A stretch of DNA of 37,989 nt. Origin: Nitrospirota bacterium (GTDB taxonomy: Bacteria > Nitrospirota > Thermodesulfovibrionia > UBA6902). Where the stretch lies: the NCBI GenBank assembly GCA_011040095.1, contig DRDE01000038.1, forward strand, positions 1 through 37,989, read 5' to 3'. Below are positions 1-37,989 of this stretch, piece after piece (positions within the stretch are counted from its first letter, which is position 1; the number at the start of each line of letters is the position of its first letter). Under the pieces are notes generated by a model that was given only the letters and a program-made list of their open reading frames with translations, did no database searches and was not told the origin of the DNA. The position numbers and the translations under genes are program-made.

Positions 1-1471
1 AGCATATTTCAAGGCATCGGTTGTAGTCTCCTGATAGCTGATATGAGGTCTGTCCGAGGAATCAATCGCTAATGAGGCATCGTGCACCCATCCTGCGCTG
101 TCCACAGTCTCTATCTGCCAGGAAACTCCATCATACCGGGCATATTTCAGGCTGTTATCACCACAATAGCTGATATGGGGCCTGCCCGAGGAATCCAAAG
201 CCAGAGAGGTGAAACGGCAATACACACTCAAAACAACCATTGCATTGTCGACTGTCTCTGTATGCCAGGAAATGCCGTCATACCAGGCATATTTTATCTC
301 TTCATTTGTCCGGTCATAATAACTGATATTGGGTCTGTCTGAGGAATCAAGGGCCAGAGAGGTATACTCGCCCACACTTCCTCCACTATCCACTGTCTCT
401 GTCTGCCAGGTGGAGCCGTCATACCGGGTGTATTTCAAGTCGGCATTTGCAGCATCATAATAACTGATATGGGCCATGCCCGAGGGATCCAAAGCCAAGG
501 AGGTATACTCGCCCACACTTCCTCCATCATCCACTGTCTCTGTCTGCCAGGTGGAGCCGTCATATCGGGTGTATTTCAAGTCGGCATTTGCAGCATCATA
601 ATAACTGATATGGGCTTTGTCCGAAGAATCTAAAGCCAGAGAGGTATACTCGCCCCCGACTGTCTCAATCTGCCAGGAGGAGCCGTCATACCGGGCATAT
701 CTGCCGTCATAAGCGATATGGGGTTTGCCAGAGGAGTCTAAGGCCAGAGAGCTGTACTTGCCCACACCTGTTCCACTATCCACTGTCTCTGTCTGCCAGG
801 AGGAGCCGTCATACCAGGCATATTTCAGGTAAGAAGGATCAACCCGACCATCCCACCGGATACTCATAATAACTGATATGGGGTCTGTCAGAGGAATCAA
901 GCTTCAGAGATGTATGTCCTTTGTATCCCGCGTCAACTGTCTCTATCTGCCAGGAGACCCCGTCATAATAAGCATATTTCAGTCCTGCTCCGGCATAACT
1001 GATATGGGGTTTGCCGGAGGAGTCTAAGGCCAGAGAGGTGTACTTGCCCACACCTGTTCCACTGTCCACTGTCTCAATCTGCCAGGAGGCGCCGTCATAC
1101 CAGGCATATTTCAGATTTTTATTTATACGATCATAATAGCTGATATGGGGTCTGCCGGAGGAGTCTAAAACCAGAGAGGTAAACTCGCCCACGCCTTTTC
1201 CATTGTCTACTGTCTCTGTCTGCCAGGAAACTCCATCATAATAGGCGTAATACAAATTATCACCCCCATAAGCAACATGGGGAAGCATATCCGCATCCAG
1301 CGCCAGCGAACCAGGCCCCATATCACTGAATTGATGTGGACAGTCCGCACACTCTGTCTCCCACCCTGCCATTGCTGCATATGGAGATAGCAAAATAAGT
1401 AAAAGCACACCAAACATCAGACATAAATCTCTTAATCTCCTGCTTATTACCGAGAATTTTCCCTGCGTCAT
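1..1471 (-). pseudogene. Secreted tandem-repeat (probable beta-propeller) protein, C-terminus beyond the window start; interrupted by an apparent 1-nt frameshift near 845-870
   Basis: ORF 839..1471 (-) begins with a signal peptide (MTQGKFSVISRRLRDLCLMFGVLLLILLSPYAAMA) and has repeats of the form SLALDSSGKPHISYYD..LKYAWYDGSSWQTETVDSG. The same repeats continue to position 1 in another frame. Removing one G from CCGGTGGGATGG restores EYPWDGRVDPSYLKYAWYDGSSW. Confidence 0.75.
361..783 (-). repeat. DNA-level tandem repeat, 141-bp period (47 aa), near-identical copies
   Basis: GGTATACTCGCCC occurs at 361, 502 and 643, exactly 141 bp apart; the unit from 361 is almost identical to the unit from 502. 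Confidence 0.8.
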
Positions 1472-1702
1472 TTTTCCCCTCCTTTTTGTTAACTACCCAG
1501 GCGCAAAGTGTCAAAGGCACATAGGCACAAAGTTCAGAATAATGAGATATGCGTTAAACTGTCATGAAATAGAGCTAATTGCTAAAAGGATAACAGACGC
1601 TAACCGTTTATTCAACCCACTTATAGCATCTATAAATATTTCTTATGCGCTTATCTTCCCTCATCACTGGAGTGTTTTGCGGAAATAAACTTTGAAATAT
1701 AA

Positions 1703-1852
1703 TTAGTGTCTGTGTAATAAACTCAACAATAGAGCCGTCATTCCCGCGATCTGTTAGGCGGGAATCCAGTCTTTTCAGTGAGTTCTGGATACCCGACTAC
1801 AGACTTCGGGTATGACAAAAATAAAAAACAGCAGTTTATACACAGACTCTAA
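1703..1852. mobile_element. MITE-like element (about 150 bp) with ~20-bp imperfect TIRs and internal GTCATTCCCGC..GCGGGAATCCAG / CTGGATACCCG..CGGGTATGAC arms
   Basis: Left TTAGTGTCTGTGTAATAAACT; right end reverse-complemented TTAGAGTCTGTGTATAAACT. A related right end, GTTTATACACAGACTTTAA, is at about 26860-26878. Confidence 0.65.
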
Positions 1853-1896
1853 ATAGCAGTTTAAAACTGCTATTAACATCACTTTTCCTTACATTA

Positions 1897-2039
1897 GAGT
1901 CTCTTGCAAAAGTCTCTGCAAAACGACCTGTGCCGTCATACCCGTGAAAACGGGCATCCAGAAGTCTTTGTTTTTAAAAGAAACCGGATTCCCGATTACT
2001 ACCTCGGGAATGACAAAACAAGACTTTTGCAAGAACCTC
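1897..2039 (-). mobile_element. 143-bp MITE-like element (copy 1), inverted relative to 18663..18805
   Basis: TIRs GAGTCTCTTGCAAAAGTC / GACTTTTGCAAGAACCTC; flanked on both sides by ATTA (1893-1896 and 2040-2043). Confidence 0.85.
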
Positions 2040-2350
2040 ATTATTTTTGTAAATTTCCAAAATGTGTCGGATTTCCTTACTTTTACAACATTTCTTTACA
2101 ATAAAGCTAACCAATTGAATTTAAAGCTGATTTTATGATTTTAATCAAATAAGTTGCCTTATTTGTGTCGGATAACTTTACATTAATATATTAATACAAA
2201 AACCTCAAAATATATTTCCTAATAAAATCAATGAGTTATGGACTAAAAATGGGATTTGCAATATTCAGATTTAAGAGATTAATGTCTCTTGGTTCAGCTT
2301 ACATTCCAGGCAAATAAATCAATAATTGCAAGGGAACAAGGAGGAAATAG

Positions 2351-2950
2351 ATGATGAAATTGAAATGTGTCTTATTTATATTAAGTTTTTTGTTATTAAC
2401 GTTTAATGCTTCTTTTGCAGATGCCGCACTTATTGACCTTAACGATTTCTTTGCAGACCCTTCGGTTACTGTCTCTGCTGACGGCAGCAGCGCAACTATG
2501 TATGAAGACTCGTCCTTATCCACGGTATTGCTTTCCAATGACCCGTGGTTTGGAGACCCCGGGGTATTTATTCCCTCAATTGCGTTGAGCCTGACATTTG
2601 ATTACAGTTTTACCGAAGGCGCCGGGAATGATGATGAATTTTATGCCTATCTTCTTGACCCTACCACTGGTTCAGCGCTTACAGACAGCGGGGGTAATAC
2701 CCTTGATTTATGGTTAGGCAGCTCACAGAGCGGAACCGTTAGCTGGGATTTAAGCGGCGCTTCTTTTTTAGGTCAGACTGTGGGGATGGAGTTTCAACTG
2801 TATGCTTTTGATGTTGCAGCCGATTCATTCGTGTCAATAAATAATGCATCCGTTAACGTTGTCCCTGAACCGGCAACAGTATTATTATTAGGGTCCGGGT
2901 TATTAGGAACAGGGTTATTAAGATTCGTAAAAAGGAAGATGAAAAAATAA
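2351..2950 (+). CDS. PEP-CTERM sorting domain-containing exported protein
   Basis: N-terminal signal peptide; C-terminal VPEPATVLLLGSGLLGTGLLRFVKRKMKK (PEP motif, hydrophobic span, basic tail). Confidence 0.9.
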   Translation: MMKLKCVLFILSFLLLTFNASFADAALIDLNDFFADPSVTVSADGSSATMYEDSSLSTVLLSNDPWFGDPGVFIPSIALSLTFDYSFTEGAGNDDEFYAYLLDPTTGSALTDSGGNTLDLWLGSSQSGTVSWDLSGASFLGQTVGMEFQLYAFDVAADSFVSINNASVNVVPEPATVLLLGSGLLGTGLLRFVKRKMKK

Positions 2951-2961
2951 AAAAATTTTAC

Positions 2962-2989
2962 TTGACAAAAAAATAACATGCGTTATAAT
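2962..2989 (+). promoter_or_regulatory. Consensus sigma70-type promoter, TTGACA-N16-TATAAT, upstream of the 3101 CDS
   Basis: TTGACA at 2962-2967 and TATAAT at 2984-2989, both perfect consensus hexamers, about 110 bp before the ATG. Confidence 0.65.
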
Positions 2990-3100
2990 TAGATTCATTC
3001 TTGCGCTGTTAACTTCATGAAGTAGCGGATGGCTGGGGTTTAATAACAACCTTCAATAAATATATATAAACAATTTTATGCATCCTTTCGGGGGGGACTC

Positions 3101-6100
3101 ATGAAAGCAAGGTATTTAAGTGTCTTAATATTCCTCTTTTTCTTATCACTCCTTATTTTCACAAATAATGTTTATACGTCAACCGATGTCACCTCTTTTG
3201 TACAAATTAATAAATCGGGTGCATACTTTAACCGCAGGACAGGTCAGACCTCATACGATGTTACATTAACGAATATATCCAGCGAAACAATACAAAAACC
3301 GGTTTACGTTGCAATAGAAAATCTTAGTCCGGGCGAGGTTACAGTTGCCAATCCTGACGGGTATACAGCCGGAGGAGACCCATATTACGATTACAGCGCC
3401 TTGATTGCCGGCGCTGCTTTTGATCCGGGAGGGATATCTTCCCCGAAGAAGTGGATATTTAATAACCCGAACAGGCTGCGTTTTACCTATACAACTGTCG
3501 TCTACGGACCTTATTCTGTTAACGATCCGCCGGTAGCCGATGCAGGGATGGATCAAAATGCCCTTATAGAAGTTCCTGTCTATCTGGATGGAAGCGGAAG
3601 TTATGATCCTGACGGAGATTTAATTACTTTCCAATGGACAATGACTGGATCTCCTTCCGGCAGCTCAGCAGCTTTGAGCGGTATTGATACAGCAAGCCCA
3701 CGTGTAACACCTGATATTAGTGGTGACTATACATTTCAGCTCACTGTAAACGACAGTCAGGCAGACAGCGCCCCTGATGAGGTAATTATTCATGCATCCG
3801 TTTCCAATGTTGCTCCGAATGCTGATGCCGGACCGGATCAGTCTGTATTAGTGGATTCCACGGTATTCCTCGACGGAAGCGGGAGTTTTGATCCGGATAA
3901 CGCTCCGGGCCCTTACTCTTTTATTTGGACGTTTACCGGAACACCTTTAAATAGTATGTTCGGCGGCACCGCTCTTACCGGAGTAAGTCCTGTTTTTATC
4001 CCTGATATAGAGGGGGAATTTGTTGTTGAGTTATGGGTAAGTGATGGAGACCTTAGTGATTATGATCAGGTCTCGATTTTTGCAGGGATATCCAATCAGG
4101 CGCCTAATGCTGATGCGGGAGCGGATCAGATAGTCTGGCAGTTGAGTCAGTCGGTAAGTCTGGATGGTAGCGCAAGCTTTGATTCTGATAATGGACCGTC
4201 TGTCCTGACTTATCAATGGTCGTTTGTGTCGCTTCCTGTCGGAAGTACGTTAACCAATACAGGTATAGTTAACGCAGCCACGTCTATTGCCGGCTTCACT
4301 CCTGATGTATATGGAGCTTACCTCCTGAATCTGGAAGTTAATGACGGTGCATTGACTGATAATGACCATACACTGGTAATTGTAACTACCGAAAATAATC
4401 CTCCACAAATAGATATTACGAATCCCGTGGATGGCGCATTTATAAACACGACTAAACCAGATATAACCATAACATTCAGTGACGATGATTCCGGGATAGA
4501 CATTAATAGCTTTAGTGCAGAAATAAACGGGGTGGACAGTAGTTCGTCATTTATTATTTCAGAAAGCGGGGCAAGTTATCAGGTTACAACTGATTTGCCT
4601 GTAGGAAACAATACCATAACTTCCAGTATCAGTGACAATGCAGGAAACTCCGCAAGTGCAACCTCAAACTTCAGAATAGGAATCTTAAGAGCTATTCCCG
4701 GGGCGAGCCCGACTTCAGGGCCATCTCCACTGACAGTTCGATTTACTACAGATGGAGAGGACCCGGCTGGAACAATTCAGATATTTCGATGGGATTTTGA
4801 CGGCAACGGAACATGGGACACGTATGACACCGTTGCGCGGGATTATAACCATACTTATAATAATTCCGGGGTCTATAATGCGACATTGTATGTACAAAGC
4901 AGTACGGGGAAAACTGCTACAGCAAGCATTCTTATAACTGTTGAAAATAATCCGCCGGTAGCGACCGCAGATGTAGTCCCTTCCAATGGAGAAGTTCCCT
5001 TAACAGTTCAATGCATAGGTTCAGGAACAGATAGCGATGGGCAAGTAGTGCTTTACGAATGGGATTTTGATGGAGACGGGACATATGATTGGTCTTCCAC
5101 AACAACCGGGAATACCTCTTATACATACACTTCTCCGGGAACTTTCCAGGCAGTTTTCAGGGTAACAGACAACAATGGCTTGACATCAACGGCATTACCG
5201 CCTAATACGATCGTCAGGGCAGGCCCACCGGGATCGCCGACAGCAACTGCTTCAGCCAATCCAACAAGCGGCAATGCCCCGCTGAATGTCAGTTTGAACT
5301 GCACAGCAACTGACCCCGACAACGATATAGAACTTTATGAATGGGATTTTGAAAGCGACGGTGTTTATGACTGGTCATCTTCAACGACAGGAAGTACTTC
5401 TCATACATACAATGAAGCAGGGACTCATACAGCAAGCTGCAGGGTTACCGATTCTACGGGCTTAACAGGTATAGATCAGATTCTGGTTACAGTTGATATC
5501 GATGTCAGCCTTTCGATTCAGAAGGATACTGTTGGATTTCTTGATGATTCAGGGATGACGGCAAGCGCCAGCAGTCAGTATAGCTCGTATTATGCACCGG
5601 ATAAGGCGATTGACGGAAATACAGGGACATATTGGGTATCATGCTGGTATTGTACTTCTGGTGAGTGGTTTGAGGTATCATTTAACGCCCCCCAAAAGGT
5701 TTCAGGTTTTACGATAACTTGGTACAACTCATCCTCTTACAAAATGTCCAGAGCTAAGATAGAAGTTTTTAATGAGAACAATGATGTCCTGTATAGTCAG
5801 GAAGCCGATTTTTCAGGCAGCGTATCTAACGTCAGCTTGCCTGATGTGGAAAATGTTACGAGAATTCGGTTGACTACCATAAACTATTCAAGTAGCTATT
5901 ACATTATAATCAAAGAATTTGACGTGAATAGTACGCCGATGTCAGTCGGTCAGCCAGAACCTACCGGAACCAATATCGATACTTCAATCAGCGCAGCAAC
6001 ACAGGTTTCTATATTGATAAAAGATTCGGATGGGAACGTGGTTCGAACACTTGTGAACAACGAATCGCGAGATACGGGCTCTTATTCGGATTATTGGGAT

Positions 6101-6889
6101 GTTAAAGATGATTATGGAATTGTGGCAAATGATGGAGTCTATTATGCTATTTTGCAATATATAGTTGACGGGGAGGTTAGAACTCTTGATTTAGCCGATT
6201 CCACAGGTGGTACCAGGCATAAGTTTCCTTTTGGCTCGGGTTGCAACCGAAGAAGTTCGTTTAATTCAAACTTCAGTCCATTTGAAGATAATTTCCTGCC
6301 TTTAACGTTTGAGCTTTGTACGGCACAAGAGGTTACGGCGTTTATTGGACCGCTGTGGGGAGGAGCAGATGCGACCAGAGTAAGAACAATTGTTAACAGG
6401 GAAGTTTTTCCTGCAGGAACTCATACTATTTACTGGGATGGGTTAGATGATAATGGCAATATAGCTGAAGCTTCTCCGGGAGATAGTCTGATAACCGGAT
6501 TTTGGCGTTATGATCTTTCTGATAATGCCATTGTTGTAACAGGCGGAAAACCTGTAATAACGAATATTAGTGCAACTCCAAATTATTTTAGTCCCTTTAG
6601 TGAAAAGTGTGATGAAAACGGGAATGGAGAAGGTATAACTATAAATTACACACTTTCTGAAGATGTAGCCACTGTTGAGCTTCAAGTATACAGTGTTAAG
6701 ACCGGATCATTATTAAGGACAAGTTCTTTCAGTAATGTTCCATCCGGAGATAACGCGATCTTTTGGGATGGAAAGAATAACAATGGTGAATATGTAGATA
6801 TAGGTGATTATAGCATTGGTCTTATAGCTATTGATGCTCAGGGAAATGAATCAATGTTCAGATATACCCTGGTGAGAATAGATTATTAA
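3101..6889 (+). CDS. Large secreted surface protein: multiple PKD/Ig-like domains, discoidin (F5/8 type C) domain, FlgD Ig-like repeats
   Basis: Signal peptide; PKD motifs (PVADAGMDQNALIEVPVYLDGSGSYDPDGDLITFQW; YEWDFDGDGTYDWSSTT); discoidin-like SSQYSSYYAPDKAIDGNTGTYWVS; FlgD-Ig NAIFWDGKNNNGEYVDIGDYSI. Confidence 0.85.
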   Translation: MKARYLSVLIFLFFLSLLIFTNNVYTSTDVTSFVQINKSGAYFNRRTGQTSYDVTLTNISSETIQKPVYVAIENLSPGEVTVANPDGYTAGGDPYYDYSALIAGAAFDPGGISSPKKWIFNNPNRLRFTYTTVVYGPYSVNDPPVADAGMDQNALIEVPVYLDGSGSYDPDGDLITFQWTMTGSPSGSSAALSGIDTASPRVTPDISGDYTFQLTVNDSQADSAPDEVIIHASVSNVAPNADAGPDQSVLVDSTVFLDGSGSFDPDNAPGPYSFIWTFTGTPLNSMFGGTALTGVSPVFIPDIEGEFVVELWVSDGDLSDYDQVSIFAGISNQAPNADAGADQIVWQLSQSVSLDGSASFDSDNGPSVLTYQWSFVSLPVGSTLTNTGIVNAATSIAGFTPDVYGAYLLNLEVNDGALTDNDHTLVIVTTENNPPQIDITNPVDGAFINTTKPDITITFSDDDSGIDINSFSAEINGVDSSSSFIISESGASYQVTTDLPVGNNTITSSISDNAGNSASATSNFRIGILRAIPGASPTSGPSPLTVRFTTDGEDPAGTIQIFRWDFDGNGTWDTYDTVARDYNHTYNNSGVYNATLYVQSSTGKTATASILITVENNPPVATADVVPSNGEVPLTVQCIGSGTDSDGQVVLYEWDFDGDGTYDWSSTTTGNTSYTYTSPGTFQAVFRVTDNNGLTSTALPPNTIVRAGPPGSPTATASANPTSGNAPLNVSLNCTATDPDNDIELYEWDFESDGVYDWSSSTTGSTSHTYNEAGTHTASCRVTDSTGLTGIDQILVTVDIDVSLSIQKDTVGFLDDSGMTASASSQYSSYYAPDKAIDGNTGTYWVSCWYCTSGEWFEVSFNAPQKVSGFTITWYNSSSYKMSRAKIEVFNENNDVLYSQEADFSGSVSNVSLPDVENVTRIRLTTINYSSSYYIIIKEFDVNSTPMSVGQPEPTGTNIDTSISAATQVSILIKDSDGNVVRTLVNNESRDTGSYSDYWDVKDDYGIVANDGVYYAILQYIVDGEVRTLDLADSTGGTRHKFPFGSGCNRRSSFNSNFSPFEDNFLPLTFELCTAQEVTAFIGPLWGGADATRVRTIVNREVFPAGTHTIYWDGLDDNGNIAEASPGDSLITGFWRYDLSDNAIVVTGGKPVITNISATPNYFSPFSEKCDENGNGEGITINYTLSEDVATVELQVYSVKTGSLLRTSSFSNVPSGDNAIFWDGKNNNGEYVDIGDYSIGLIAIDAQGNESMFRYTLVRIDY

Positions 6890-6932
6890 TTTTTTTTAAG
6901 CTCAATATTTATTATGGAAAAAAGGAGAGAAA

Positions 6933-9900
6933 ATGCGGTGTAACAAATACGTAAAAAGGATAAATATTGCTCTTTTCTTAATCTTGCTGGTTACTCTATT
7001 TCTGCCCAATAACAGTTTCTCCTATAACAAAAGCTGGGACCAGGGACATAAAGTTGTTGAGACATCTCCTGGAAGTGGTTTATGGGGACGTTGGGACTAT
7101 GATGGTAAATGGGTAGGAACTTACACTTCAAAAGAGTGCTGTGAATTGCTATGTAAGATTTGTCCTGTTTATGCCAACACTGGACGCTTGCAAAAAACAT
7201 ATACGGATTTAACTGTTCCCGGTGTTGGTCCGGCATTGAATATTACAAGGACATATAACAGCCAGGAGTGGGCCTCCGGTCTTTTGGGGTATGGCTGGAC
7301 ATTTAACTTAGGCCGGCGGTTAATCATCGGCCGAAGTAATGCCGGTGATAAAATTATAGGAGTTTTGCTTGAGACCGGGGAAAAGAATTTCTATAAAGAA
7401 CACACGGATAACACACTGGAGCGTTTGACAGACTATGGCGCAACATACAAGCTAATCAAGAATGCGGACAATACTTACACCATAAAAAACATAGACGGCA
7501 CAAGATATGAACTCAGGAAAGACGGGAAAATAGCAAAGGTTATCGATAAGAATAACAACGAACTGGTATTTACATATAATGCCGTTGGTTGCCTGACTAG
7601 GATTACCAATGCTTCAGGCAACTATGTGGACCTGGTGCTTGGGCCGAATGGAAAGATTGCAAACATTTCTGATAATCTGGGCAGAACCATCAGCTATGGA
7701 TATGATGATAACGGAAATCTTACCTCAGTCACCGACCCTATGGGCAATATTACTCAATACGTATATGACAGTGATAACCTGCTTACCCAGATCATTGACG
7801 CAAGAGGCAATACAGTTGAGACCGTCTCATATGACAACAACCAGCCTCCCAGAGTCTCTACTTTCACAGAAAAGGGAGAAACTTACACTGTAGCTTATTA
7901 TAACGGCTACACGGTGAAAACCGATTCTTCAGGAAATGCATGGACTTATTATTACAATGATGTCGGCGTAATAACAAAGGTTATTGATCCCTTAGGCAAT
8001 GTCAAGGAACTCTCTCTCAATAAGATCACGGCTACCAGTAAAGACTGGGAGGAGGATTTAAACGGCAACCGTACGACATATACCTATGACGTTGATGGAA
8101 ATATTGCAAGCAAGACCGATCCATTGGGGAATACGTGGACATATACATATGTTGCAGGGACAGACTGGTTGTTGACGGAAACCGATCCTATGGGGCATGT
8201 AACGAAATATGAATATGATTCAAATGGCAATATTGTAAAAATTACCCGTGATTACGGTGGCCCTTTAGAAAATGCAACAACATATACATATAACAGTGCT
8301 GGAAACAGAACAAGTATGACTGATTCGTTGGGGAATGTAACGCTATACGCATATGACTCTGACGGAAATTTAACTCAAGTCACAGATGCTTTAGGCAATG
8401 TTACAACATATACATATGACAGCTTCGGAAATAAACTCACAGAAACGGATCCGCTGGGTAACACAACAACATATACATATGATCTTTTAAACAGGTTGAC
8501 TTCTGTTACAGATGCCTTAGGGAATAGCACCACTATCACTTACGATCCTAACGGGAATATTCAGAGTTTGACAGATGCTGCCGGTAATACGACTTCTCAT
8601 ACCTATGATGCTTATAACCGACTCATCCAGACAACTGACCCATTAGGTAATGTAACTCAATTTACATATGATTCACAGGGAAACAAGACCAGTATAGTAG
8701 ATGCAAATGGTAATACAACCTCTTTTTCGTATAATGTGTTAAATCGATTAGTTTCTGAAACAAATGCTTTAGGCAACACCACGAGTTATACATATGATGC
8801 TAATGGCAACCGCACAGCTATAACGGATGCCAATGGCAATACAACTACTTTTACCTATGATGCATTGAATAGACTAATCAAGACAACATATCCTGATGGA
8901 ACCTTTGAGACCTTCTCTTATAATGCTGATGGCAATCTTATTGCCAGGACAGATCGCAACGGTAATACCATCAACAGCACCTATGATTCATTGCACAGGC
9001 TGACAGTAAAGACTTATCCTGATGCTACTACAACCAATTTTACTTACGATACGAATGGAAACATATTAACAGCGAGCAATTCTGATGTCTCATATGCTTT
9101 TACTTATGATGCTCTAAATCGGGTAACCCGGGTTACCAATGTCAGCCTGGGCAAGAGTGTTTCTTATTCTTACATCTGTTGCGGTTTAAAGAGCAGCATG
9201 ACCAATCCTGAAGGAGGGGTTACTACTTACACCTATGATGCCTTGAAGAGGCTAACAAGTCTGACCAATCCTCAAGGTGAAACTACGAGCTACACGTACG
9301 ATAACCTGTCCAGAACTGTTAGAAAAGACCTTGCAAATGGCAGCTATACTATTTACAACTATGATGCAGTAAGCAGACTTGTAAGTCTCATTAATAAAAC
9401 TTCTGCTAATTCTGTAATATCGAGTTATAGCTATACCTATGACAATACCAGCAACAGAACTTCAATGACGACCTTGTCAGGAAAACATAATTACACATAC
9501 GATAAAATTTACGAGTTACTGCAGGCTACTCACCCCACTTCATCTACAGAAACGTACACATATGACCCCGTTTATAACAGATTGACTTCAGATAGTTATC
9601 CAAGCTGGACTTACGACAGTAATAACAGGCTAACCTCTTTCAATGGTACAAGTTTTACATATGATGCCAATGGGAATACTATTTCTAAGACAGATACTTC
9701 CGGTGTAACAACTTACCAATATGACTATGAAAATAAATTGGTTAGAATCGATTATCCTGATGGCACATATAGCGAATATAGATATGATCCATTTGGTGAC
9801 AGGATTAAAAAGGATGTTAATGGCACAGTTACATGGTTTGTCTATGATCTTATGAAAGAATTGCCCGATATGCTTGCTGAGTACGATGGGGGCAACTCAT

Positions 9901-10664
9901 TAATTGTCAGCTATACCCACGGGCTTGAAGTTGATGAAGTAATTTCAATGAGAAGAGGTGGATCGAGTTACTTTTACTTAAAAGATGCATTAGGAAGTAT
10001 TGCTGCGCTTATTGATAATACTGAATCAACAGTTAATACATATGAGTATGATGCTTTCGGAAATGTTATTACTCAAACCGGGACTGCTATTAATCCATAT
10101 GGATATACTGGCAGAAGATTTGATACTGAATCAGGGTTGATGTATTATAGGGCAAGATACTATTATGCAAGTATTGGTAGATTTATTAGTGCTGATCCTA
10201 TTGGTTTTATAGGGGGAATAAATTTTCATGTTTATGTTCTTAATAACCCGATAAACAATTCTGACCCAGAAGGGTTGAAAGTTCAAGTATGCTGTAGGTT
10301 ACTTCATGGATGGTTAGGTACTATACTACGACAACGTCATTGTTATATTAAAACCGATAAAAAAAATTACGCATTATTTCCTAAAAAAAATAAACAAGGG
10401 AAGCTCATAGGTGTACCCACAGATAACTCTCCTGATCCAGATGGTAGACCAACTAAATGCGCTGATTGCCCACCATTGCCTGATTGTAAAACTGAAGAAT
10501 GCTTGGCAAACGCACACAAAGCCTATCCTATAGGAAAATACTTCTTTTTAGGACCAAACAGCAATACCTATGCAGGAACGTTAGCTAGAAAGTGCTGCAA
10601 GGGAGGAGTACCTAAGGGACTTGGTTCAGCTCCTGGAATAAATGATAACCCCCCTGTTCCTTAA
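6933..10664 (+). CDS. Secreted RHS/YD-repeat protein with RHS core domain and a variable C-terminal tip (candidate toxin)
   Basis: Signal peptide (RINIALFLILLVTLFLPNNSFS); many YDxxGNxTxxTDxxGN repeats; RHS core GYTGRRFDTESGLMYYRARYYYASIGRFISADPIGFIGG..NNPINNSDPEGL, followed by a ~125-aa Cys-rich tip (HCYIK...GPNSNTYAGTLARKCC). Confidence 0.9.
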   Translation: MRCNKYVKRINIALFLILLVTLFLPNNSFSYNKSWDQGHKVVETSPGSGLWGRWDYDGKWVGTYTSKECCELLCKICPVYANTGRLQKTYTDLTVPGVGPALNITRTYNSQEWASGLLGYGWTFNLGRRLIIGRSNAGDKIIGVLLETGEKNFYKEHTDNTLERLTDYGATYKLIKNADNTYTIKNIDGTRYELRKDGKIAKVIDKNNNELVFTYNAVGCLTRITNASGNYVDLVLGPNGKIANISDNLGRTISYGYDDNGNLTSVTDPMGNITQYVYDSDNLLTQIIDARGNTVETVSYDNNQPPRVSTFTEKGETYTVAYYNGYTVKTDSSGNAWTYYYNDVGVITKVIDPLGNVKELSLNKITATSKDWEEDLNGNRTTYTYDVDGNIASKTDPLGNTWTYTYVAGTDWLLTETDPMGHVTKYEYDSNGNIVKITRDYGGPLENATTYTYNSAGNRTSMTDSLGNVTLYAYDSDGNLTQVTDALGNVTTYTYDSFGNKLTETDPLGNTTTYTYDLLNRLTSVTDALGNSTTITYDPNGNIQSLTDAAGNTTSHTYDAYNRLIQTTDPLGNVTQFTYDSQGNKTSIVDANGNTTSFSYNVLNRLVSETNALGNTTSYTYDANGNRTAITDANGNTTTFTYDALNRLIKTTYPDGTFETFSYNADGNLIARTDRNGNTINSTYDSLHRLTVKTYPDATTTNFTYDTNGNILTASNSDVSYAFTYDALNRVTRVTNVSLGKSVSYSYICCGLKSSMTNPEGGVTTYTYDALKRLTSLTNPQGETTSYTYDNLSRTVRKDLANGSYTIYNYDAVSRLVSLINKTSANSVISSYSYTYDNTSNRTSMTTLSGKHNYTYDKIYELLQATHPTSSTETYTYDPVYNRLTSDSYPSWTYDSNNRLTSFNGTSFTYDANGNTISKTDTSGVTTYQYDYENKLVRIDYPDGTYSEYRYDPFGDRIKKDVNGTVTWFVYDLMKELPDMLAEYDGGNSLIVSYTHGLEVDEVISMRRGGSSYFYLKDALGSIAALIDNTESTVNTYEYDAFGNVITQTGTAINPYGYTGRRFDTESGLMYYRARYYYASIGRFISADPIGFIGGINFHVYVLNNPINNSDPEGLKVQVCCRLLHGWLGTILRQRHCYIKTDKKNYALFPKKNKQGKLIGVPTDNSPDPDGRPTKCADCPPLPDCKTEECLANAHKAYPIGKYFFLGPNSNTYAGTLARKCCKGGVPKGLGSAPGINDNPPVP

Positions 10665-10744
10665 TCTGGGGAAGTTTAAAGAGATGGTTGAAATTGGTAA
10701 AATGTATAATATTATAAAGAGAATAAATTGTACGAGGTCAGTTT

Positions 10745-11644
10745 ATGCAGAGGCGAAATACATTATTCCCAATGGCTATTATAAGTATTTCATCATTTTT
10801 CTTGGTAGCCATGGGTCAGTTGCAAGTTAATGGTTTTACCGATTTAAAACAAAGCAAGTTTCTATTTTGTGATTCACAAGAAATAGCAGTTGGCTTCTTT
10901 AAAAAAAATAAATTAGAGCTTAATCCTTTAAATCTAAGTTTGAAAATCGAAGATATACATAATTGTTCATACTCAAAAGAAAAAAAATTGATCATTGCTG
11001 CTGTCAGCAATAGACAATTTGCGCAACACGAAATATTGTTTATAAACCCAAATAATGGTTTAGTTAATGTCTTAATGAAGCAAGAGATCATTTATCATGT
11101 TTCAATTTCGAATTCAGGAGAAAACATTGTCTTCACAGCACCTCCTACTAAAGGTGATAATGGTGTAAGTTTATATTTATACGATCTGGAAAAGGGATTG
11201 ATACATTTGCTTGTAGCGGATGAAGTACATAGATTAAGTATTCCATCTTGGAGCATAGATGGAAAAAAAATTGTTTATCATGATATCCATAATCAAATAA
11301 TATGTGTTAATTTTTCCACAGGAGAGAAAAGAGAGATTTTTACTACTGGAGAATTTCCAGTTTTTTCGCCTTTCAATGCAAATCAGATTGCATATATAAA
11401 AGATGGTAGAATTTATATATGGGACTTTATGACTAAAGCCAGCAAAGAAATATTTCGTAGTAATTGGTTCTGGCAATCAGAACCCTTTGGGCGATTAAGT
11501 TGGTCAATTAACGGAAAATACATTATCTTTTGTAGAGCAACTGGTCTAACCGGATATAAAAAAACCTTTTATGCTGTTAATGTTAAAGATAAAAAGGTAA
11601 TGAAAATTTATGAAGGGTATATTAAGGAATTGCAATTCATGTGA
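10745..11644 (+). CDS. Exported TolB/WD40-like beta-propeller protein directly downstream of the RHS gene
   Basis: Hydrophobic N-terminus; blade motifs SWSIDGKKIVYHDI, FSPFNANQIAYIKDGRIYIWDF, LSWSINGKYIIFCRA. Confidence 0.6.
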   Translation: MQRRNTLFPMAIISISSFFLVAMGQLQVNGFTDLKQSKFLFCDSQEIAVGFFKKNKLELNPLNLSLKIEDIHNCSYSKEKKLIIAAVSNRQFAQHEILFINPNNGLVNVLMKQEIIYHVSISNSGENIVFTAPPTKGDNGVSLYLYDLEKGLIHLLVADEVHRLSIPSWSIDGKKIVYHDIHNQIICVNFSTGEKREIFTTGEFPVFSPFNANQIAYIKDGRIYIWDFMTKASKEIFRSNWFWQSEPFGRLSWSINGKYIIFCRATGLTGYKKTFYAVNVKDKKVMKIYEGYIKELQFM

Positions 11645-11864
11645 GGATAGAGAGACAAGAGTCATAATCCTATCTTCGTGCCGGGCATCTTATAAAGGGG
11701 GCTACTGACAGGGAGCTCAATATTTCCTTACTATAAAGTAAGGGATATGGGGTCAAATCTTTACTATAAACAAAAGCTGTATATTCCCTTAATGAGAGAA
11801 CATTTGACATTTCATATAATAATACAGAAGAGCTTAAGTTAGATTTTAGAATCAGGAGTCAAGA

Positions 11865-12275
11865 TTAAATGAGCTTCAGGCATTTTTTAGCAGTTAAAAC
11901 TTTAAAGGGTAAATCTGAATGGTGGTTGAGAAAGTGCCGGTTTTCGGAGATGAGGGCATCTGCCCCAACCCATTCGGGATATGCTGCAATAAAAGCATCT
12001 GCAGGTTTAAGACCTCTGGCTTCGTATTTAGCCGCTGTTTCGAAAGGAACTACAATGTCTTCGTCAATTGTGGTTAGGGTATTTATTACTTTAATAAATG
12101 TAGCAAAATCTTCAGGCGAGAGATGGCTGCGAACTTCTTCAACAATTCTGCGGGAGATACGAAGGGTATGCAATTTGTGTTTATCAACGATTTCAAGGAT
12201 TATTTTTTTACATGCAGGAACTTTTACAAGTCCAAAACCGAATATATATACATTTGAATCAATGACGAGCAGCAA
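11865..12275 (-). CDS. PIN-domain toxin (VapC-like); start taken at TTG (LLVIDSNVY...), the ORF track begins at 12320
   Basis: PIN pattern: VIDSNVYIFG ... SRRIVEEV ... LKPADAFIAAYPEWVGADALISENRHF. The partner small ORF is immediately upstream and overlaps. Confidence 0.7.
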   Translation of the reverse strand: MLLVIDSNVYIFGFGLVKVPACKKIILEIVDKHKLHTLRISRRIVEEVRSHLSPEDFATFIKVINTLTTIDEDIVVPFETAAKYEARGLKPADAFIAAYPEWVGADALISENRHFLNHHSDLPFKVLTAKKCLKLI

Positions 12276-12426
12276 ACTTTTCCTCCCAGAGTTTCTCCCT
12301 GACTTTGCGTATTGCTTCAATAGCTTCTTCCTTGGTCATTCCTGCAAGCGGATTGCGTTTTTTAGATACACTTTTGCAAAGCTCGTCCCACAGTCTTTTA
12401 GCTTCTTTTACGTTTTTATTTTTCAT
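12259..12426 (-). CDS. Small putative antitoxin (55 aa) upstream of and overlapping the PIN toxin; not in the supplied ORF track
   Basis: Hand translation: MKNKNVKEAKRLWDELCKSVSKKRNPLAGMTKEEAIEAIRKVREKLWEEKFAARH*; overlaps the PIN gene start in another frame. Confidence 0.6.
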   Translation of the reverse strand: MKNKNVKEAKRLWDELCKSVSKKRNPLAGMTKEEAIEAIRKVREKLWEEKFAARH

Positions 12427-12432
12427 GATTTA

Positions 12433-12501
12433 TCACCTCTTAAAACCAGCTTTTCTGAATGCCCTGACAGCTCTCTCCGCAGAGACATCAGTAAAGAGCA
12501 T
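12433..12501 (-). pseudogene. HicA-like toxin N-terminal remnant (22 codons)
   Basis: MLFTDVSAERAVRAFRKAGFKR* resembles the HicA N-terminus (..SGREVVRALEKAGFE..), then stops. Confidence 0.45.
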
Positions 12502-12502
12502 T

Positions 12503-12610
12503 CTAAGCAGGAACCTCTACTTCATAAACAGCGGCATCCTTTGTCTCTTCAGCTATCATATGGAGGTATGTCTTAATGGCATCTTTAATGTTATCGATGG
12601 CTTCTTCTCT
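12503..12610 (-). pseudogene. HicB-like antitoxin C-terminal remnant
   Basis: Hand translation EEAIDNIKDAIKTYLHMIAEETKDAAVYEVEVPA*, like the HicB 'EAIENIKEAI..YLE' segment; no upstream coding continuation recognised. Confidence 0.5.
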
Positions 12611-12749
12611 TAAATATAAAATTAAGACTTATTTAATCCTATTCTATGGTCAATTCCTAAAAGAAGTCAAGCACAATAAAAATGAAAGAGGGAATGGGCT
12701 CAGGCTTGAAAATTGACATTTAATCGAAAAAAAGAAGTGAACTAACTTT

Positions 12750-13382
12750 TTGAATTCAGCAATGGAAAATAAAAATAAGGAAAAAGCAATTGAATATGAA
12801 AGCGGGCTTGTAAAATCATTTGATTTTGTACTGAGGGAGGCGGAGGAATTGTATGAGGGACACGGGCGGCTTAGAGAGACATTTGAACGCCTTGCAAGAT
12901 GCCTGGAATATGTAGGCGTTTCTTATAGTCTTGTTGGTGGTTATGCCCTTATTCTTCACGGTGTGCGGCGCTTTACTGAGGATATAGACCTGTTAGTTTC
13001 AAATGAAGGATTGGCTAAAATCCATAAAGAACTTATCGGGAAAGGTTATATCAGGGTTGCGCCGGAAAGTCGTAATCTCAGGGACGCTGAGACCGGTGTA
13101 CAGATTGAATTTTTAGTAACAGGACAATTCCCTGGAGACGGGAAGCCTAAGCCGGTCGCCTTTCCTGACCCGCGGGCTGTAATGGAAAAGCATGAAGGGA
13201 TCAAGGTTGTAAACCTCAAATCATTAATCGAACTCAAGCTGGCTTCGGGGATGACCTCAAAAGAGCGATTACAGGATTTAGCTGATGTGCAACGGCTAAT
13301 AAAGGTACATCATTTGACTACCACCTTTGCTCAGAAACTGCATCCATATGTCCGGGATAAGTTTTTAGAATTGTTGTCATAA
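12750..13382 (+). CDS. Nucleotidyltransferase-fold protein (MNT/AbiEii-like)
   Basis: YSLVGGYALILHGVRRFTEDIDLLV: GG..hG..R.T.DIDL nucleotidyltransferase signature. Confidence 0.7.
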   Translation: MNSAMENKNKEKAIEYESGLVKSFDFVLREAEELYEGHGRLRETFERLARCLEYVGVSYSLVGGYALILHGVRRFTEDIDLLVSNEGLAKIHKELIGKGYIRVAPESRNLRDAETGVQIEFLVTGQFPGDGKPKPVAFPDPRAVMEKHEGIKVVNLKSLIELKLASGMTSKERLQDLADVQRLIKVHHLTTTFAQKLHPYVRDKFLELLS

Positions 13383-13428
13383 ATGGAAGCAATGGTGGTC
13401 ATGAATATTGAAATTGAAGAAGGGTAAA

Positions 13429-13563
13429 GTGAAGATAAATTCTGCCACGGCTGATGTAAAAGAACTGGAGGGAATACTTCACAAGCCCGGTAGAAAGGTG
13501 GTTTCTATTGTAAAAATGAAACAGGCTGTTAAAAAACGTTTTAGAAAAAGGGGTCTATTATGT
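13429..13563 (+). pseudogene. Truncated AbrB/MazE-like antitoxin C-terminal tail
   Basis: Hand translation VKINSATADVKELEGILHKPGRKVVSIVKMKQAVKKRFRKRG resembles the post-AbrB tail ADVxxLKGxLxKPxKxVSIEEM..A; no AbrB domain upstream. Confidence 0.4.
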
Positions 13564-14027
13564 TAATTATGAAAAAAATTAAAATGGATTTTTTGATGAG
13601 CGTCTTGTTTTTTCTAATCATTTCAGGGATTACCTTTAACCCTTCAATTTCTTCCGCCGAGATGACAGTAGACTCCTATTGCCAGCTCACCATTGAAAGT
13701 ATGCAGCAGGATATTTCTAATTATCAGGAATTGATTGCACTTGTTAATCAATATAGTAATGATCCGGAGACATTGGCTCAACAGGAAGAGATAAAGAGAA
13801 CGGAATTTGATGAGGATAGGGATACCCTTTACTCTTCATATGGAACAACTGCTGACGAATATGTTCTCTATATGGGAAAAAATGGAAAAGCAGTTAATGA
13901 ATATCTTGAAGCAAATACGGATGTAAAACAGCAAATTGATGACCTGTCTGCTCAGGTCAATTCACTGATGGAAGAATACGAGACTTTGAAAGAGGGTGTA
14001 ATAAATCCTGAGCCGCCGTTACCCTAA
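13560..14027 (+). CDS. Hypothetical exported protein, helical/coiled-coil
   Basis: Signal peptide then a Glu/Gln-rich helical sequence; no family recognised. Confidence 0.55.
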   Translation: MLIMKKIKMDFLMSVLFFLIISGITFNPSISSAEMTVDSYCQLTIESMQQDISNYQELIALVNQYSNDPETLAQQEEIKRTEFDEDRDTLYSSYGTTADEYVLYMGKNGKAVNEYLEANTDVKQQIDDLSAQVNSLMEEYETLKEGVINPEPPLP

Positions 14028-14137
14028 ATCCAATCCACGAAGGGCGCTAAGATTCGCGAAGTGGTAAGTTGAAATAAACAAACTTATTTGTATCATGAGA
14101 ATTGCATTTTTTAAAGTACTTATGAAAAATAACATCA

Positions 14138-14461
14138 ATGACTATAGATATCTTAGAGTTCATAAAATCATGTATTAAACGTCGCAGAATATACTGGACA
14201 TATCATGTTAATGTGAGATTGAAGGGACGATCAATCTCCCGTGAACTTGTATTGGCATCCGTGGACTCCTATGAAATAATTGAGGAATATCCTGAAGATA
14301 AATATTTACCAAGTTATCTGATTTATGCAGAATATAAAGAAGAGATTATTCACATTCTTATTGCCGCAGATCAAGAGAATGATAATATAAGGATCATTAC
14401 TGCTTACAGACCTTCACTGGATAAATGGAAGAGTGATTTTAAGACAAGGAGAATACAATGA
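14138..14461 (+). CDS. DUF4258 domain-containing protein (candidate toxin of a DUF4258/YgiT pair)
   Basis: IYWTYHVNVRLKGRSISRELVLASVDSYEIIEEYPEDKYLPSYLIYAEYKEEIIHILIAAD..RIITAYRPSLDKW is typical of DUF4258. Confidence 0.75.
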   Translation: MTIDILEFIKSCIKRRRIYWTYHVNVRLKGRSISRELVLASVDSYEIIEEYPEDKYLPSYLIYAEYKEEIIHILIAADQENDNIRIITAYRPSLDKWKSDFKTRRIQ

Positions 14462-14679
14462 ACTGTCATAACTGTGGTGGACAATTAGAGAAGGTTGCTA
14501 CTGATTTACCCTTTAAAATTAAAAGTGACTCCATTGTTATTATCAAAAAATTGCCTGTCCAGCAATGTCAAAATTGTAATGAGTATTTAATTGAAGACTC
14601 AGTGATGGAGAAAGTAGACAATATTTTGAACAAAGTTGATAAAACCGCTGAGCTTGAAATTCTCAGTTACGCTGTATAA
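14458..14679 (+). CDS. YgiT-type zinc-finger protein (MqsA-like antitoxin N-domain)
   Basis: CxxC..CxxC (CHNCGG...CQNCNEYL) with IKKLPVQQC; ATGA overlap with the upstream gene. Confidence 0.75.
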   Translation: MNCHNCGGQLEKVATDLPFKIKSDSIVIIKKLPVQQCQNCNEYLIEDSVMEKVDNILNKVDKTAELEILSYAV

Positions 14680-14826
14680 GAGTTGCTGACAGTAACAGAT
14701 TTGTAATAAATCTTTCTTTTAAATTATACAGAAAAATCTGCGATCAACGAAGATCACGAAAGTTCACGAGGAAATATATGTTAGTGCATATTCGTGTCTT
14801 TCGTGGATATATTATTCTTTATAAAT

Positions 14827-15717
14827 ATGACGAAAATTATAAAGCTAATTTTATGTCTTGTGCTTATTCTTGCAGGCAATGTATATGCTGATGTATCTCA
14901 ATCAAGATTGGTATTTGTGGCTAATGTCGATGGAAATTGGGATATCTATTCCGTTGATGAAGATGGCGGCAATGTAGTCCGCCTGACATCCACTCCTTAT
15001 GATGAAAAAGACCCTGCATGGTCTTATGACAGAAAGAAAATAGTCTATGCAACAAGCGACGGTCAGTTGAATATTCTTGATATTAATACTAAAAAGTCCG
15101 GGCAGATTGCTGTTGATGAAAAAAAGACTGCCAAATTTTCTCCTTCCTTTTCACCTGATGGCAAAAACATATCATTTGTACAATTTAAATCAGGAAGCGG
15201 GGATGATACCGACCTGATAATATTCAATCTTGAAACAAAACAGAATAGAAGGGTGATTGATCAGCCTGGAGCGCAAATGTGGCCTGCATGGTCGCCTGAT
15301 GGCAGACGCCTGGTTTATACCAGTGTTCACTGTTTATCTGATTGCGGTAGAATTATCCAGGAACTCTGGATAACTGATCCAACAGGAGATTATGCCCGAC
15401 AACTTATAATGACCGGTTCGCTTTCCCAGCAACCTGCATGGTCGCCTGATGGCAATCAAATAGCCTTTTCTTCGGATAAGAGCGGTAATTTTGATATATG
15501 GATATTGTCTTTGAAAGATTGGAAATCGGAACAAATCACCATGGACGAAAATCTTGATGTAAGCCCTGCGTGGTCACCGGACGGGAACAAGCTTGCTTTT
15601 ATTTCCAACAGGACGGGGACCATGGAGATATGGATTAAAGACTTGAACAGTGCTGAACTGAGAAGATTAACGCCTTTTGGTAATAAGAATATTGAATGCA
15701 AGGACATTGCCTGGTAG
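14827..15717 (+). CDS. TolB-like beta-propeller exported protein
   Basis: Likely start MTKIIKLILCLVLILAGNVYA (ORF track starts at 14794); PD40 blades PAWSPDGRRLVYTS, PAWSPDGNQIAFSSDKSGNFDIW, PAWSPDGNKLAFISNRTG. Confidence 0.8.
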   Translation: MTKIIKLILCLVLILAGNVYADVSQSRLVFVANVDGNWDIYSVDEDGGNVVRLTSTPYDEKDPAWSYDRKKIVYATSDGQLNILDINTKKSGQIAVDEKKTAKFSPSFSPDGKNISFVQFKSGSGDDTDLIIFNLETKQNRRVIDQPGAQMWPAWSPDGRRLVYTSVHCLSDCGRIIQELWITDPTGDYARQLIMTGSLSQQPAWSPDGNQIAFSSDKSGNFDIWILSLKDWKSEQITMDENLDVSPAWSPDGNKLAFISNRTGTMEIWIKDLNSAELRRLTPFGNKNIECKDIAW

Positions 15718-15728
15718 ATGATAAATCA

Positions 15729-15745
15729 TCCCCTTAGCAAGGGGA
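15729..15745. terminator. Short hairpin TCCCCTT-AGC-AAGGGGA downstream of the TolB-like gene
   Basis: Perfect 7-bp inverted repeat with a 3-nt loop; no strong T-tract, so terminator status is uncertain. Confidence 0.35.
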
Positions 15746-15781
15746 CATTAGGAATTGATTGATTTTATAAAAGGAGAAATT

Positions 15782-16984
15782 ATGAAGAAATGTATTTCTG
15801 TCTTGATTTTATTTCTAATCTATTCATGTGCTGTACAATCTGCCGTTAAAAATGATGCTCCTATTTCGCCGAAACCGGAGCTTCTTTCAGAAATACCTGC
15901 TCGAACATCGGAAGAATCAGCATTATCGCCTATTGCAGATATAAAACCACTGTATGGAAAACTGTTGTCAAATATTAAAATCTCCAAAACATCTTTTAAC
16001 CCCCAATATGGCCAAAGAGTAGATATATCTTTCCATCTCTCAAAACCTGCCAAGGTGACTACGCACGTTTATGACCCTGACTGGGAACTGGTTAAAACTA
16101 TTGTTGATGATAAAAACCTTGTTCAAGGTGAACAAATAGTTTCCTGGAATGGAAAGGATATGGATGGCAATGTTATGCCGGATGAGGCTTATTTTTGCAC
16201 CATTACTGCTGAAGATAAAACAGGGACAAAAGAAATCTATGATCCGACTACGTTTACAGGTGGAATTGAGCATGATATAACATCAGCAGACATTAGTCCG
16301 GAAAATGGAACTTTAATATATAAGATGCCGGAAATGGGAAGGGTTCTTATTCGTACAGGGATTGAAGGCGGCCCTTTGTTGAATACCGTCGTTGATTGGA
16401 AGCCCAGGATAAAAGGCATGGTGACCGAGTACTGGAACGGCAAGGATAAGGACAATCTCGTTGATCTCTATAATCATCCCAAATTCAAGATGCTTATTAC
16501 CTACTTTTCCTTACCCGATAATTCAGTTATATCCTATGGAAATAAGAGAATAGAGTATAGAGACTATAAAAGATCCCTTATTGTCCAAAGACCGGCTAAG
16601 AAGAAACGGGCAAGCCCGGCATCAAAAACCTCTCAACACTATCGTCTTTCCAGAACAGTGGATTATTCACCGGATGTGAAGATAGACTTCATAAACACTC
16701 AGGGAACAGATAGTGATGGCACCACCATTATCCTCAAAGGAAAAACCATTGTTAAGGTTGAGTTGGATGAGCAGGACAAGGTGATTTTTCAAAACCAGCA
16801 ATTTGAGATCGTTTTCTTCCTTGACAATGAGTTCTATGCTGAGGATGAAGCCGGATATACGCCATTTAACTGGGTTTGGGATCTCTCAAACGTGGAGGAA
16901 GGTGAACATTTGCTCACTGTAAATCTGTCCAGTTTTAAAGATCAGATCGGCATACTGAGTCGTAAGGTGCGGGTAGTCAAATGA
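15782..16984 (+). CDS. Lipoprotein with FlgD Ig-like domains
   Basis: MKKCISVLILFLIYSC lipobox; THVYDPDWELVKTIVDDKNLVQGEQIVSWNGKDMDGNVMPDEAYFCTITA is FlgD-Ig-like. Confidence 0.7.
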   Translation: MKKCISVLILFLIYSCAVQSAVKNDAPISPKPELLSEIPARTSEESALSPIADIKPLYGKLLSNIKISKTSFNPQYGQRVDISFHLSKPAKVTTHVYDPDWELVKTIVDDKNLVQGEQIVSWNGKDMDGNVMPDEAYFCTITAEDKTGTKEIYDPTTFTGGIEHDITSADISPENGTLIYKMPEMGRVLIRTGIEGGPLLNTVVDWKPRIKGMVTEYWNGKDKDNLVDLYNHPKFKMLITYFSLPDNSVISYGNKRIEYRDYKRSLIVQRPAKKKRASPASKTSQHYRLSRTVDYSPDVKIDFINTQGTDSDGTTIILKGKTIVKVELDEQDKVIFQNQQFEIVFFLDNEFYAEDEAGYTPFNWVWDLSNVEEGEHLLTVNLSSFKDQIGILSRKVRVVK

Positions 16985-17778
16985 GTCAAATGATAAATCC
17001 ACTAAAGAAGACCCTGAAGGCGCAGAGAAACGCCAGGGTTCTTTTATTATATTCGTGCCCTTGGCGTCCTTCATGGCTGATAATTGTTTTACTGTTCCTG
17101 TCCTCATGCTCAACAGTCAGGTCTGTGTCCGAACAACCGGTTATCACTCCCAAACCTGCGCTTGCATTTGAAGAACAGGTCTATGACTTTGGTATTGCCG
17201 GACCGGAACAGAAGATAAAGCATGCATTTAAATTTATAAATACCGGTTCTGAGCCTTTAAAAATTATAAAATTAAGTCCAAGCTGCGGGTGTACGGCTGC
17301 CCTTTCTTCAGAGGATGAAGTGCCGCCCGGAGGGAGTGGAGAGATACAGGCTATTCTTGAGACCAGAAAATATGCTGGCAGGCAGGAAGCCAGTATTGTA
17401 GTACATTCTAATGACCCGCTCAGGCCGGAAACCGTTCTCACCCTAAAGGGTAATATAAGGAAAGGATTAGCTGTGGTTCCTCAGGGGGTCAGTTTCGGCA
17501 ATATTCAAAAAGGAGAAACTGCTGCTGCTCAGGTGCGCATGCTGCAATTATCTAAAGACCCTTTGGTGTTAGAAAAAATTGAGGCTAATGACAAATTCCT
17601 GACTGTGGAAACTTCAAAATTCAGTGAGGAAAACAGCAGAGGTATCAATATTGATATAATGCTGAAACCCGACATTCCTGCAGGAATGTTCAGCGAGGTT
17701 ATAACGCTTCATACAAACCTGAAAAAATATCAGCGGATAGATGTCCCTGTCATAGCAAATATTCTTGAAAATGATTAA
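16981..17778 (+). CDS. DUF1573 (ASH/HYDIN-type) lipoprotein
   Basis: YDFGIAGPEQKIKHAFKFINTGSEPLKIIKLSPSCGCTAA..EVPPGGSGEIQAILET is the DUF1573 signature; LFLSSC lipobox; ATGA overlap with the upstream gene. Confidence 0.8.
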   Translation: MSQMINPLKKTLKAQRNARVLLLYSCPWRPSWLIIVLLFLSSCSTVRSVSEQPVITPKPALAFEEQVYDFGIAGPEQKIKHAFKFINTGSEPLKIIKLSPSCGCTAALSSEDEVPPGGSGEIQAILETRKYAGRQEASIVVHSNDPLRPETVLTLKGNIRKGLAVVPQGVSFGNIQKGETAAAQVRMLQLSKDPLVLEKIEANDKFLTVETSKFSEENSRGINIDIMLKPDIPAGMFSEVITLHTNLKKYQRIDVPVIANILEND

Positions 17779-17982
17779 CATAAGAATCCGGTAAGGTAAG
17801 CAGCGCCAGGATGAGGGTGATGGTGCAAAATTAGCATAGTTTTCTGAAAATAAATAGTTGTTCCATCCTGTCATTGATGTTGAACTAATACATTATCAGT
17901 TCCCATGATATAATATTCTCACAATCTTTGTAAAATCAGGGCTTGGAGGTATAAGTAAAAGTCAAAATTTGGAGGAGGGTAA

Positions 17983-18441
17983 ATGGCGCGAAAACTTAAA
18001 CTCTATTTAGATACATCAGTGCCAAATGCATATGTGGATGATAAAAATCCTGTCCGGCAAGGGGTGACAAAGGACTTCTGGGCAAGACTTGATCGGTATA
18101 ACATCTTCACTTCTGAACTTGTTGTTGAAGAAATTGAAGCTACTGGCAATATAAATAAAAAGAATCAACTCCTTGACTTGATTAAAGGCTTTGAGAAACT
18201 TTCCATTAAAGGAAAAGAGACAGAGGCTTTAGCTGAAGAATATGTAAAGAGAGGTATAATCCCTGTAAAGCACATAGAAGATGCTGTTCACATCGCAGTT
18301 GCCACGGTTTATTCCCTTGATGTGCTTGTAAGCTGGAACTTTGAGCACATTGTAAAGCTGAAGACCAAAAGAGAAATTAATGTTGTCAATATATTATTGG
18401 GCTACAATCAATTGGAAATTGTTGAGCCAACTATGCTTTGA
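17983..18441 (+). CDS. PIN-domain protein (candidate toxin)
   Basis: LYLDTSVPNAYVDD ... SELVVEEIEA ... HIEDAVHIAVATVYSLDVLVSWNFEHIV. Confidence 0.75.
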   Translation: MARKLKLYLDTSVPNAYVDDKNPVRQGVTKDFWARLDRYNIFTSELVVEEIEATGNINKKNQLLDLIKGFEKLSIKGKETEALAEEYVKRGIIPVKHIEDAVHIAVATVYSLDVLVSWNFEHIVKLKTKREINVVNILLGYNQLEIVEPTML

Positions 18442-18458
18442 AAAAAGGGGGTGTCAGA

Positions 18459-18650
18459 ATGGCTTATTTCAGTGAATTTTATCAAGTAGAGGTGCGAGAC
18501 GAGATTGCAAAAGAATTCACTAATTCCCAAGGCGAGGTAGACGATATGATGGCTGGTCTTCATGAGATCAGGGTAAGGAAAGCAGAAAAAAAATATGATT
18601 TAAAAGAATTGTCTAAAAAGGTAATATCAAGAGAAAAAGTAATTTTTTAA
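18459..18650 (+). CDS. Small putative antitoxin downstream of the PIN gene
   Basis: MAYFSEFYQVEVRDEIAKEFTNSQGEVDDMMAGLHEIRVRKAEKKYDLKELSKKVISREKVIF (ORF track start 18438); adjacent to the PIN gene. Confidence 0.5.
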   Translation: MAYFSEFYQVEVRDEIAKEFTNSQGEVDDMMAGLHEIRVRKAEKKYDLKELSKKVISREKVIF

Positions 18651-18662
18651 ATGATAAAAAGA

Positions 18663-18805
18663 GAGGCTCTTGCAAAAGTCTTGTTTTGTCATTCCCGAGG
18701 TAGTAATCGAGAATCCAGTTTCTTTAAAAAACAAAAACTTCTGGATACCCGTTTTCACGGGTATGACGGCACAGGTCGTTTTGCAGGGACTTTTGCAAGA
18801 GCCTC
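18663..18805 (+). mobile_element. 143-bp MITE-like element (copy 2)
   Basis: Perfect 18-bp TIRs GAGGCTCTTGCAAAAGTC / GACTTTTGCAAGAGCCTC; flanked by AAGA (18659-18662 and 18806-18809); about 8 mismatches in 143 bp to the reverse complement of 1897..2039. Confidence 0.9.
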
Positions 18806-18859
18806 AAGAGCATGGAATTTCAACAAGGAATTAATAGAGTCTCTATATTTTGAAGGTAA

Positions 18860-19903
18860 ATGAATAGTTCAAATAAAAAGGGGGGTGGGTTGAGACGATT
18901 TATTGCTTTATTATTGACAATATCTATCGTGTGTATTTTTACCGGCTGCACCAGAACCAGTGAAAAAGAAGTAGTGGTTTATACTTCATTAGACCAGATA
19001 TTTTCAGAGCCTGTTCTTAGGAATTTTGAAAAGGAAACCGGGATTAAAGTAAAAGCTGTTTATGATGTAGAGGCTTCAAAGACAACCGGTCTCGTTAATC
19101 GACTGATTGCAGAAAAAGAGAGACCAAAGGCGGATGTGTTCTGGAATTCAGAAGTTGCGCAGACCATTATTTTAAAGGATAAAGGCGTTTTGGCGCCGTA
19201 TCGATCTCCATCTGCTGAAGATATTCCTCAAAAATTCAGGGACAAAGAGGATTACTGGACCGGCTTTGCTGCAAGGGCAAGGGTCCTAATATATAACACA
19301 AATCTCCTTAAAGACTCAGACCTCCCAAAATCCATTTTTGAACTGACTGAGCCTCAATGGAAGGGCAAGGTGGCTTTAGCCTATCCACTATTTGGCACTA
19401 CTGCAACACATGTAGCTGCCCTGTATTCCACTCTTGGACAGGAAAAGACCGAGGCATTTTTAAAGGCTTTAAAGGCTAATGATGTAGTTATTGTCAACGG
19501 CAACTCTGTTTCACGTGATGTTGTGGTTGAAGGGCAGCTTCCTTTGGGCTTTACTGATACAGATGATGTGAATGTGGCTATACAGTCGGGAAAACCGGTT
19601 AAAATGCTCTTTCCTGACAAAGAAGGCATTGGCACGCTGCTCATTCCAAATACGGTGGCATTGATTAAAGGCGCTCCGCATCCGGGAGAGGCAAAGGTGT
19701 TTATTGATTACTTGTTGAGCCGGAAGGTTGAGAGCAAGCTTGCTTTTTCAGAATCAGCCCAGATACCTGTAAGGGATGGTGTGAGTAAGCCGCCGCATAT
19801 ACCGGATATTTCCTCAATAGGGGTCATGGAAGTTGATTATTATAAAATAGCCGGGAACATGAAACGGGCTGCCAAATTCAGCCAGAACCTGTTCGTAAGA
19901 TAA
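18860..19903 (+). CDS. ABC transporter substrate-binding lipoprotein, Fe(III)-type (FbpA/AfuA family)
   Basis: Lipobox CIFTGC; EVVVYTSLDQIFSEPVLRNFEKETGIKVKAVYD ... RPKADVFWNSE is typical of the family. Confidence 0.85.
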   Translation: MNSSNKKGGGLRRFIALLLTISIVCIFTGCTRTSEKEVVVYTSLDQIFSEPVLRNFEKETGIKVKAVYDVEASKTTGLVNRLIAEKERPKADVFWNSEVAQTIILKDKGVLAPYRSPSAEDIPQKFRDKEDYWTGFAARARVLIYNTNLLKDSDLPKSIFELTEPQWKGKVALAYPLFGTTATHVAALYSTLGQEKTEAFLKALKANDVVIVNGNSVSRDVVVEGQLPLGFTDTDDVNVAIQSGKPVKMLFPDKEGIGTLLIPNTVALIKGAPHPGEAKVFIDYLLSRKVESKLAFSESAQIPVRDGVSKPPHIPDISSIGVMEVDYYKIAGNMKRAAKFSQNLFVR

Positions 19904-19908
19904 ACAGA

Positions 19909-21465
19909 ATGAAACCTCCCCGTTTTTTTTCGCTGGCGGTTATTATTCTGTTTTCCATTATTGTTCTCCTGCCGATCGGCTATATGATATCGGCTCCTTT
20001 ATGGGGAGAGACACCAGTTCAGGCAGACAGTGCAGGCGCCCTGTTTGACAGCCGGCATATTACCTTGTCACTGAACAGCCTTGGATTGGCAGGGGGCACA
20101 ACAATTCTCAGTCTGATAATAGGAGTTCCTCTGGCAATTCTTATTTCCCGCACCAACTTATGGGGAAGGAGGGTGTTTGGAATTGTTTATATAATACCGA
20201 TACTCATTCCTCCTTACATCCACGCTATTGTATGGAGACACCTGAATGGTTTTATTAAGAGATTTCTGTCCCTGGATATCCACAGCCTGTGGGGTGCAAT
20301 ATTTGTTCTTACACTTGCATATTTCCCTTTTGTAACTCTTCTGACTCAGAGTGGACTTAAGTCTGTTGACAGGAATATGGAAGAATCTTCCCTTCTCTAT
20401 CATGGGAATTGGAAAACTTTGAAACGCATTACCCTTCCCCTTGTATCACCTCACATTATTTCAGGGGCGATATTTGTATTTATATTTACCATTGTCGATT
20501 TTGCTGTTCCCGACATATTCAGAGTAAAAGTTTATCCTGTAGAGATATTTATCCAGTTCAGCGCATTTTATGATGAAAGAGCCGCAGCTATTTATTCTTT
20601 GCCTTTAATAGCAGTTACCCTGATTTTACTTATCCTGCAGAAGAGACATATGAAAGACCGGGCTTACGTCCAGATATCCGGGGGTATCTCAAAGGCAGTG
20701 AGGTATAATCTTGGACGTCTGAATACGGCCGCATTCGGCATTTGCCTTTTAATCATCTGTCTTTCCGTGTTAATTCCCGTAGGGGTATTATTAAAGGTTG
20801 CAGGTCCTTTTTCCAGCTACATCAGAGTGTTTAGTATGTCCGGAGAACAGATTCTATACAGTCTGGTTCTTGCTTCTACAGGCGCAGTGTTGGCAGTCTG
20901 TTTGGCCTTTTCCATTTCATACCTGATTGAAAGAGCAAAGGCAGGATTAAAGACGCCTCTTGAATTTGCTTCGTTTGTTCCCCTTGCCATTCCTGCTACT
21001 GCCCTCGGGATCGGTCTTATAAAGGTCTGGAACCGGCCTGTAGCCGACATTATATATGCAAGTCCGCTTATTATTGTCCTGGGATATATAGCCCGTTTTA
21101 TTCCATTTGTCATAATCGCCGTGACATCGGGCATGAAACAGGTTGGACAACGTGTGGAGGAGGCAGCGTTTTTAACTACCGGCAACTGGAGTAAAGTAAT
21201 GTACAGAATTATAATCCCCCTGACAAAACATAGTCTGATTGCCGGTTTTTTTATCGTATTCATACTATCAATCGGAGAACTCGGGACTACACTTCTTGTC
21301 ATACCACCCGGAAGGGAGACAGTTCCGATAAAGATTTATAATTTGATGCATTACGGCGCTGATCAGATGGTTGCTGCATTGTGTCTCATATTAATTGCAA
21401 TAATTCTTGCCTTTTCAGGGCTGTTTTTAATAGTTCATAAAAGTCTCAATAAACAGAGCGCTTAA
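19909..21465 (+). CDS. Fe(III)-type ABC transporter permease, two fused BPD modules
   Basis: 518 aa, many TM segments; EAA-like loops MEESSLLYHGNWKTLKRITLPLVSPHI and VEEAAFLTTGNWSKVMYRIIIPL. Confidence 0.88.
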   Translation: MKPPRFFSLAVIILFSIIVLLPIGYMISAPLWGETPVQADSAGALFDSRHITLSLNSLGLAGGTTILSLIIGVPLAILISRTNLWGRRVFGIVYIIPILIPPYIHAIVWRHLNGFIKRFLSLDIHSLWGAIFVLTLAYFPFVTLLTQSGLKSVDRNMEESSLLYHGNWKTLKRITLPLVSPHIISGAIFVFIFTIVDFAVPDIFRVKVYPVEIFIQFSAFYDERAAAIYSLPLIAVTLILLILQKRHMKDRAYVQISGGISKAVRYNLGRLNTAAFGICLLIICLSVLIPVGVLLKVAGPFSSYIRVFSMSGEQILYSLVLASTGAVLAVCLAFSISYLIERAKAGLKTPLEFASFVPLAIPATALGIGLIKVWNRPVADIIYASPLIIVLGYIARFIPFVIIAVTSGMKQVGQRVEEAAFLTTGNWSKVMYRIIIPLTKHSLIAGFFIVFILSIGELGTTLLVIPPGRETVPIKIYNLMHYGADQMVAALCLILIAIILAFSGLFLIVHKSLNKQSA

Positions 21466-22185
21466 ATGTTAAGTATTGAGCATCTGACAAAAAGATATGG
21501 TGATACAGAAGCTGTAAAGGACCTGACACTCGAACTTTCTTTAAATGAAATCCTGGCAATCATAGGGCCGTCCGGATGCGGTAAAACTACCCTTCTGAGG
21601 TTGACAGCCGGTTTTGAAAGCCCTGATAAGGGGAGGATATTAATTGACGGCGTTGAGGCCAGCGCGCCAAATTATTTAATAGCGCCTTACAGGAGAAGCT
21701 TGTCCATGATATTCCAGGATCTTGCCCTCTGGCCTCACATGACAGTGAAAGAGCATGTGGAATTTGTTCTTAAGAAAAACAAGCTTTCAAGAGGTGATAT
21801 TAATTTAAAAATCGACCGGAACCTTGAAGACGTAAATTTAAATGGATACGGCAATCGAAGACCTCATGAGCTTTCCGGAGGCGAGAAACAGAGACTGGCT
21901 ATTGCAAGGGCGCTGGCATCAGAACCGACTTATTTGCTGATGGATGAGCCTTTCAGCAACCTTGATTCAATCTTGAAAGATGATTTGCAGGAATTGCTCC
22001 TCAGCCTCAAAAATCATCATGGGATGAGTATTATGTATGTAACCCATAATATAGAAGAAGCGCTTGCGCTTGCCGACAGGATAGCCGTCATTAATAACGG
22101 GAGGCTTGAACAAATCGATACTAAAGATAATATACTGAATAATCCCAAAAATGATTTTGTTCGTCGTCTTTTAAGAATTAAATAA
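21466..22185 (+). CDS. ABC transporter ATP-binding protein (FbpC/PotA-like, short form)
   Basis: Walker A GPSGCGKTT, signature LSGGEKQRLAIARAL, Walker B YLLMDEPFSNLD, H-loop YVTHN; only 239 aa. Confidence 0.92.
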   Translation: MLSIEHLTKRYGDTEAVKDLTLELSLNEILAIIGPSGCGKTTLLRLTAGFESPDKGRILIDGVEASAPNYLIAPYRRSLSMIFQDLALWPHMTVKEHVEFVLKKNKLSRGDINLKIDRNLEDVNLNGYGNRRPHELSGGEKQRLAIARALASEPTYLLMDEPFSNLDSILKDDLQELLLSLKNHHGMSIMYVTHNIEEALALADRIAVINNGRLEQIDTKDNILNNPKNDFVRRLLRIK

Positions 22186-22192
22186 ATTTTAT

Positions 22193-22708
22193 ATGAAGAC
22201 CATAACGCCAAGAGAGTTGTTCCTTATTATATTTTTTATCTTATTTATTCTTGTTGCATATGCAGGCGCTGGCAATGCCCATGCAGAAGAAAAACCCCTT
22301 GTTTTTTCCACGTGGGAAGGGTTTGAGGTAGATAAGTGTTCATCGATATGGCTTATAAAGCGGTTTATTGACAAAAATGCCGTTATAAAATTCTTTCCCA
22401 AGGGGGAGGAAATAAAAGAGGGTATTCCATTTGATACGCCGGATGCTAAATTAAGAAGGTATCACAACATGTCTACATTCGAATCTATTTTGAAACATTA
22501 TAAGCTGCGGGATCGAAAACTTCTCTACATAGGCAAAATCATCCATGATATAGAAGTAAACATATGGGAGAGAAAGGCGCTTAAGGAAACTTTAATGGTG
22601 CAGAAGGCTGTCAACGAAATTATAACGAATTCAAAAAATAATGATAAAATTATAGATAAAAGTCTTAAGTATTTTGATTCTCTGTACATAAAATTTTTTA
22701 GAAAGTAA
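22193..22708 (+). CDS. Exported chromate-resistance (ChrB C-terminal) domain-like protein
   Basis: Signal peptide; CSSIWLIKRFIDKNAVIKFFPKGEEIKEGIPFDTPDAKLRRYHNMSTFESILKHYKL resembles the Chrome_Resist/ChrB domain (C..WLI.RFID..A.f.f......GIPFD.....l.H....tF...l..y.L). Confidence 0.65.
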   Translation: MKTITPRELFLIIFFILFILVAYAGAGNAHAEEKPLVFSTWEGFEVDKCSSIWLIKRFIDKNAVIKFFPKGEEIKEGIPFDTPDAKLRRYHNMSTFESILKHYKLRDRKLLYIGKIIHDIEVNIWERKALKETLMVQKAVNEIITNSKNNDKIIDKSLKYFDSLYIKFFRK

Positions 22709-22848
22709 GGCAAAACCAAAATGAAAATTCTCACTTATATCATTATACCCCACATTCCGTACTTATGAGGAGGCAGAATTTGGAATTCAGCATTTTCAAA
22801 AATCACAAATAAACAGAGGGTTAAGTCGTTACTTGTGTAAAGAAATTT

Positions 22849-22964
22849 GTAACCGTTCACGGGTTATGTTTGTTTACGTTTGCTGGTTACAAACACCGCA
22901 ATGGAAAGACTAAAATCCCCTCTCAAGAGGGGAAAACTGATAACCGCCCCCTGTGAACGGTTAC
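22849..22964. repeat. TIR-bounded repeat (GTAACCGTTCAC ... GTGAACGGTTAC) containing hairpin CCCCTCT-CA-AGAGGGG
   Basis: 12-bp perfect inverted termini at 22849-22860 and 22953-22964; hairpin at 22917-22932. Confidence 0.6.
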
Positions 22965-23026
22965 AGAAATTTTATGAAAATCAAGAAGGCCGACAGTAAA
23001 ACCTGCAGCCCGGTGTTAAATCTTAT

Positions 23027-23084
23027 CAGTTTACGGTTTGCAGTTAAAACCGGTAACTGTCAACTGTTAACCGTGAACGGTTAC
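23027..23084. repeat. Heptamer-phased degenerate array next to the pheT 3' end
   Basis: CAGTTTA CGGTTTG CAGTTAA AACCGGT AACTGTC AACTGTT AACCGTG AACGGTT AC in strict 7-nt register. Confidence 0.6.
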
Positions 23085-23092
23085 TTTCTTTT

Positions 23093-25147
23093 TCAGGTTC
23101 GCAGCTCGGCCTTAAGTTCAGCTTCAAGTCTTTTTAATATAACGGAATGTACAGCATCCACTTCACTGTCGGTGAGGGTTTTTTCAGCAGATCTGAAACG
23201 GATAGAGAACGCGAGGCTCTTTTTGTCATCCGGGATGGGTTTTCCTGTGTATATGTCAAACAATGTAATTGATTCAATTATATCCGAATCAATACCGAGT
23301 ATGATTTTTTTAGCCTGTTCAACCGGTATATCTTTTGATACTATTATAGCTATATCTCTTTCAACATAAGGATACCTGGGCAAGGGGGTATAAGTTATTC
23401 CGGCAGGAGCTGCCATTTGGATTTTTTCCATATCAAGTATCTCCAGTATATTTACATTCCCTTTAATGTCGAATGCATGGGCAACTCCTGGATGCAGTGT
23501 GCCGAGTGAACCCGCTTTCTGGCCGTTAATAGTAATCGAGCACGATTTGCCGGGATGGAGATACGGTTCAACCGGAGCTGTATCACGTTCAAAAGAGTAT
23601 TCTTTTATTTTCAGCTCCATAAAGAGATTCTCCAGGGCGCCCTTTAAATTGTAGAATCCGTCATGTTTGTCCTGCCAGATAGAGGCGTTTGTGTCCTTGT
23701 GGTAAACAGCCGCAAACCGGGTAATCTCCTCAGGAAGTTTCTGGCCGGAAGACAGAAATACACGCGAGACCTCGAAAAAACGAAGCATCTTTTCCCCGCG
23801 ATTCAGATTCAGGCTGACGTTATTCAACAAGGCGGGTATGAGCGTTGTTCTCATTGCCGACTCCTCTTTTCTCAGGGGATTTTTAATATACACGAGATTC
23901 CTTCTTCCATCATTTGCAGGTAAATTCAGTTTTTCGAGTGCATCAGGATTCAGGAAACTGAAATTGATCACTTCTGAAAAACCCGACTTAATCATGGAGT
24001 TTTTCAGGATTTTAACAAGCTCCTGTGTCTTATGCTCAGGGGGAGAACTCATTTGCATGAAGGGCATGGTAGAAGGTATATTATCGTATCCGTAGAGCCT
24101 GGCCACCTCTTCAATGATGTCAACATCCCTTTCAATATCATTTCTGTATGCCGGCGGAATTGCAGCAATGCCCTCCCCTTCCCTTTCAACCCTGAACCCG
24201 ATATTGCGCAAGCTCCTTTCGACAAAAGACCCGGCAATATCAACCCCGATAACAGAGCTGATTTTTTTAAATGAAACCCTTATCTTTTTCGGCTCAAACA
24301 GCCCGGGATATTTGTCAATAATTTTTGTGACCCGGCCGCCTGCTGTTTCCGCTATCATCTGCGCCGCCCTGTCAAGGGCAAGAGTTACGGCCTCAATATC
24401 AACCCCTCTTTCAAACCTGTATGATGATTCCGTGGAAAGGTTAAGCGACCTGGATGTTTTTCTGACTGAAGAGGGGTTGAAATAAGCGCTTTCAAGCAGT
24501 ATATCAACTGTTGATTCCGAGACCCCGGTATTCCGGCCTCCCATAATGCCTGCAATTGCAACGGGCTTTTCCGCATCCCATATCAGCAGCGTCTCTTTTG
24601 ACAAATCCCTTTCTTCGTCATCAAGTGTCCTGAATTTTTTCACATCGCCCGCCTCCCTGACCACTATCTTTTTCCCTGCAAGCTTGTCGAGATCAAAGGC
24701 ATGCATGGGCTGGCCGAGTTCGAGCATGACATAGTTGGTGATATCTACAATATCGGATGTTGCCCTGATACCGCAGGATTCAAGTCGTTTTGAGAGCCAC
24801 TCAGGAGAAGGCCCGGGTTTTACACCTGTTATGATCCTTGAGGAATAACGCGGACAGAGTCCGGGATTTTCAATCTCGACAACAGGCCCGTCGCCTTCTT
24901 CCTTCTCAATCCCTGTTGAGATATCTTTGAATGGAATTTCCAGAACAGCCGATATTTCACGGGCAATCCCCCGGACACTTAAACAGTCGGGCCTGTTGGG
25001 TGTAATGCCGATATCAAATATAGTATCTTCTTCGACTTTTTCAATTGCTTCAACCTCAAGACCGGCCATTGTCAGTGTGTGAGACAGTTCTTCCGGCGGC
25101 AAGTTAAAATCGACAAATTCTTTAAGCCAAATGTAAGATGCTTTCAT
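23093..25147 (-). CDS. pheT: Phenylalanyl-tRNA synthetase beta subunit, short form lacking the EMAP/OB tRNA-binding domain
   Basis: MKASYIWLKEFVDFNLPPEELSHTLTMAGLEVEAIEKV is followed directly by EEDTIFDIGITPNRPDCLSVRGIAREI; B3/B4, B5 and FDX-ACB regions are present. Confidence 0.92.
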   Translation of the reverse strand: MKASYIWLKEFVDFNLPPEELSHTLTMAGLEVEAIEKVEEDTIFDIGITPNRPDCLSVRGIAREISAVLEIPFKDISTGIEKEEGDGPVVEIENPGLCPRYSSRIITGVKPGPSPEWLSKRLESCGIRATSDIVDITNYVMLELGQPMHAFDLDKLAGKKIVVREAGDVKKFRTLDDEERDLSKETLLIWDAEKPVAIAGIMGGRNTGVSESTVDILLESAYFNPSSVRKTSRSLNLSTESSYRFERGVDIEAVTLALDRAAQMIAETAGGRVTKIIDKYPGLFEPKKIRVSFKKISSVIGVDIAGSFVERSLRNIGFRVEREGEGIAAIPPAYRNDIERDVDIIEEVARLYGYDNIPSTMPFMQMSSPPEHKTQELVKILKNSMIKSGFSEVINFSFLNPDALEKLNLPANDGRRNLVYIKNPLRKEESAMRTTLIPALLNNVSLNLNRGEKMLRFFEVSRVFLSSGQKLPEEITRFAAVYHKDTNASIWQDKHDGFYNLKGALENLFMELKIKEYSFERDTAPVEPYLHPGKSCSITINGQKAGSLGTLHPGVAHAFDIKGNVNILEILDMEKIQMAAPAGITYTPLPRYPYVERDIAIIVSKDIPVEQAKKIILGIDSDIIESITLFDIYTGKPIPDDKKSLAFSIRFRSAEKTLTDSEVDAVHSVILKRLEAELKAELRT

Positions 25148-25172
25148 AATTGTGAGTTTTTCTTCTTATATT

Positions 25173-25194
25173 CCCCTCTTTTGGAAAAGAGGGG
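25173..25194. repeat. Inverted repeat CCCCTCTTTT-GG-AAAAGAGGGG in the pheS-pheT intergenic region
   Basis: 10-bp perfect arms. Confidence 0.6.
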
Positions 25195-25249
25195 TCAGGG
25201 GAGATTTTATAATTGAAATAATTAATCCCGATTAAAAATCCCCCTTAAA

Positions 25250-25270
25250 TCCCCCTTTGCTAAAGGGGGA
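25250..25270. repeat. Inverted repeat TCCCCCTTT-GCT-AAAGGGGGA in the pheS-pheT intergenic region
   Basis: 9-bp perfect arms, 3-nt loop. Confidence 0.6.
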
Positions 25271-25278
25271 AAGTTAAG

Positions 25279-26295
25279 TCAAAATTGTTCAAGAAAACGT
25301 TTATCGTTCTCAGGGAAGAGTCTTATATCATCAATGCCGTATTTGAGCATTGCCACACGCTCTATGCCGAGTCCGAATGCAAAACCCGTATAAAGCTCCG
25401 GATCATATCCCGCCTTTTCATATACCCGGGGGTTAATCATGCCCGCGCCGAGAATCTCTATCCACCCCGTGCCTCCGCACACATTGCACCCGGAGCCGTT
25501 ACATATGACACAGGAAATATCAATCTCAGCGCTCGGCTCGGTGAAAGGAAAAAAGCTCGGCCTGAACCTGAGCGATGTATCCGGGCCGAAGACCCTGTGA
25601 ATGAACAGTTCCAGGACACCCTTAAGGTCGCTGAAGCGAATATGTCTGTCAACCATAAATCCCTCTAATTGATGAAACATCGGGATATGACTGACATCCG
25701 CATCGCATCTGTATACCTTGCCAGTGGCAATGACCCGGAGCGGGGGTGAATTTCTCTCCATAACCCGGACCTGAACGGATGATGTATGGGTTCTCAGGAC
25801 TACATCGTCACTGATGAAAAAGGTATCCTGCATATCCCTTGCCGGATGGTCCTTCGGGAAATTCAGGGCCTCGAAGTTATAATAATCAAGTTCCACTTCA
25901 GGCCCTTCTTCAACAGTGAAACCCAATGAAATGAATATACCGCTTATTTCATCAAGAACACGGGTTATGGGATGCAGGTGTCCGGTCGGGATAAAACATC
26001 CCGGCACTGTTACGTCGATTTGCCGGGTCCGGAGGGATTTGTCTAATTCAGAGGACCTGAATTTATCTTCCTGTTTCCTGAGCAGTGATTCAATGAAATT
26101 CCTGGATTCATTCAGGATGCGGCCGACCATAGGTCTCTCTTCCCCGGGAATGGAACCTATGGATTTTAACTTTGCGGTAAGCAACCCTTTTTTGCCTAAG
26201 TATTTTACTTTGAGGTTATGTATATCCTGAAGGCGCCGGGCATTGCTGATTTCATCCCGGGCGAGGTTCTTTATGGATTCAATGTCATTGAGCAT
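25279..26295 (-). CDS. pheS: Phenylalanyl-tRNA synthetase alpha subunit
   Basis: Start taken at [10 protein letters not shown] (ORF track starts at 26343). Class II aaRS motifs: [64 protein letters not shown]. Confidence 0.95.
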
Positions 26296-26644
26296 TCCCT
26301 TTTTTGACCATTTCGACGAGGTTATCAAAGGCCTTTGGATCATTGAATGCCAGATCGGCCAGAGCTTTTCTGTTCAAATGAATATTCATGTTTTTGAGTT
26401 TATTCATGAACTGGCTGTATGACATGCCCAATGCCCTTACCGCGGCATTGATCCTGATAATCCAGAGTGACCTGAATTCTCTCTTTTTAGCCCGCCTGTC
26501 CCTGTAGGCATTTAACAGCGCCCTGTCAACCGCTTGTGCTGCAACTTTATAAAGACGGCTTCTGGCGCTGTAGTAGCCCTTCGCCATCTTAAGGAGTTTT
26601 TTTCTTCTTCTCCGTGTCTTGAATCCACCTCTTGCTCTCGGCAT
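26285..26644 (-). CDS. rplT: 50S ribosomal protein L20
   Basis: [68 protein letters not shown]. Confidence 0.98.
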
Positions 26645-26777
26645 TTATATTTACCTCCTGAAATTACTCGTGTTAACCAGACAGTAATTATACAGTATAT
26701 TTATAGTTTTTGGAATACTTGGAAGGTTGTAAAATTTTGGTTCATTCGTAAAAAAGTTGAAAACACATGATCAGTCT

Positions 26778-26847
26778 GTCATTCCGGCTTGTCGGGAATC
26801 GTTCTTTAAAGGAAGGATTCCCGACGCGCTTCGCTTGCGGGAATGAC
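26778..26847. repeat. Long imperfect hairpin inside a MITE-like repeat (about 26771-26877) between rpmI and rplT
   Basis: GTCATTCCGGCTTGTCGGGAATC ... GATTCCCGACGCGCTTCGCTTGCGGGAATGAC; the outer right end GTTTATACACAGACTTTAA matches the 1703..1852 element. Confidence 0.6.
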
Positions 26848-26874
26848 AAATAACTGTAGGTTTATACACAGACT

Positions 26875-27069
26875 TTAATTAGGAAGCATTTTCCTGACAC
26901 TGTCGATATTTGTTTTATCAACCAGTCCGCTTTTCCTGAGCAGCTTTGTTCTCTTCGATGACTTATGGGTCAGGAGATGGCTCATGTAAGCCTTGTTTCT
27001 CTTAAACTTCCCTGTCCCGGTTTTTTTAAACCTCTTTGCAGCGCCTCTATGTGTTTTTAACTTTGGCAT
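26875..27069 (-). CDS. rpmI: 50S ribosomal protein L35
   Basis: [64 protein letters not shown]. Confidence 0.98.
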
Positions 27070-27107
27070 TTTAATTTATTCCTCCTCCTGTATAACTCAT
27101 TCCCCTC

Positions 27108-27605
27108 TTATTTTGGCGCAAGAACGATTATCATGCGGTTGCCTTCCATTCTCGGAAACTGTTCAACGTTTGCAGTTTCAGACAGGTCCTTAACAATCCG
27201 GTCCAACACCTTCTGGCCAAGTGACTTATGAACTATCTCTCTTCCTCTGAAAAACATCGTTATCTTTACTTTATGTCCGTGCGCCAGAAATTTCCCGGCG
27301 TTTTTCATTTTAAAAAGCAGATCGTGTTCATTAATCTGAGGCCGTACTTTCACCTCTTTCACTGTTACTGTTTTATGCTTTGCTGAATGTTTTTTTGCCT
27401 GCTGGTAACGGTATTTGCCGTAATCCATTATCTTACAGACAGGGGGCCTGGCCTCCGGGGCCACCTCAACAAGATCCAGATCCTTATCTACAGCAAGCTT
27501 CCTGGCGCTAAACAACTCCATAATGCCTAACTGTTTACCCTCGTCATCTATTACTCTTACTTCTTTTGCCCTGATCCACCTGTTTGTTCTTAATCCTTTA
27601 CTTAT
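27108..27605 (-). CDS. infC: Translation initiation factor IF-3, apparent AUA start
   Basis: The annotated ATG (27521) would truncate the conserved N-terminus. Same-frame extension (I)SKGLRTNRWIRAKEVRVIDDEGKQLGIMELFSARKLA begins at ATA 5 nt after AGGAGG; no ATG/GTG/TTG/CTG codon in that stretch. Confidence 0.92.
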   Translation of the reverse strand: MSKGLRTNRWIRAKEVRVIDDEGKQLGIMELFSARKLAVDKDLDLVEVAPEARPPVCKIMDYGKYRYQQAKKHSAKHKTVTVKEVKVRPQINEHDLLFKMKNAGKFLAHGHKVKITMFFRGREIVHKSLGQKVLDRIVKDLSETANVEQFPRMEGNRMIIVLAPK

Positions 27606-27607
27606 AA

Positions 27608-29350
27608 CTACCTCCTATTTATAATCTCATCTTTGAGAAAAACTATCAGCTCTTCAACGGTCATTTCCGCTATGCTTTCTCCATTCCTCTTCCTGATATT
27701 TACGGTATTATTTTCCGTTTCTTTGTCACCTATTATACACATGTATGGTGTTTTTAACATAGCTGCTTTCCTTATTTTATAGCCGATTTTTTCATTGTCC
27801 GCATCCACATCAGCCCTTATCCCTTCTTTAACAAGGGCATCCGATATTCCCTTGCAATAATCCGCATGTCTCTCGGCAATGCTCAATACCGAAACCTGCA
27901 CCGGGGCAAGCCACAGAGGAAAAGCTCCGGCATAGTGTTCCGTTAAAATGCCGAAGAATCTCTCTAAGGACCCCATAAGCGCCCGGTGTATCATTATGGG
28001 CCTGTAGTCCCGGCTGTCCGACCCCCTGTATTTAATGTCCAGCCTGTCCGGAATATTAAAGTCCACCTGTATTGTGCTGCACTGCCACTGACGGCCAAGT
28101 GAATCCCTTACCTTGATATCGATCTTCGGTCCATAGAATACACCCTCGCCGGGGTCAATTTCATATTTCAGGGCTTTGTGCAACAGCGCCTTTTCCAATG
28201 CGTCCGTTGCCTTTTCCCAGCCTTCTTCGGTTCCCACGTATTTATCCGGCCTTGTTGAGAGATATATATCGTATTCATCAAAGCCGAAGGTCTTCAGAAT
28301 AAACAGGGTAAAGTCCAGCACCCTTAAAACTTCATCTTCAATCCGGTCTTCCATACAGAAAATATGAGCGTCATCCTGTGTAAACCCCCTTACCCTCATT
28401 AAACCGTGAAGAACGCCGGAACGTTCATACCTGTATACAGTCCCCAGTTCAGCGAAGCGTATGGGCAATTCCCTGTAACTTCTCAGGCGGCTCTTGAAAA
28501 TGGATACATGAAACGGACAGTTCATGGGTTTTATTTCATATTCAAGCCCTTCTATTTCCATAGGAGAATACATATTTTCTTTATAGAAGTCCAGGTGGCC
28601 TGTTTTTTTCCACAGATCCAGTTTTGCCATATGAGGGGTGTAGAGAATCTGGTAACCGGCCTTAACATGTTCATCAAGCCAGAAATTTTCTATAACCCTT
28701 CTGATTGCCGCGCCGCGCGGATGCCACAGCACGAGTCCCGGCCCGATATCTTCATTTAAACTGAAAAGATCAAGTTTTTTCCCCAGTCGCCTGTGGTCTC
28801 TTTTCTTTACTTCCTCAAGAAAATCAAGATGCTTTTTCAGCGCCTCCTTTGTGGGAAATGCAGTGCCGTAGATGCGTTGAAGCATCTTGTTTTTTTCATC
28901 TCCCCTCCAGTAGGCGCCTGCCACGGACAGGAGTTTGAATGCCCTGACCTTTCCGGTAGATTCAAGGTGAGGGCCGCGGCAGAGGTCGGTGAAATCTCCT
29001 TCTTCATAAACAGTCACGGTTTTATCTTTAATCTCGTTCAGGAGTTCGACCTTATATATCTCTCCATTGTCCTGAAAAAACTTTATAGCTTCATCCCTGG
29101 AAAGTTCTTTCCTTACAAACGGCCTTTTGGCCTTTATAATTTCTTTCATTTTTTTTTCGATTTTCGGCAGATCGTCCAGGGTTATACCGTGGTCGCAATC
29201 CAGGTCATAATAAAACCCGTCGGCAATAGCAGGACCAATGGCAAGCCTTGTATCGGGGAAAAGCTCTTTAACTGCATGAGCCATGATATGGGATGTGCTG
29301 TGGCGATAGATTTCAAGAACTTTTTTATCGTTTCCAGGTGATTCTTTAAT
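27608..29350 (-). CDS. thrS: Threonyl-tRNA synthetase lacking the TGS domain, apparent AUU start
   Basis: HSTSHIMAHA, DLCRGPHL, MNCPFH, MRVRGFTQDDAHIFC. The HxxxH segment lies partly upstream of the first ATG (29284). The frame extends to ATT at 29350, 7 nt after GGAGG, with an in-frame stop upstream. Confidence 0.93.
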   Translation of the reverse strand: MKESPGNDKKVLEIYRHSTSHIMAHAVKELFPDTRLAIGPAIADGFYYDLDCDHGITLDDLPKIEKKMKEIIKAKRPFVRKELSRDEAIKFFQDNGEIYKVELLNEIKDKTVTVYEEGDFTDLCRGPHLESTGKVRAFKLLSVAGAYWRGDEKNKMLQRIYGTAFPTKEALKKHLDFLEEVKKRDHRRLGKKLDLFSLNEDIGPGLVLWHPRGAAIRRVIENFWLDEHVKAGYQILYTPHMAKLDLWKKTGHLDFYKENMYSPMEIEGLEYEIKPMNCPFHVSIFKSRLRSYRELPIRFAELGTVYRYERSGVLHGLMRVRGFTQDDAHIFCMEDRIEDEVLRVLDFTLFILKTFGFDEYDIYLSTRPDKYVGTEEGWEKATDALEKALLHKALKYEIDPGEGVFYGPKIDIKVRDSLGRQWQCSTIQVDFNIPDRLDIKYRGSDSRDYRPIMIHRALMGSLERFFGILTEHYAGAFPLWLAPVQVSVLSIAERHADYCKGISDALVKEGIRADVDADNEKIGYKIRKAAMLKTPYMCIIGDKETENNTVNIRKRNGESIAEMTVEELIVFLKDEIINRR

Positions 29351-29430
29351 ACTGATACCTCCTGTTTTATACTGTTAGCTGTCAGCGAAAAAATCAATTC
29401 GTTTTTAGCCGACTGCTGATAACTTCTTAA

Positions 29431-29505
29431 TGGTAGGCACGGGCGGTATCGAACCGCCGACCTCTTCCGTGTCAGGGAAGCGCTCTCCCCCTGAGCTACG
29501 CGCCT
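29431..29505 (-). tRNA. tRNA-Val (anticodon GAC), CCA encoded
   Basis: AGGCGCG-TA-GCTC..GAGC-G-CTTCC-CTGACAC-GGAAG-AGGTC-GGCGG-TTCGATA-CCGCC-CGTGCCT-A-CCA folds as a full cloverleaf by hand. Confidence 0.95.
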
Positions 29506-29584
29506 TTAAAATGCTAAGGAAATGTTAAAGAAAATTGGAATCTTTGTCAAGATAATCAATTAATTGCTCATCTTATTGAAATAT

Positions 29585-30466
29585 TCAAACACCTTGCCGT
29601 ACAACACGTACTGCATCTTTAACTACATCGATTTTCACAGGCAGTGTTCCGAAATAATCTCCATCTATCTGGACATGGACTTTGCCGTCTGAGCGGATTT
29701 CAAGCTCCGAAGCCTTGCTGTAGGATACATCATCAAGATCCAAATGCCTTTTCCTGATAACGCCGGTTATAAACCGGAAAAGCGCCCTCCTTGTTCCGCC
29801 TTTTAACACGCATATGTCAAGAAGGGGCTCGGCAACGGATGCATGAGGAGTTACATGAAAATCTCCGCCGTAACAACGCGCATTGCCCGCAACAGCAATA
29901 TACCCGGACATTTCCCCTTCCGGGGTTTTTATTTTTATAAGCGGGGGATCATATCTTTTCATGACCCCGATTCCTGAAATTATATGCGCAGCCTTGCCGG
30001 ATATCCTTTTTATCATGCTGTTTTTAACCCCCAGAACCGTCTCACCGTCAAAACCGATACCGGCCATCAATGAAAAATACCGGCCGTTGATCCTGCCAAG
30101 TGATATTCCGCGAGCCGTACCGGTTAATGCGAGGTTAACGGCTCTTTCAATTTCTTCAGGGATGCCGAGTTCTCTGGCCAGGACATTTGTTGTCCCGAGC
30201 GGGATTAATGCGAGAGGTATGTTGCCCTGATTATTTTTTTCTGAAGAAAGCATGCCGTTGATAACTTCATTTATTGTGCCGTCGCCGCCGCCTGTTATTA
30301 TAATATCCGCATCGGATATTTCTTTAGAAAAACTAAAGGCATCTCCTTTTTTCCGGGTAACGCAGGTTGTCAGAGATGCTTTTTTCTTAAGTAACGTCTC
30401 TATCTTATTGATAAATTTAAAGGCCTTGTTCCCGGCAACGGGATTAACGACGAGGCTTGCGTTCAA
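29585..30466 (-). CDS. Diacylglycerol kinase/YegS family lipid kinase
   Basis: VVNPVAGNKA ... IITGGGDGTINEVINGM ... IPLGTTNVLARELGI ... DGDYFGTLPV. Confidence 0.9.
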   Translation of the reverse strand: MNASLVVNPVAGNKAFKFINKIETLLKKKASLTTCVTRKKGDAFSFSKEISDADIIITGGGDGTINEVINGMLSSEKNNQGNIPLALIPLGTTNVLARELGIPEEIERAVNLALTGTARGISLGRINGRYFSLMAGIGFDGETVLGVKNSMIKRISGKAAHIISGIGVMKRYDPPLIKIKTPEGEMSGYIAVAGNARCYGGDFHVTPHASVAEPLLDICVLKGGTRRALFRFITGVIRKRHLDLDDVSYSKASELEIRSDGKVHVQIDGDYFGTLPVKIDVVKDAVRVVRQGV

Positions 30467-31244
30467 GGATTTCCTTTAAAGTCACTACACCATTGCAGGG
30501 CTTGATATTATTTATTAAAACAGGTGTCCCCTGGAGATATTTAATAAGTTCTTTAACCTCTCCGCCCGTAATAAAAAAAGCTCTGCCCCCATACGGGACA
30601 CCCCTTTTTTTGATGCGCGGAAGCCGGATGTAACCGTGTGCGCGTGTAGCCACATACCCTGTTGTGTAATTCGGGTCATCGGATATGCAGAGCTCTCCGA
30701 GAACCATGCGATACTTATGGACCTTTCCGGCCAGGATAAGGGCCTCTTTGACAGTATGATTATTAAGGCCGAGTCGCCCTAATTTCCTGGAAAGGTCTGT
30801 TGCCGCCTTTTTGGTTATCCCCATTCGTGTCACTCTGACACCGCGCAAAAGATCAGGCTCAAGCCTCACGCCTTCTATGTTCATTAACATTGCACCCCTC
30901 ATTGCAATGCCGACTTCAAGGGCCTTGAACGCCTCCTCTATTGCCCGGACGGTTATGCCTGTGGATGAGAGGATTTTCAGGGCGGCTTTTTTTGCCGCCT
31001 CGGGATTTCTCGTATTCAGGGTGCAAAGCGGAAGTGAAGATATCTTTTTCGGCTTTTCCTTTAACTCCTCTACTGTAAGACGTATTTCATCCGCTCCGCC
31101 CTTTTCATGAATCAGGGCCCTCTGCGTATACTCTTTAACTATATTAGTGATATCATTTTTATCATAAATGCCTTCAGCGCCTGATATGTGAATGCCGCTT
31201 TTTGCAGATCTCATCCTTATGCTGTAATACCGGAACCTGGACAT
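30444..31244 (-). CDS. bioW: 6-carboxyhexanoate-CoA ligase (pimeloyl-CoA synthetase)
   Basis: MRSAKSGIHISGAEGIYDKNDI ... RGAMLMNIEGVRLEPDLLRGVRVTRMGI ... TTGYVATRAHGYIRLPRIK; directly downstream of bioB. Confidence 0.9.
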   Translation of the reverse strand: MSRFRYYSIRMRSAKSGIHISGAEGIYDKNDITNIVKEYTQRALIHEKGGADEIRLTVEELKEKPKKISSLPLCTLNTRNPEAAKKAALKILSSTGITVRAIEEAFKALEVGIAMRGAMLMNIEGVRLEPDLLRGVRVTRMGITKKAATDLSRKLGRLGLNNHTVKEALILAGKVHKYRMVLGELCISDDPNYTTGYVATRAHGYIRLPRIKKRGVPYGGRAFFITGGEVKELIKYLQGTPVLINNIKPCNGVVTLKEILERKPRR

Positions 31245-32203
31245 TATATCTCAAGCCCCAAATCTTTAATCATCTGCAGATCATCCGCAGGATCTCTTCC
31301 CTCTGTTGTAAGATAGTTGCCGATTAACAGCCCGTCAGCCCCTGCCTGGAAAATATGAGAATGAAGGGCCCGCAGAGTCACCGCCCTTCCACCGCAGACC
31401 CTGACCTCACGCCAGGGAAGAACAAGTCTGTAAAGGGCTATAATCTTCAAAGCCTCTAAGGGATTCAGTAGTTCCCTGTTTCCGGACAATGTGCCTTTTA
31501 TCGGGGTAAAGAAATTAAGAGGCACAGAGTCAACACCTGTTTCTTTTAAGGCAAAGGCCATATCAATGCGGTCTTCCCAGGATTCCCCCAGTCCGAATAT
31601 TCCTCCGCTGCATATGGACAGACCAAGGGAACTGGCTGCTTCGATAGTTTTGATTTTATCCCTGTATGTATGAGTAGTGCAGATTTCACTGAAAAAATGC
31701 TCTGAAGTCTCAAGGTTGTGATGGTACCTGTTAAGGCCGGCGTCTTTCAGTTGTCTTAGCTGTCCAATATCCAGCATGCCCAAAGTGGCGCATGGCAAAA
31801 GCCCCATGCCTCTGATTTCAGAGACAAAACCACATATTTCATCCAGCTCTTTAGCGGAAGGTTTTCTACCGCTTGTGACTATGCAAAAGCGCTTGACCCC
31901 GTATTTTTTTGCAGAAGCCGCAGCGCCAAGGATTTTTTCTTTACTTAATAATGGATAAGCATTCGTATCTGTTTTGCTATGTGCGGACTGTGCACAAAAA
32001 GAGCAGTCCTCAGGGCATGCGCCTGATTTGGCATTGATTATCGAACACAGATCAACACTGTTTCCCCTGAACTTCTCCCTCACCCTGTTTGCTAAAGCAA
32101 AAAGGTCATAAATTTCAGCGCCTCTCCTGAGAGATAGGGCCAGGGCTGAATGCCTGTCTATTCCTTGATCTGAATTAAGCAATCCCTGCTCTGTCTGAAG
32201 CAT
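31244..32203 (-). CDS. bioB: Biotin synthase
   Basis: INAKSGACPEDCSFCAQSAHSKT radical SAM motif; RYHHNLETSEHFF; CGGRAVTLRALH. Confidence 0.96.
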   Translation of the reverse strand: MLQTEQGLLNSDQGIDRHSALALSLRRGAEIYDLFALANRVREKFRGNSVDLCSIINAKSGACPEDCSFCAQSAHSKTDTNAYPLLSKEKILGAAASAKKYGVKRFCIVTSGRKPSAKELDEICGFVSEIRGMGLLPCATLGMLDIGQLRQLKDAGLNRYHHNLETSEHFFSEICTTHTYRDKIKTIEAASSLGLSICSGGIFGLGESWEDRIDMAFALKETGVDSVPLNFFTPIKGTLSGNRELLNPLEALKIIALYRLVLPWREVRVCGGRAVTLRALHSHIFQAGADGLLIGNYLTTEGRDPADDLQMIKDLGLEI

Positions 32204-32339
32204 CAGTTATTATCTCCCTGTAAACAGGGGATTGTCAATAAAATTAAGGGCGCAGTTGATGATGATGAGTTTAATCGAAAGCCTGTCGGCTTAATTATTA
32301 TGATAAATCAAAGAGATACATATTGCTTATTAAAGTAAA

Positions 32340-32624
32340 TTACCAGCCATATCTGACATCAAAACCATCGAATTCTCCGGTGTAGTCATCCCATTTTTCA
32401 TCAATTTTTGCAACTCTTGCACCCGGAGGACCCTGATGACACCACTCAACGGCCTTTTTCAATTTTTCAACCGGGCCTTCAAAGACAGCTTCAACGCTGC
32501 CGTCAGGCAGGTTTCTGACCCATCCCTTTAAACCGAGTCTCATGGCCGTGTCCCTTGTGCTTGCCCGATAAAAGACTCCCTGCACAAAACCGGATATTAT
32601 CAAATGCACCCTGCCCTTTTCCAT
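32340..32624 (-). CDS. acyP: Acylphosphatase
   Basis: VHLIISGFVQGVFYRASTRDTAMRLGLKGWVRNLPDGSVEAVFEGPVEKL. Confidence 0.95.
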   Translation of the reverse strand: MEKGRVHLIISGFVQGVFYRASTRDTAMRLGLKGWVRNLPDGSVEAVFEGPVEKLKKAVEWCHQGPPGARVAKIDEKWDDYTGEFDGFDVRYGW

Positions 32625-32716
32625 AGTTATGATTATACTATAAAAATTAAACCGGAACGTCTTTCGACTATTCAGTTTCGGAAAAATCGCCTCATAATCC
32701 TGAATCTCTTATATTT

Positions 32717-32751
32717 GTAACCGTTCACAGTTATCAGTTTACGGTTCACGG
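32717..32751. repeat. Heptamer array (left flank), beginning GTAACCGTTCAC
   Basis: GTAACCG TTCACAG TTATCAG TTTACGG TTCACGG in strict 7-nt register. Confidence 0.6.
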
Positions 32752-32797
32752 TTTTTCAACGAGTTAGCAATAATTAATGTAATTACCAATTTGCTTT

Positions 32798-32978
32798 AGG
32801 GCTCGCGAAAGAATAAGTTGACATTCTTCGCGCTCAGATTTGTGGTTGGATTTGGTTGGTCCGATTGAGCAAAACCGCAGGAATAACTGGTTATTTTGAG
32901 GATTTTGTGATTGAGGAGCAGCCGAAGACGGCCCGAAGATGAGATGTGAAAATGTTAAGTTATTTTTTCGCGGACCCT
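32798..32978. mobile_element. 181-bp MITE-like element with ~28-bp imperfect TIRs
   Basis: Left AGGGCTCGCGAAAGAATAAGTTGACATT; right end reverse-complemented AGGGTCCGCGAAAAAATAACTTAACATT (23/28 by hand). Confidence 0.75.
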
Positions 32979-33018
32979 TAGTCAAACGGATAGCCATATT
33001 TTTTTATATATTTCCTTC

Positions 33019-33055
33019 AACCGTTAACCTTTAACCGGCAACCGTGAACGGTTAC
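33019..33055. repeat. Heptamer array (right flank, inverted relative to 32717..32751), ending GTGAACGGTTAC
   Basis: AACCGTT AACCTTT AACCGGC AACCGTG AACGGTT AC in strict 7-nt register. Confidence 0.6.
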
Positions 33056-33329
33056 TTATATTTATACAGCAGACGCATAAACAGGGAAACATGCCGTAAT
33101 TATTGAGATTAACTCGCAGGGAGACATGTTTAATTTTGTAAAATATTCCATTGCACAACCAAACTATGAACATTTTATTGTCCTTTGATACGGTTCAGCC
33201 CGGGATTTTACAAATTATTATCAACCACGAAGGGCACGAAGATCACGAAGAAGGGCTATATCCGAAATTCTCAAAGGGGAAAAGGGGGTGCGCTGAACCA
33301 TTACTTCCTCTGTAAGAATTTTGAACGCA

Positions 33330-33357
33330 GTAGGGGCAATTCATGAATTGCCCCTAC
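33330..33357. repeat. Perfect 28-bp palindrome GTAGGGGCAATTCATGAATTGCCCCTAC
   Basis: Reverse complement identical to itself over 28 nt. Confidence 0.95.
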
Positions 33358-33443
33358 ATCTTCATTACAATACGATAAGATATTGAAAATAAGTGACTGT
33401 AGATCATAAATAAGCGTATTTGCCGGACTTCAGACTGAAACTT

Positions 33444-33460
33444 GTAACGTTACGCGTAAC
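33444..33460. promoter_or_regulatory. Overlapping palindromes GTAACGTTAC / GTTACGCGTAAC upstream of the HigA-like gene (candidate operator)
   Basis: Perfect 10-bp and 12-bp palindromes overlapping by 5 bp, about 80 bp before the antitoxin ATG. Confidence 0.4.
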
Positions 33461-33537
33461 ATGATAGAATGAAAAAAATGATAAAGTCTTTACTCTTTGA
33501 TTACCGTGATTACCATTAGTTCAAAAGGAGAATTTAC

Positions 33538-33828
33538 ATGATTGGAAAAAGAAAACCCACTCATCCTGGAGAAGTCCTGAGTGAAGATGTTATTAAGCCC
33601 TTGGGACTTACAGTAACTGAGGCTGCTAAACGACTGCGAGTCAGCAGAAAAACTTTGTCTGCCTTGCTGAACGGCAGGGCATCATTAAGCCCTGAAATGG
33701 CGGTGAGAATAGCAAAAGCAACAAATACTTCACCGGAGAGCTGGCTGTATATGCAGGCAAAGCTGGACCTCTGGATTGCAGCCAAAAAATCGCCAAAGGT
33801 TCAAGACCTTAAAGCAATTGCTGTATAA
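33538..33828 (+). CDS. higA: HigA/VapI-family XRE antitoxin
   Basis: PTHPGEVLSEDVIKPLGLTVTEAAKRLRVSRKTLSALLNGRASLSPEMAVRIAKATNTSPESWLYMQAKLDLW. Confidence 0.9.
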   Translation: MIGKRKPTHPGEVLSEDVIKPLGLTVTEAAKRLRVSRKTLSALLNGRASLSPEMAVRIAKATNTSPESWLYMQAKLDLWIAAKKSPKVQDLKAIAV

Positions 33829-33922
33829 TATTACCGGATCACGCAGTTAGATAAAAATTTTTTTATCGAGATATTATTGGATGTAAATAAATCGACAATA
33901 ATTTTATATACAGGAGGTAAAC

Positions 33923-35140
33923 GTGAAAAGTGTAGAAATAAAACCGGATATATACCTGGTAGGCGCAATTGACTGGGCAGTAAGGGATTTCCACGGATAT
34001 GTAACCCCGAACGGGACCACATACAACAACTATCTTATAATGGATGAGCAGATAACCCTTGTCGACACGGTCAAACATGACTTTGTGCGTCATACCGTAA
34101 AAAATATCATGAACCTGACCGATCCCTCGAAGATCGTAAATCTGATCATCAATCATATCGAGCCGGACCATGCAAGCAGTGTAGACAAAATTATGTCGCT
34201 TGCTCCGGACGCGACTATTTATATAACCGCCAAGGGCAAAAAAGGGCTTGACAGGCATTTTGATACATCAAAATGGAATTTCAGGATAGTTAAGACAGGG
34301 GATACACTCAATACCGGTAAATATACCCTTGTATTTCTTGAAACCCCTATGCTCCACTGGCCCGATTCAATGATGACCTATGTTAAAGAGGCAAAACTCC
34401 TTATTTCACAGGATGCATTCGGACAGCATCTTGCAACCTCTGCAAGGTTTGATGATGAATTTATTGAGAATGCTTCGCTCTGTGAACTGGAGGATTCCAT
34501 AATCGATTACTATGCAAATATTCTCATGCCATTCGGACAGCTTATCAAATCAAAGCTGTCAGAGGTGCAGAAGCTCGGACTTGAAATAGACATGATTGCA
34601 CCCGACCATGGAATAATATGGAGAAAAGACCCGGGAAGCATAATGCAGAAATATCTCGATATGGCTGATGGAAAGGCGAACCTGAGTATATCGTTAATTT
34701 ACGATACCATGTGGAACAGTACGGAGCGTATGACAATCCCGATAATGCAGGGGATAAGAGACGAGGGCCTTGATTGCAAGGTAATAAAGCTTCGTTCAAC
34801 ACCCATGAGTGTTGCAATAAAAGAATTCTGGAAGTCAAGGGGATGTCTCATCGGAAGCCCTACCCTCAATAATTTATTATTCCCTTCTGTAGCCGAATTC
34901 CTGACTCACCTCAGGGGATTACGCCCTAAAAACAGGATAATGGGGGCATTCGGCAGTTACGGATGGGGCGGCGGAGCAGTAAAAGAAGCTTATGAAGAAT
35001 TTAAAAAGATGAAGATAGAAATCCTTGAGCCCGGTATCGAGGTACTTTACAGACCGTCAATGGATGATGAGTCAAAGTGCTATGAATTCGGCGGGGATTT
35101 CGCTAAAAAAGTTAAAGAGTATCATAAGAATTTTGAGTAG
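33923..35140 (+). CDS. Flavodiiron protein (FprA-family A-type flavoprotein)
   Basis: Metallo-beta-lactamase-like domain (NHIEPDHASSVDKI, LHWPDSMMTYV, IAPDHGIIWRKDP) followed by a flavodoxin domain (SLIYDTMWNSTERM, GSPTLNNLLFPSVAEFL, GAFGSYGWGGGAVKE). Confidence 0.93.
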   Translation: MKSVEIKPDIYLVGAIDWAVRDFHGYVTPNGTTYNNYLIMDEQITLVDTVKHDFVRHTVKNIMNLTDPSKIVNLIINHIEPDHASSVDKIMSLAPDATIYITAKGKKGLDRHFDTSKWNFRIVKTGDTLNTGKYTLVFLETPMLHWPDSMMTYVKEAKLLISQDAFGQHLATSARFDDEFIENASLCELEDSIIDYYANILMPFGQLIKSKLSEVQKLGLEIDMIAPDHGIIWRKDPGSIMQKYLDMADGKANLSISLIYDTMWNSTERMTIPIMQGIRDEGLDCKVIKLRSTPMSVAIKEFWKSRGCLIGSPTLNNLLFPSVAEFLTHLRGLRPKNRIMGAFGSYGWGGGAVKEAYEEFKKMKIEILEPGIEVLYRPSMDDESKCYEFGGDFAKKVKEYHKNFE

Positions 35141-35160
35141 TATTTATAAAAATCGCCCCC

Positions 35161-36252
35161 ATGAAAAAGATTAGCGAACTATCGGCAGGCCCGGGATTCC
35201 TTGTGACTGCAGCGGCATTCGTTGTTGTGATCGCAGGGATACAGGCCGCAGAATCCATCCTGGTCCCATTTTTAATAGCCGTATTTATTGCAGTCATTTG
35301 CGCACCTCCGTTATTCTGGCTGCAGAGGAAAAAGGTTCCCGCGGTTCTCTCCATGCTAATAGTAGTGTCAGGGGCGATTGTGATCGGGTTAGCCATAATG
35401 ACATTGGTCGGCACATCCCTGAATGACTTTTCGCAGGCCCTGCCTTCTTACCAGGCAAGCCTCCAGGAAAAAATGTCCGGGTTCATGGGGTGGCTGGAAG
35501 GTATGGGTGTGGATATTTACAAGGAAGGGGTGATTAAGGCGTTGAACCCCGGTTTTGCCATGAAACTTGTCGCAAGCCTGCTCACCAGGTTAGGCAGTGT
35601 GCTCACCAATTCATTCATGATATTGCTTACGGTTATCTTCATTCTGCTGGAGGCATCGGGCTTCCCAAACAAATTGCGCGCTGTATCGGATAAGCCGGAT
35701 GCATCATTCGGCAATTTTAACAGTTTCATAAAAAACATCAACCGCTATATGGTGATCAAGACCTTGACAAGCCTGGCAACGGGCATTGCCATTGCAGCCT
35801 GGCTGATTTTCCTCGGCGTCAATCATCCTTTGCTCTGGGGGCTGCTGGCCTTTTTGCTTAATTATGTGCCGAATATCGGCTCGGTAATTGCCGCGGCCCC
35901 GGCCATACTCCTGGCATTAATACAGCTCGGGTCCGGCCCTGCGCTCCTGACAGGGCTTGGATATGCAGTGGTAAATATAATAATCGGAAGCATAATTGAA
36001 CCGAAGATCATGGGAAGAGGGCTTGGATTATCAACATTAGTCGTGTTCCTCTCGCTGGTCTTCTGGGGCTGGGTGCTGGGTCCTGTAGGCATGCTCCTCT
36101 CAGTGCCTTTAACTATGGCCGTGAAGATCGCCCTGGACAGCAATGAAGAGACCCGGTGGATTGCTGTTTTACTCGGTTCCGAAGGATCAATCCGGAATGT
36201 TTTGCAGGCTGAACACAGTGGCACAAGCAAGGAAAAACCCGGCGCCGAATAA
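35161..36252 (+). CDS. AI-2E family transporter
   Basis: Multi-TM protein; LLWGLLAFLLNYVPNIGSVIAAAPAILLALIQLG ... IEPKIMGRGLGLSTLVVFLSLVFWGWVLGPVGMLLSVPLT. Confidence 0.92.
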   Translation: MKKISELSAGPGFLVTAAAFVVVIAGIQAAESILVPFLIAVFIAVICAPPLFWLQRKKVPAVLSMLIVVSGAIVIGLAIMTLVGTSLNDFSQALPSYQASLQEKMSGFMGWLEGMGVDIYKEGVIKALNPGFAMKLVASLLTRLGSVLTNSFMILLTVIFILLEASGFPNKLRAVSDKPDASFGNFNSFIKNINRYMVIKTLTSLATGIAIAAWLIFLGVNHPLLWGLLAFLLNYVPNIGSVIAAAPAILLALIQLGSGPALLTGLGYAVVNIIIGSIIEPKIMGRGLGLSTLVVFLSLVFWGWVLGPVGMLLSVPLTMAVKIALDSNEETRWIAVLLGSEGSIRNVLQAEHSGTSKEKPGAE

Positions 36253-36293
36253 TCGGGTCGTCTTCAAATGTCACTGCACCCGCTGCTGCGGCG

Positions 36294-37989
36294 TCAAACG
36301 GCATCCCCTGCCATTGTAACTGCCAGAACCTTATCCCTGAGCGCCCGCAGATAATTCAGGAATTCCCCCGGTGTCCTGTGGTCCATAAACCTTGCCGACA
36401 GCTCTGTAATATATGCACCCTCGGCAATTACCTGTTCTTCATTAAGCCTCAAAAAAGTTTGAAGCCTTCTGTAATATTCATAGGCACTGAAAAGTGTGTC
36501 CCTCTCCGCAGGGTTCAGTATTTGCTTTTTAGCCAAGCGGCTGATTGCCGCCAACGTGTTCTGCACCAGGATTTCCGGGAATCTCCGCGCATGGTGAAGC
36601 TGCAGGAACTGGACATAAAACTCTATCTCTTTGATCCCCCCGCTGCCGAGTTTTATATCCATGCCCTCTGCCTCATGTGAGAGCTCTTTTATTATCCTTG
36701 CTCTCATTGCCGTAATATCGTCTTTCCTGATATCACTTCCTCTTTGCAGTATCACATCTTTCGCCATATTAATAAATGACCGGGAGAGTTTTTCATTCCC
36801 TCCGAGCGGCCTTGCCTTGAGAAGGGCCTGTATCTCCCAGTTCCGGGCGTTTTTAAGATAATAGTTCCTGTATCCCTCAATGTCTTTAACAAGTATCCCC
36901 TTTGATCCGTCAGGCCTTAATCTCGTGTCCACGCTATAGAGCATCCCCATGTCAGTGTATGATGTGAGGACTTTCATTATCTTTTCGGCAAGTGTCATGG
37001 CCTCCGGCGACCCGGATACAAAAACTATATCAATATCCGATCCAAAGGTCATTTCCCGGCCCCCGAGTTTTCCGAAGGCTATGACGGATAATTCATTACA
37101 CCCGAATTTTTGGAGAATCACTTTGATAATTGCCTCTGCAAGATGTGACAGGCCCCTGAAAAGGTCTTCTGTTTTCAGGATTCCAAGGAGGAACAGCATG
37201 CCGGAACGCACTTCTTCAAACCTCCTGTACCTTGCAAGCTCTGAATTGAAATCCTTACTTCCCTCTGTGGTCCGGCGTAATTCCCCCTCCATATTGCCGA
37301 GGCTTTTAACTATACTCCATTCTTCTATCAATATATCGAGATAGTAGTGGCTGCTCAGGAATATCCTTGTGAGATAGGGACTGAGAGAGAATATTTTCGT
37401 GATGCCCGTCATTAATTCTTTAAGCTCCATAATGGCCGTGAGATGGGCTGTTTTTATATCATACGTTGTCAAGAGGCTTTCAAGCCCTGCAAGCGCCCTG
37501 TCCGGGCTTTCGGCCGTCAGGGCGTTTTCAAGGAGCCGGGGCATGACCTCTCTTATAAGGGAACGTTCCTGCATGGTTCGAAAGGCGCTCATATGCTCTC
37601 TTATGTTTTTCATGTTAATCAGGCATTTCCCGGCATGCCTTACCTTCCTGAATGAAAGGTATCCGGAGAGCTCTTCATCACTCAGTTTTCCCTCAAGCAG
37701 GTTCAATGCCTCGGCATGGACGTCCTCCCTGGTGCCGAGCAGAGAGTTGTACATATTTTTTGTCTGCATCCTCCTGAGACGCAGACTTGCAAGGAAATCA
37801 CTTTTAGACGGAAAACCCATCGACCTTGCGATAACCTCCGTCTCTTCATCGGATGGCGGAAGCGTATGAGTCTGCAGGTCTTCTTTCATCTGGAGATAGT
37901 GCTCAAGACGTCTGAGGAAAAGATAGTTTCCTCGGAGAGTGACGAGGTCCTCTTCCGGCGCCATCTTCATCTCCCGGAGTACGCGTATG
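36294..37989 (-). CDS. glnE: Glutamine-synthetase adenylyltransferase, C-terminal half (5' end beyond the window)
   Basis: VIAFGKLGGREMTFGSDIDIVFV, SVDTRLRPDGSKGILV, IKLGSGGIKEIEFYVQFLQL; the frame stays open to the window edge (RVLREMKMAPEE). Confidence 0.93.
   Translation of the reverse strand, partial: IRVLREMKMAPEEDLVTLRGNYLFLRRLEHYLQMKEDLQTHTLPPSDEETEVIARSMGFPSKSDFLASLRLRRMQTKNMYNSLLGTREDVHAEALNLLEGKLSDEELSGYLSFRKVRHAGKCLINMKNIREHMSAFRTMQERSLIREVMPRLLENALTAESPDRALAGLESLLTTYDIKTAHLTAIMELKELMTGITKIFSLSPYLTRIFLSSHYYLDILIEEWSIVKSLGNMEGELRRTTEGSKDFNSELARYRRFEEVRSGMLFLLGILKTEDLFRGLSHLAEAIIKVILQKFGCNELSVIAFGKLGGREMTFGSDIDIVFVSGSPEAMTLAEKIMKVLTSYTDMGMLYSVDTRLRPDGSKGILVKDIEGYRNYYLKNARNWEIQALLKARPLGGNEKLSRSFINMAKDVILQRGSDIRKDDITAMRARIIKELSHEAEGMDIKLGSGGIKEIEFYVQFLQLHHARRFPEILVQNTLAAISRLAKKQILNPAERDTLFSAYEYYRRLQTFLRLNEEQVIAEGAYITELSARFMDHRTPGEFLNYLRALRDKVLAVTMAGDAV

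What the first reader, a model, noticed from the sequence alone, without database searches (positions are those of the whole stretch)
10270..10664. Unfamiliar Cys-rich C-terminal tip on a Sec-secreted RHS protein
After the RHS core (..NNPINNSDPEGL) comes a ~125-aa tip with no YD repeats: HCYIK..YALFPKKN..PTKCADCPPLPDCKTEEC..KYFFLGPNSNTYAGTLARKCC..LGSAPGIND. RHS tips are typically exchangeable toxin domains (established for polymorphic toxins). The His early and the NSNTYA motif late hint at a permuted papain/NlpC-like layout with Ser where Cys is expected, but that is only inference. There is no VgrG/PAAR-like gene in the window and the protein carries its own signal peptide.
Basis: partly seen in the sequence, partly recalled or inferred. 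Interest (0 to 1): 0.6.

Follow-up and report, generated by a model that had tools for sequence, protein, structure and literature searches.

The report
Secreted RHS protein with envelope-toxin tip
A bacterial secreted 'RHS' protein ends in a small domain that also turns up as cargo of two different bacterial injection machines; it looks like a papain-type enzyme with serine in place of the usual cysteine and probably attacks the envelope of rival cells.

Summary
ORF 6933-10664 (+, 1243 aa) has an apparent signal peptide, an RHS core ending at residue 1115 (TIGR03696), and a 128-aa tip (10278-10661) with 9 Cys and no Pfam or NCBIfam family above cut-off. Relatives of the tip sit on three delivery backbones: RHS proteins (Nitrospira), an eCIS_core/DUF4157 cargo inside an eCIS-like locus (Nitrospirota), and DUF4123-linked T6SS effectors, one directly after VgrG-PAAR-DUF4123 (alphaproteobacterial plasmids). 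Invariant residues include one His, N-S-N and P-G. Profile comparison links the tip to DUF3750, published as a papain-like family with Ser in place of Cys (hhalign E 3e-7, His and Ser in register; 100 shuffles reach half the score). More distant RHS tips in the same phylum carry Cys at that place. The gene directly downstream is a lipoprotein, signal-peptide or membrane protein in 6 of 7 independent loci; in the window it is an exported beta-propeller-like protein. Best reading: a polymorphic toxin domain of permuted papain-like type, acting in the target envelope, probably on acyl-lipids. The effector role is well supported; the fold rests on sequence profiles only (AlphaFold models weak); substrate and Ser catalysis are inference. 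New variant of a known kind.

The parts
6933..7022 (+). Sec-type signal sequence of the RHS protein (about residues 1-30)
   Evidence: Read from sequence: basic n-region, hydrophobic h-region, SFS-like c-region. Not tested with a dedicated predictor.
7164..10277 (+). RHS backbone: DUF6531 (78-133), RHS repeats, TIGR03696 RHS-associated core (residues 1039-1115) ending DPEGL
   Evidence: Pfam and NCBIfam scans
10278..10661 (+). C-terminal tip (residues 1116-1243): Ser-type DUF3750-like, predicted permuted papain-like effector domain
   Evidence: Relatives on RHS, eCIS_core and DUF4123/T6SS backbones; profile match to DUF3750
10338..10340 (+). His1136, predicted catalytic histidine (R-H-C-Y-I-K)
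   Evidence: Invariant in six diverse relatives; aligned with the invariant His of DUF3750
10560..10562 (+). Ser1210, predicted nucleophile position (GPN-S-NTYAG)
   Evidence: NSN invariant in six diverse relatives; same motif in DUF3750; Cys at this place in cousin RHS tips
10745..11644 (+). Candidate immunity gene: 299-aa exported beta-propeller-like protein, 80 bp downstream, G+C 0.31
   Evidence: N-terminal hydrophobic segment; best Pfam hit DPPIV_N at 21.4 bits against a cut-off of 22. By position and analogy only.

Best explanation
A Sec-exported RHS polymorphic toxin. The RHS shell presumably encloses and releases the C-terminal domain after the DPxGL junction. The tip is a small DUF3750-like, permuted papain-like domain whose core is a His on an early strand and a Ser at the start of a late helix (where papain-like enzymes have Cys). 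It acts in the envelope (periplasmic) compartment of a competing cell, most likely by attacking acyl-ester bonds of membrane lipids, as the permuted NlpC/P60 toxin Tox-Act1 does. The exported beta-propeller-like protein encoded just downstream is the probable immunity protein. Supported by data here: signal sequence and architecture, mobility of the domain over three delivery systems, DUF3750 relationship, exported or membrane downstream partners. Inferred: fold, catalysis by Ser, lipid substrate, immunity function, release mechanism.
For: Same domain on RHS (window; L036/L037 Nitrospira), on eCIS_core cargo in an eCIS-like locus (L042/L050) and in VgrG-PAAR-DUF4123-effector or DUF4123-effector islands (L044-L046). 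Invariant H, Y, P-N-S-N and P-G across these. hhalign to DUF3750: probability 93%, E 3.2e-7, score 49 against at most 24 in 100 column shuffles; His and Ser both in register. DUF3750 is papain-like with Ser for Cys (PMC10318531). Cousin RHS tips have Cys at the Ser place. Downstream gene exported, lipoprotein or membrane in 6 of 7 independent non-eCIS loci, often overlapping by 1-4 bp. RHS tips of relatives and of the same genome include Tlde1, YkuD and PLA2-like domains, which act on the envelope. Tox-Act1, a permuted NlpC/P60 toxin, is a periplasm-acting phospholipase with a two-helix membrane immunity protein (PMC12994826). Tsi1, immunity protein of the NlpC/P60 effector Tse1, is a partial beta-propeller closest to DPP IV (PMC3391265), and DPPIV_N is the best Pfam hit of the window's downstream gene.
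Against: No structure support: AlphaFold2 models are weak (mean pLDDT 46 and 61) and Foldseek finds no significant match in the PDB or viral library. The DUF3750 match is dominated by the GPNSNTFA stretch. Link to the Cys-bearing tips is moderate (A3-A6 E 1.4e-4) and lost with the broader profile or directly with DUF3750. Serine in a papain site could mean loss of activity; PMC10318531 notes that DUF3750's pocket is positively charged, unlike the negatively charged pockets of enzymes that tolerate Ser. The window's downstream gene is 80 bp away, and it shows no similarity to the one relative's downstream protein it was compared with. At least one RHS tip in the same genome (Ntox24) is not an obvious envelope enzyme.
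Confidence: 0.55

Rival explanations
1. Same toxin tip and same compartment, but the substrate is peptidoglycan (amidase or endopeptidase), as in canonical NlpC/P60 effectors such as Tse1.
For: Envelope-acting inference is the same; neighbouring RHS tips are often peptidoglycan enzymes (Tlde1, YkuD); Tsi1, a propeller-like immunity protein, guards a peptidoglycan amidase.
Against: The order His first, nucleophile last is the permuted arrangement, whose studied members act mainly on lipids. No match to any canonical NlpC/P60 model.
Confidence: 0.2
2. The tip is a catalytically dead papain-like domain: Ser replaced Cys and the domain now only binds a lipid, glycan or protein ligand.
For: Cys-bearing cousins exist; PMC10318531 calls activity of DUF3750 speculative because of its positively charged pocket.
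Against: His and N-S-N are invariant in relatives at about 20-40% identity on three delivery systems, which is hard to explain without a site under selection; effector-style neighbours.
Confidence: 0.15
3. Not a toxin: the tip is an adhesive or structural cap of a surface RHS protein, working with the PKD/FlgD-Ig protein encoded just upstream.
For: Upstream neighbour 3101-6889 is a PKD, F5/8 and FlgD-Ig surface protein; the protein carries its own signal sequence.
Against: Same domain as T6SS and eCIS cargo; polymorphic tips on related RHS backbones.
Confidence: 0.07

Closest known systems
DUF3750 (PF12570)
   Same: GPNSNTFA motif, upstream His in register, YP(Y)xxxY spacing before the motif; Ser where papain-like enzymes have Cys (PMC10318531)
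   Different: DUF3750 proteins are about 250-260 aa and start with a hydrophobic segment, not effector tips; the window tip scores 13.5 bits against a cut-off of 25
Tox-Act1 / DUF4105 / TseH / YiiX / LRAT, permuted NlpC/P60 (PMC12994826)
   Same: His first, nucleophile last; toxin contexts; membrane-associated or exported downstream partner
   Different: Those use Cys; no sequence match to these models from the tip
Tse1/Tsi1 (PMC3391265)
   Same: Papain-like effector paired with an exported, DPP IV-like propeller protein
   Different: Tse1 is a canonical, Cys-type NlpC/P60 amidase; direct homology was not tested beyond PDB sequence searches, which gave no match
Sec-dependent RHS polymorphic toxins (Zhang et al. 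2012, PMC3482391)
   Same: Signal peptide, RHS repeats, variable C-terminal toxin
   Different: The papain-like toxin classes seen in the passages read are Cys-type; a text search of that paper found no mention of LRAT or permuted members

Membership tests
RHS polymorphic toxin | RHS repeats closed by the RHS-associated core domain, followed by a non-repeat tip | tested here: met
   PF05593 413.8 bits; TIGR03696 85.2 bits at 1039-1115; 128-aa tip
RHS polymorphic toxin | Tips vary between related backbones | tested here: met
   Backbones about 33-52% identical carry Tlde1, YkuD, PLA2-like, DUF6973, Ntox24 and other tips
RHS polymorphic toxin | Same tip on other backbones | tested here: met
   Nitrospira RHS, eCIS_core, DUF4123-linked effectors
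RHS polymorphic toxin | Downstream gene gives immunity | not testable with these tools
   Candidate 10745-11644 by position and signal sequence only
DUF3750 (PF12570) | Scores above Pfam's gathering cut-off | tested here: not met
   13.5 bits (window tip) and 18.6 bits (Nitrospira tip) against 25; a distant relative, not a member
DUF3750 (PF12570) | Shared active-site pattern: His ... GPNSNT | tested here: met
   hhalign E 3.2e-7 with both in register, shuffles far below
Permuted papain-like / NlpC-P60 | Fold with His-bearing strand before the nucleophile helix | tested here: inconclusive
   Order of motifs and weak AF2 model agree (His21 in strand 20-25, Ser95 just before helix 96-106), but no Foldseek match
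Permuted papain-like / NlpC-P60 | Cys nucleophile | tested here: not met
   Ser in all close relatives; Cys only in more distant RHS tips
T6SS effector (window protein) | PAAR/VgrG partner or T6SS in the genome | tested here: not met
   No PAAR or VipB in a 79% complete assembly, with positive controls

The most novel reading that the evidence does not exclude
A family of true serine-nucleophile papain-fold toxins, shared by Sec/RHS, T6SS and eCIS delivery, that hydrolyses or transfers lipid acyl groups in the target envelope. DUF3750 would then be its chromosomal, probably enzymatic, relative.
Probability: 0.33. Interest if true: 0.75.

Novelty: new variant of a known kind. Interest (0 to 1): 0.58.

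Why it matters
In the held library DUF3750 is named in one paper only, which leaves open whether Ser-type papain-like families are enzymes at all. A toxin relative gives a simple test: if growth arrest depends on Ser and His, Ser-type papain folds are active. It also adds a candidate toxin domain to RHS, T6SS and eCIS cargo lists, and suggests that secreted RHS proteins in this phylum often carry envelope-acting tips.

Tried and rejected
Tip against Pfam, NCBIfam, PHROGs: nothing above cut-off. PADLOC with the whole RHS protein: only weak hits, in the RHS repeats. PDB by sequence, single tip and profile: nothing useful. Genome scan with alignment A1 chose weak patterns and returned only the two Nitrospira loci already known. 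Viral contigs: protein-pattern search gave nothing; DNA patterns for GPNSN[ST]xA gave one DUF3750 gene (L053), one broken fragment close to the tip (L054) and otherwise chance reading frames. tblastn of the window tip against phages and plasmids: none; the eCIS relative's domain did reach three plasmid effectors. Phylum search hits L041 and L043 look like iron-sulfur oxidoreductases, chance. AlphaFold2 twice: low confidence; no significant fold match; recurring Ac81-like names (a papain-like family) among the insignificant viral matches are only suggestive. Cassette G+C: the tip (0.40) does not differ from the RHS core (0.395), only the downstream gene does (0.31), so composition gives no evidence of recent tip exchange. 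BLASTP of the window's downstream protein against the 298-aa lipoprotein of L099: no similarity, and L099's protein has no Pfam propeller hit.

Full report
What is there. ORF 6933-10664 (+) codes for 1243 aa: an apparent signal sequence, DUF6531, RHS repeats and the TIGR03696 core ending at residue 1115 (DPEGL), then a 128-aa tip, 10278-10661. The tip has 9 Cys; the rest of the protein has 8 in 1115 aa. No curated family covers the tip; the only hint was DUF3750 at E 0.12 on the GPNSNTYAG stretch, improving to E 0.0033 for the Nitrospira relative.

Relatives. Whole-genome search in the phylum gave two RHS proteins with the same tip, from Nitrospira (37% identical in the tip, 49% in the adjoining core), which places the window in Nitrospirota. 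A profile search added a 383-aa eCIS_core (PF13699) protein; its contig has two further eCIS_core genes and, by reading the ORFs, an AAA ATPase and tail tube, LysM, VgrG-like and baseplate-like genes, so it appears to be cargo of an eCIS. From that protein, tblastn reached three plasmid-borne effectors: Paracoccus alcaliphilus, directly after VgrG, PAAR and DUF4123; Thioclava, after DUF4123; and Agrobacterium vitis, on a plasmid where a DUF4123 gene lies upstream beyond transposase genes. Aligned, these keep one His, a Tyr, P-N-S-N and P-G. One small domain on three delivery systems is the pattern of a mobile effector domain.

Polymorphism. RHS backbones of the same family and order, about 33-52% identical in the core end, carry other tips: Tlde1, YkuD, PLA2G12-like, DUF6973, Ntox24 and unnamed ones. 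Two of these, YkuD and Ntox24, are in the window's own genome. No orthologue of this RHS protein was found in the one same-genus genome.

Fold and active site. A set of nine DUF3750 proteins aligned by hhalign with the tip alignment over 94 columns at E 3.2e-7, probability 93%, with the tip His on DUF3750's invariant His and the NSN motifs together; the real score is 49 against at most 24 in 100 column-shuffled controls. DUF3750 has been classed as papain-like with Ser in place of Cys; whether such families are active is described there as speculative (PMC10318531). A second set of RHS tips from the phylum has Cys at the same place (GNNCNKF, TNQCQSF, SNNCNTL); the match to the window tip set is E 1.4e-4 over nearly the whole tip, score 30 against at most 17 in 150 shuffles, but it does not survive with the broader set or directly with DUF3750. 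His before, nucleophile after is the permuted order. AlphaFold2 with the few permitted relatives reached mean pLDDT 61; it puts His21 in a strand and Ser95 at the start of a helix, but Foldseek found no significant match. The fold is therefore inferred from sequence.

Compartment and partner. The gene directly after the tip is a lipoprotein in both Nitrospira loci (1-bp overlap), in L098 and in L099, a signal- or TM-bearing protein in Thioclava and Paracoccus (4-bp overlaps), a protein with two apparent TM segments in L013/L017, and a 299-aa protein with an N-terminal hydrophobic segment in the window; only A. vitis lacks such a gene directly downstream, and the eCIS cargo has none (simple hydrophobicity and lipobox rules, with some starts read by eye). 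Counting sister loci once, and the window's more distant gene apart, this is 6 of 7. It points to the envelope as place of action. The window's downstream protein is propeller-like, with DPPIV_N as best Pfam hit, just under cut-off. Tsi1, immunity protein of the NlpC/P60 effector Tse1, is a partial propeller closest to DPP IV (PMC3391265). This is analogy, not homology.

Mechanism. Permuted papain-like enzymes studied so far act mainly on lipids; Tox-Act1 is toxic only in the periplasm, cleaves PG and PE, and its immunity protein has two TM helices (PMC12994826). By this route I propose Ser-His attack on acyl bonds in the envelope. The effector role I hold at about 0.9, the DUF3750/papain-like relationship at 0.75, the envelope at 0.7, lipid substrate with active Ser at about 0.35.

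Delivery. The genome assembly (79% complete) has no PAAR or VipB gene. With its own signal sequence the protein fits the Sec-dependent RHS class of Zhang et al. 2012 (PMC3482391). How it leaves the outer membrane and enters a target is unknown. The high Cys content would suit an oxidising, extracytoplasmic location (inference).

Verdict. It is a new variant of a known kind: a polymorphic-toxin tip of a Ser-type, DUF3750-like, probably permuted papain-like family not described as a toxin in the papers I could search.

Noticed in passing
window 3101-6889: 1262-aa PKD / F5-8 type C / FlgD-Ig protein ends 43 bp before the RHS gene on the same strand; possibly one operon.
   Followed up: no
window 2351-2950: Protein with a PEP-CTERM motif (E 5.6e-6) two genes upstream, an exosortase-type sorting signal.
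   Followed up: no
L086 and L093 (own genome, contig C82): Several RHS fragments whose tips are YkuD-like and Ntox24, so the same genome carries different RHS tips.
   Followed up: partly
L067, L069, L072, L086, L094: RHS tips in this family and order are often envelope enzymes: Tlde1, YkuD L,D-transpeptidase, PLA2-like.
   Followed up: partly
L050 (G169:C12:64000-82000): eCIS-like locus in a Nitrospira-family genome with three eCIS_core cargo genes, the third carrying this tip domain.
   Followed up: partly
L013 2174-2635 (-): Another RHS tip with HEHLFF ... SNCQDWA, which looks like a separate Cys-type papain-like tip next to the GNNCNKF one.
   Followed up: no
window 12750-13382: AbiEii-like nucleotidyltransferase (E 9.6e-6), a possible toxin-antitoxin component; an unassigned ORF at 11865-12320 (-) looks PIN-like by eye.
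   Followed up: no
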